From Muscardinus avellanarius (taxonomy: Eukaryota; Chordata; Mammalia; Rodentia; Gliridae): a stretch of 64,000 nucleotides of DNA. The notes beneath the pieces are model-generated. The model did not search any database. It had not been told where the DNA came from and worked only from the letters and a program-made list of their open reading frames with translations. Made by a program: the position numbers and the translations under genes. This document shows, in pieces, positions 1 to 64,000 of this stretch. Numbering within the stretch: the stretch's first letter is position 1; each line of letters begins with the position of its first letter. The stretch spans positions 138,520,727 through 138,584,726 of the forward strand of contig OY726561.1 in assembly GCA_963383645.1 (NCBI GenBank), in the 5' to 3' direction.

Positions 1-116
1 TCTCACTAAGTTGCTGAGGGCCTCACTAAGTAGCTGAGGCTGTTCGCAAACCAGGATCCTCTGGTCTCAGCCTCCTGAATGATGAGATTACAAACGTGTG
101 CCACCACACCCAGCTT
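1..116 (-). mobile_element. SINE (B1-dID type), cut by the window edge
   Basis: Only the 7SL-like head half is inside the window. Confidence 0.85.
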
Positions 117-145
117 TTAATTACTTTAAAAATATCACTAGTTAA

Positions 146-370
146 GCCGGGCGTGGTGGTGCACGCTTGTAATCCCCGCACTTGGGAGGCTGAGACAGGA
201 GGATCGCACGGGTTCGAAGCCAGCCTCAGCTACTTAGTGAGGCTTTCAGCAACTTAGAGAGACCCTGTTTCCAAATAAGATATAAAAAAGGTCTGGGAGT
301 GTAGCCCGGAGGTAGAAAGCCTCTGGGTTCCACTCCCAGTACCACCAAAATAATAAAAAAATAAAAAAAT
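146..370 (+). mobile_element. SINE (B1-dID type), full length
   Basis: ATATCACTAGTT repeats on both sides (about 131-142 and 371-382) as target duplication. Confidence 0.9.
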
Positions 371-489
371 ATATCACTAGTTCCCTAATGGTGGGGAGGG
401 GAACCCAAACCTATCACAGGCTTATTTTGTGTTCGTAGAAGGCCATGTATGTAACCTTTTACAAAGTTGTATTGTTAATGTTTTCTGTA

Positions 490-598
490 CTACTAAGGAT
501 TCTACCTCTGAGCTATACCTCCAACATTATTTTATTTTTTATTTTGAAATAGGATTTTAATCAGGTGTGGTAGCACACACTTGTAATCTCAGTACTTG
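490..598. mobile_element. Two SINE remnants, tail half (-) then head half (+)
   Basis: The plus-strand head stops at CAGTACTTG, where the older LTR begins (600). The missing rest may be the SINE body at 6184. Confidence 0.6.
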
Positions 599-599
599 T

Positions 600-891
600 T
601 GTTACGGTTTGGTGGGAACTATTCCCGGGGACCTCTGTTAGGTTCCCAGAAACTGTTCCTGTAGCCGCAGGTCCTTGTCCTGAACTAGGATAAATATAAC
701 ACTAGTCAGAACTCTTGCTGACAGCTTAAATTAATTTATTATTACAAAGATAGAAATATAGAAGACATTTTACAGCCCTACACTATCCTGGGATAGTATA
801 GGGGGGGTGGCCCAAAATTAAGTCACCCACAATTCCTGGATACAGAGCACTTTATAGGCAGCCTTCTGACCTGACTAGATCTCCAGGGCAG
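600..891 (-). mobile_element. Older LTR, proximal part (interrupted by the nested element)
   Basis: Starts TGTTACGGTTTGG on the plus strand. Read on the minus strand it has TATAAAG near 851 and an AATAAA near 735. It continues at 3949 and matches 8822-9425. Confidence 0.7.
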
Positions 892-1212
892 TGATAAGTA
901 AAATAAAAAAATTATGCAAGTAAAATAAAAAATAATGTGAGTACGGCAGAGTGTGAAAAACACGAGAGGTCCGGTACGCATGGCATGTAAAGTTTTAATT
1001 GCACGGCTCTCCCGGGGATCAGGGCGAGGCACCGTGGGGCCGCACGCCTGTCCGAAGCTTGAGGACGCGGGCTCTCCTTTTCAAGGTATGCATCTTGCGA
1101 GATGGGGGTTTACTCGCAGGAACACCCAATTCTCGCGGGGGTTTCAGCCCCTCCCTTGCCCTGCAGAGGTCATGTGACACAAAGTCACATGAGTGCAGGA
1201 CCCAACTTATCA
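892..1212 (-). repeat. 3' LTR of the nested element
   Basis: TGATAAGT...ACTTATCA termini. It is nearly identical to 3612-3943, apart from scattered substitutions and small indels. Confidence 0.85.
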
Positions 1213-3210
1213 TCCTGGCCTTTTGATGGTAGGGATAACGGATGACGATTGGAACCTCTAGCTTCTTCCGGCTGTCAAGGGACGTCGTCAGGGGCCCCAG
1301 GCCGGGAGGAGTCGGGAGTCCAGTCCCCCAGAAGGGGGTGCAGGTGGGTGCATAGCTGCAATGCGAATTGGAGGTTACCCTGGACAGCTTAGTGATGTGC
1401 GCTTGAGGAGGCTTGAACAAGCAAGGGCTATTAAAAAAAAAAAAAAAATCATGAGATTGAGCAGGCGACCAAAAAGGAGACTGGCTTACTCAGTACCTGG
1501 AGAGCTACCCTGAGCTGGCAAAGAGGATGGAGGTTGAGGGATCCAGGAGCCGTCAGTCTTCAGCCAGGCTGAGTAGGGCCAGAGGCGGGGCCTGGTCTGG
1601 AAAGGTGCTCCCCCTGTGTTGAGGCACCTGGGGCTCATCGTTTTCCAAGGGCACTGTTCCAGTGGCCCTCCTGGCCACACGCCAGGCACAGTCTGATTGG
1701 TGGGTGTGGCTTCGCCCCACTTCAGGCAAGCTCCTGGAGTAGTCGTCGTTGCAGTCCTCCACACCTAGGTGATGCTCCAGAGGGCTGAGCGGCCACCACC
1801 AGCCGAAGGGCAGCTACCAGGGATCTGCTTTTTGGCAAAGTCGGAGTGTACGCTCCATCTCCACCTGTTTCTCTCTGGAATTAAAACTTTAGATGCCATG
1901 TTAAGGTTCTGTCAGCTGCGACGGACCTACACTCACACACAAAGAGCGCATCCCGGGGCGGGTGTCCGGCGAGAATGGCAATGCAGGCTCCCCACGGGCA
2001 GAGGGTGTCACCCCAGCCCCGGCCTGGCATTTCCCGCAGCACCTAGGGCGCGCCCGAGAGGGCTGCCCAGCAAAATTGCAGTCTGGTGCGGGCCAAGATG
2101 GTGACTGTGACATCACCAGGCAGCGACTACGCGCCATCACAAAATGGCAGCTGGCGGGAAAATAAATGGAAGCTAATGGGGGAGAGCATTTGGAGGGATA
2201 CCAGACCACTTATAAAAGTTCCTAACTATTCCTGGGCCACCACAACCCATTTCCCAACTTGTATCAAGGCAGACAGGCACTCAGGGCATCTGCTAGTATA
2301 AAGGTTCGACTCCCCATAATTGGTTCGCAGGTGGAAACGAAGAATAGGAAATGGGCATCCCCAATTTCCCTGCTCAATCATTTGGAAACGGAGGTTAAGA
2401 GATAGAGAAGAACGTCTTCATCCCTTCTCAAAACCGGAGGATGACCTGGTCATCCGGAGGGTGGTCCCAGTGGACCGGGGGACAATGGGTCACCAAGCGC
2501 TTGGATTTTGGGGTCCCAGTGGACCGGAAAACCCAAGTCCGGAACCTGCTAACCAAGGGAAGGAGGCAGTTTACCGGAGTGAAGTGTTGCCAGCCAGTGC
2601 TGGCTGCGACAGAAGCGCTGAGAAGCTGCTGGGGGTGCAGTGGAGCTGGGGCACATGGATGCTGGTGGCTGGTGTGGACGGCACTGGTGGCTGGCACAGG
2701 CGGGATCAAACGGTGGCACGCAGGCGGCATGGCTTGCCGGGTTTGTTTGTGGAGACAAAATGGCTTCCAAGCACGCAGCAGGCACTGAGGCTGGGCCCCG
2801 AGGAGCACCGCCAGTGAGCCTGGCTTGGGCGGGCGAAACGGAGCAGCAGCAGCGAGTAGAGCTACGCCTGGCACGGGTGACTGTGGCGGACACTGAAGCC
2901 AGCTGTGTGCCGCCCAATGAGCCTGGCTCGGGGCAGGCAGGGCAAACCGGCCAGAGGTCCCGACGATGACTGGAGCGCCGAGCTGAAACGGCAGTTTTAG
3001 GAGGTCCAAGCGGCAGGCAGAGGTCCTGGCCCGTGAAGGAGGTCGGCAGGCAGAGCAGGTGCCAGCATCACCCAAGGAGCCTGGCTCTGGGCAGGTGGAA
3101 CTGGCAGCCTGGCGGCCGGCGGAGCCTGCACGCCCCGACGGTGGTGGCCGCGGCCACAGTGGCAGTGGAAGATGGCTGTCAGTGCTCCAGAAGAGAGCAC
3201 GTGGGCGGGA

Positions 3211-3410
3211 AAAGATGGCCACCGGCTCTCAGCAGAGCGCAGGGCCAGAAAGATGGCCGCAGACTCTCAGCAGAGCACGGGATCAGAAAGATGGCCAACG
3301 GCTCTCAGCAGAGCTCAGGGCCGGAAAGATGGCCGTGGACTCTCAGCAGAGCCCGGGGCGGGAAGAAGGCCACCGGCTCTCCCGGAGAGCGTGGGGCTGG
3401 GGAAGAAGGC
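3211..3410. repeat. Minisatellite of about five 38-bp units carrying AAGATGGCC motifs
   Basis: GATGGCC starts recur at 3214, 3252, 3290 and 3328, with a degenerate GAAGGCC copy near 3366. Each unit also contains CTCTCAGCAGAGC. AAGATGGC matches the core of the YY1 site. It lies inside the LTR element, shortly downstream of its 5' LTR. Confidence 0.75.
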
Positions 3411-3611
3411 TTACGGTCCAGGCAGGCATGGGGCGTCAGCGGCGGCAGTGGTGGGAGCAACGCCTGCAAGCAGAGCGCTGGTGTGGGACCTCACAGTCGA
3501 GATGCTGGCGGGTCAGAGAGTCCGGGGCTCAAAAAGAGAGTAAAAATAAAAAGAGAAAAAAGAAAAAAAAGGAGGGGAGGGACCCAAGAGTTCTCCCGGT
3601 TCAGCACCAAA

Positions 3612-3943
3612 TGATAAGTAAAATAAAAAATTATGTGAGTAAAATAAAAAATAATGTGAGTACGGTGGAGGTGGAGTGTGAAAAACACGAGAGAGGTCCG
3701 GTACACATGGCATGTAAAGTTTTAATGGCACGGCTCTCCCGGGGATCAGGGCGAGGCACCGTGGGGCCCATGCGCCTGTCTGAAGCTTGAGGACGACGCG
3801 GGCTCTCCTTTTCAAGGTATGCATCCCGCGAGATGGGGGTTTACTCGCGGGAACGCCCAATTCTCGCAGGGGTTTCAGCCCCTCCCTTGCCCTGCAGAGG
3901 TCATGTGACACAAAGTCACACGAGTGCAGGACCCAACTTATCA
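3612..3943 (-). repeat. 5' LTR of the nested element
   Basis: Direct repeat of 892-1212. The primer-binding-site-like motif lies just below 3612. Confidence 0.85.
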
Positions 3944-4097
3944 GGCAGGTCTTTTGATGTGTAGATGACCTGCTCTGGCTCCAGCACAGAACCCCCACAC
4001 CTTTTGTTACACTCCAAAATGTGTTGAGTTGCTTATCTAGAGTCTGGGACTCCCCACATCCTTGAGGAAGTTTGCCCTCTTAAAAATGTAAAAAGGT

Positions 4098-4288
4098 GCT
4101 GGGCGTGGTGGCACACGCTTGTAATCCCTGTGCTTGGGAGGCTGAGACAGGAGGATCGCACAGGTTCAAAGCTAGCCTCAGCTACTTAGTGAGGCTCTCA
4201 GCAACTTAGTGAGACCCTGTTTCCAAATAAAATAGAAAATAGGTCTGGGAGTATAGCCCAAGGTAGAAAGCCTCTAAGTTCCACCCCC

Positions 4289-4292
<4 letters not shown>
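4098..4292 (+). mobile_element. SINE (B1-dID type) inside the older LTR
   Basis: Interrupts the LTR after AAAAAGGT. Its A-tail has become a TA microsatellite. Confidence 0.9.

Positions 4293-4338
<46 letters not shown>
4292..4338. repeat. (TA)n microsatellite
   Basis: About 23 uninterrupted TA units. Confidence 0.95.
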
Positions 4339-4341
<3 letters not shown>

Positions 4342-4439
4342 CCTAGTCTTTTGGGGTTCTTCTATTCTCTCCTAATTACCCTTGGCACCTAGAAATCTGC
4401 AGCCCTTTTCTTGAAGCTCCTGGATTTTTTTTTAAATAC

Positions 4440-6183
4440 CAAAGATATATTTTGAAAATTGAAAATCTTTCCCAATACTGGTACACTAATACATTTGAAG
4501 CCTCTTCCCAATACTGGTATGCAGCCGACTGGCTCAGTCGGGAATAATAAATCCAGTACTGAATAAAGCCACTGAGTCCGCTCGAGATCAATTTTCTCAG
4601 AAAGATGTGCAAAGGATTTGGGTGCAGTTCTGCAGCCACTTATCTGCAGCGATTCTTTCCCTTTTATGAAATAAATTCCTTTAAGTTCCTATTCATGGCG
4701 CTAAAGGTGAAGATTCCTCTCCGGGAAAGAATCTGACATGGACAAAAGCCTCTTGTGCTATTGACACTTTATTACAAGAACCCAGAAAATTTATATCCTT
4801 CACCAGTGAGATTAATAGTAAAAAAAAAAAAAGGAGTGTAATCAACACAAATCAATAGTGAAGGACATGTAAACAAAGTAAAAAAAAAAAAAAAAAGAAC
4901 TAGTCCGGGCTCCAATTAGCTGCGGATCCTGTGACCAAATCCAGCCCCCTGTCCTTGAGCCCCCTGCCCTTGCAGACAGGCGGCTCCAAAGGGCAAATTC
5001 CAGAAGACACAGTCATGCCCAGGGCTTGGAGAATATGGCCTCTCATAGAATCTTCTTTAACTTTTCGGAACTTTCCATTCCTAGGGTTTAGTCCATATGG
5101 CAGGCATGGGGAGATATGGCGATCCAGGAGGATGCGATGGAGGTCTCCCAGGTTTCATCTGCATTACCTTCTAAAGTCTGAAAGCTTAAGCAAGTTCACA
5201 ACACAGTTTAGCAGGTAAACACCAAAAAATAACATGAATTTTTTAGATTTAGTTGTCAGATGTACTTCTCTAGCTGCTGAGCACTTTTCCTCAAACGATA
5301 GGCTTATTAGAAGCCTATTCCTCTTTTAATAATCCATATTCCTATCACTGACCCTCTGCAACTTCCTTTTCTTTTCTGATTACCCTGATTCTCTCTTTCC
5401 TATTTGGGACAATCTTAGGATAAGCTCTTCTTCATACAAAAATGCTTTCTTATTCTCACCATATTTCCTTTCTTTCACACTTACACATTTATTATATCTG
5501 TCCTTTGTTCTGACATATTCATTTCTTAGCCACATGGCACCTCCCTGTTTCGGGAAGCACATACTGGGTGTAAAGGTCAAGAATCTTCCTAGCCTTCGGC
5601 TCTATTGTATTGGGCAGTATTAGCTGCTCATCAACTAGGCTGCTTTGATGTCACACACAAAGTTTATCTTCTCTGTATCTAGGTCGGATCACAAGGAGAG
5701 GGGGTAAACAGAAGCACAGTTGCCTTCCTTTTAGGGCTGGCTAATGGTTTCAGCTGACTCTTAAGGCTTTTACTGTAAGTTAATGATTAGAATGAAGGTC
5801 AGAGATAGAGGAGAAATCTGCATTTGTAATTACTGTGACTGGAATGCTTCCACTGCATCTGAATTCTGACTAGATTTTATTACCATTTGAGCAAAGCCGA
5901 GGGTGTTTAGAGGCTTAGACAAATTACTAGAAAATTTATTTTCCACGGACTCAGTTTCTCCCACAGTCCTGATCTTACATCACCAGAGCAATTCGTGTGG
6001 AAAGTTAAAAGAATCATTACCAAATGAATAATAGTTATGAAAGAATATCTAAGAGTGGGGGAGTGCTTTGGCCAGAGACAACACTTCCCCTCGGGGCTCT
6101 GCCTCCTTTAAGTTTAGCCAATTTCCTGCGTGGGAAATCTTCATGCAGATGCCAAGGAAGAGGAAGTAATCTCGGCACTGGTA
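4440..6183. other. Unassigned sequence, possibly interior of the older retroviral element
   Basis: 4470-4530 (AATACTGG repeats) recurs at 10650-10710 next to the second copy of the older LTR, so this part belongs to the same element. A-runs lie at 4822 and 4882. No credible coding frame was seen in 4.7-6.2 kb. Confidence 0.4.
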
Positions 6184-6345
6184 CACTTGGGAGGCTGAGA
6201 CAGGAGGATTGCAGTTTGTGGCCAGACCTCAGCTACTTAGTGAGGCCCTCGGCAACTTAGCGATACCCTATTTCAAAATAAAGGATTAAAAATTAGCTCT
6301 GGGGATATAGCTTGGAGGTGCAATGACCCTGGGTTCTCTAGTACT
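6184..6345 (+). mobile_element. SINE body lacking a normal head
   Basis: Begins at ACTTGGGAGGCTGAG. ACTTG also ends the SINE head at 594-598, as expected if a retroviral insertion split one SINE. Confidence 0.75.
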
Positions 6346-6460
6346 GGAAAAAAAGAAAAAGAAAGAAAGAAGGTCTTGCTAATATGCTGGGGCTGGCGTC
6401 TAACCGCCTTAAATGCCCGTTGGCCACAACCAGAAATTCTTTTTTTTTTTCAGACTTCCA

Positions 6461-6462
<2 letters not shown>

Positions 6463-6502
<40 letters not shown>
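6463..6502. repeat. (GT)n microsatellite
   Basis: About 20 GT units, at the tail end of the following SINE. Confidence 0.95.
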
Positions 6503-6503
<1 letters not shown>

Positions 6504-6685
6504 CCGGAGGATTGAACTCAGGGGCATTCTATTACACTCCCAGCCCTATTTTATTTTTTATTTTGAAACAGGGTCTTGCTAGGCTGTAGAGAGCCTTGAT
6601 AAGTTATTGAAGCTAGCCACAAAACTGCGACCCTCCTGTCTCAGCCTCCCAGGTACTGGGATTACAAGTGTGCGCCCGCCTGGCT
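6503..6685 (-). mobile_element. SINE (B1-dID type)
   Basis: Antisense copy, with the GT run as its degenerated tail. Confidence 0.85.
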
Positions 6686-6834
6686 CCTCTAGCCTTTGAT
6701 CTGCTATCCTTCAATCACATTTCACTTTGGACTTATTCTTTATTAATCTCATAGTCAAAACTAGATGTAAACTGTTTGAAGACAGTGCCTAGCCCAGTAT
6801 TGCACAAACTGTTAGATGAATTAAGTTTTATTCC

Positions 6835-7132
6835 AGAAACCCCCCATGAGTTAAGTGTCCATTTTCAGAGAGGCCCTGGTCTGACCAGATAAGCCACCAT
6901 CCCCACTCCAGCCAGACCTGGTCAGTTACCAGGGAGACTTGCCCTCCCCTGGTGCCTCCTGGCCAATCAGTGAAAGGACATTCCCTGCTGACCCGGGCCA
7001 ATCACCTGGCTGTATGACCCCTCCCGTGGGACCCAGCCGATTAGTTCAAAAGGCCTTTCTCATGCCGGCCCCTCCAATAAATGTCTTGGCTACAGGGTGG
7101 TCTCTGGTGTGGCCTGACTTTGTCCTTTCACA
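6835..7132 (+). mobile_element. Probable solo LTR (gammaretroviral/ERV1-like)
   Basis: It shows GGCCAATCAG and GGGCCAATCACC boxes, a CCAATAAATGTC polyadenylation-type signal near 7075, and a U5-like end TTGTCCTTTCACA. The layout fits an LTR. The start is uncertain and the family is not identified. Confidence 0.4.
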
Positions 7133-7254
7133 AACGGTAGGTGCCCATTAAATGTTTTATAACACTTATTAATAAATTAATTAATACCACTTACCTAAAT
7201 GTAATGGTTTGCCTTTTGCTTTTAAGGGGGGTGGTGGAATGAAAGCTATCTCTT

Positions 7255-7255
<1 letters not shown>

Positions 7256-7296
<41 letters not shown>
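7256..7296. repeat. (GT)n microsatellite
   Basis: About 19 GT units at the tail of the next SINE. Confidence 0.95.
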
Positions 7297-7297
<1 letters not shown>

Positions 7298-7494
7298 TGC
7301 TGGGGATGGAACCCAGAGGCTTTCTACCTCTGGGCTACACTCCCAGACCTATTTTCTATTTTATTTGGAAACAGGGTCTCACTAAATTGCTGAGAGCCTC
7401 ACTAAGTAGCTGAGGCTGGCTTTGAACCTGCGCGATCCTCCTGTCTCCGCCTCCCAAGCGCGGGGATTATAAGCGTGCACCACCACGCCCGGGT
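7297..7494 (-). mobile_element. SINE (B1-dID type), young-looking
   Basis: Few differences from the window consensus; ends at CACCACGCCCGGG. Confidence 0.9.
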
Positions 7495-7626
7495 TTTATT
7501 CTTATATCTCTCATTCTTATTGAAAACTATCTCTTACTTGTATTGAGCTTCCCACCTCAAATATTTTCTTGTTATCTTTGTCTTAATTTCTTCTAGAAGT
7601 GGACCATAAATCAAAAAAAATTTTTT

Positions 7627-7820
7627 CAGCACTAGGGATGGAACCCAGGGGCATTCTACCTCTGAGGTACACCCCCAGACCAATTTTTTATTCTTTATTT
7701 TGAAACAGGGTCTCACTGAGTTGCAAAGGGCCTAAGTAGCTGAGGCTGGCCTCAAACCATGATCCTCCTGTCTCAGCCTCCCAAATGCTGGGATGACAAG
7801 CGTGCGCCACCACACCCGGC
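7627..7820 (-). mobile_element. SINE (B1-dID type)
   Basis: Complete antisense copy; short T-rich tail at 7610-7626. Confidence 0.9.
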
Positions 7821-7826
7821 CATAAG

Positions 7827-8297
7827 TCAAGCTTTCAAGAACAAGTGGTTTTGAGAGGCAAGTTGAGAGCACAGCAGCAAAAGAAAACAGCTCAGAGAAG
7901 AGAAAAAAGGAAATAAAGGTGTGTTAGGAAGCTCATCTCCCTGGGGTAACTGGAGCTGCATACTGTCGGTGCTATCAAAGGCTATGCACGAGCCTGCGGA
8001 GGGACGTCTGCTATGGGCAAGGATGCTGGGGAATTTAATCTCCCAATCCCTGTCCATCATGGGCTGAGTGGTGCTGCTGCGGATGCTGTCTCCTGAAACT
8101 CCTAGACTCTCAAGCAAAGAGCCAATGGGATTGGCACTGCTGCTGCTTTCAGTGTGCCCTGGGAACTTGGAAAGGGCACCTTCAGCCATCTTCAACAGAC
8201 CGAGAAGCACCCGCCACACGCGGCAATGCACTTCCTCCAGCCAAAGAGGAAAGTCAAGATCCACATCCTGTGGCCTGCCGAGTTTCTTCCCAATCAT
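7827..8297 (-). other. Unrecognised 156-codon open frame
   Basis: Minus strand, starting MIGKKLGRPQDVDLDFPLWL, in otherwise repeat-free sequence between SINEs. It has a hydrophobic C-terminal stretch (FSSLSCFLLLLCSQL) but no family motif I can name. It could be a processed pseudogene fragment or a chance frame. Confidence 0.15.
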
Positions 8298-8821
8298 ATC
8301 CTAACACTACGAGGTCCCATCACAGTCCTAGATTTAGCATTATGGTTTTAGAATATATTGAAGGGTCTCAGCAGTCTGGTCCCATTACTGCTCAGTCATA
8401 AGGAAACAAGATGTCTGTGATTTTTTTTTAACAAAGATTCTCTAATGCCTCAATTGCAAGCGGTAGGAGATCGGGTGAGACTCCTGCTCGCCTCACTGGC
8501 TTTCCTTCTCCAAGCACTTCGTGGGCTCCCTCTGGGTGCTGTTGAGCACGCAGGGCACTGTGCTTGGAAGCAGAGGGTGAGCGGCCAAATGCTGGAAACC
8601 TGGATCATCCTTGTTAAAAGATAGTCCACATGAAAGGAGAGGAGAGAAGCTCACACAGAAACCAGAATGGAATATAACCTCGGGAGCCCAGCAGATCATG
8701 AGGAATTCCAACTGGTGGTAAAATTTAATCACCAAGGCGCAGCAAGGCTGACTCCTGCTTCCAACTGGACCATTATGCTTAAACAAACGCTACTACCCAG
8801 AACTGTTACAGTTTAAACTAT
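8298..8821. other. Intergenic, nothing recognised
   Basis: Mixed-composition sequence between an unassigned frame and an LTR. Confidence 0.4.
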
Positions 8822-9425
8822 TATGGTTTTTTGGGGAGAACTGTTCCCAGGGACCTCTGTTAGGCTCCCAGAAACTGTTCCCATAAACGCGGGTCCTCGT
8901 CCAGACTTAGGACAGATATATACTAGTCCAGACTCCTTCTGAAGACTTAAATTAGTTTATTATTGCAAAGATAGACGTGCAGGTTCTACCTGTTATGGGA
9001 CCATTAGAAAGAGGGAAAGCTGGAGCTTAGAGTAAAGCACCACGCCACAGTGACATAGTGGGATGACCCGAAACAAGTCACCGAAGATTCCTGGACACAG
9101 TACTTTTATAACCACTCTTCTGACCCGACTAGATCCACTCTTTCTCCGGGGCAGGGGGGCAGGTCTTTTGATAGGCCGGCTCTGTTTCCAGCAGACCCCC
9201 ACACCTTTTGTTACAGTCCAAAATGTGTTAAGTTGCTTATCTGGAGTCCTGGATTCTCCCACATCCTTGAGGAAGTTGGATTTTCTTAGAAATGTAAAAA
9301 GGTCCTAGGCTTTTGACCTCCTATTCTCTTGCTAATTACCCTTGATACCTGGAAATCTGCAGCCCTTTCCTTGAAGCTCCTGGCTTTTTTTTTTTTTTTT
9401 TTTTTTTTAACTACCAAAGGTGTAT
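8822..9425 (-). mobile_element. Minus-strand LTR, second copy of the older LTR family
   Basis: Uninterrupted counterpart of 600-891 plus 3949-4440. Read on the minus strand it has TATAAA at 9110-9105 and AATAAA at 8961-8956, and ends in a TTATGG-derived terminus. A run of about 25 T lies at 9384-9409. Confidence 0.7.
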
Positions 9426-9431
9426 TTTGGA

Positions 9432-10030
9432 GGGGCCAAGATGGCGGTAGCCATGGTTGCAGTGGCAACCACAGCCACAGCAATGAGAACTGGCAGCAGC
9501 CAAATAGGACATGTATTCCTCTGAGAAACCCCAGACATCAGATTTTGGTTTAATATCTGATTGGGGCAACATATACAGACATTTATAGCCAATATTTTCT
9601 ACCTAAAATATAAGAGAGAAGAGACAGACCAAGATGGTGGAGACGGCGGTGACAGTGGCAGCCAGTATCGGGGAGAGGCAGGTAGATTCATTCTAATCCA
9701 CCCTGAACTTTTGAGGAAATCTCCCCAAAAGAAGACAGCACCTGCCCCACATGCTCAGGAACTCGGGACAACATACTATGTAAGAAAAATATCCGGGGTG
9801 CGTCAGATGGAGCCCCGCATAATTGCATCAGCTGGTGCCACATATCCTGAGAGCCAAGGGCGCTCCTGGCCGCCACGCTCCTCTGCACAGCGCTGGGGCT
9901 GGGTGTGCAGCAGAACCCGCTCTCCATGGTGAAGCTGTGGGCCTCTGCTCTTGGCAGGGAGATAAAACACATTGCTACAAAGTACTTGGGACCCCAACTC
10001 CTGCAAAAGATACGTACTGTTTTCTTTTAT
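9432..10030 (+). mobile_element. L1 5'UTR-like block 1 (GGGGCCAAGATGGCGG start)
   Basis: Starts with an AAGATGGCGG motif, as many mammalian L1 promoters do. It includes a monomer with CCAAGATGGTGGAGAC and CAGCCAGTATCGGGGAGAGG that recurs at 21511 onward. It ends in an A/T-rich segment near 10020 with no ORF1. It is inserted in the retroviral locus, since flanking sequence resumes at 10650. Confidence 0.6.
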
Positions 10031-10046
10031 TAAAAAATATTAAAGA

Positions 10047-10377
10047 GGGAGGAAGATGGCGGCAGCTGCAGCTGCAGCGGCAACCATGGCCACAGCAGTG
10101 ATGGTTGGAAGCGGCCGAATAGGACATATATCTCTCTGAGAAACCCTAGATAACAGATTTTGATTCAATAGCTTATTGAGACAACACACAGAAACATTTC
10201 CAGTCATGACTTCTTATCTGAAATATAGGAGAGAGTGGAAAATGGCAGAATTAGAGGCAAGATGGCAGCGTGGTGCCCACCACTGCAAGAAAAGTGATTT
10301 TTGGAGGGATATCCCAGAAGAGATTAGAAAGCAGACTGCTCCTGCCACACATGCACAGGAATACTTAACAACAGCCC
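10047..10377 (+). mobile_element. L1 5'UTR-like block 2
   Basis: Begins GGAAGATGGCGGCAGC and shares about 150 bp (ATGGCAGCGTGG, AGTGATTTTTGGAGGGATAT) with 21200-21330. A SINE interrupts it at 10378. It resumes at about 10606 (AACAACATACTCTAGGAGAG) and ends near 10650. Confidence 0.6.
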
Positions 10378-10605
10378 GGCGTGGTGGCACAATCTTGTAA
10401 TCCCTACACTTGGGAGGCTGAGACAGGAGGATCGCACAGGTTCGAAGCCAGCCTCAGCTACTTAATGAGGCTCTCAGCAACTTAGTAAGACCCTGTTCCT
10501 AAATAAAGGATAAAATATGTCTGGGAGTACAGCCCAGAGGTTGAAAAGCCCCTGGGTTTCACCCCCAGTACCACCAAAACAAACAAACAAACAAACAAAC
10601 AAACA
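10378..10605 (+). mobile_element. B1-dID-type SINE inserted in the L1-like block
   Basis: Complete head and tail with an AAAC microsatellite as A-tail (10576-10608). Flanked by TTAACAACA at 10367-10375 and 10611-10619 as target duplication. Confidence 0.85.
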
Positions 10606-10797
10606 AACATATTTAACAACATACTCTAGGAGAGACCAAGAAGGCGGTGCCAATACTGGCACGTTAATACATTTTGACGCCTCTTCACAATAGTGGTACA
10701 AGAAGTGTACCAGTATTGGAATGGCCTAGGAAGATTTGGGAAAGCTCTGATTATTAATATATTTCAAAAGAAAATAATTGGTATATTTCAAAATAGT

Positions 10798-11330
10798 TGT
10801 GTCAAAATGGCGGCAGACATGGGTAAAGAAAGGACTTGATTTCTGCCTAAAACAGGCAGCTATTCCAATGTAAATTAACCTAGCTCAAAGTAATTAACCA
10901 TTCAATAGGAGAGGAGAACTAGGCCTTTATTTAAAGATAGATCTTAAGAGAGGAGAACTAGGCTTTTATCTAAAGACAGATCTGCATGATCTAGGGAGGA
11001 TGGAGCAGGGTTTGACCTTGCCCTTCATGAAAGAAGACACCTTGCCACACCTTGCTGAGGGAGGTACCTTACAGGGTTAAGGGGAAGTACCTTACAGGGA
11101 CGTTCACTATGTCAGAGTCATGCAAACAAGATGGAGGTCATGGGTATAAAAGGCCGAGTCCACGGGTAAGCCCTTTGGTGTATTCATTTCGAGTCACCCC
11201 TCCATGCTAGTCTGGCATGGAGCTGTATTTCTATTTTCTGTATTACTATCTTTCTAATAAACTTCTTTAAATCTTCAGCAACTGTTCAAGCTATGCATAT
11301 TTATTCTTAGCTTAGGACAAGAACCTCGGT
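10798..11330 (+). mobile_element. LTR with TATA box and polyadenylation signal
   Basis: GTATAAAAGG at 11143-11152 and AATAAA at 11256-11261 are spaced as in an LTR U3-R region. A direct repeat of GAGAGGAGAACTAGGC units (10912, 10951) lies in U3. The left end carries AAAATGGCGGCAG. Exact termini and family are not determined. No second LTR was found. Confidence 0.55.
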
Positions 11331-11360
11331 AATTTTCTGGTTTTGGTCGTTTGGGGTTTT

Positions 11361-11451
11361 TGTTATGGGTTGGGGGAAAGTGTGTCCGGGACCTTAGCAG
11401 GGGTCCCCGGGGAACGGTTTCCCCACCACCATACTCTCCCAATCCATAACA
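11361..11451. repeat. 91-bp terminal-inverted-repeat element
   Basis: TGTTATGGGTTGGG at the left end and CCCAATCCATAACA at the right end are inverted copies with one mismatch. GGGACC and GGTCCC form an inner inverted pair. The ends resemble the TGTTAYGG terminus of the LTRs at 600 and 8822, so it may be an extremely shortened LTR derivative. Confidence 0.6.
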
Positions 11452-11610
11452 AGAAGGAGCCAGATACTTCCACGTGCCACTGTCTCTCCTCTCCAAAGCC
11501 AGCGTGACGCTGCTCTTAGAGGAATGGTCAGCTGTGCGGGTATACGTAAGAACAATGGTTCTCTCACTTAGCCCCATGGGAACCACCTGGAAGGCTTGTT
11601 AAAGCACAGG

Positions 11611-11790
11611 TTGTGTCGGACATGTTGGCACACGCCTATAATCCCAGCACCTGGGAGGCTGAGACAGGAGGATCACAGGTTTGAATCCAGCCTTAGCAAC
11701 TTAGTAAGATCCTGTTCCAACATAAAAAATAAAAAGGGCTACGTGTACCCTGGAGGTAGAATGCTCCTTATGTTCAATCCCTAGCCCCAC
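11611..11790 (+). mobile_element. SINE (B1-dID type), diverged
   Basis: Head, body and tail are recognisable with many substitutions. Confidence 0.8.
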
Positions 11791-12067
11791 ACCCCATCCC
11801 CAGGCACAGATTGCCTGGCTCTCCACTCCAGAGTTTCCAAATCAGAAGGGCTGGGGTGAGTTTACATTACTAACATGTCTCCAGGTGATACTGACACTCT
11901 CTGTAGGGGTGACTGATGGACCAATGAGAGGTGGGAGACAGGAAGGAGGGCTAGGGTGACATCACATTTTGGGCCCTAAGTAACTTGGATGAATCACAAT
12001 CCTACTTTCTGAGATGGTGAAGTCTGGATTGGGAGTTCAGTTTCAGATCTTTTAAGATTCAGAGTTG

Positions 12068-12232
12068 AGTGGGAGGCTGATAGTGGAGGATCACAGGTTT
12101 GAGGCCTGCCTGAGCAACTTAGCAAAATCCTTAGCAACGTAGTGAGATCCTGCTTCAAAATAAAAAGGGGTGAAAGTGTAACTTAATGGTAGGACACCTC
12201 TGGTTCAATCCCTAGTACCAAAAATTAAAAAT
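12068..12232 (+). mobile_element. SINE (B1-dID type), diverged, head-truncated
   Basis: Its A-rich tail is the target into which the composite VNTR element inserted. Confidence 0.75.
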
Positions 12233-12246
12233 TAAAAAATATTTTA
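12233..12246. repeat. Left target-site duplication of the composite element
   Basis: TAAAAAATATTTTA, identical to 15780-15793. Confidence 0.85.
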
Positions 12247-12470
12247 TTTTATTTTTTAAAATTAATTTATTTACTTTTAAATTGGTGCATTGTAGTCATA
12301 TATCAATCACATTGGAGTACAAGACTTGAGAGGATATACAAGCACACATCATCCAATTAGCCCTCCTCCAGCCCCCATCCCATTCCCTCCCCCTCCCTCC
12401 ATCCCACGCTTCTTTGGTGATTAACTTTGATGCATTTGTTTATGTACCTCCTGCGTTTTAAAGAGGCTCC
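12247..12470 (-). mobile_element. L1-like 3' end within the composite element
   Basis: Read on the minus strand it has a GGGAGGGGGAGGG-type polypurine run, then GATGTGTGC and GACTACAATGCACCAAT before an A-rich end. The element at 21190-21880 ends in the same motifs (GATGTGTGC, GGCTACAATGCGCCAAT). Confidence 0.65.
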
Positions 12471-12644
12471 GTCCTCCACTATTACATACCCTCTGATTGG
12501 TCACATTAGTTGCTTCACTATAGGGCCCTTTCTATAGCTCAACCTCTTCCTGTTGCCCCTTTCCTCCTAGTTATTGCTGATTAAGAGAAGCATCTGATTT
12601 ATATTTTCTGCGATATTTCTCTGTGCATACTGCGTTGCAAGTAC

Positions 12645-14876
12645 CGATCCCACTCTTGACGGCCCCAGTAGTGGCCTGGCTACTCAGTGGACTGATCCAG
12701 ACCTCGCTGGCTCAATCAGCAGCCTTGCCTCATGGGAGGCCCCGGTTCTGGTCTCGCTGGCCCCTACACTGGCCTAACCCCTCAGCTGGCTTCGGTCCTG
12801 GCCTTGGAGGCCACAGGAGTGGCCTTGCCTCACGGCAGGCTCCAATGCTGGCCATTGGCCCCTGCACCGGCCTAACCCCTTGGCAGGATTCCAATCCCGG
12901 CCTCAGAGGCCCCATCACTGACCTAGCCTCACAGCAGGCTCCAATGCCGGCCTCGTTGGCCCCAGAACTGGCCTAACCCCTCGGCAGGTTCTGCTCCCGG
13001 CCTAGGAAGCCCCAGCACTGGCCATGCCTCACGGCAGGCTCCGATGCTGGCCTCACCTCACGGCAGGCTCCGATGCTAGCCTCGCTGGCCCCAGCACTGG
13101 CCTAACCCTTTGGCAGGCTGTTATCCTGGCCTCGGAGGCCCCAGTACCGGCCTTGCCTCAAGATAGGCTCCGATCCTGGCCTCGGAGGCCTCAGCACCGG
13201 CCTTGCCTCACAGCAGGCTCCAATGCCAGCCTCACTGGCCCCAGATCCGGCCTAACCCCTCGGCAGGCTCCAATCCCGGACTCGGAGGCCCCAGTACCGG
13301 CCTTGCCTCATGGCAGGCTCCAGTGCTGGCCTCGCTGGCCCCAGCACCAGCCTAACCCCTTGGCAGCCTCCGATCCTGGCCTCGGAGGCCCCAGCACCGG
13401 CCATGCCTCACGGCAGGCTCCAATGCCGGCCTCGCTGTCCCCAGCACCAGCCTAACCCCTCGGCAGGCTGTTATCCTGGCCTCGGAGGCCCCAGTACCGG
13501 CCTTGCCTCAAGGCAGGTTCCAATCCCAGTCTCAGAGGCCCCAGCACCGGCCTTGCCTCATGGCAGGCTCCGGTGCTGGCCTCGCTGGCCCCAGCATTGG
13601 CCTAACCCCTCGGCAGGCTCTTATCCCGGCCTTGGAGGCCCCAGTACCAGCCATGCCTCACGGCAGGCTCCAATGCCGGCCTCGCTGGCCCCAGCACTGG
13701 CCTAACCCCTCGGCAGGCTCTTATCCTGGCCTTGGAGGCCCCAGTACCGGCCCTGCCTCAAGGCAGGCTCCGATCCCAGTCTCGGAGGCCCCAGCACCGG
13801 CCTTGCCTCATGGCAGGCTCCGATGCCAGCCTCACTGGCCCCAGCTCCGGTCTAACCCCTCGGCAGGCTCCAATCCCGACCTCGGAGGCCCCAGTACCAG
13901 CTTTGCCTCATAGAAGGCTCTGATGCCGGCCTCGCTGGGCCCAGCACCAGCCTAACCCCTCGGCAGGCTCCAATCCTGGCCTGGGGGCCCCAGCACCAGC
14001 CATGCCTCAAGGCAGGCTCCGATGCTGGCTTCGCTGCCCCCAGCATTGGCCTAACCCCTCAGCAGGCTCTTATCCTGGCCTCGGAGGCCCCAGAACAGGC
14101 CTTGCCTCATGGTAGGCTCTGATGCCGGCCTCGCTGGCCCCAGCACCGGCCTAACCCCTCAGCAGGCTCTTATCCCAGCCTCGGAGGCCCCAGCACCGGC
14201 CTTGCCTCATGGCAGGCTCCAATGCCGGCCTCACTGGCCCCAGCACCAGCCTAACCCCTCAGCAGGCTCTTATCCTGGCCTCGGAGGCCCCAGTACCGGC
14301 CTTGCCTCATGGCAGGCTCCGATGCCGGCCTTGCTGACCCCAGCACTAGCCTAACACCTCAGCAGGCTCCAGTCCCATCCTTGGAGGCCCCAGCACTGGC
14401 CTTGCCTCACGACAGGCTCTGATGCTGGCCTCACTGACCCCAGGACTGGCCTAACCCCTTGGCAGGCTCCAATCCCGGCCTCGGAGGCCCCAGTACCGGC
14501 CTTGCTTCATGGCAGGCTCCCTTGCTGGCCTCGCTGGCCCCAGCATTGGCCTAACCCCTCGGCAGGCTCTTATCCCGGCCTTGGAGGCCCCAGTACCAGC
14601 CATGCCTCACAGCAGGCTCCAATGCCGGCCTCGCTGGCCCCAGCACCGGCCTAACCCCTCAGCAGGCTCCGGACCCGACCTTGGAGGCCCCAGCACCAGC
14701 CTTGCCTCATGGCAGGCTCCAATGCCGGCCTCGCTGGCCCCAGCATCGGTCTAACCCCTCGGCAGGCTCCAATCCTGGCCACGGAGGCCTCAGTAGTAGC
14801 CTTGCCTCACAGCAAGCTCCGATGTCGGCCAGTGGCCCCGGTGCCCGCCTAACCCCTCAGCAGGTTCCAATCACTG
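12645..14876. repeat. VNTR of 50-bp GC-rich units arranged as a 100-bp higher-order repeat
   Basis: Two alternating 50-bp half-units share the core GGCAGGCTCC. One begins CCTTGCCTCA and contains CTCGCTGGCCCCAG. The other begins CCTAACCCCT and contains CTCGGAGGCCCCAG. About 44 half-units are present and the phase is kept almost throughout, with one slip near 13,050. The unit length is not a multiple of three, and stops are rare, so long frames are open in several registers. None is convincing as a gene. Confidence 0.9.
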
Positions 14877-14879
14877 TCT

Positions 14880-15344
14880 CTGTGGTTATTATTTCAAAGG
14901 TTCCAGGTGTAATGTATCAGATGTCTGCCTCCCCTGAGTACTGGCCACTGCCATTGCCACTGCCTCCACCATTTCAAATCCTTCCCAGGCTCTTTTTCCA
15001 CTCTGAATGTTGTCCAGTGTTCCTAAGCATGCGTGATGGTAGCATTCAACATTTGGTGTAATTTCTCCAAAAAAATAAGGTTGGTAGGATCCAGTTTCTG
15101 CTTCTCCTGAATACAAGTCTCCACCACCATCGCGGAGACTTCTTTCAACAGCGCCTTTCTCCTTGGTCTCCGCTAAACTCTCTCCTTACAGGTGATGTCC
15201 GAGATTCTTAACAATATAGAGAAATAGCAGTCCTCCTTCACGGGGAATTTTTCCATACATTCCAGTGCATTTAGATAACTTTTGTCTGCATCTCCAGTGT
15301 CTTGGCATCCATAACGACTTTCTTAACTCCTCTCCGATATTGCG
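14880..15344 (-). mobile_element. L1 5'UTR-like monomer region within the composite element
   Basis: On the minus strand it carries ATGGTGGAGGCAGTGGC and CCAGTACTCAGGGGAGGCAG. These closely resemble the monomers at 21344-21690 and 9600-9770. Confidence 0.65.
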
Positions 15345-15779
15345 TGTTACGCACAGTTCGGCACGGGGCCCAGAGTCCCACGACCCGGGCCCCAGCTGGC
15401 GTGCCCCGCCTGACCCCTGCCCGGGTCCCAGGATACTGGGCCCGGTTTCTCCAGGGGTCTGGCGTGCTACACGTGTTCCGGCCGGGGCCCGGAGTCCCGC
15501 GACCTGGGCCCCAGCTGGCGTGCCCCGCACAACCCCCGCCCGGAACCCAGCGTCTTACTGGGCCCAGTTTCTCCAGGGGTCTGGCATGCTACGCACAGTT
15601 CGGCCCGGGGCCCAGAGTCCTGCAACCCGGGCCCCGGCTGGCGTGCCCCGCGCGACCCCCGCCCAGAACCCAGCATCTTACTGGGCCCGGTTTCTCCAGG
15701 GGTCTGGCGTGCTACACACAGTTCGGCCAGGGGCCCAGAGTCCCGCGACCCGGGCCCCGGCTGGTGTGCCCCGTGCGCC
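15345..15779 (-). repeat. GC-rich tandem repeat, about 3.6 units of 122 bp
   Basis: Repeat starts, marked by GTGCTACRCACAGTTCGG-like motifs, lie near 15345, 15464, 15586 and 15708. Each unit contains GACCCGGGCCCC and CTGGGCCCGGTTTCTCCAGG, and CpGs are dense. It forms the 5' terminus of the minus-strand composite element and could act as its promoter (inference). Confidence 0.75.
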
Positions 15780-15793
15780 TAAAAAATATTTTA
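15780..15793. repeat. Right target-site duplication of the composite element
   Basis: TAAAAAATATTTTA, identical to 12233-12246. A SINE begins a few bases later. Confidence 0.85.
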
Positions 15794-15801
15794 AATAAAA
15801 A

Positions 15802-16005
15802 GGGCTGGGCGTGGTGGTGCACACTTGTAATCCCAGCATTTGGTAGGCTGACACAGGAGGATCGCTGTTTGAGGACAGCCTCAGCTATTTGGTGAGGTTC
15901 ATTGCAACTCAGTGAGACCCTGTTTCAAAATAAAGAATAAAAAATAGGGCAAGGGGTGTAGCTTGGAGATAGAATGCCCCTGGGTTCCATTCCCAAACCC
16001 ACACA
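15802..16005 (+). mobile_element. SINE (B1-dID type)
   Basis: Full length, starting just right of the composite element's target duplication. Confidence 0.9.
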
Positions 16006-16119
16006 AAACGGGGGGCTGGGTATAAAAAAAGTTTAAAGTCAAATATATATATTTGGGGGAAGAAAAAATTCAGTTTGAAGGTATATATATTTGAGAATCA
16101 CATGACGCCAGAGGAGATC

Positions 16120-16600
16120 ACAGGCGTGACCACTGGTTGCAATGTGTTGAGTACCTATTATGTTCCAGGGATCACGTTGAGCTTTACGGAATCAGCAGGA
16201 GAAACACGGGCGCCGGCTACCACTCAAAAGTGTATGGCCCAAGGTAAGAATATTGTATTGTACACTTTAAAAGTCTGTGAAGAGGGCTCATTTCATGTTA
16301 AGCGTTCTTACTACAGTGACATAATATTTTTTAATTGCACATCCTGAGACTCAACAAGTATTCAAGCAAAGACACAGGGAACAAGCGCCGCAGGACACGT
16401 GAGCTGCAGGGAACACCTGAGCTGAGACCCAAGGGGTGACTTGCTGTGGACGAGGTGAAGGGCGAAGGGAAAGCATCCAGACAGGGGAAGCGCGTGCGAA
16501 GTCCTGGAGGAAGGAGGGGCTTGCTGCGAGGCTCAGACCAGCGAGCTGAGAGGCGGAGGGACGGCATCTGAGAGGTAAGTGGGCAGGATCCTGACTCTAC
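16120..16600 (+). mobile_element. Ancient L2-like fragment
   Basis: TGAGTACCTATTATGTTCCAGG, followed by GAGCTGAGACCCAAGG and GAAGTCCTGGAGGAAGGAG, resembles the 3' region of mammalian L2. Heavily diverged. Confidence 0.45.
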
Positions 16601-16607
16601 CAGACTT

Positions 16608-16842
16608 TATGTTTGTTTGTTTGTGTGTTTGTTTGTTTGTTTCTGTACTGGGGATGGAACCTGGGGCATTCTACCTCTGAGCTACACCCCAGCCCTACTT
16701 TATATTCCTTATTTTTGAAACAGGGTCTCACTGAGTTGCAAAGGGCCTCGCTAAGTAGCTGACGCTGGTGGCGAACCCGGATCCTCCTGTCTCAGCCTCC
16801 CGAATGCTGGGAGAACAAGTGTGCGCCACCACGCCCGGCTCC
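16608..16842 (-). mobile_element. SINE (B1-dID type) with (GTTT)n tail
   Basis: Tail microsatellite 16608-16640, body 16643-16842. Confidence 0.9.
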
Positions 16843-17075
16843 TCTATCAGACTTTGGATACAACATACACAGGTTTAATCTTTCCTAAAAGTAATAAAAA
16901 GTCATTGGAAGATTTACAGTGTGGAAGGTATGAAATCAGATGGGTTGAAAACACAGGTCCCCAGAACCTGCCCCGGGAGAGCTGCACTTAGGAGGTTAGG
17001 GTCGGGGTTAGACCCAGGTGTTCTGCGTCCTCAGTGAGCCCCGCGAGGTACGCTTTCACACAATGTCAGAATCAA

Positions 17076-17300
17076 GCCAGGCGTGGTGGGCACGCTCGTC
17101 ATCCCAGCATTCGGGAGGCTGAGGTCTGAGAATCGCGGTTCGTGGACAGCCTCAGCTACTTAGTGAGGCCCTCTGCAACTCAGTGAGACCCTGTTTCAAA
17201 ATTAAGAATAAAAAATAGGGCTGGGGATGTAGCTTGGAGGTCAAATGTTCCTGGGTTCCATCCCCAGACCCGCAAAAAACAACAACAAAAAAAAAAACAT
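17076..17300 (+). mobile_element. SINE (B1-dID type)
   Basis: Full length with an AAC-rich A-tail. Confidence 0.9.
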
Positions 17301-17599
17301 GTTTATCAAACCCTAACAATAAGTAAGTAAAGGCAAGAGGTCATGAAGGAGGGTTTCATTGCTAACAGGAACTGTCACAAAAGACTGCCAGATCTACAAC
17401 TTTGCTCAGAATCCACCACAGCCTTACACAGAAAGGGCTTTCTGAGGATGTCTGTCCAGCAGCGGTCCGTCCAACCTTGGGTGGATACGACCCTTGATAC
17501 TAATCCTTCAGCCAAGAACGTTTGATTTAAAACAACTTATGTAATCCTCCTCCTCTTTGCCTTTGAACATTTCCCCTTGCTTCAGGCTGTTTGGCTGTT

Positions 17600-17815
17600 T
17601 GGTTTGGTTTGTTTATTTTGATAATGAGAATTAAACCCAGGGGCATTCTACCTTTGAGCTGCACCCCCAGCCCTTTTTATTTTTATTTTGAAATAGGGTC
17701 TCACTAAGTTGCTGAGAGCCTCACTAAGTTGCTGGTTCTGGCCTCAAATCTGTGATCCTCCTGTCTCAGCCTCCCAAGTATGAGGATTATAGGTATGCAC
17801 CACCATGCCCACCTG
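17600..17815 (-). mobile_element. SINE (B1-dID type)
   Basis: Antisense copy with a TTTG-rich tail. Confidence 0.85.
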
Positions 17816-19455
17816 CTTAAACCTCCTTGGATGCATTTATCATTCACTATGTTTTGCAAATTCCCGTTGCAATGCCGTGCCATTACCTGCTTCATTTTCT
17901 AACCTTTAAAGAATATCTTTTTTTAAAATTTACATTGAGAACCCCCACTTGAAGAAGTCCTGGCACGCTCCTGCTCTGCTAAAGGTTGCTAAGCACCCAG
18001 TGACACTAGACAAGACTTGGGCATTGAGAAATGTGCCTCGGTAGGGACACCTGTGGGCTTTTATCAAGGCCAGATGGTGCCTGATTAAAATAGGAAGAAA
18101 AAAGTACTGGCAGAGGGACGTGCTACCTTGCAGAGACAGAAGGCAGGGACTCTGCCCGCCTGCTAAGGGAGGGAGCGTGTGTTCCCTAGATAGCCCAGCT
18201 CTGTACCTCCTTCTTGTCCATGGTGGTTAAACCCAGAATTGATTTTCCAGAAACAGGATTTCAAAACTGCCCGTTCCTGACTCCCTGCTCAGCCTGGTCA
18301 CCCAACAGAGAACAAGACTTTGCCTGAAAGCTTGAGCTCCTAACCTCGAGGAATCCCTGCCCAAGCTCCTCTCCCGACTCCCCCGAGGCTGCCGCCATCT
18401 TTTCTTGGGGAGCTGACGCCTGCAATATTTGCTTCAGCTTGCCGATTTGTGGACGACTGCTGTCACGGGAGAAGGGTCAATCCCATGAAAGGACTGAAGG
18501 AGTTCTCAGTGAGAGAATCCAACACGGTTTGGGTGGCGCCCTTGACTTACATCATAGAAAGGAATTTTAGCACACACCAGTCAGAGGCATAGAGATTTAT
18601 TTAGAAAAGCAAAATTATATATTAAAGGGCAAACGTAGGCCATCTCCAGAATGAGAGATGATTGGGTGTGGGGGTTCAGGGCTCTTACGTTAAATGAGAG
18701 TTGGTGAAGCGCGGTCATGGAACAGCAGGTGAGGGAGGAGCACATTAGTCTGGCGATCACACGCTGGTATGTGGTGGTCTGATCATCTGCCAGACCCTTA
18801 GGCTGGTCCTGGTGTCCATCATCTGGTCAACCGATAAGCTGGAAAGGATCCTAAATTATAGGTTTCCCAGATACTGTATCTGTCTTGATGATAGTGAACA
18901 GCGTAATTACAGCTTTTTGGTTGTTAACTTCGAGAGTTACAAATATCCCAGGAATTTGGTAGAGAATACCAGGAGAGAGTTGGCTTGCGGGAAGATATGA
19001 AGAGCTCTGGCAATACACTTCTATATTAGAAGTATATTTTGCCTCTCCTCCCTTTCCAGCCCTTTCTTCATTTCTTCCATCTTACCTCAATATCACTAGC
19101 TCAGCCTGTCTCCCCATCTCCATCTAACAGGCAACCCTGTGCCGGCATGGCCCTTGAATTCTGGGATCAAAAGAAAAGCCAGCGGAGAGAATAACCGGAA
19201 ACTGTGAATCCATTACTGCTCAAATGCGAGGCTTTATGTTAAAACCTAGCATGACCTAAAGGGAATGAAGACCATTGACTACAGCTGGAACTAGGGTTGT
19301 GATAATGGGGCTGGAGAAAAATGAATCGCAAAAAAGTTCGGAGGTAAAGAAATTGCTTTTCCACCGTGAGTCCTCGGCCTAGATTGCAAAATGGCTCACA
19401 AATAGTTGCTGGGATTTTTCATGGTCAGAGGGAGAGAGGATTATAACAGGCCTTC
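17816..19455. other. Intergenic, possible diverged LTR at 18540-19010
   Basis: No gene recognised. The 18.54-19.01 kb part has a TTTATT block near its left end (AATAAA on the minus strand) and LTR-like composition, but no defined termini were found. Confidence 0.3.
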
Positions 19456-19675
19456 CTTTATTTTATATTTATTTATTTATTTATTTTATTTTTGCACAAA
19501 TGGGGATTGAATCCAGTTCTGACCTCTGAGATATACCCCTAGCCCTATTTTTTTCATTCTTTATTTTAAGACAGGGTCTCACTAACTTGTGGAGGGCCTC
19601 AGTAAATAGCTGAGGCTGGCGCAAACCTGCAATCCTCCTGTCTCAGCCTCCCAAGTACTAGGATTACAAGCATAC
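19456..19675 (-). mobile_element. SINE (B1-dID type) with (ATTT)n tail
   Basis: Tail microsatellite 19456-19492, diverged body after it. Confidence 0.8.
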
Positions 19676-20049
19676 AAGCCTTCCTTTACACCCCGCCAGA
19701 ATTCAGTCTCCCAGAGAAAGAGAGCTCTACCTCCATCCTTATCGAACCCAAACTTGATCCTAAGGAGAGGCAAGCCTACCGCGGTGCCCAACCCCGAGGC
19801 CTCTGGGTCTGGCAGGAAAGCAAAGGGCTAAAGCAGGCCACACCTTAAGAGGTGAGCAGCCCTGCCACTATTTCCAGGCAAGAGGGAGACTGAAAGTGAT
19901 GGCATCTGCTGTCACGGAGTCTCTGGAGGCAGCCGCTTCTCCCACCAGGCCCACTGCTTGCACAGAAGGTGGCCACCATACTGCTAGAGTTGACAGTTTT
20001 CTCGAAGAACCCGGATTCCTTTTGCAGCAGATTCATGATCGGAGTACAT
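19676..20049. other. Intergenic, nothing recognised
   Basis: Sequence between a SINE and the inverted L1; no motif found. Confidence 0.4.
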
Positions 20050-20605
20050 AAAAGCTGCCGGTGTTTGGATGTTGATTTTGTGTCTTGCTACTTTGCTGAG
20101 TTTCTGGATCCACACCGGAATTGTTCAGGTTGAAGTTTTGCATCTTCCAAGCATGGGACGTCACCCGCAAGCAGAGATGATTTCACTCCCCCCCCCCATT
20201 CCTGTCCCTTTAACTTTCTTCTCTTGCCTAATGAATGGCTCTGGCTAAAATGTCAAGGTCCACACTGAACAGGAATGTTGAGACTGGACAGCCTGGTCTC
20301 ATTTCTGATGTTAGAGAAAAAGGTTTTAGTTTCCCCCTGGCAAGTATGGCTCTGGGCCTTCATGACGTTGAGGGCAGTTCTTCTATGCCTAATTTCTTCA
20401 GTGCTTTTACTGTGAATGAGGCCGGGTTTCGTTGAATGCTTTTTTTCTGATGTATTGAGATGATGTGTGACTTTTGTCCCAAATAAATAGTTCTATTTAT
20501 ATTATGGATTACATTTATTGACTTGTGTATTTTGAACAAACTTTGTATCCCTGAAATAAAACCATCTTGGTCATAATGAGCAATCTTATTTATTTGTTTG
20601 TTTGT
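20050..20605 (-). mobile_element. L1 ORF2 fragment (reverse-transcriptase region), inverted
   Basis: On the minus strand it matches the mammalian L1 RT region: CAGAAACTCAGCAAAGTAGC, CTGTTCAGTGTGGACCTTGA and AAAGCATTCAAC-type motifs. The frame is broken. Together with the plus-strand part at 20825-21120 it looks like a 5'-inverted L1. Confidence 0.7.
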
Positions 20606-20812
20606 TTATATTCAGTTTTGAGTATCGAACCCAGGGGCAGTCTGTCACCACGCTACTTACCTAGCCCATTTTATTTTTAAATTTGAAACAGGGTCTTGCT
20701 AAGTTGCAGAAGATCTTTCAAAGCTGCTACAGCTGGCCTCAAGCCTGTAATCCTCCGGAACGGGCCTCCTAAGTACTGGGATTACAGGTCTGTTCCACCG
20801 CACCCAGCTTGC
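20584..20812 (-). mobile_element. SINE (B1-dID type) at the L1 inversion junction
   Basis: Diverged copy with a TTTA/TTTG tail, sitting between oppositely oriented L1 pieces. Confidence 0.75.
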
Positions 20813-20824
20813 ACAATCTTCTTA

Positions 20825-21120
20825 CTGTAAATCTGAACAAAAATTCATAAGTTTGTTAACAAAAATAGCATGGTACTGACATAAAAAAAGACTCATAGAC
20901 CAATGGAATAGAAGATATAGAATCAAATCCAATTATAGACGGCTGATCCTTAGCCAAGGTAGCAAAAATGTAAGCTGTAGGAAAGCAGCCTTCTCAGCAA
21001 GTGGTGTAAGAAAAACTGGATATCCGTACGTAGGAGGATGAAACTAGACCCTCCTCTCTCACCCCGCACAAGAGTCAACTCACAGGGGATCAAGACCTAG
21101 AAAATAGGCTAGGAAGTCCA
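20825..21120 (+). mobile_element. L1 ORF2 fragment, downstream part
   Basis: Matches later ORF2 sequence (ATAGCATGGTACTGACATAA, CATAGACCAATGGAATAGAA). Opposite in orientation to 20050-20605, with a SINE between them. Confidence 0.7.
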
Positions 21121-21189
21121 CAACTAGAGGGCCATGCGGCAGCAGTTCTCCGAGGCAGAGGCAGTAGCATCCTCAGCCCAGAAAATCAA

Positions 21190-21880
21190 GGGCTGTGTGG
21201 AAAATGGCGGAGTTAGAGGCAAGATGGCAGCGTGGCGCCCGCCACTGCAAGAAAAGTGATTTTTGGAGGGATATCCCAGAAGAGATCAGAAAGCTGAATG
21301 CTTCTGCACACATGCACAGGAATACTTAACAACAACATATTCTAGGAGAGACCCAGAAGGCGGTGGCAGTGGCGATGGCCAGTATTCAGGAGAGGCAGAC
21401 AGATCCAACCAAATCCACCTTGAATTTTTGAAGACATCTCTCCCAAAGTAGACTGTTCCTGCCCCACATGCTCAGGAATTCTGAACAACATACTATGTAA
21501 GAGAAAGTTTTGCAGAGACAGACCAAGATGGTGATAGTGGTGGCGGCCAGTATTCGGGAGAGGCAGAAAGAGCAAATCTAATCCACCTTGAATTTTTGAA
21601 AATATCTCCCCAAAAGTAGACTGCTCTTGCTGCACACGTGCAGGAGTTCTGGACAACATACAATGTAAGAAAAATGTCCAGGGCAAGTCGGAGGGAGCCC
21701 CGCCCGTATTGCTGAGCTGACTCGCTGCGCTGGTGTCCCGGGAGACCTCAGCTCATGGCTGCTGCGCTCCTCTGCACTGTGCTGGGGGCCAGGGTGATGT
21801 GTGCATGTGTATCTCCACAAGTTTATTTTATCCCATTGAGATGTATGGCTACAATGCGCCAATAAAACATTATTTAAAAA
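21190..21880 (+). mobile_element. Short ORF-less L1-like element: 5'UTR monomers joined to an L1 3' end
   Basis: Three related monomers of about 155-165 bp (21190, 21344, 21511) carry AAGATGG motifs, CCAGTATTC-GGAGAGGCAG and TCCACCTTGAATTTTTGAA. Unique GC-rich sequence follows (21690-21790). The 3' end has GGCTACAATGCGCCAATAAA and an A-rich tail. No ORF1 or ORF2. A weak AGAAAAT-AAG repeat flanks it (21180, 21885). It shares both ends with the minus-strand composite element at 12247-15779 but lacks the VNTR. Confidence 0.65.
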
Positions 21881-21895
21881 AGAAAGAAAATAAAG

Positions 21896-22017
21896 AATAG
21901 AATAGGACTGGGGATGTAGCTTAGAGGTAGAATTCCCTGGGTCCAAACCCCAATACCACAAAACAAACAAACAAACAAACAAACAAACAAACAAAACAAA
22001 AAATTAAAAGGGCCAAG
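21896..22017 (+). mobile_element. SINE tail (ID-like half) with (CAAA)n
   Basis: Only the tRNA-like half is present, followed by an AAAC microsatellite at 21960-21996. Confidence 0.75.
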
Positions 22018-22230
22018 CGTGAAGCCGGTTGCGGTGTCACATACCTGTAAGCCCAGCATTTGGGAGGCTGAGATAGAAGGATCCTGGGTTTGTGGCCAGC
22101 CTCAGCTACTTAGTGAGGCCCACCACAACTTAGTGAGACCCTGTTTCAAAATAAAGAATTAAAAATAGGGCTGGGGGTGTTGCTCAGAGGGAGACTGTCC
22201 CTGGGTTCCATCCCTAGTACTGCAAAGAAA
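22018..22230 (+). mobile_element. SINE (B1-dID type)
   Basis: Head begins GCCGGTTGCGGTGTCACA; complete to CCCTAGTACTGC. Confidence 0.85.
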
Positions 22231-22232
22231 AA

Positions 22233-22430
22233 AAGGCTGGGGTGTAGCTCAGATGTAGAAGGGCCTCTGGATTCAATCCCCAGTCACTCAAAATAAATGA
22301 GTGAGTTAATGAATGAATGAGTGAATAAAATAAAATGGGCTGAATGTGTAGCTCAAAAGAAATAAAATGTGCTGAATGTGTAGCTCAGAAGGTAGAATGC
22401 CCCTCTTTTCAATCCCCAGCACCAACATCC
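22233..22430 (+). mobile_element. Run of three ID-like SINE tails with TGAA repeats
   Basis: GCTGGGGTGTAGCTCAGA-type box-A motifs recur at 22234, 22338 and 22370 without heads. Confidence 0.65.
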
Positions 22431-22454
22431 ACTCATACATACATACCTGGTTCT

Positions 22455-22545
22455 TGGTGGAAACATACCTGAGACAGGAGGATTGCAGGTTCAAGGCTAG
22501 CCTCATCAACTTATCAAGACTCTCAGCAACCAAGAGCAATCTTGT
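22455..22545 (+). mobile_element. Headless SINE body fragment
   Basis: GAGACAGGAGGATTGCAGGTTCAAGG through TCAGCAACC is SINE body; quoted motif parts are GAGACAGGAGGATTGC and CTCTCAGCAAC. Confidence 0.6.
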
Positions 22546-22565
22546 TTCAAAATGGAAGGAAAAAT

Positions 22566-22640
22566 CCGAGTGTGGTGGCACATGCTTGTATTCCCAGTAC
22601 TTGGGAGGCCGAGACAGAAGGATCCCGGGTTTGTGGCCGG
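22566..22640 (+). mobile_element. SINE head fragment
   Basis: 7SL-like head only, cut near 22640. Confidence 0.7.
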
Positions 22641-22699
22641 CCTTCCAAGTACTGGCATTCCTTCCCATCCAGCTTTATCTTAAAAACAACCAAAACACG

Positions 22700-22885
22700 C
22701 CGGGCGGGCGTGGTGGCGCACGTTTGTAATCCCAGCGCTTGGGAGGCGGAGACAGGAGGATGGCGCAGGTTCGAAGCCAGCCGTGCTGGCTTAAGAGACC
22801 CTGTTTCCAAATAAAATATAAAATAGGTCTGGGAATGTAGCCCGGAGGCAGAAGGGTTTCCAGGAATCCCAATACCACACACACA
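22700..22885 (+). mobile_element. SINE (B1-dID type), internally shortened
   Basis: Same short body (CCGTGCTGGCTTAAGAGACC) as the antisense copy at 53295, suggesting a shared deletion subfamily. Confidence 0.85.
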
Positions 22886-22889
22886 CAAA

Positions 22890-24222
22890 AACCAATTATT
22901 GACCTCTCGTTGATAATATGTATACTGAAGTGTTTAGGGTTTAAATATACTAATATCTGCAACTTACTTTGAAGTGAATAAAAATAGGATAAAATTATGG
23001 ATGGATAAAGGAATAGAGAGATGGAACTATGACTGAGGAAGTGAAGGAAATCATTAGTGGTAGAAGCGAGGGAACCGAAATAAGAATATTCACTGCAGAG
23101 TCATTTCAACTTTTCCCTATGTTTAAAAACACTTGTAATAGAATAGTAATAAAACATCAGTAAAAAGATGTCAGCAGGTCATATAAATATATATGAATTG
23201 TAATATATATGAACTTAAATATAATTATATATTACTACAGTAATAACATATGTGTTATATATAATATATAGTTATATGTATATTACTAGTATAGATAGGG
23301 AAGCTTTTATATATTTACAGGTGACAAAGAATTTTAAAACAGTAAAATGTCTAAGAGATCTATTTTAACTAATTCAGGGAACTGAGGCACAGAGGTGGCA
23401 GGACCGGCCCAGGCTGCCAACCTGAGAACTGAGTCATATTATGTAGGAAAGGCCTTGGCCTCAAACAAGTGTATTGATAGAACAGGCATTTTAGAAACAT
23501 GGAGTTTTATTTCTATCTAATAACATATTTCTGCAAATTATAGTCCTTGAGATCTATCCAAGCAATTAGTTGAAACACTACTTTTTTTTTTAAAGTTTGT
23601 AGACACTGGCGTTAAAAAAAGAATGAAACAGTACTTTATTTTAAGCAGCTTAATTAAAGTCTTTAGCTACTCATCTACTTCTCGCTTTATTCTAAAGTGT
23701 TTTCACAATGCCCAACTGCTTTGGCAGAGCATAGAGTACGGTTATTAATTACTATTATCATAATCACTTTGCAAAGCATAAGTACTCAGACCTTCACCTG
23801 TGCTTTTTGGGAGCAAAAAAGTTTCACACCAACATCCCTCACAGACAAGCAACTTCGGAGTAAGAGCTCCACATGAATCATCAAGAACTATTATTAAACC
23901 CTTTTCAGAGTTTCTGAGTCATTACCTTAAAGAAGATTTAGCTTAGGCTTAATTTGAGGAGAAAATACAGGACTAACATTTAATATACTTTCTTCTCTTT
24001 TAAAAAGTACTTGTCCTGCCTGCCAAATAATAGTATATGCCTATATGAAATTATCACAGTGAATCTCTGGATGGTGGATGAGAGAAGGAGGAGAGGGCGG
24101 GAATGGAGGGACGGGGGAAGACAAGACCAAATTCTGCTTTGCACATACACAAGCACATCACCTCAAATTGCACTATCATGCACAATCACAATGCAACGCA
24201 GCAATTACAGTAATTTTTGTTT
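22890..24222. other. Intergenic, AT-rich block at 23180-23300
   Basis: No gene recognised. 23180-23300 is an alternating AT low-complexity stretch. Confidence 0.45.
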
Positions 24223-24224
24223 TT

Positions 24225-24424
24225 GCGGGTCTGGGGGTGGAACCTAGGGGCATTTGACCTCCGAGCTACACCCCCTGCCCTATTTTTTTAATTCTTTATT
24301 TTGAAACCAGGTCTCACTGAGTTGCAGAGGGCCTCACTAAATAGCTGAGGCTGTCCACGAACGGCGATCCTCTGGTCTCAGCCTCCCGAATGCTGGGATG
24401 ACAAGCGTGGCCACCACGCCCGGC
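24225..24424 (-). mobile_element. SINE (B1-dID type)
   Basis: Complete antisense copy ending at CACCACGCCCGGC. Confidence 0.9.
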
Positions 24425-24935
24425 TATAATAAAATTTTTTGAAGTACTTGTCCTGGATTGTGCTTCCACGAGCTGCCCTTCCTACTGGTCATCTTAGAAG
24501 GGAAAGCAGTAGTACATTGGTCCACTATAAATCAGAAGCAGGTCCGTAAATGTGCCAAGGCCTCTTTCTGTCTACTAGCATGGGCTACTGATTCCCTCCC
24601 TCAAGACCTACCCTAGAAAAACTATAGAAGCAGATGAAAGTATGGATTTGAGAAAATTATCCATCAAACCCACTGTGATAACCCCCTGGAAAGAGAGAAG
24701 ACTGTCTAGAGTAGGTATGTGGAGATGACTGGCTCCAGCGAGGGACAGACAGAAGGGAAGGAAAAATAGACAAAGAGGATGGGTTATGGCGGTCTCTGAA
24801 TTCTACTTTTATGTCTCCACTGTGTGGCTTTGAATGCACCAGTGCCTGCCCCTTTGTCACTGGAAGCAGCAATAACAGAACCAGCTGCTGATACCATTGG
24901 GGTATCTGAAAGTGCTTCAAATGTGTGCAACCATC
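24425..24935. other. Intergenic, nothing recognised
   Basis: Unique-looking sequence between a SINE and an L1 fragment. Confidence 0.4.
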
Positions 24936-25200
24936 ATGTGCCGTATCCCACCCCTCAGCATCTCTCCAAAAGAATGAATGTCAGAACACTATAGTGATAC
25001 ATGAATACCATGCTTATAACAGTACAAGTCACAACAGCTGAACGATGGAACCAGCATAGGTGTCCATCAACTGATGAACAGATAGATAGTGAGAATGGGG
25101 TATAAACACACAATGAAATTTTACTCAGCCACAAAGAACAGAATCAGGACATTTGCAAGAAAGATGGATAGAAGTAGAGAATACCGTCCTACGTGCGATC
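24936..25200 (+). mobile_element. L1 fragment, 3' end of ORF2
   Basis: Motifs AACGATGGAACCAGCATAGG, GTGTCCATCAACTGATGAAC and AATTTTACTCAGCCA match the end of mammalian L1 ORF2. No open frame is preserved. Confidence 0.65.
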
Positions 25201-25228
25201 AACCAGTCTTAGAAAGTCCGGGGTTGAG

Positions 25229-25410
25229 CCAGGTGCGATGGTGCACACCTGCAATCTCAGTACTTGGGAGACTGAGCGGGAGGACTTCAGGTTGGAGGCC
25301 AGCCTCAGCAATATGGTGAGACCCTCCATAACCTACTGAGGCTCTGTTACAAAATGGAAAAAAGTGTTAGGGGTGTAGCTCAGATTCCCGGGTTCAATCC
25401 CCAGTACCCT
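25229..25410 (+). mobile_element. SINE (B1-dID type), diverged
   Basis: Recognisable head GCCAGGTGCGATGGTGCACA and tail GGTTCAATCCCCAGTACC. Confidence 0.8.
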
Positions 25411-26025
25411 ATCCCCTGAGAAAGTCAAGGGTCATTTTCTCTCCTTGGTGGAAACTAGGAAGGAAATGGGAAACAAATGGGACTTTAAGATAATTGAGGA
25501 GAGAAATCAGTAAAATAGTGGAAGGGGCTTGGAGGAAGGTATAAAAACAGGGGGAAAGAAGAACTGATGAAAAGAACAGTTTGAACAGTGCTATGTTCAT
25601 ATGTGAAGGTACCGCTACCAATGTCCTAACGTGTACAGCAAGTGTGGGAAGTGGGTGGGAGGCAGAGGAAAACACACAAGCATGTGTGCTTGTATTATTT
25701 TGAACCTCATTCTGATGTTCCACTGCAAGGCACCAAGAAGAGTTTTTTAAGCCCTGTTTGGGTTGATGAAAATAGAACCGAGGATCTGATATTTAACATC
25801 CACTCATTGACATCTCCCTACTCAAACTCCAGGGATGGGAGATTTTAATCTAGGAGGTTGCTGCCTGCAGGAGCTGCCTTCAGAACAGCACTGAAAATAG
25901 TAGTCTACTGAATTCTGTGGTATCTAGAACATTCAGTATGTGGCTGACCCCTGCCACTGGGCCCAAGCCTGGAAGACCCAACTCATACGAAAGACATTAG
26001 CAGACAGTCACTTAAAACAGGAACA
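25411..26025. other. Intergenic, nothing recognised
   Basis: No repeat or gene motif identified. Confidence 0.4.
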
Positions 26026-26027
26026 TG

Positions 26028-26230
26028 GCCGGGCGTGGTGGCGCACGCTTGTAATCCCCGCGCTTGGGAGGCTGAGACAGGAGGATCGCGCAGGTTCGAA
26101 GCCAGCCTCAGCTGCTTAATGAGGCTCTCAGCTACTTAGTGAGACCCTGTTTCCCCAAAAATATTTAAAAATGGGTCTGGGAGTATAGCCCAGAGGTAAA
26201 AAGCCTCTGGGTTCCACCCCCAGTACCACC

Positions 26231-26262
<32 letters not shown>

Positions 26263-26280
26263 ACCACACAAAATAAAAAT
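26028..26280 (+). mobile_element. SINE (B1-dID type), near consensus
   Basis: Full length with a long (CAAAA)n tail. Confidence 0.9.
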
Positions 26281-26451
26281 TAAAAAAGAGGGTTGGGACT
26301 GTAATTCAAAGGTAGAATGCCCCTAGATTTAAACTCCTGTATTTAAAACATAGACTGTGGACATGAGATTAGCTATTTTATCTAGTTACCATGGTATATA
26401 AGCTACAAAGTCCACTTCCGACTTTAGTTTCTTATTGAATATGGACATATG

Positions 26452-26566
26452 CCAGTAAACCCAGTACTTGGGAGGCTGAGACATGAGAATAGCAGTTTCA
26501 AGGTCAGGCTCAGCAGCTTAGCAAGGTCTCCAGCAACTTAGTGAGATCCTGTTTCAAAACCAAAAG
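26452..26566 (+). mobile_element. SINE body fragment
   Basis: Lacks head start and ID tail; followed directly by the next SINE. Confidence 0.75.
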
Positions 26567-26568
26567 AA

Positions 26569-26800
26569 AGCCGGGCGCCGTGGCGCATGGTTGCAATCCC
26601 AGCACTTGGGAGGCTGAGGCAGGAGGATTGCATAGGTTTGAAGCCAGCTTCGACTACTTACTGAGGCTCTCAGCAACTCAGTGAGACCCTGTTTCCAACT
26701 AAAGAGTAAAAATTAGGGCTGGGGGTGTGGCTTGGAGGTAGAATGCCCCTGGGTTCCATCCCCAGTACCACAGTACCACACACACACACACACACAATCA
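26569..26800 (+). mobile_element. SINE (B1-dID type) with (AC)n tail
   Basis: Inserted in the A-rich end of the preceding fragment. Confidence 0.9.
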
Positions 26801-26809
26801 AAAGTATAA

Positions 26810-28330
26810 AGTAAAATAGGACTGGAGGTAAATAAAATAGGTTAAAACCCAGGACCCAGGGACATTCTACAAAACAAAACAATACAAAACAAACTCGAAA
26901 TGTATCAGTGAAAGTGGGGAGACTGCCCCCAAAGCACAGTGGTTTCATATTCATCTTTCAATTCCAGGGGGTTGCTCAAAACGGACACTTCGAGGAAAAA
27001 TAGTCATGTACTTAATTCAGAGGAGACTTTCTTCGTTTCATTGCACACTACTACCAATTCAGACATCATCATTTTCTCCTCTGCCATATTGAACAGTGGC
27101 TGTGAAGTTAGATCAGAAATGCCACCCCTCTCCCGCCCCGCCCCTGCACACTTACTTTTATTCCTCTTGGCACAGTTGCTGACTTAGTTCAGCAAGGCCC
27201 AAGTCAGTTAGTTTCTAGCCTTCCTCTGATCGGAGGGTTTGGTTCAGGAAGGCCCAAAGTTAAAGACTCGCTCAGACACAGATAAGGGAAACCAGGCTTG
27301 AGACGGAGCCTTCAGCACACATACTAGACTCCACTGGGAGAGAGGGGGGAAAATGGAGTCATTGAGGCCCTGGATCAAATAATCCTGAAACCCATATGCC
27401 TCTGAGATTTCCGGGTGTAGGAGCTAAAACGGTTTAAATTAGATCTTCTCTTACTTGCGACCCAAAATGTCATAAATAATACATGTCCATCCGCAGATGG
27501 AAATGTAGTTGCAATTCCAAAACGATAGCTGACTTTCTGCACTTCAGATGGGAGGCTCGGGCCCGTTCCCCATAGTGGTATGCATCATGAAGGTAGATGG
27601 TCTGACTGGAAGTCACACTGGAAGGAGAATTCAAGCAAGTATTGATTTTGCAGCTAACTTGCTCGTGCATGCTACATTTCAGCTATGGAATCTCAGTAGT
27701 GTGGGCTGTCTCCCTTAATGGTGGTTAAGTAAAAAACCCAGAAAGTGATGCAGAACCAGACAGGTTCAACATCAATTAGGCAAAGTATTCAGGCAAAATA
27801 CCTTCACGTCCATTAGCCAATGAATGGCTCAGTAGAAATTCAGAGTGAGAGCAGCCCCTACAAGGCTGGCTTCCAGAGGCCAACCTCTCTTCATTGGTTG
27901 GCATCAAGAGACAAAAAACAGATGTGTTTGTTTGAGGAAGCTTGGGATGAAGCATTTTTCTCTGAATTTACCTACCCCCCCCCTTTTTTTAAACATGTGT
28001 GTCTTGTTTGGCCTTACATAATTAGTAAACAGCCTTTACTTATAAATGTGTCTGAAATAAGGGTAAGGAGTAGGTCTCCCTCTCTTGGTAAGAAAGTCAG
28101 TCAGAATCATCCAGATGTTCAAATCAATTAAAAATAAATAAGAAGGCTGTATTGTTCTAGTTTTTTTTTTTTTTTAGTGGCTTGTTCTTCAAGAGCTCAG
28201 AATATTCTAGCTGGATGGTTAAGATTAGAGGTAACAGGCTAAACTCGGAAGTTTTCCATCGAATTGAATGATATCTGAAATACCCACCATTCCTCCAATG
28301 GACTTGCTTTACCAGTTAAATTCTAAGGGA
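26810..28330. other. Intergenic, nothing recognised
   Basis: Repeat-poor sequence of 1.5 kb with only short, unconvincing frames. Its low repeat content could mean conserved non-coding DNA. Confidence 0.4.
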
Positions 28331-28333
28331 ATC

Positions 28334-28535
28334 CGGGCACGGTGGCACGCGCCTGTAATCCTAGTACTTGGAAGGCTGAGGAAGGAGGACCACAGGTTTG
28401 AAGCTAGCTAGCCTCATTAATTTAATGACACCCACTCAGCAATATAGCAAGACCCTGTTTCCAAATGAAAGAAATAAAAAGGGCTGTGGGTGTAGCTCAG
28501 AGGTAGAATGCCCCTGTGTTTAATCCCAGGACCAA
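28334..28535 (+). mobile_element. SINE (B1-dID type)
   Basis: Diverged head; the tail leads into a GAAA microsatellite. Confidence 0.85.
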
Positions 28536-28539
28536 CAAC

Positions 28540-28542
28540 AAA

Positions 28543-28578
<36 letters not shown>

Positions 28579-28620
28579 AGAAGAGAAAGAAGAAAGAAAG
28601 AAAAGAATAAAAGAAAAGAA
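28540..28620. repeat. (GAAA)n microsatellite
   Basis: Expanded A-tail of the preceding SINE. Confidence 0.95.
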
Positions 28621-29261
28621 CTGTAAGGGGATAACTCTTGCTGTAAATAATTGACATCTCTGTGTCGAGGTGGATTGCATAGATGCCTTAACTCTTCACC
28701 TCTTTCTCTTTCCATTCCCTCCCATCACCATGTGACTTTGCTGTTCCTCTAGCCAGGAGACAGAGTGTATTTCCTCACTCTCGGATTTTGATTCCACCAC
28801 GTGGCTTGCTTTGGTGGAGGGGATGTGAGAGCAGGTGTGCTGTGACCACAGCCTGGAAAGCCCGGGTGTAATCACACCTTGATCCTGGGCTGGGAGGTGA
28901 CCAAGGAAGAACCCTTTGATCTGGTCCTTCTCCAGAAGGAGGACAAGACAGGGAGCAAAGTTAGACGCAGCCAGCCAAGGCAGGACTGCAGACTCAGGAG
29001 GCAAATACATACCCATGCAGCCCACTGTCAGAATTGTGTGGTTGTTATATAGCATGTTTGCTAACTGATGGAGTGTTGTTCAGCTAATTACTATTTAATG
29101 AAATCCAGGATGGCCCTGGGCCTCCTTCTGAGTGTATTTCCCCTCATTTTGACAAGCTCTACCTTCTCTCTCCCCATTTTCTTATCCTTGAAATATTATG
29201 CCTTCTTCACCCTTAAAGAGCATACTCCCAGGTCTTTATGCATTGATATAAATGAGTGATG
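28621..29261. other. Intergenic, nothing recognised
   Basis: A 119-codon minus-strand frame at 28696-29055 has no family motif and is probably chance. Confidence 0.35.
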
Positions 29262-29690
29262 GCTTATGTCTACTGTTATAGAGATAAGATGTACCCCAAA
29301 GAGCTCACTTATTAATATTCAGGGTTGCTGTAGTGGAGTCATGAGAGTTATAATCCCAGCAGTAAATAAATCCATTGTAATGTATTTACCTGGGTGGTAC
29401 CCATTGGCCAGTAGGGCATGGCTGGAGGTGGGTCCCTGGGGGCGTGGCCTTGGGGTTATATTTGTTTCCTTCTCCCCCTGTTCACTCCGTTGCTTCCAGC
29501 CTCCATGATGTGAGAAGCTCAGCCCACATGTCTCTCTCACTCTGCCTCTGGCCTCCATGCCCTAAGACCCGCGGTCCCCAGCCTCACGTGAACTGAGTTT
29601 GAATCTATAAGAAAGTGAATTTTCCTGCCTCTAAGTTACATGACCAGTCTTTTAGGTTATAGCTGCAGGAATGCTGATGGGAACACCTAC
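29262..29690 (+). mobile_element. ERVL/MaLR-like LTR
   Basis: Contains ATGGCTGGAGGTGGGTCCCTGGGGGCGTGG, here noted only by its parts GGCTGGAGGTGG and GGGGGCGTGG, then GGTTATATTTG and CTCCATGATGTGAG, as in a common mammalian LTR type. A related copy lies at 48858-49190. Family name not certain. Confidence 0.5.
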
Positions 29691-29738
29691 ATATCAAAAT
29701 ATCTTAAAACCTTTATATATATATATTTCAAGCAGTAT

Positions 29739-29847
29739 ATATATAGTAGGTATGATGAATATTTATTATATTATTATAAATATATATTTATAATATATAT
29801 CATATTATTATATATGTATATATATATTCATCATACCTACTATATAT
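29739..29847. repeat. AT-rich palindrome (24-bp arms)
   Basis: Left arm 29739-29762 and right arm 29824-29847 are perfect inverted copies containing TAGTAGGTATGATGAATA and TATTCATCATACCTACTA. The 61-bp spacer is itself AT-rich and partly self-complementary. Such sequences can extrude cruciforms. Confidence 0.8.
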
Positions 29848-29948
29848 GGCTCCAAGGGAGATGTGGCTACCTGAGAGATTTCTTTTTTTCTTCTTTTCTT
29901 TTCTTTTCTTTCTTTTTTTTTTTTCCTTTTAGGAAAGAGTAGGAGGCA

Positions 29949-30130
29949 GGTACTGGAGATTGAACCCAGAGGTGTTCTACCGCCAGCCTATAGCCCCAAT
30001 TTTATTTTTTTTATTTTGAAACAGGGTTTCACTAAGTTGCTAAAGGCCTCTCTAACTCTGAGGATGGCTTTGAATCTGTGATCCTTCTGTCTCAGCTTCC
30101 CAAGTGCCAGGATTATAGGCATGTGCCGGC
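29949..30130 (-). mobile_element. SINE (B1-dID type), diverged
   Basis: Preceded by a T/C-rich tail (29880-29935). Confidence 0.8.
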
Positions 30131-32140
30131 CTGAGATTTTTAGCATAGACTTCTGTCATATAATTGGCAATAATATATGAACTTGCAGGCCTAACCTGCC
30201 CCCTAGAACCAGAGTTTGACAAACTGCCACCAGCTATCACGAAAGTAGATCTGGAAAATGATTTACTAATTTATTTCTCTTAAAATAATACACAGAAGTT
30301 AAACCGTTATGACTCTCTTAACTCACCAACATTATCTTTAGAAGTTTGATGTAGCCAGTAGGTAGATATATTTATTCTGCTATTGGGCCCTTGGAAGTTC
30401 TATTTTTGTTAAAGGAAATAAAGGCCTTCCAGGAACCTCGGGCTGACAGGTGGGAGAAGATATGAGAAGCATCTCTAGGAACCCTTAGAACCTTGTCTCA
30501 CAAGAGTCAGCGAGACTGGTCCTGGGTTCTGAACCTCAACAAATACCTTAGGTGAGCTATTCTGTACCGTGCCCACCATATGATGGTTAAGAAGTATAAT
30601 GGTAATACAGGGCGAGGATACCATCGAGAATCCCTGTAAATTTACTTCAACCTGTATTCTATAAATTAAAAATCAAGAAGTGTTTTTATTGGATAAGGTA
30701 AAAAGGGTTTGTTAGTTTTGCATGATTAAGAAGCCTCATAGGAATTTTTTAGATAACTTATCCCACAGTCCTTTCCTTTGTTTTACATATTGTTTCAAAT
30801 GAATATCTATTGAGTACATCCTATGTTCTAGGCTCTGTGCTGTATAACAGACTTGAGATGCTCACAGAAAATTAGGGGACCAAGGCCCGGCAAAGTCAGG
30901 GAAGATACACAAGGCCACATTTCCACTAGATTTATAAACAGACTCCACCCCTAATTTAATGCAATTTGCTACAATGTTGCGGGGGGCTCTTTGGGAAAAA
31001 ATTCATAGGAATTAATATTCAAAATGAACTCCTTATTTAACCTCCACAAGAGCAAAGACGTCTCAAGAATCATACATCCAACAAGCAGTATCCCGAGTGC
31101 CTTTTGAGTCTGCTTTAAAGCAACCTGACAGATGCTAGGAACATACAGTCGTGTTATAGGAGGCCCAGAAGCAATTTAAAGACAGAATCCTGGGCAGTGC
31201 AGTATCTACTATTGAAGAGGCAAGCTCAGGTTGCCATGGCAGCCCAGAGGAGGGGGCAAGAGCTGCCCCAGCAGGTGATGAGTTTTGAAGGATAAGTGGG
31301 CATAAGGGTCTTGGGCTAAGTGGGACATTCCAGGAATGTGAGCTGCACTTATGGTAATTAATATGTTACTAAAAGGAGATCGACATTTTCCCAGCAGTAC
31401 CTGGGAGCAAGGATGGGACCACGTATCCACCTGTCCAGCTTTTGGTCTTTTGTCCCCAAAAGTTGGAAGCACCTTGACAGACCACAGATGCTACTCTGGA
31501 AAATGGGGTAATGAAATCAATATGAGAACAGATCTTAAAAGACAAGATGCTAGAGTCTTGATGAGTGGTCCGGGTGGCCAATTTATGCTACACAAAGCAT
31601 TTGACCCAACCACAAAGCCAAAACAGTATTAACTCCTTCTATAAGCAACAGATCCAACACAGTTTTGATCTCCCTGCGCTCACTTCACCTAGGCCAACTC
31701 TTCCTACAGGATTAGTCCAGTGCCTTTTGAGACAATTTCTGTTCCTCCGTCATTTTCCTCCTCTGCTGGGGCTAGATCCTTTCAGTCCCTTACATAGGAT
31801 GCTTGAGACTGACAAGGCCATCCATGGCTCGGACAAGCAGGAAGCCCAAGATCCGCATCTTAGAAAAACCGTCCACACCTGGCCGCCAGCATCCAACTCC
31901 CAGCATGACCCACCACCTGCGCCTCCTAGTGTCGGTATTGGCATTGCTCAGTCCTGGGCTCTGCCCTGGGGCCTAGGGTAGGGGATGGGCACAGCTGCTG
32001 CCAGTGGTATTTCTTTCTCCTTGTCTCTTAGACATCCCTAAAAAAGTCATGGATTGTTTTGGGGACTTACAACATTAGATGTGTCTGAGGTGAAGCATGA
32101 GAGTCGTCTCTCCTGCATTTCACCCATCCCAAGACATCCC
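30131..32140. other. Intergenic, L2-like motif near 30805
   Basis: ATTGAGTACATCCTATGTTC resembles the ancient L2-type motif also seen at 16150. No gene was found in this 2-kb stretch. Confidence 0.4.
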
Positions 32141-32310
32141 GGGCATGGGGGCTTATGTTTGTAATCCCAGCATTTGGGAGGCTGAGACAGAAGGACTGCA
32201 GGTTTACGGCCAGCCTCGGCTACTTAGTGAGACCCTGTTCCGAAATAATGAATGAAAAATAAGGCTGGAAGGGTAGCTCGGAGGTAGAATGCCCCTGGGT
32301 TCAATCTCCA
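32141..32310 (+). mobile_element. SINE (B1-dID type)
   Basis: Diverged head; its tail seeded the polypurine tract. Confidence 0.85.
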
Positions 32311-32640
32311 TTCTGAAGAAGAAAGAAAGGAAAGAAGGAAGGAAGGAAGGAAGGAAGGAAGGAAGGAAGGAAGGAAGGAAGGAAGGAGGAGGGAGGCAGA
32401 AAGAAAGGAAAGAAAGAGGATAGAGAGAAAGAAAGAAAAGAAAGGAAAGAAAGAGGATAGAGAGAGAAAGAAAAAGGAAAGAAGGAAGGGAGGGAGGGAG
32501 AGAGGGAGAGGGAGAGGGAGAGGGAGAGGGAGAGAGAGAGAGAGAGAGAGAGAGAAGAGAGAAGAGAGGAGAGAGGAGAGAAGAGAGATGAGAGAAGAGA
32601 GGAGAGAAGAGAGAGAGAGAAGAGAGGAAGAAAAGAAAGC
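32311..32640. repeat. 330-bp polypurine microsatellite (GGAA, GAAA and GA blocks)
   Basis: The plus strand is almost entirely A and G. It passes from (GGAA)n to (GGGA)n and (GA)n. It grew from the A-tail of the SINE at 32141 and stops about 30 bp before the left edge of duplication copy A. Minus-strand Ser/Leu/Phe/Pro frames across it are low-complexity shadows. Confidence 0.9.
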
Positions 32641-33140
32641 CATTCTTTCTGAATTGGACAAAACATACCCCCTCAACTCCACAAATAAGCCCAATTTCCT
32701 TCCTGGGATGGGTGCCACACAGACCCCTGAATCCTTTTCTTGGTTCCTTAAATTGGGAGGAGGCAAATTTTTGCAAACTCACAAGGAAGAAACAATTTTC
32801 TTTTTATTTTTAACTAGTTGTTTTATTAAGTCTATCATAAAAATGCATTGTAAAAGACTTAATAGATATCAAAAAGCAACACTTACACATGCACAAATTA
32901 GTGTATAGTCCTGAAATTTATTTCTACTTTTATTACATAGTGGTCATAGTGTGGCATGCTCTGTGATTTCAAGAGGTCAATCAAAGATCAAAGAAGACTT
33001 ACTGAGGCTTTTTAAGACCCAATATGGCTGATGGGGTTAATGCCTCCTGGGTCCTTAAAGGTATATTTCCTCCTTGAAGTTACAGCAATTTATCTTTTGT
33101 GGCAAAGTATATTCATTAATTACACTGTCAACCTTGATTT

Positions 33141-33979
33141 CTTTTTTTAAAATTTAGACTGGAGATAGCAATATCTCTACCTCATAAAGTTGTTTTAGGG
33201 GCTAAATATACTAATCTCCGAAAAGAGCTTAGAATAGCCCCTGCACAGAGTGAGCACCCCAAAACGTTGATCACCGTTACCGTCAACGTGGGTTTTATTT
33301 TTAGGTCCAGGTGTCCATCTTGACACCCTGATGTTTATATCAAGGATTGAAGGAAGCCTGCTTAAGCCCTTCTAATGTTCCGTCAATTTCTCCCTGCATT
33401 TCTAATAGTTTACTGTATATAATCCAAAATCCATGGATCAATTAAAAGTGTTTATGCTTTTATCATTGAATTTTGATACTAATACAATAATTATATTAAG
33501 ATGATGTATTTTGCTCATTGACTGTAATTATCTTGCATTCTTTGCCCACCATTTCATAGTAAACCAGAATCGTATTGCCTTAGCATACTCCTCAAAATAG
33601 CGAAGTTTCAGGCTTTCCCTAGACTCAGAATTCTTATCAGATTCAGGAAGCACTAAGTGCCCACTCCTCTCCCAGGAAAATGAGCACGAGTTCATCGTTC
33701 TTTTCCTCTCCATCGCACAGTCTCGCAGGGGAGTAATCTAAAGTTCGTAGTCTAGCACCTTAATCACATTACTCATTTTATTTGTACCTTATGCACATCT
33801 TTTTTTCTATTAGTACCATTTATATTGCTGCACAGCCGTCACTGACATGATTACTCGGCACAAGATGGGTATATAATAGGAGGCTCTGCTCTCTGGTGGC
33901 TCCACAGTTCCCCACTGATGCATTCGTTGCCGTGACTCGCCTTGTACCTGCTTTCTCTTCCAGATAGAGCCCCAGGGTT
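33141..33979. other. Duplication copy A, unassigned
   Basis: No gene or SINE seen, and homology to copy B is not obvious here. Confidence 0.4.
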
Positions 33980-34419
33980 ACACCTAGGCTTTAGTAACGC
34001 CCTTGTAGACAGAGTGAAGTTGGTGCTGTCCTAAGCGATCTCTCTTTCCTATGTCATGAATGTCTCTGGAACGCAGTCTACGCAGAGGTTCTTCTCTTGA
34101 ACAGCGAGTCCTGCCGACCTGCAGACACGGGCTCTCGCGGTTCAGGGAAGAGTTCTTCTTGGTCACTCTAGAGCACCGTTCCTCGTACATGTGTCTGTTA
34201 GCATTCCCATTCTATCAGCTCACGGTATGCCGTTTCCGTTGTTGGCTCTTCACCCTGACCGTGTCCTCTGACCATCTACCTTGCCTGGTACTCCTCCTTA
34301 GGGCTCTAGGACATTATCTCAGTCTCCTTTCTGTATCAGAGCTACAGCTGGCTGGTGTTGATGGTGCTCTTTGCTTTTCTAGCGTATTCTCAAGTTTCTT
34401 AGTAGCACCTTCTCTATTT

Positions 34420-34855
34420 TAGGACTGGGGAATGAGCCCAGAGGCATTCTGCCTCTGAGCTGCGCTCCCAGCCCTTGTAATTTTTTGAAAATGCTTATTT
34501 TATTTATCTTGTGTGTGTGTGGGGGGGGGGTCTGGGGATGGAACCCAGAGGCATTTGATCTCCGAGCTACATCCCCTGCCCTATTTTTTTTTTTATTCTT
34601 TATTTTGAAATAGGGTCTCACAAAGTTGCGGGGGGCCTGAGACTAGCCGTGAACCGCAATCCTCCTGTCTCAGCCTCCCAAATGCTGGGATTAGAAGCAT
34701 GAGCCACCATGCCTGGATTTTTTTTTTTTCTTTGAAATTTTGAAACAGGGTCTCATTAAGTTGCAGAAGGCCTAAGTTGCTGGCCTCAAACCTGAGATCC
34801 TGTCTCAGCTTCCCAAGTACTGGGATTCCGGCATGTCCCACCACACTCAGTAGGT
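34420..34855 (-). mobile_element. Cluster of three antisense SINE pieces, private to copy A
   Basis: An ID tail at 34420-34475, a fuller copy at about 34530-34715 and a short body/head at 34725-34855. Copy B is continuous across this point near 49540. Confidence 0.85.
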
Positions 34856-35649
34856 CTTCCAATAACTCCATCTCTTTTTGTCTTTCTCTTGGTGCTACCA
34901 GCTGCCTGCATGTTCTATCTCTCCTCATCCACAGTCCAAGCTTCCTTTAACTCCCTGGAGCAGCCCTGCTTGTGTTCCTTGAATAAGTCCTCCAGAGCAG
35001 GTTCTTGGCCCTTCATATATGGTGTTCACCCGCCTCTCAATAGCCCAACCCTTTGGAGCAGACCTGATGTTATTTCCTCCTTCCCGAGGTCGGTGAGAGG
35101 CGATTCCTCCACTCCTTTGCTCTCTTACAATCCCAAGGTCACTCATCTGCTCACCCGTCTGCAATCGGCTGGCTGGGGACTCGCTCCACACCCCAGAATT
35201 GGTGCCAGAACGCTGTTAATCCAGATCTGCCCTGCACAGTCCTGAGGTGGTAGACCGGGCCTGTGGGGGACAGCAGTCCTGCCTGGGACTTCTTATACTA
35301 GTGGAAGGATGTGTCCCTGGCCAGTGCCGCTGCTGCAAAGGCCTGTGAGGAGGGGGCGCACCTGTGAGGGGCAGGGGTGTTGGTGTTTTGCCCGTGCCCT
35401 CTGCAACCCTGACTCTGGCTCTTCAAGCATGAGAATGGGTGTGAATGGCGAATGTGGGTAGCATCTCCTCTGCCTGAATGGCTTCTGCCAGACCGTGCCC
35501 ACCGCTGAACAGAGCATAACTCCACACTCCTTCAGGTGAGGGGGACTGGGGGACCAGGGGAGAATTTAAGCACATGTAGAATGTCTTTTCCCAAATTTTT
35601 TGCATTTTTCTCCTTCTCTTTACCTGTCTGTTTGGGAGAAAGGATTTGA

Positions 35650-36271
35650 CTATTTCCTGTGCAATCAACTGAGACTCACAGCCAACTCCCCTCCCCACAT
35701 CGTGTCTATAGCACTCAGCCTTCCTCCACAGCCCAGGTTGGTGTGGAAGGAGAGAGTCATCGTCCCCCAATGTTTCAGCTGAGAAGGGGCCGTTCTGTCA
35801 GGAGCCTGGTGGCTGATATGGACTTTGGCTCAGCACCAGAGGAGGCCTGAAAGCGTTGACGCTGCACCCGCAGCCGGCACACTCCAGGGAAAAGCAGGAG
35901 GCTGAGCTGGAGAAAGGACCTGCTGGTTCTGCTGAGACAGGCAGAAGTGGGTTGTGGGGGAGGGCCGGGCCTCTCACCTCCCAGGAAACATTTGCTGAGA
36001 CTCAGGAGGAGCCCGAGCATCCTGTGCTGAAACAGCGCAGGCCGCGGCTCTCCACGCTCATCCCAAGAGCCACCTCCATTAACCCTCATCGCAGGCATCC
36101 CAGCCCAGCATTTCAGATAAGGAGCCGGGTCAAGGGCCGGGCTCAGAGTCCTCACAGCAGCTAGAGGAGGAGGCAGGCGGGGGCGTGTTGAAGGAGCCGC
36201 CATCTTCTTTCCTTCAGTGGGTGGCGACTTAATGGGGTCACAGGACACCTGGGAGGCGGCAGCCCAGACTT
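35650..36271. repeat. Near-identical tract of the duplication, copy A member
   Basis: By eye it differs from 50333-50946 by about six substitutions, a 13-bp indel near 35728 and a 6-bp indel near 35870, roughly 99% over 600 bp. The match stops sharply after CCCAGACTTTTC. Flanking duplicated sequence is far more diverged. On the minus strand an ATG in the context AAGATGGCGGC (36195-36205) opens a 142-codon frame down to 35775. I do not recognise the product and do not claim it is coding. Confidence 0.85.
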
Positions 36272-37050
36272 TTCTGTGGTCAGTGCCTCCCTCAGTAATC
36301 ACTCTCCCTTCTTTCCCTCCCTTCCTTGACCGCTGCCATCTACATATACAAGGCCCATCCTCCATCCTCAACCTGGCTCTGGAGCCCCTGACCTTCCTGG
36401 CACCGCGTGGGCCACGCCCCACTTCTCACTTATACCAACTCCAGTCACCTTCTAAATTTTGTCCCACCGAGGCTGCCAAAAACCTCATGCTACTGAGTCC
36501 AGTGGACCGTGGTACCTTAACTCACTGCGCCTCTCAAAAGGCCCCGGCCCTGTCCACTTTCAAAGTCAGCTTCTACCCCTCAGCTCCCTCAACACTCCCA
36601 CATCTCAGGGGAGGCTTCCTCAGGCCCCCACCTCACCCTCCTCTCTCTTGACCTCACCCTCTTCTCCTCTTCTCTCAGCAGATGACCTCGTAAAATAATA
36701 TTTATACTGCTGTCCTGCAGAGAGCTCACACATATTTATGGCCGCCTGACCCATATGTGGACCTCCAGCCACAACTGGAAACTTACAGCACCAACTTAAA
36801 TGGCATCCTGCAATCTCCTTCTCCATCCCTCCTGTCCCGCCACAAGCAGTCAAGAACACCACCATGAAAGCTCTCCAAGACATCACCTCTGGCCATGTCC
36901 GCCGGCCCCGCCCCGGCCGGGCCACCACCTTCTGTCTCCTCTGACCCCGCCTGTCTCTCCAAGCCGTAGTGAGTCCCATGCTTCACACAGTAAGTGCCAC
37001 TTCCTTCAAACACACAAGGCCCCTCCCTCACCATCCAGCTCCTGCTAGAT
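36272..37050. other. Duplication copy A, unassigned C/T-rich sequence
   Basis: C- and T-rich with many short frames on both strands. No exon is recognised. Confidence 0.35.
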
Positions 37051-37952
37051 CTCTAACTAGACCCTTTGTTTACTAATGTCTAATCATGTCTGCCGTTTTT
37101 CATTTCTAGGCAATCTTCCAGTTAAAGTTGGCTAGGAATTCTTTGCGAGTTCTTGGTCCTACCCTTCAGCCCCTCGTGAAAACATGGAGTATAATTTCTT
37201 CACCCCAGATCTTGGCCTTCAACGACTTGCTGGACCAACACAGTGTGGCAAAAACGTTACACTGCGAAATTCCCGAGGTCAAGGCCAGACCAGACGTCTG
37301 GTAGTTTCCACCTCGGTCTTCTAGAACACTTCTCTGGCAGCCCTACAGTCACCATAAAGGGATTTCATCTGCCAAGAGCACCACATTAATGAGGCCACAT
37401 ATAGGGGTCTGGGTTCCATTGGGCCCAGCCTTCCAGCCATCCGTACCCATAAGCCAGACCTAGGACTCAAGGTACCTTGGACTCTCTGGAGCAGCCCTAC
37501 CCAACAGCTCAATACCACCAGGGCTTTTCAACAGATCTGCAGCAGAGTCATGGGAAGTCACACAGCTGGGTCCCATGAAAGCGTCAGATCCCCCAAATCC
37601 TGAAATAAAATAGGGTTATTGCATTCCCATCTCGAGGCCTTGGTATAAGCTTCTCCTGGAAAACTCGACTTCTCTAGATGATTACTTCCTTCTCATTTTT
37701 TAGCTTAAATGTTCACCAAAGAGGATCGGGGACCACAAGTTAATAATACCCAAATGGGACTGTATCAGTTCCTTATTTATTTTCTTGTGAACACCTAACA
37801 ATACATATCACGATTAATATATTAATCTTATTTTCTTGGCTAGAACAGTCATTACTAAAATAAGGCTCAGAGGCAGGCTGCCAGATCTCATTTTAATAGG
37901 ACACAGGAAGACATGCTTATTCATGTAACATGTAAGTAACTTCTTTTTCAGT

Positions 37953-38125
37953 ACTGGGGCTTGAACCTGGTACACCGAGAGAGCCCTCTATGTCCTTTTA
38001 AGTTGTTTTATATTTTGAGCCAGGGTCTAAGTTTCCCAGCCTGGCTAAGGACATGCAATCCTCATGCCTCAGCCTCCCAGCCACGTGGCTGGGATTAGAG
38101 CCACGTGCCACCACGCCTAGCTTCC
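37953..38125 (-). mobile_element. SINE (B1-dID type), diverged, copy A only
   Basis: Lies downstream of NUDT16 and ends at CCACCACGCCTAGC. Confidence 0.75.
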
Positions 38126-38507
38126 TGCAGGTAATTTTAATGTGGCAGAATTAAAGGGCTGCCACAGAAATCACAGGGCCTAAAATATTTACTGTCCAGC
38201 CCTGTAAGAAACTGTACCTGGCCCTTGCTTTGGAGTCTCGAAGAGCAAGTGCTATGATTCTCTACACCTTTCCCATGCCTGGCATTTAACGGGCACATAA
38301 ACACTATTGAGAAAACAAAAGACCTTGAGACCCAGTTATCCACCCTTCTTTACTGGGAGGCCCTTTCTGGCAGGACTAGGTTTGGCCCGGGGCTGGGTTC
38401 TCATCTATTTCCTCAGAGACTAAGGTGGCTCAAAGATGAGGGCCCTGGAGGAGAGGCACCAGGACTATGGTCAGCCCGAGAAGACCTTGTGTGTGTAGAG
38501 GAGGGGG

Positions 38508-38706
38508 GTTGGGAGGTACTGGAGACTGAACCCACAGGACATTCCACCTCTGAGCTATGCCCCCAACCCTTTTTAAATTTGGAACAGGGCCTTGCTAAGT
38601 TGCTGAGAGTCTGGCTAAGTTATTGAGGCTGGCTTTAAACCTGTGCTCCTCCTGTCTCGGCCTCCCAAGGTCTGAGATTATTACAGGCATGAGACACTGT
38701 GCCTGG
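38508..38706 (-). mobile_element. SINE (B1-dID type), copy A only
   Basis: Interrupts sequence that is continuous at about 57010 in copy B. Confidence 0.8.
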
Positions 38707-39183
38707 CTCACACCTTGCCACTTTCTGACCCTTCATGTTCAGCGTCAAGGGAAGAAAGGAGGAAGGTACTATTCAGGACTCTAAGGAGCCCACTCCTTCG
38801 GTCAACCCCCAGGTTTCGGGGTGCTCTCAGTCCACAGAGGGTCCTCTGCCTGTGTCCCCTCCAAGAAACATGGGCTGGGTCAGACATCGGAGAGTAGCCA
38901 TGTCAGGGTAATCGCCAATGTGAAAGCCCGGGGATTCTCGGCTGTGTGCGCGCAGGGATGAGGAGGAGGCAGACCCTGAGACTCTTCAGGGCCCGGGACG
39001 AGCTGTGGATTTTTGCCCTAAAACCTTGAGTTGGGAGGACCTCGTGCTCAAAACACATGGCACTCACATCTCCTCTTAATGTTATCACCTCTAGCCCTCG
39101 GGCCACTCCCGCTCCTTCTCTCTCCCCCTTAGTACCAAGATCAAGCCCCATTTCAAGTTTTACAGGTTCAATGATGGTTGCCT

Positions 39184-41010
<1,827 letters not shown>

Positions 41011-41364
41011 CTGGCAGGCCGAGCCGCTGCGGCTTGAGCGGGATTAATTGCCCAGGAGACCTGGTAGTGGAAGAACCATGGTGTTCAGGAAACTACACGT
41101 GGTGTGGTCTGGAGTGCACACGAAACAAGTGGGATTTGGAGGGAAAAGAGGCAAGTCCAGGCCCAGAGACCACGCCTATCCGAAGGCAGCGAGGGAGGAG
41201 CGGAGAGGTGGGTGTGACAGCTGTTTTGAACGGTGGACTTGAGCGCACTCCGCGGTGCGGGGAGCAGTAGATTCAGCAGCATTAGGTCAGAGTTTATGGC
41301 CGGGTGATGGCTGTGTATGTATATATGGCTGTGCACCTACTTTTTTGTTATTCTTTCTTTTTTT

Positions 41365-41540
41365 GGACTAGAGATTTTACCCAGGGGTATTCTACCTCCA
41401 AGCTAAGTTCCCAGCCCTTTTTATTTTTATTTTGAAACAAAATCACACTAAATTGCTGAGATTGGCCAGTGAACCTGTGATCCTCACGTCTCAGCCACCC
41501 AAGTATTGGAATTACAGGCGTGCGTCACCATGCCTGGCTG
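41365..41540 (-). mobile_element. SINE (B1-dID type), diverged
   Basis: Antisense copy with a body deletion. Confidence 0.8.
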
Positions 41541-42400
41541 TGCACCCAGCTGTGGTCATCTGTGACACTAACAGTCTTTGGATGAGGTCACTCAAACATT
41601 ACAATAGGTCACCACTGGGCTTGCCTAACATAAGCAGTTGCCGAAGAGCTGAGATCTCAACACATTTCTTTAGCAGAGGCAGATGAACACGAAGCACATC
41701 TCTTTGCTTATTGAGAAAGTTTCGGCGTTTTTACATAAAGTGTATGTGCTTTGTGCACAAAGTCAACGTTATGATAATGCACTTTCATGGAGTCAAATTT
41801 CCAAAAATAAATCACCAAACGCTCTAAAAGTCCTTAGACAATGTATGATTCCCCCATGGGAAATGATGCAAAGAAGAAAATACACCACATATTGCCACAT
41901 ATTGTAAAAAGTAATGCTGACCATTTAAAATAGTGGGGGAAACTACAAAAAGAAGGAACAAAGAAACATATTACGGGGATAAACTATGGTCAGTTGTGCA
42001 GAGGTCGTCCATAAGAGCTAGCCAACACTCAGGGTTACTGTATTTTTGAAATCTTACATCATGATAGATATGTTTTCTTTTAGGGCATGGCTCCCCTCAG
42101 AGAATACAGTCAGATTCATTTTCCGCATGGTGCTTCTGAAATTCTTTTATGATTTGATGCACACTGACACGTTTATTTCCTATTTAGCTTTTCCAGATTC
42201 TGTGCTGTGCTTCTGAGTTGTCTAGGGGGAAGCCGTTCCACATTCACGCATATTCAGATCACAAATTTGGTGGAAAACAACACCGTAGGTTGTGCAGCAT
42301 CGCCACTGGGTGTCTTTTCATCCTTCAGTGCGTAAGTTTCAGAACAGTCAGTAACTTCACCGACTTCTTTAGGCTAATGCAGTTTTAATTAAAAGTTTCT
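41541..42400. other. Duplication copy A, unassigned
   Basis: No gene or repeat recognised. Confidence 0.4.
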
Positions 42401-42403
42401 GGA

Positions 42404-42490
42404 GGGCTAAGGATGTAGCTCTGTAGTACAGCACTCACCTAACATGGGAAAGACCCTGGGTTCAATCCCCAGCACTGCAAAAACTAATAA
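42404..42490 (+). mobile_element. ID-type SINE monomer
   Basis: tRNA-Ala-derived monomer with CTAAGGATGTAGCTC and GGGTTCAATCCCCAGC, no 7SL-like head. Confidence 0.75.
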
Positions 42491-42757
42491 TTAAATGTTT
42501 TTGGAATGTCAGCAGACAGAAGGGATACCAATGCAAACAAATAAAATTTTTAAGTAGGTTTGTTTGTCGCCATATTTTATGGGCAATCTATTAATCTGAT
42601 TTTTAGATCAACTGTAATGAACTAGATGGGCAAAAAACAAACTTTATTGGTGACACCTTGAAATTCACTTTTAGAAGTCTTGGTCACACTAATTTTAAAT
42701 CTGTTCTTATGGTTTGGAGATTCAAATTGGTTTTCTTCTTCAAAGGCCACCAAATCT

Positions 42758-43282
42758 TTAAATAATCATTTGTAAAGCATTTTGCTCTTCCCAGGCACTA
42801 ACAGATACACAGATAGTTCTAGAATTTCCACATACAGCAGGGGGACATATTATATATACTGGGTTAAAGCTGGGGAAAGTTTTGAAAGTGCCATCCAAAG
42901 CTAACCGGGTCCTGGTTATTCTGTTGGATTTGATGGTGAATATAAGAAGTCTGTCTTTAACAGTCAAATCTCTAACCAGGGGTACCTCACCATTTACTGT
43001 GCTGTGTAGACCAGAAGACTCTCCATCAGTGAGAGTCTTCAGAAGCTCACTGAATTTTTTTTCTCTGACAAAGGGCATTTTGGAGGCGTGCATGGCGCTG
43101 TGTGTGAAGGGACAGAACGGCGCACCACCCGAGATCTGGCCCCTACCCTCCATACACTGAAAACCTACCATTGCCTTCCCTGGTGGAATATGGCTCTCTC
43201 CTCCCCCCACAGGTTTCAGGATTTCAACATCTGAGATTATGGTGTTCATGACTGTTTTTCTCAGCATTACGATTGGAACCAC
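42758..43282 (-). pseudogene. Possible fossil of a MULE/FLYWCH-type transposase-like gene
   Basis: An open frame of about 169 codons from the first ATG (43267) on the minus strand, ending in TAA. Its C-terminal third contains DRLLIFTIKSN followed by LALDGTFKTFPSF and VYIICPP. That order resembles the R-x-L-x-FaT ... DGTFKxxPxxFxQLYxIH segment of MULE transposase domains associated with FLYWCH proteins. DGTFK supplies the first catalytic Asp in that family. The frame stops soon after, so downstream catalytic parts are missing. No equivalent was found in copy B. The resemblance is from memory of the motif and needs a profile search. Confidence 0.35.
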
Positions 43283-43659
43283 TGTCGTTATTATTATTAG
43301 CTATTCTTGTAAAAGTGAATTTTAAAATTGATCTAACTACCAATTTGTAAGAAATATAAAGGAATACTTTCCTAGAATATCAAACTAATTGAAGGATACA
43401 AAGAGCAATGGATTAGACTTTGATACAATGCCTACATATACAAATATTTACTTGTATATAAAGTTTAGTGCGGATGATCATGGCTTATAACACTGTTTTT
43501 CAACAAAAGGATATATAGTGCAAACTGGTAAGAAATTATGGGAGTAAAGAATCTCCCGTGTAGAACTGAAAATGCCTTATGCAGTTAGCTATTCTGCCCT
43601 CAGGAGGTGGAATGTAACTTCCTACTCCTTAAGTCTGTGCCTAAATACTGACTTCTACG

Positions 43660-43915
43660 TCGGGCGTGGTGGCGCACGCTTGTAATCCCAGTACTTGGGC
43701 AGCTGAGACAGGAGGAGCTGTGTTCACGGCCAGTCTCAGCTACTTAGTGAGGCCCTCCACAACTTAGTGAAATACTGTTTCAAAATAAAGAATAAAGTTG
43801 GGATGGGGCTGGGGATGTAACTCAGAGGTAATATGCCCCTGGGTTCAATCCCCAGTACCACATAAATAGTAAATGAATGAATGAATGGATAAGTAAATAA
43901 ATAAGTAAATAGTGA
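43660..43915 (+). mobile_element. SINE (B1-dID type) with AATG/AATA tail
   Basis: Private to copy A. Confidence 0.9.
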
Positions 43916-44261
43916 CTTCTAAAGAATATGGTATGGAATCACAACTTGGCAGAGAAACCTGAGAAGCACAACCGGAGGCAGGTGATCGAGTTTGACATCA
44001 ACATCAAAGTCTCACTTGAGAGAGTAAACCTTTGATACAATGAGATGAAAATGTATTTTTGGCTGTGGCCTTCCTCCCCAGAAGATAACCCTGATCTAAT
44101 CATCAGAAAAGCAGAGCACTGTACAGTCCCCAGTGGAGGGACACTCTACCAAACACTTGACCAGCAAGCCTCCAAACTGGAAAGGTCATCTTAATCTGGT
44201 AGGACAAAAAAAATTAAAAAATAAAAATAAAAAATAAAAAACCCCATAGACTGGATGGCTT

Positions 44262-44448
44262 GTAAATAGCTAAAATTGATTCCTCAGCATCTGGAGACTG
44301 GGAAGTCCAATCAAAGGGCTAGCAGATTTGGTGTCCGGCGAGGGCTCAGATCTGCTTCATTGAAGATCATCTTGTTGGTGGGAGCTCATAGGCCAGAGGA
44401 ACAAAGGGATTCTCAAAGTTCTCCACTAATTCTATTCAAGAAGGCTCC
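44262..44448 (+). mobile_element. Ancient interspersed repeat shared by both duplication copies (A member)
   Basis: CTGGATGGCTTGTAAA and TTTGGTGTCYGG-type motifs match a common old mammalian repeat whose name I cannot assign. The counterpart is at 61565-61900, so it predates the duplication. Confidence 0.55.
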
Positions 44449-44452
44449 AAGC

Positions 44453-44655
44453 CGGGCGCGGTGGCACAGGCTTGTAATCCCAGCATTTGGGAGGCTGAGA
44501 CAGGAGGATGGAGGTTCTCTGATAGCCTCAGCTACGTAGTGAGACCCTTTGCAACTCAGTGAGACCCCATTTTGAAATAGAGAATAAAAAATATGGCTGA
44601 GGGTGTAGTTTGGAGGTAGAATGCCCCTGGGTTCCATCAATACTGCAAAAAAAAA
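44453..44655 (+). mobile_element. SINE (B1-dID type), copy A only
   Basis: Inserted into the old repeat just before it. Confidence 0.85.
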
Positions 44656-44669
44656 AAAAAGGCTCTAAA

Positions 44670-44895
44670 CTTGGCAAGCTGGCACAAAACTTGGCAAGTT
44701 GGCACATGCCTATAGTCCCAGAACTTGGGAGGCTAAGACAGGAGGATTGCAGGTTTGAGACCAGCCTCAGCTACTTAGCAAGTCCCTCAACAACTTAGAA
44801 AGACCTTGTTTCAAATATAAAAATTTTGAAAAAAAAGGCTGGGGTTGTAGCTCAGAAGTAAAACCCCGAGTAACAAAACAAAACAAAAAAACAAC
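44670..44895 (+). mobile_element. SINE (B1-dID type), copy A only
   Basis: Tandem to the previous SINE, with an AAAAC tail. Confidence 0.85.
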
Positions 44896-46600
44896 AAAAA
44901 AGATTCTCTTATAACCTAACCTCCTTCCCAACACCCCAATTCCTAACACCAGCACAATGGGGGCTAAGATTGCAACATATTAATTTGAGGAATATACATA
45001 CTGAATCTAGAGCAGTCATGAAACAGAACGGAAATCCATGAAACCATTGTATTAATAAAGAAGAGCCTAAGGGGACAGGACTAAATGAAACTTGGTGTCC
45101 TGCAGCAGAAAAAGGAAATTAGATAATGACGACTAAGGACATCTGAATACAACATGGGCTTCCATTAATGATTTGTATCAGAATTGAATCATTACTGTAA
45201 AAAATGTACCTTCTTAATGTAAGATGTTAATAGGGGAAATTGGGAAGGGCTCATGGGAACTCTCTGTACTGGCCTAAAAAATGTAAGTATCAACTATTAA
45301 AAATTAAGTTTATTTTTAAAAAATCAGAAGGGTGCAATTAGTAAAGACTAGACTGATGGGACGTCTGCAGAACAAGCAACCTGGTTTCTTCAATAAATGA
45401 AGGAGAAAAAAAGACATGGAGGTAGAGTCATCCCAGTAAAAGAGATTCTAGGAGACGTAGGAATAGCAGATAAGAGAAAAATGCTAGTTGTAAAAGAAGC
45501 TATTCAGTGAACAGCTTCAGGCTGAACAAAACATCTGCTCCATATTCCTAAACTTAAGCTGAAAGCCTTGGCTCCAACCTTAGGAGGATAAGCAAGGAGG
45601 CCTACTTGCAGCCCCAGCCAATCAAAGAGCAGCATGGACTTCTCCCGATAGGCTGCCCTCCTATCCCAGAGCTTCCCTGGCTTCATGTGATCCCGCCCCT
45701 CTTATATGTAGAGTCATTGTGGGTTCAATGTAAACAGTGCTCTTCTTCCCCAAAGTTTATTAAAATTGCTTTCAGCTGTAGGTCCAGGGGACATTTTCCA
45801 GCTGCTACCCAGCCCTGCTGCTGGAAGTTGTAGGAACCTGTTCCAGGACCTGGTCCTTTTCTTTCTTTTTGGCTAGCATCTATAATAGCTCAATAAACTC
45901 TTTTATTTCTAAGACCTCCTGGTTTGGGTTTAATACGGCAATTGGGACTTATTTGGATTTCAATTTGAGCAAAGAAAAACTCAGTGGGGGACATTTGAAT
46001 ACCGAGCAGATATTCCATATGCAAGAATTATTGATAATTATTTGAGGTACAAGAATAGTACTGTGTTTATGTTTTCTAAGGGTTCTTTGCCTTTTAGAGC
46101 TACGCACTGAAATATTTATGACTAATATGGTAAAAAAAAATCCAGCAAGAAGATAGAGGCTTAGGCAATAAATAAAATCTTTGAAGCTCAGAAATGGATT
46201 CATTAAGGGCCTACTTTGTTATTCTTTTATATAGTTTGATGTTTTCCATGGTAAAAAAAAAAAAGTTAAATATAAAAAGAACTTTGGCTTCTTGTGAAGT
46301 TAAAGGTAAAGGTTACAATTTGCATTTGAATAAAGCTTTCCATTTCACAAAACCTTATAGCAGGCAGGCTCCCTCTTGGCCTAGAAAAGAGAAAAGGAGG
46401 TAAGGTTCTAGTCTCATGTTTTAGCACGAAGGAGACTATGACCGTCACCTACCACCTGCTAGGTACTGTTAATCCATTCCACTTAGTCCTCATAAGATTT
46501 CCCAAGTACTTCAAATGCAGAGCCAAGTCTGAGAACCACTAATTTAGAAGAATATAAGATGGAGGAAGAAGAAAGGAGTTGCCACAGCTGAGACCTACCA

Positions 46601-47789
46601 GTTAGAACTTTCTACAAGAGCCACCTTCCTACTGAGGGGCATTGTGACTGCTGCCTGTTTGGGACTTCTACAAAGAATACAATAAGCAAGCCCCTCCCTC
46701 TTCTACCCATGGACGCTAAGGGCAGGCAGATCCTTCCTCTGTGGACCTGGTTTCATGAGGAGGGACACAAGAGTGCATGATCTGAATTAACGCCCGGTCT
46801 TGCTGTAACAATTACGCAACAGGGACGGTGCCAGTCACTTACCGCTGAGTGTTCGGTGGTGGAGGCTCCACCCGCAACATCTTAAGTCTATACTGTCCCG
46901 GGCAAGATGCTAGCTGAGCTGGTCAGTTCTGATACCTGCCCAGTCTTGGTTCTCCTCCTGTTCTTTGAAACAGTAAGAGCATCCCAATACCTTTCCAGTA
47001 AACCTGATTTCCCCAGGAACGTTTCTGTTGTTTTCAATCAGGAATATGGAGGACAACACATACTTATCAGATACAAAGAAGTGATTTACAAAACTGCAGC
47101 CAGTGATATGAAAGAAAGACACAAGGTTATGATTCGCTGGAGGGCAGGGTCAGGGAGTGCTTTCCTCAGGCAGTGGCATTAATAATAACGACAGAGTCAG
47201 AGTTGGTGTGTGGGGAAGGGAGGGACCCTGGAAGGATGGGGCAGGGGTAACGAAGAATGGGAAACTCTTCCTTAGGAAGGCTGATAAATGGCTTGCTTAG
47301 CTCTATGGGGGGTTGGATTATAAGATACTAAAGAGAAAGTGATTAAAATACAGGGGAACATGGCCCTGGAGCATTGTGATCCTCGTGGGGACCCTATGAC
47401 AACATGGGCACAGCGTATAGTTGACTAGAGCCGACACGCAGTCTCTACAATAAGGAATCGTGGCAGCTCCCCACCAAGTCCCCTGTTGAATCAGAGGGAG
47501 GTCAGAGTGTCTGGCTTTCTCTTCCACGTGTGATGGACAACAGGTGTTTGTGCCATCGCCACGCTGCCCTGACCCTTGCAGAACGGCTCCTTCCCCAGAA
47601 CTTGACCAGTGACTGCTGATCACGGTTCTCACTCCCCAGCCACTGTGAGGGCCAAGGACCCAGGCCTGGCCAGTCCCATCGCCAGCCCCAGTGACCCCGG
47701 GGAGGGTCTGAGGTGAGCGTGTGGCCCAGGCCCACGCAGCCAGCCTCGGCTTGGACTTCTCCCTCTGGAGCTGATCAACAGCTACCTTC
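46601..47789. other. Linker between duplication copies
   Basis: No homology to either copy was seen. A 91-codon plus-strand frame at 46907-47182 has no family signature. 47.5-47.8 kb is GC-richer. Confidence 0.4.
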
Positions 47790-48200
47790 CTCAATTCCAC
47801 GAGTTACCCCACTACCTTCCTCGGATGCGCCCCACGCCTGAATCCTTTTCTTGGTTCTCTGGATTTTAGGGGGCTGGTTTCTGCGAACTCACAGGATAGA
47901 AACAATTCTCTTTTTCTTTTTTAATCTAGTCATTTTGATAAGCATAGCATATGAGTTATTAAAGATTGAACAAATATCAAATATCAAAATAATTACTGTG
48001 TCTATCCCTGAAATTTATTTCTACTTTTCTTACATGGTGGCCACAGCATATGGAGTGTACTCTATAATTATGAGAGCAATAAAAGATCAAAGAGGATTTA
48101 CTGAGGTTTCATAGGGCCCAATGTGATTAATTCGGTTAATGTTTCCTGGGTCCTTAAAGGTATACTGTCTCCTTGAAGTTACAGAAACCAATATTGAGTT

Positions 48201-48857
48201 AGCAGAAGACTCTTGACATTGCCCATGTTATGCTGGCTTTGCAAGCATGAAAACTTCAAGCGTTATAGGACCAGGGAGGTTCCACTAAGACTTCAAAGGA
48301 AAGCCTGCAAGGTAAGACAGTGTGTGGAAGGTCAAGTGTCCCCACAAGTGGACCCTGAGAGGGCGATGCCTGAAAGCCAAGATGAAGACCCTGGGATATT
48401 AGAGATGCCAGGACATGGACCTGCTGAGGAAAGTCCCCGCAGCAAAACCAGCCAAGGGAGAAGCTGTAAGGCAGGGCTCCCCCACCCCATGCACCCCAGG
48501 TGCTAGACATACTATTAAAGGATTTAATGCTTGCCTTACTGTGGTCTTGTGGTCTTGCTGTGGTCCAATCCTTCATTTCTACGCCCCTATTTTACCTTCT
48601 TTTTTCTTTTCCCTTTTTGAAATCAGAAGATTTATCCTACCTCACTGTATCTTGAAAGTAGGTAAGTTTATTTTTTCATTTTTATGAGGGGTCACGGCTA
48701 AGAGTTTGCCTTGAGTCACAATGTAGGCTTTGGAGTTGGATTTCTTAGCAATGCTGGGACAGATAAGACTACAGAGGTCCTTGGAATTGACTGGCTGTAA
48801 TTTGCCTTGTGAGAGGGATGTGAGCCTTTGGGGGCCTGGGGCAAAAGGTTATGGTTT
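48201..48857. other. Duplication copy B, unassigned
   Basis: No gene or repeat recognised ahead of the LTR at 48858. Confidence 0.35.
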
Positions 48858-49190
48858 GGATCTTAAATGCCCCTCGAAAGATCTCATGCATTTACGTCTT
48901 GGTCTCCAGGTGGTGGCACTCTTTCTTGAGAGGTGGAGGAAAGTTTGGGCAGTGGGTCCTAGTTGAAGACAGTAGTTATTTGGTGCATCCCTTAAAGGAT
49001 GTACGGAGGCCCTAGCCTGGCTCTCCATCCTTCTCGCTCCCGCCCCTTCACTCCTTGGCGCTCCCTCTCCTCCTCTCCCTCCACATCCTCGCCACCATGA
49101 TGCTCTGCCTCACAACAAGCACAAAACTATGGTACCATGGACTGAAACCTCTGAAACTGAGCCAAAATAATAGGTCCTCCTTTTGTTTTG
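48858..49190 (+). mobile_element. ERVL/MaLR-like LTR, private to duplication copy B
   Basis: TTATGGTTTGGATCTTAAATG start, CCACCATGATGCTCTGCCTC, CCATGGACTGAAACCTCTG and a final AATAATAGGTCCTCC fit the same LTR type as 29262-29690. No counterpart in copy A, so inserted after the duplication. Confidence 0.5.
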
Positions 49191-50332
49191 CTCCCGAATG
49201 GTCTCACAACAAAGCAAAGCCGTCCACGTTCATCTGTCCTCAGTTTCCCCCTGAATGGTGAGTCCTGCCGGGCTGCAGATGCAGGCTCCCGCTCAGTTTG
49301 GGGAAGATCGTTCCAATTACATGGATCCTGCCCATTAATTTCCCTTCTGTCAGTTATCAGTATGCTGAATTTCCACCCGCTGATCTCTATTTCTACCATA
49401 TCCTCTGCCCACATACTTTGCCTTATACTTTTGCTTGGGGTGCTAGGGACATTTTCTGAAGTCTGATAGCTACATCTGATAGCTACCGTTCCCTGCTTTT
49501 CTAGCTGGTTTCCAAGTTTTCTAATGACCCCGTGTCCTCGCGGCAAGCCGTCTGCACGCAGCATCTCCCTAGCCTCTCATCCCAGAGTGCACGCTTCCTT
49601 TAAACCTCCTGTGTAACTCCTGCTCCTTTGCCCTTGGGTAGGTCTCCCAGAAAAAGCTCTTCATCCAGTGTGTTTCAATCCTTTTCAATTTTGTAGCACC
49701 TTGGAACAGACCTGATGTTATTTGCTGTGGGCTGAAGTTGGTGGAGGGAATTCCCTCCCACACTCCTTTGCTTTCTTAATAAGCACAGGTTGTTTACCTG
49801 CTCTCCTTGCCAGGTTAGACCGCATGGGTCAGGGTGAGCCCAGCACGTAGGGAACAGCCTGGACACACAGACTGTGCAGCCCCAGAGCTGGCCAGGGAGG
49901 CCCTTCCCGTGCGTCTCATGCCTTGCTCTGTGCCCCTGGGACTGGCTTTTCAAGCGTGAGAACAACTGAATGGCACTTGGGCTGGCATCACCTCTGCCGC
50001 GTGGTTTCCGCCAGACCGTGTCCACCACTGGACGGAGCATAACCCCACAGTCCTCCAGGTCAGAGGGAGCGTGGGGGACCCGGGGAAAAGACCACGTGGC
50101 TTCTCTTTGGAGGAGGTTTCTGGGGCTAAAACGCCATACGGGTCAGTCCCTTTGTCTTCTCCTCGCTCTCTTCTTTTTCTTAATGACTGACTTCCGTCCC
50201 TCTCAGATAAGCCACCAGCCAGCATCTTTTAGTTGGACTCCAATTCCCATGCGAACCATGAATGTAGTCACAGTGGATGCGTCATCCTCCATCTTTACCT
50301 TTTCCTCCCTCTTCACCTCTCTGTTTGACCGT

Positions 50333-50946
50333 TTGCTGTGCAATCAACTGAGACTCACAGCCAACTCCCCTCCCCACGTCGTGTCTATAGCACTCAGCCT
50401 TCCTCCGTGTGGAAGGAGAGAGTCATCGTCCCCCAATGTTTCAGCTGAGAAGGGGCCGTTCTGTCAGGAACCTGGTGGCTGATAGGGACTTTGGCTCAGC
50501 ACCAGAGGAGGCCTGAAAGCGTTGACGCTGCACCCGCAGCCGCAGCCGGCACACTCCAGGGAAAAGCAGGAGGCTGAGCTGGAGAAAGGACCTGCTGGTT
50601 CTGCTGAGACAGGCAGAAGTGGGTTGTGGGGGAGGGCTGGGCCTCTCACCTCCCAGGAAACATTTGCTGAGACTCAGGAGGAGCCCGAGCATCCTGTGCT
50701 GAAACAGCGCAGGCCGCGGCTCTCCACGCTCATCCCAAGAGCCACCTCCATTAACCCTCATCGCAGGCATCCCAGCCCAGCATTTCAGATAAGGAGCGGG
50801 GTCAAGGGCCGGGCTCAGAGTCCTCACAGCAGCTAGAGGAGGAGGCAGGCGGGGGCGTGTTGAAGGAGCCGCCATCTTCTTTCCTTCAGTGGGTGGCGAC
50901 TTAATGGGGTCACAGGACACCTGGGAGGCGGCAGCCCAGACTTTTC
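50333..50946. repeat. Near-identical tract of the duplication, copy B member
   Basis: This is the partner of 35650-36271. The same minus-strand frame is open here from 50875 to 50441 (144 codons). The only indel inside it is a 6-bp, frame-preserving tandem change. The 13-bp deletion falls outside the frame. The AAGATGGCGGC motif is kept at the putative start. Confidence 0.85.
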
Positions 50947-52434
50947 CTTATCAGGGTGGAGGTGGAGGATGGGGAGAGATGCAGCCTGGGCTCCCTCCCT
51001 CTCTTCTTGCTCACCTGTGAACTCAACTCAAATGAACTCAAAACACAGACCACTTTTAGGATGGCTGGTGGAGACAGAACCCCCTGACCAGGATGGGTAC
51101 TGCTAAATGATACAGGAAAGTATGGACGCCTGACTCCTCACCATCTCCAGGACCAAAAAAATAAGGAAATATAACATAAATAAAAAGTGGGAGTCAGGTG
51201 CGGCAGCACATCCCTGTAATTCCAGTACTTGGGAGGATCACAGGTTCAAGGTCAGCATACGGGCGACTGGTTGTCAAACCAGACCCCGCTGCAAAACTAA
51301 AAACTAAAAATGGCTGGGGTGTTGTTCGGGGCAGCACACCACTGGGTTGACTCTCCAGTACCACATAATAAATGAATGTTAAAAATGAAAATGCCCAGGA
51401 GGCAGAGAGAGGCAGAGGACTGGATATTGAGCTGAGCGGGAAGGTAGAACATGGTGAAAGGGACAAGGAATGGTGCCCACAGTTGGACCAGCTTTCCCCT
51501 GAGGCTGAGTGGGTGCAGAGATGCTAGGCACTGAGGGGCCGTGAGCAGGGGGCACCCACTCGGCCTCAGTGGGCTCACCTGCCCTGAACCTCATGGCTCT
51601 GCAGTGTGCTCCTCGCCACCACCGGCCTCCTGTAAGTGCTCTCCTACAGGCCGTGTCCTCACACGGCCGTGTGGCCATTCCGCTGGCTGCTGAGGATGTT
51701 GCTCCGGGTTCACCCCAGCCTCTCTACCCCATCGGTTCCTGGCCTTGTCAGCCACTGGGATGTCACCCCAGCCCCAGCCTCATCACCCTGGATCTTGTCA
51801 CTGTCCAGCCCTCCCCTGGCCCTGAGCAGCCAGCTTTGTCCTAGCCCAGACCCTGAATGTACCCGAGATAGCTCTCCATGGCCTAAAAACACCTCCCTCG
51901 GTCTCACCATACTGGAGGTCCTGCCTCACCAGACCTTCGGTTTGCTCAACATGGCAAAGTGTTTCCACCTTCATTTCCCATCTTAGCCACTTTAAACCTT
52001 AGACCCGCGGTCCATGGCTATAGTTTCCATGCTTGTCTTCTGAATCACCTTGCCTTCCATCCCCTGCAGAACCCCAACTGCAGTGTCTCCATCCCAGCCC
52101 CCAACACTGAAGAGGGGAGCAGAGGTGTGCGCTCATTCCCTGCTCCGCTGTGTTCAAACAGCTTGCTTTCCCAATGCCGGGGGCTTGAGACTCCACACCC
52201 AGCAAGATCACCCTTACCCACCACCAATGACACTCCACCATCCCGCCATTAATGTAGCCACCCAAGTCCTCTACATCACCCCTCCTCCATTCCTGGGCCA
52301 CGCCATGTCATAGGACCCTCCCTCTTCCCTCCTCCTTCCTCTCGTCACCTCCTCCTCCTCCTCCAGCCCTCTCCTCCAATTCCCATCTCATCCTCTTAAA
52401 TCAATTTCCTGCTCCTTTGCCCAAATACCTGAAA
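50947..52434. other. Copy B-specific stretch, unassigned apart from a SINE
   Basis: Begins where the near-identical tract ends. Short frames are on both strands and none is recognisable. Confidence 0.35.
51195..51368 (+). mobile_element. SINE (B1-dID type), diverged
   Basis: Head GGTGCGGCAGCACATCCC and a degraded ID tail. Confidence 0.65.
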
Positions 52435-52720
52435 CTGGTATTTTATTAAGGAAAGAGGTTTATTTGGGTCACAAAAATTCTGAAAGCTGAAAGATCAACA
52501 CTGGCCTGGCCTGTGAGCGCAGTCTCCTCAGAGGACCCTTTGCTGTGCTACAGGATGGCAGTGTGCAAGTTGAAATCACTGTATACAGAAGGGATCGAGC
52601 AGTCGGGGAGGACCTGCTTTGTAAGACTCTACTCTTGTGGGAACTAATGAACGCTTTGAGACCGGCATTAATTCATTCCAAGGGTAGAATCCCCTGGGAC
52701 ATAATGACCTCCTAGCCGCA
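52435..52720. mobile_element. Old interspersed repeat, unnamed
   Basis: AAAGAGGTTTATTTGGGTCAC followed by ATTAATTCATTCCAAGGG is typical of an ancient mammalian repeat; quoted parts are AAAGAGGTTTATTTGG and ATTAATTCATTC. Confidence 0.4.
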
Positions 52721-52727
52721 TCTGTGT

Positions 52728-52728
<1 letters not shown>

Positions 52729-52762
<34 letters not shown>
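52729..52762. repeat. (GT)n microsatellite
   Basis: About 17 GT units. Confidence 0.95.
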
Positions 52763-52763
<1 letters not shown>

Positions 52764-52817
52764 GCTGGGTATTGAATCTAGGGGGATTCTACCTCTGAGC
52801 TACATGCCAATCTCTGT

Positions 52818-52860
<43 letters not shown>

Positions 52861-53160
52861 CGGTACTGGGGATGAAACCCAGGGACATTCTACCTCTGGG
52901 CAACATCCCCAGCCTTATTTTGAAACAGGGTCTCACTGAGTTGCAAAGGGCCTCACTCAGTAGTAGCTGTGGCTGTCTGTGAACCATGATCCTCCTATCT
53001 CAGACAGACTCCCAAATGCTGGGATTACAAGTGTGCTCCACCACACCCGGTTTATTTTTTATTAAGTCTAAGTTCCTGAGGCTGATCTTGAACCTATGAT
53101 CTTCGTGTCTCAGTCTCCCAAATACTAGGATCACAAGCATGTACCACCATGCCTGATGAG
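52763..53160 (-). mobile_element. Three antisense SINE pieces with a (TTTA)n tract
   Basis: An ID tail at 52763-52815, (TTTA)n at 52816-52860, a full copy at 52862-53050 and a head piece at 53055-53160. Confidence 0.85.
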
Positions 53161-53246
53161 ATAGGATTTTTGAAAGGTTATGAGATCATAAGTGATCAAT
53201 TCACTCATGCATTGATGGATTAATGAGTTACTGTCAATGTGACTTT

Positions 53247-53252
53247 TTTATT

Positions 53253-53289
<37 letters not shown>

Positions 53290-53470
53290 TAGGACTGGGG
53301 TTCCTGGAAGCCCTTCTACCTCGGGGCTACACGCCCAGACCTATTTTTTGTACTTTTTTTATTTGGAAACAGGGTCTCTTAAGCCAACGCGGCTGGCTTC
53401 GAACCTGTGCGATCCTCCTGTCTCCGTCTCCCAAGTGCGGGGATTACAAGCGTGCGCCCCCACGCCCAGC
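53247..53470 (-). mobile_element. SINE (B1-dID type), shortened subfamily, with (TTTA)n tail
   Basis: Tail 53247-53292, body 53295-53470 with the same internal shortening as 22700-22885. Confidence 0.85.
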
Positions 53471-53899
53471 TCAATGTGACTTTTTAAATAAAAGCTGCCT
53501 CTTCTTTCATGAGCGCTATCTTGCCATGTGCTGTCTTGATTTACCTTGAGACTCTGCGGAGTCCCCACACGCTTGATGTGAAACAGATCCCAGGACTATG
53601 CTCTTAGAGGTCCAGACTGTGAGGGAAAGAAGGCTGTTTCTCAATCAATTACCCAGTCAAGGACTTGCACTGTAACAACAGAAATGAGCTATGGCAAACA
53701 CCAAGTCTTCTTCCTCACCCACAACTTGATGCCTTAAGACATAAACCTAAAAGCCCTCCTTAAACCCTCCTCCTTCCCTCCATCCTTCCACAGCCATCCT
53801 GTGAGTCTGTGTTGTCCATGGCACCACCACAGCCATCCTCCAACACAGGTCCACCCTGAAGGCCCTGTACCATCCCTCTGTGGCCGAGTTCTCCAGCCT
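53471..53899. other. Duplication copy B, unassigned
   Basis: No gene or repeat recognised. Confidence 0.35.
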
Positions 53900-54599
53900 C
53901 ATCTCCCTTTGTTTAGTAATGTCTAATCATACTGGCATTTTTCCATTTCTAGACCATAGTCCAACCAGTTAAATTCGAATACAAATGTTTTAAGTTCTCT
54001 ACCCTACATTTCAACCCCGCATTAAAAAATGGTGCCTCCTACCCTTGAATTTTGGCCTTCAATAACTTGCTTGACCAAAACAGTGTGGTAAAAGTTACAC
54101 CTAGTAATTGTGTGATTTCTGAGACCAGATCAGAAGTCTATCCCTTCTACCCACACCATGATGGAAGCCACATACAGGGATTTGGGTTCCATTGAGGCCA
54201 ACCTTCCATCCATCCCTCCCAAGGTGCCAGACCTATGCCTGAAGGTACTGTGGATTCTCTGGACCACCAGCTCAATATCACTGGGCTCTCTGAACAGATC
54301 TGCAGCAGACATGGGTAACATTTGCCCAGCTGGGCCCTATAAAAGCTTCTGATCCACAAAATCCTGAAATATAAAATGGCTGTGGCTTTAAATATTTTAA
54401 AGATTACATTTTGGTAGGGTTTATCAAGATTCTTCTACATCAAGACCTTGACACATGCTTCTTCTGGACAACCCTTGCTGCACTCGTACCCGGCGACGTC
54501 CTTGTGCGTCAGTGAAGTTTAGGATTCTTTTGTAATGTAACTGTGGTGTGTAAATCACATATAGCTTTGAGTTAAAGATTAAGAGACACAGCCATTAGA

Positions 54600-54806
54600 G
54601 CTGGATATGGCAGTGCACACCTGTAGTCCCAGTACTTGGGAAGCTGAGATAGGAGGATCACAGTTGCAAGGCCAGCGTGCAGTAACTTAGTGACACCCTA
54701 TTTCAAAATGAAAAATAAAAAAGGTTGGGAGTAGAGCTCAGAGGCTATTCCAGTACCACAAAATGAAAAATTAGTAGGGTTGGAGGTATATCTCAGGGGC
54801 TCTCCC

Positions 54807-54850
<44 letters not shown>
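54600..54850 (+). mobile_element. SINE (B1-dID type) with second ID tail and (AC)n
   Basis: Tail motifs at 54728 and 54783; AC run of about 19 units at 54812-54849. Confidence 0.8.
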
Positions 54851-54851
<1 letters not shown>

Positions 54852-55432
54852 TTTAAAAATAGCTACAACAACTTATTAAGAGATATAGATCATAGAAGAG
54901 GGGAACTATGCATTAAAACCATAAAAGGTAGTGATATATTAAAAGTGTAGAATAATTGTATTTGATCAAAGAAAAGTTGTCAGCTTAAAAGAAGTCAGTT
55001 TTAAGATGTCTTATGCATGCCTTATGGTAACCACAACATTAGTCTACAAAAGATAACAAGAAAAGAATCAAAAGCATGCCACTAGAGAAAATCACCTAAT
55101 CAAAAGGAAGAGCATGAGCAAAAGAAACACACTGCAAAATAACCAGAAAACAACGAACAGAATGGCAAGAGTGCACTCTCATCCCAATGATTACCTGGAA
55201 TGCAAAGGAAGTAAGTTCTCCAATCAAGATACACAAAGTGGTTGAGTAGGTTAAGAAAAGAAGATCCGGCTACATAAAACCTACGAGAGACCCGCTTTGC
55301 TCTTGAAGACACAGTGAAAATGAAAGTAAAGGGATGAGAAGAAGATACTTAATGCAAATGAAGCCAAAATACAGAGGGGGAGTAGCTAGAGCATATATGA
55401 GGTAATGTCGACTCATTAAAATAAAAGAACTG

Positions 55433-55525
55433 GGCTGGGGTGCACCTCGGTGGTAGCGCACCGACCTACACACACATGTGCAAGGCGCCGGGTTTGATTC
55501 CTGGTACCATGAAAATAAAAAGGAA
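55433..55525 (+). mobile_element. ID-type SINE monomer inside the L1 fragment
   Basis: GGTAGCGCACCGACC and GGGTTTGATTCCTGG, no 7SL-like head. Confidence 0.75.
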
Positions 55526-56324
55526 ATTTAAAAACTGTAAAAAGAGACAAAGCATTACATAATAGTAAGAGGGTCAATTCAATGAGAGGATATAATAATT
55601 ACAAACAGAGATGATCTCCACATGAGAGAATCTAAATATATAAGGAAATACTAAGAGATCTCAGGGGAGAGATTGACTCTAAAGTCAAAATAATAAGGGG
55701 CTTCAATACCTCATTTGACCAATGGTCAAATCACACAGACAGAAAATCAATAAGGAAACAGCAGACTTATACTATACTCTAGAATGAAGGGGCCTAGGAG
55801 GTATAACAGAACAGCCCACCCAATAGCGGCTCCATGCGCATTATTCTCAAGAATACACAGAATATTCTACAGGGCAGATTGTACGTTAGGCCGTGAAGCA
55901 ACTCTTAAAAAGTTCAAGAAAGCCAAATCATCACGTTTCTTTTCCAACCACAATGCTGTGAAGCTAGGAATTTGTGTCAGCCAGAGTTTCAGGAATGTCA
56001 CAAATGTAGGGAAATGAATTTCTGAACAACCAATGGGTCAAAGAAAAAATTAAAGAGGAAATTAAAAAATATCTTGAGACAAGTGAAAATGGACATGCAA
56101 TGTACCAAAACTTAGAGGTGCAGCAAAAGCAGCTCTAGGAGGTAAACTAAGAGCAATAAATATATAGAGAAATCTCAATTAACAACTTAATGGTTTACTT
56201 GAAAAAACTAGAAAAATATGAACTAAACTCAAAGCAGAAGGAAGAAGATAATAAGATTAGAACAAAATAAATGAAAGAAGACCACAAAAGCAATGAAAAG
56301 AGGTAAATGACACCAAGAGCTAAT

Positions 56325-56535
56325 TTTGTGTGTGTGGTGCTGAGGATGGAACCCAGGAGCATTCTACCTCTGAGCTACACCCCCAGCCTGATTTTTTTAT
56401 TCTTTATTTTGAAACTGGGTCTCACTAAATTGCAGAGGGTTTCGCTAAGTAGCGGAGGCTGGCTGCGAACCTGTGATCCTCCTGTCTCAGCCTCCCAAAT
56501 GCTGGGATTACAGGTATGTGTCACCATACCCAGAC
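56325..56535 (-). mobile_element. SINE (B1-dID type) inside the L1 fragment
   Basis: Flanked by CCAAGAGCTAATTTT / GACTAAGAGTTCATTTTT, a likely degraded target duplication. Confidence 0.9.
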
Positions 56536-57481
56536 TAAGAGTTCATTTTTGAAAAGACAAAGTCAACAAAACTTTGAGAAAAATAAAACTGAAATAAAAT
56601 CTGAAATGAAAGAGGAGACATTAGAACAGAGACCCGGAAGAAACAAAATACTCTATGAGTTTCCCGTGAACAATTATTTGCTGATAAAATGGAAGGAAAT
56701 AGATTAAAAAAAATAAACCCAGCTTTTTAAACTATGCAGCTCAAAATATTCATCTCTGGCCTTTATGGAAAAGTGCTACGATTCCCTGAACCTTGTGCTA
56801 TCCCTGGCCATGGTAGACACAAAAATAGTATCTGCTGAAGACCAAAGGACCTGGGAGCCCAGCTATCTGCCATCTTTACTGGGAGGCCATTCCTGGCAGA
56901 GCAGGACGAGTTGGCATTGCCAGCTGGGCCAGCAGCTCACAATGAGAGCCCAGGAGGAGGGGTGCTGGAGCTCTAAGGTTGCAGCTCCATGGTCAGCCAA
57001 GAAACTGAGATGCTTTTTGACCTGTTGTGCTATTTGGAGGGCGAGGAAGGGGGCTGGCCAGACGCTGCAGAGCGGCCTGTAGGAGAGGGACCCTCCCCTG
57101 CTGCAGAAGTCCTCCCCAGGGAGGAGCAGGGATGGGGCAGCCATGCCCCACAATGCTGCTTCCTGTTTAAACTGGCAGGGACGCAGGAACATGGGAGGCT
57201 ACGCAGGTCACACAGGTCCTGCACATGCAAGCCTGGGTTTTCCGGGCTGTGGGCACGCACAGGCCCAGGGAGGAGGCAGACCCCAAGACTCTGCCAGGGC
57301 CCAGGATGAGCTATGGATTGGGGCCCCCAATGGACCCTCTGCTCATCACACATTGAATTCACATCTCCTTCTTTTAATCTGATATCACCTATTAACTCTA
57401 AGAGAAAACATCCTCCCTTCCCTCTGTGGCTCCCTGGTACCAAGGCCCTGTTCTGGTTCTGTAGGTCCACAAAGGTCGCAT

Positions 57482-60835
<3,354 letters not shown>

Positions 60836-60957
60836 GGAGGAGGAGGGGGAGGAGGGGGAGGGGGAGGAGGAGGAGGGGGAGGAGGAAGAGGGGGAGGAGG
60901 AGGAGGGGGAGGAGGAGGAGGAGGAGGAGGCGGAGGAGGCGGAAAGAAAACTGGAGA
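60836..60957. repeat. (GGA)n/(GGGGGA)n polypurine microsatellite
   Basis: About 120 bp of almost pure G and A. Glycine or glutamate frames here are artefacts of the repeat. Confidence 0.9.
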
Positions 60958-61564
60958 GGAGGAGGAAAGGAGCAGGCTGATGTCATGTGCCAAAGGGAGA
61001 GGGGCACAGGAACCTCCAAAAGTACCCTCAGTACTTTTTTGTTTTGCAATTTGACTAACAAAATAAAGTAATATCGGATTATAACCCAGAGCACTATGTG
61101 TCCACTGTGTTATATGGACATGAACTAATACCGATTAAATAAATCTAGGAGAAAAGAAAGCTCTCCCACACAGAAGAACTGGAAGTAATGTCTACAGCTG
61201 TTCCGCCATCAAGAAGGATCAGGGTAATTCTGTCCCCCTCACGGGGTTGTGAATAGTGACTCCCTTCTAAAGAATATGGTAAGGAATCGGGAAGCTGGGT
61301 GATTGTAACTGTGTGGAGAAATTAGCCAAGTGTTCAAGGCCAACACCGGTGTGCCTCAGTTATGTTGGGAGATGAACTCCTTTGATCACATGGGATAAAA
61401 ATGGTGCTTATGGGTGTGGTCTTCCTCCCCAAAAGATAACCCTGGTCCAGTCATTAGAAAAGCACCAATCAAATGCCAGTGGAGGGACACTCCACAGAAC
61501 ACTTGACCAGTAAGCCTCAGAAGTGGTAAGGTGATCTCAGTCTGTTAGGAATGCCGGAAAAAAA

Positions 61565-61900
61565 TAGTATAGGCTGGATGGCTTGTAAACAACTGAAAAT
61601 TGATTTCTCACAGTTCTGGGCACTGAGAGGTCCAAGGTCAAAGGGCCAGCAGATTTGGTGTCTGGTGAGGGTCCAGTTCCTGCTTCATAGAAGACCATCT
61701 TGTTGGCGAGAGTTCATAGGTCAGAGGTGCAAGCCGGGGAGTTCTCCAGGGTCTGTTTTATAAGGCCACTAATTCTTCATGAAGTCTCCATCCTCATGAC
61801 TGAATCACCTCTCAGTGGCCCCTTCCTAACTTCCTAAGCATTTCAGTATGTTACATTTGGAGTGGGGTGCAAATATTCAATCATCTATAGCAGTTATGAC
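61565..61900 (+). mobile_element. Ancient interspersed repeat shared by both duplication copies (B member)
   Basis: Longer version of the repeat at 44262: CTGGATGGCTTGTAAACAAC, GATTTCTCACAGTTCTGG, TGACTGAATCACCTCTCAG. Confidence 0.6.
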
Positions 61901-62208
61901 ATGACTGAGAAATTGTTTTAATAAAACACTAATATCCTGGAGCAGACAAGACACATTAAATAATAAGCAAATCTGAATAAAGTATGGATTTTGCTTAATA
62001 GTAATGTAAGGAAATGTGCTCGTTATTGGCTCATTGTAAGAAATGTATTAATGTAAGATCTTCCTAGAAGAATTGACTGGAGTCTGTGGGAACTCTTCAT
62101 ACTCTCCTCACAATTGAGCTCTAAGTATAAAACTTCTAAAAAATAAAGTTTATTTGTAAAAAAAAACCCAAAAAACAGGAGAATGCAGTTAATTAAATCC
62201 ATACTGAG

Positions 62209-62411
62209 GCTGGGCATGGTTGCGCAAGCTTGTAATCCCCGCACTTGGGAGGCTGAGACAGGAGGATTGCACAGGTTCAAAGCAGCCTCAGCTACTTAGT
62301 GAGGCTCTCAGCAACTTAGTGAGACCCTGTTTCCAAATAAAATATAAAATAGGTCTGGGAGTATAGCCCAGAGGTAGAAATCCCCTGTATTCCACTCCCA
62401 GTACCACCAAA

Positions 62412-62446
<35 letters not shown>

Positions 62447-62450
62447 AACC
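62209..62450 (+). mobile_element. SINE (B1-dID type) with (AAAT)n tail, copy B only
   Basis: Tail 62405-62448. Flanking CCATACTGA repeats (62200, 62449) mark the target duplication. Confidence 0.9.
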
Positions 62451-63502
62451 ATACTGAAGGGAAATTTACTAGACAACAGACCTGGTTCTTCAATAGATGA
62501 ATTACCGCCAAAAAAGACTTAGAGGCAAAATCCATACATTAGAAGAGACACAGAAGACATCAATCCAAGCAATTGGACCATATCTGAATCCCAATTTGAA
62601 CAATGTAGACAAAGTCACACAGTGGGAGACAGTTGAACACTAACTAGATGTTTGATATATGGAAATTATTGCTAATTAAGGTATAATATTATGGATATGT
62701 TTTTAAAGGGTTCTTTATCTTCTGAAGGTACATACTGAAATCTTAATGAATAACATGATAAAAGTAACCCAATGAAAGGGTAGAGGCCATGGGTATTAAA
62801 AATAAGATGGGCCATGAATTCATAATTTTTGAAGCTGGCTGTTGGTTTCACAATAGGGCTTATTATGTTACTCGTTTAAATAATTTGATGCTTTTAGAGT
62901 AAAAAATTAAAAATAGGAAGATCTTTGGTCACAATTTGCATTTGAATAAAGCTTTGTATTTCACGAAACCTTCAGGGATAGATTGATTCCCTTTTGGTGT
63001 AGGGGAAAGAAGAGGAAGTATGGGTGTGGTCTCACTTTTTAGAAATTAAGATGTGGGAGTGCAGAAGACCCGTGGATAGACATGATCAGTGTACCACATA
63101 TACATGTGTAGAGATATCACAGTGAACCCAGTCACTTGTGAATACGTCTTGATTATAATAAAAATGATATTGGACAAAATCACTGTGACCAACACATTTT
63201 ACCCATTCCACTTAATTCTCATAAGAGCTCCCAAGTGCTTCGAGTGTAGAGCCAAGGCTGAGAGCCACGGATTAAGAAGACTACAATGGAGGGAGGACGG
63301 GAGAGGTGCCACCAGTTAAAGCCAACTGGAGTTTATCCAGTAGGATTCCTGAAAAGACTGGACGATACTGTTTATTATTACTGATTAGATGTTCACATAC
63401 CAGAAATCACATCCAGTAGCCTCGAGGGAGACGCTCTTCTCCAGAAACCAGCTCTATTTTTTGAATATTTGCATGTATAGCATTAATATCCACTGCCAAG
63501 TC

Positions 63503-63715
63503 CGGGGTAGTGGTGTGTGCCTGTAATCCCAGTACTCGGGAGGCCCAGACAGGAATATCACAGGTGCAGGGTCAGCCTCAGCAACTTAACAAGACCATGT
63601 TTCCAAATAGAAAATAAAATGGAGCTGAGGGTGTAGCTCAGAGATAGAAATGCCCCCTGCATTTAATCCCCAGTACCACTTACACACCAAATAAATAAAT
63701 TAATTAATAATAAAA
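63503..63715 (+). mobile_element. SINE (B1-dID type), diverged
   Basis: Lies beyond the duplicated block, with an A/T-rich tail. Confidence 0.8.
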
Positions 63716-64000
63716 AAATCACTGCTATCTTTGGAAGCCTGTTAAATAGAACCATTTTAACATAAAGGCTTCCTTTCCAGATACTTCCAGTGTCTGCTCT
63801 GAACCTCTTCACTCAAATACCTCCAACCCAACAGGAGCCCAGCATCTCTCCCGTCCTCTGATCTGCATCTTCTCTGTATCCCCAGCTCTGTGAATCACCC
63901 ATTTCCTGCCCAGTCCGCCTCACTGGGAACCTGGGCATCCTCCCAGAAAGCTCCTCTCCCCCCTCTCCCCATCGAGTTGGTCCTCAGTTATCTCAGTTTC
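63716..64000. other. Intergenic, nothing recognised
   Basis: C/T-rich sequence running off the window end. Confidence 0.4.

What the first reader, a model, noticed from the sequence alone, without database searches (positions are those of the whole stretch)
12233..15793. A 3.5-kb ORF-less composite retroelement with a VNTR core and L1-like ends, bounded by a perfect 14-bp target duplication
Seen directly: TAAAAAATATTTTA occurs exactly at 12233-12246 and 15780-15793. Everything between reads as one minus-strand object: GC-rich 122-bp repeats, L1 5'UTR-like monomers, a 2.2-kb VNTR, and an L1-like 3' end with an A-rich terminus. Known: primate SVA and LAVA elements combine a VNTR with borrowed retroelement parts and move by L1 machinery. 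Inference: this is an independent SVA-like invention in a squirrel-lineage rodent, using L1 pieces and not Alu/SINE-R pieces.
Basis: partly seen in the sequence, partly recalled or inferred. Interest (0 to 1): 0.9.

Follow-up and report, generated by a model that had tools for sequence, protein, structure and literature searches.

The report
SVA-like composite jumping element in dormouse
The hazel dormouse genome carries a large family of gene-less jumping elements built from LINE-1 pieces around a variable tandem-repeat core, so the "SVA" design described from apes and humans appears to have arisen independently in a rodent.

Summary
The element at 12247-15779 (minus strand) lies between exact 14-bp target duplications: 123-bp GC-rich monomers (M5), tether (T), 2.2-kb VNTR of 50/100-bp units, L1-derived 3' end (E3), A-rich tail. 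The host is not a squirrel: two scaffold lengths equal those of the hazel dormouse assembly mMusAve1.1. A T 30-mer (up to 1 mismatch) occurs at 2646 places, reversed control 0. Of 20 copies fetched by VNTR/3'-end similarity, 20 have VNTR-E3 and 13 also M5 and T; 10 of 10 loci read by M5 alone and 6 of 6 by T alone show the same order. VNTRs measure 864-2664 bp in 20 copies. Exact duplications of at least 14 bp: 12 of 21 copies, against 8 of 420 mispaired controls. T modules lie 1.2-1.5% (non-CpG) from subfamily majority. The modules leave no room for L1 ORFs. Sampled ORF1-intact L1s of this genome lack these modules (5 loci upstream, 3 at the 3'UTR), so movement in trans is inferred. E3 is L1 ORF2 tail plus 3'UTR of another L1 lineage. 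It works like SVA/LAVA but is not a member: no hexamer, Alu-like domain or SINE-R seen.

The parts
12233..12246 (.). target-site duplication, left copy (3' side of the element)
   Evidence: exact 14-bp match to 15780-15793; at the A-rich end of a B1/ID-type SINE match (12070-12239, 66%)
15780..15793 (.). target-site duplication, right copy (5' side of the element)
   Evidence: in element orientation the site reads ATTT/AAAATATTTTTTA, an L1-endonuclease-type TT/AAAA site
12247..15779 (-). whole composite element, 3533 bp, 5' end inside a monomer
15342..15779 (-). M5: 5' array of 123-bp GC-rich monomers, 3.6 copies (73% GC, CpG obs/exp 0.71); likely promoter (inferred)
   Evidence: TRF 15342-15777 period 123; CpG; genome search 4178 candidates, 40 scored
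14873..15341 (-). T: tether module of about 470 bp made of diverged units shared with older in-genome relatives
   Evidence: 30-mer with up to 1 mismatch at 2646 places; 13 subfamily-diagnostic sites
12681..14872 (-). VNTR core, 50-bp half-units alternating as 100-bp units, 2192 bp, 67% GC
   Evidence: TRF, unit decomposition, lengths in 20 copies
12247..12680 (-). E3: end of L1 ORF2 plus L1 3'UTR with G-rich tract, ending in an A/T-rich tail
   Evidence: positions 57-429 are 72.8% identical to the L1 3' end in L017:3510-3868, which follows an ORF2 C-terminus matching LINE-1 ORF2p (PDB 8sxt) residues 1134-1244 at E 2.5e-32; 97-98% to the 39 other copies scored
12361..12407 (-). G-rich tract of the L1-type 3'UTR
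   Evidence: read directly; the same kind of tract precedes the shared 3' end in L044 and L046
21200..21880 (+). older relative B: two tether-type units plus the same 3' end, no VNTR
   Evidence: blastn (3' end 71% over 108 bp, tether 61-76%)
9423..10035 (+). older relative C: 5' module with AAGATGGC plus one tether unit
   Evidence: 73-81% to B, 64-70% to T
10036..10650 (+). older relative D: 5' modules with AAGATGGC, interrupted by a SINE at about 10374-10614
   Evidence: 75% to C, 94% to B

Best explanation
This is one member of a young, high-copy, non-autonomous VNTR composite retrotransposon family of the hazel dormouse. A copy reads [123-bp GC-rich monomers]-[linker]-[tether]-[VNTR]-[L1 ORF2 tail and 3'UTR]-A(n). 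Shown on the copies read: dispersed copies, constant order, variable VNTR length, own target duplications (several at L1-endonuclease-type sites), 5' ends at differing points, subfamilies, no room for L1 ORFs. Inferred: the CpG-dense monomers are a Pol II promoter; the RNA is reverse-transcribed in trans at nicked target DNA by proteins of an autonomous L1, most likely the 'L1-I' lineage whose ORF1 is intact in many copies; the VNTR aids that process, as has been measured for SVA. The lineage probably grew from older L1-derived elements that hold only about 100 bp of VNTR-like sequence and a remnant of the ORF2 C-terminus. Later the VNTR expanded, the ORF2 remnant shrank to a short tail, new monomers were added at the 5' end, and a shorter linker marked one subfamily.
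For: Dispersal: 40 of 40 scored copies are at least 95% identical over about 754 bp (6644 candidates); T 30-mer 1335+1311 places, reversed control 0+0. Order: 20 of 20 (the top-ranked copies after the window) have VNTR-E3, 13 of 20 also M5 and T, 7 of 20 end inside the VNTR; 10 of 10 M5-selected loci run M5-linker-T-VNTR within the 1.1 kb read; 6 of 6 T-selected loci run M5-T-VNTR-E3. VNTR 864-2195 bp in 14 copies that keep T and 1314-2664 bp in the 6 T-selected ones. TSDs at least 14 bp: 12 of 21 vs 8 of 420; 5 of 5 tested T-selected copies have 13-24 bp duplications, one with a mismatch. T non-CpG divergence 1.17% (16 short-linker) and 1.50% (14 long- or no-linker), 13 diagnostic differences. 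E3 is L1. Older stage: L017:706-3876 and part of a second copy in L025 (86.5% over 681 bp). Partner: 150 scored L1 ORF1 domains of 38950 candidates, most in a 329-aa open frame; the 5 L1-I upstream regions and 3 L1-I 3'UTRs read lack these modules. One chimera joins VNTR-E3(1-331) to a truncated L1-I, and E3 does not resume after the L1 A-tail in the stretch read.
Against: No expression data and no retrotransposition assay; trans mobilisation is inferred. 5 of 21 copies gave no exact duplication of at least 9 bp, and some of the 12 long ones are AT-rich or A-rich (for example L017, L025, L029). First-batch copies were chosen by similarity to the window, so their divergence is biased low. Only 8 of 150 scored ORF1 loci and 3 L1-I 3'UTRs were read, and ORF2 was seen open only over its first 397 codons, so a fully intact L1 was not shown. 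No other dormouse species could be searched. An ORF2-bearing L1 with the E3 3'UTR was not found but was not searched for exhaustively. The source of the 123-bp monomers is unknown.
Confidence: 0.93

Rival explanations
1. It is an internally deleted ordinary L1: full-length L1s carry M5-T-VNTR as 5'UTR and E3 as 3'UTR, and this copy lost ORF1 and ORF2.
For: E3 is L1-derived; the older tether relatives hold AAGATGGC near their start, as L1 5' ends often do (recalled), and so do the ORF1-only L044 and L046.
Against: 10 of 10 M5 loci and 6 of 6 T loci read go to the VNTR, not to ORF1. Five L1-I loci have no module in about 1.1 kb upstream of ORF1, and two ORF1-only L1-II loci share only the 3' end. 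The T module occurs at 2646 places, so the ORF-less form is a family.
Confidence: 0.04
2. It is a member or close homologue of the primate SVA/LAVA group, by descent.
For: Same plan: GC-rich 36-50-bp VNTR, 3' A-tail, L1-type insertion; LAVA also has an L1-derived piece at its 3' end (PMC7353768 passages).
Against: No B1/7SL-type domain: M5, T and E3 match none of the many B1-type SINEs in the window at E 0.001. The 3' end is a dormouse L1 lineage, not SINE-R. Two papers call VNTR composites specific to hominoid primates (passages). Most parts trace to older elements of this same genome.
Confidence: 0.01
3. As the best explanation, but the partner was the L1 lineage with the E3-like 3'UTR (L1-II), now silent, and the composite family is extinct.
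For: E3 is shared with ORF1-only L1-II elements (68.7% and 72.7%); about 1.2-1.5% divergence means many copies are not brand new.
Against: The L1-II copies read lack ORF2, so they could supply ORF1p only; L1-I ORF1 is intact and abundant; the one chimera joins the composite to L1-I.
Confidence: 0.2

Closest known systems
SVA (SINE-R-VNTR-Alu), hominoid primates
   Same: Non-coding composite; central GC-rich VNTR of about 50-bp units that varies between copies; A-tail, target duplications, L1-type target sites; subfamilies; thousands of copies
   Different: 5' is 123-bp monomers and an L1-related tether, with no hexamer or Alu-like domain seen; 3' is L1 ORF2 tail and 3'UTR, not SINE-R; host is a rodent; parts trace to elements of the same genome
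LAVA (L1-Alu-VNTR-Alu), gibbons
   Same: VNTR core with L1-derived sequence at the 3' end, non-autonomous; LAVA is moved by L1 in an assay
   Different: No Alu-like parts; different L1 pieces; different lineage; no assay here
HAL1 (half-L1, ORF1-only) elements (recalled)
   Same: Non-autonomous L1 derivatives; the dormouse ORF1-only family (L044, L046, L018, L029) shares the 3' tail type
   Different: HAL1 keeps ORF1 and has no VNTR; here there is no ORF1
Rodent L1 with 5'UTR monomers (mouse-type, recalled)
   Same: Tandem GC-rich 5' monomers, 5' end within a monomer
   Different: Here the monomers lead to tether and VNTR, not to ORF1 (10 of 10 loci read)

Membership tests
VNTR composite retrotransposons (SVA/LAVA/PVA/FVA) | central GC-rich VNTR of 36-50-bp units, variable between copies | tested here: met
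   50/100-bp units; 864-2664 bp in 20 copies that keep T
VNTR composite retrotransposons (SVA/LAVA/PVA/FVA) | 5' (TCTCCC)n hexamer and Alu-like domain | tested here: not met
   copies read begin within 123-bp monomers or the VNTR, no hexamer at their 5' edges by eye; M5, T and E3 do not match the window's B1-type SINEs. No Alu sequence was aligned
VNTR composite retrotransposons (SVA/LAVA/PVA/FVA) | 3' SINE-R from HERV-K (SVA) or Alu/L1 fragments (LAVA) | tested here: not met
   3' end is L1 ORF2 tail and 3'UTR of a dormouse L1 lineage; as in LAVA it is L1-derived, but without Alu
VNTR composite retrotransposons (SVA/LAVA/PVA/FVA) | restricted to hominoid primates | tested here: not met
   host is Muscardinus avellanarius
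VNTR composite retrotransposons (SVA/LAVA/PVA/FVA) | non-coding, A-tail, target duplication, L1-endonuclease-type site | tested here: met
   12 of 21 with at least 14 bp; 5 of 5
VNTR composite retrotransposons (SVA/LAVA/PVA/FVA) | mobilised in trans by L1 proteins in a cell assay | not testable with these tools
   bench experiment
LINE-1 (autonomous) | ORF1 and ORF2 in the same unit | tested here: not met
   modules fill the span of the M5-bearing copies read, leaving no room for ORF1 or ORF2; longest sense frame 95-226 aa in the 10 copies measured
HAL1 (half-L1) | retains ORF1 | tested here: not met
   no ORF1 frame between the modules of the composite; ORF1-only relatives exist separately
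Processed L1 deletion product (SpIRE-like, recalled) | 5'UTR spliced to downstream L1 sequence of the same L1 family | tested here: inconclusive
   the sampled L1-I and L1-II 5' regions do not contain M5, T or VNTR; an L1 with a matching 5'UTR was not found in this small sample

The most novel reading that the evidence does not exclude
GC-rich VNTR composites are a repeatable evolutionary solution for parasitising L1. The hazel dormouse evolved its own SVA analogue largely from L1-related parts, the family is probably still moving, and the genome still holds intermediate stages (an ORF2-remnant element with about 100 bp of VNTR-like sequence, then VNTR expansion, then monomer addition and linker loss).
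Probability: 0.6. Interest if true: 0.88.

Novelty: new variant of a known kind. Interest (0 to 1): 0.77.

Why it matters
VNTR composites have been called specific to hominoid primates (PMC4432496, PMC7353768; passages seen). An independent rodent family with the same plan gives a natural replicate. Features shared by both (a GC-rich tandem core of about 50-bp units, GC-rich 5' repeats, A-tail, L1-type insertion) become candidates for what makes an RNA a good L1 substrate in trans; features that differ (Alu-like domain, hexamer, SINE-R) would be dispensable. In SVA, removing VNTR arrays cut mobilisation to about 30% or 5% (PMC7353768, passages), so the convergence makes the role of the VNTR directly testable. 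It also means a large set of length-variable GC-rich insertions in the genome of a European rodent.

Tried and rejected
Squirrel host: short strings recalled for ground-squirrel SINE and L1 gave only weak matches (3-4 mismatches) or none in the window, and the assembly lengths then identified the hazel dormouse. Protein search with an antisense VNTR frame: 70 candidates, none at E 0.001. Rfam: nothing at gathering threshold. Viral collection patterns: 0 matches in 3 scans. One bacterial-genome match to a 3'-end pattern is taken as chance and was not followed. The idea that E3 comes from an LTR (as SINE-R does), prompted by a CCAAT box and TTTAAA, was dropped once L017 showed an ORF2 C-terminus running into it. 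The idea that L040 is a nested L1 insertion is disfavoured because E3 does not resume within the 1.3-kb stretch read at the L1 end; its 5' end and target duplication were not reached. A 65-bp match of E3 to L049 (73.8%) lies past the A-rich end of the L1. In the part's output that was shown (it was cut), most short matches of the older modules look like SINE insertions inside the query; the matches to the ORF2/VNTR-like part are L025 and, for the ORF2 part only, L020. A total copy count by an E3 30-mer was asked many times and never answered, so the number of strongly 5'-truncated copies is unknown.
Full report
OBSERVATION. The window was read directly. The 14-mer is exact at both stated places. 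Between them, read on the minus strand, lie: 15342-15779, 123-bp monomers, 73% GC, 3.6 copies; 14873-15341, a 44% GC module (T); 12681-14872, a 67% GC VNTR made of 50-bp half-units that alternate as 100-bp units; and 12247-12680, a segment (E3) with a G-rich tract and an A/T-rich end. In element orientation the insertion site reads ATTT/AAAATATTTTTTA, an L1-endonuclease type site (consensus TT/AAAA as stated in a passage of PMC13174262). The target is the A-rich end of a B1/ID-type SINE next to another SINE.

HOST. The genome search placed the window at C5:138520727-138584726 of a 2.497-Gb assembly. Its C1 and C7 lengths equal, to the base, the longest scaffold (239,886,027) and N50 scaffold (119,481,734) of mMusAve1.1, Muscardinus avellanarius (PMC11190645, outline and section 5 read). 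So the host is the hazel dormouse, family Gliridae, and not a squirrel.

A FAMILY, NOT A SINGLE OBJECT. Window 12247-13000 gave 6644 first-look candidates; 40 were scored and all 40 are at least 95% identical over about 754 bp, on many chromosomes. M5 gave 4178 candidates, 40 scored: the window's own place and 39 others at 87-89%. E3 gave 2380 candidates, 40 scored, main matches 97% or more. A conserved 30-mer of T, with up to one mismatch, occurs at 1335 + 1311 = 2646 places; the reversed control has none. The 20 best-ranked other copies were fetched: 20 of 20 have VNTR followed by E3; 13 of 20 also have M5 and T; 7 of 20 stop inside the VNTR (L015, L016, L018, L019, L023, L024, L028), as 5'-truncated L1-type insertions do. 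Two samples avoid that bias: 10 of 10 loci picked by M5 (plus-strand ones among the 40 scored) run M5-linker-T-VNTR within 1.1 kb, and 6 of 6 picked from the plus-strand T 30-mer places listed on C1 run M5-T-VNTR-E3 (L052 is cut by the end of the stretch inside E3).

INSERTION HALLMARKS. In 21 copies (20 plus the window), exact duplications ending at the 5' edge and starting at the tail were scored: at least 14 bp in 12 of 21, at least 9 bp in 16 of 21, none in 5 of 21 (L010, L012, L013, L016, L023). Mispaired flanks gave 8 of 420 and 56 of 420. Some of the 12 are A- or AT-rich (L017, L025, L029). L016 shows a near-match with mismatches by eye in the same output. Five of five T-selected copies tested have 13-24-bp duplications, one of them with a mismatch (L052 not testable). 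Several nick contexts read T-rich then AAAA. VNTRs measure 864-2195 bp in 14 copies that keep T and 1314-2664 bp in the 6 T-selected ones.

AGE AND SUBFAMILIES. E3 copies lie 2.0% (1.6% non-CpG) from their majority sequence, n=21; T 2.1% (1.45%), n=14 (copies chosen for likeness to the window). With 16 more T modules two groups appear: a long-linker group (about 110-155 bp between the mapped M5 edge and T, sequences) and a short-linker group (20 bp), whose majority sequences differ at 13 positions; L026 is mixed (10 of 13 short-linker states). Their mean non-CpG divergence is 1.50% (14 copies) and 1.17% (16 copies). On the T tree only two forks reach the starred level, so the branching is rough. 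The window copy has 13 of 13 long-linker states but has lost the linker itself. All 6 T-selected copies are short-linker. At an assumed 2-4 x 10^-9 changes per site per year (recalled, not measured) this is a few million years.

ORIGIN OF THE PARTS. L017:706-3876 is an older relative in the same genome: two blocks of 5' modules and tether units, a simple repeat, about 100 bp at 63-77% identity to VNTR units, a broken stretch of L1 ORF2 C-terminus, then a 3' end 72.8% identical to E3. The ORF2 stretch matches LINE-1 ORF2p residues 1134-1244 (PDB 8sxt; human, recalled) at E 2.5e-32. Part of a second copy of this stage lies in L025 (86.5% over 681 bp). So E3 is the end of ORF2 plus 3'UTR of an L1, and T and part of the linker resemble the 5' modules of such elements. 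In-window relatives B, C and D are further members of this older group. The source of the 123-bp monomers was not found.

PARTNERS. L1 ORF1 domains are abundant: 38950 candidates, 150 scored, most in a 329-aa open frame with the same score. Eight loci of 3.3 kb were read. Five (L041, L042, L043, L045, L047) are 'L1-I' with open ORF1 and ORF2 open as far as read (397 codons), and no module of the composite in about 1.1 kb upstream. Two (L044, L046) are an ORF1-only, HAL1-like family 'L1-II' whose 3' tail is E3-like (68.7% over 179 bp, 72.7% over 172 bp) and which lacks ORF2; further copies lie in L018 and L029. The L1-I 3'UTR was read at 3 loci; none has E3 within the L1. So the composite's 3' end derives from another L1 lineage than L1-I, and trans use of L1-I is the simplest model. 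The eighth locus (L040 with L057, L058) is a chimera: at least 4540 bp of VNTR, E3 positions 1-331, then L1-I from within ORF1 to its A-tail, joined without overlap; E3 does not resume after the A-tail in the stretch read. A reverse-transcriptase template switch between L1-I RNA and composite RNA would explain it; its 5' end was not reached, so this is not proven.

MECHANISM. Shown on the copies read: structure, dispersal, truncation, target duplications. Inferred: Pol II transcription from the CpG-dense monomers (CpG obs/exp 0.71, against 0.38 for the window), and target-primed reverse transcription by L1 proteins in trans. [quoted passage not shown]

COMPARISON AND NOVELTY. The plan is that of SVA and LAVA: GC-rich VNTR of 36-50-bp units, borrowed ends, L1 machinery. 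It fails their defining parts (hexamer, Alu-like domain, SINE-R; hominoid host), so it is an analogue and not a member. PMC4432496 and PMC7353768 call VNTR composites specific to hominoid primates (passages). Ten literature searches of open PMC papers listed no rodent or dormouse VNTR composite; only the top 1-20 papers of each were listed, as titles and abstract starts, out of up to 10,189 that held the terms. Subscription papers, Repbase and Dfam were not searchable, so a published or automatic repeat-library entry may exist.

Noticed in passing
L040, L057, L058 (G000 C1:6705500-6716000, minus strand): Composite VNTR-E3 fused to a 5'-truncated L1-I in the same orientation, joint without overlap; E3 does not resume after the L1 A-tail in the stretch read. 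May be a template switch. The VNTR is at least 4540 bp.
   Followed up: partly
L044, L046, L018:4531-7351, L029:1-2194: An ORF1-only (HAL1-like) L1 family (306 and 299 aa frames in L044 and L046), no ORF2, 3' tail of the E3 type; four copies seen.
   Followed up: partly
window 890-3960: By eye, two similar blocks in the same orientation (about 890-1430 and 3605-3960) bound a GC-rich interior with 38-bp tandem repeats holding AAGATGGCC; reads like an LTR-type element with a coding-poor interior. Described only.
   Followed up: no
window 35775-36422 and 50441-50920; 40040-40806 and 58302-59223: Near-identical frames repeated about 14.7 kb apart, and two similar frames resembling NUDT16 (name recalled, not tested): local duplications in the window.
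   Followed up: no
L020:5653-6278 (reverse-complement orientation): The linker of this composite copy is 626 bp instead of about 150; the extra 480 bp looks, by eye, like a solo LTR.
   Followed up: no
L017:706-3876 and L025:700-1736: Older ancestor-like elements with an ORF2 C-terminal remnant and only about 100 bp of VNTR-like sequence; possible missing links for VNTR expansion.
   Followed up: partly
L052:239-1369: A copy with M5, a partial T, more M5 and then the complete T, perhaps nested or a template jump.
   Followed up: no
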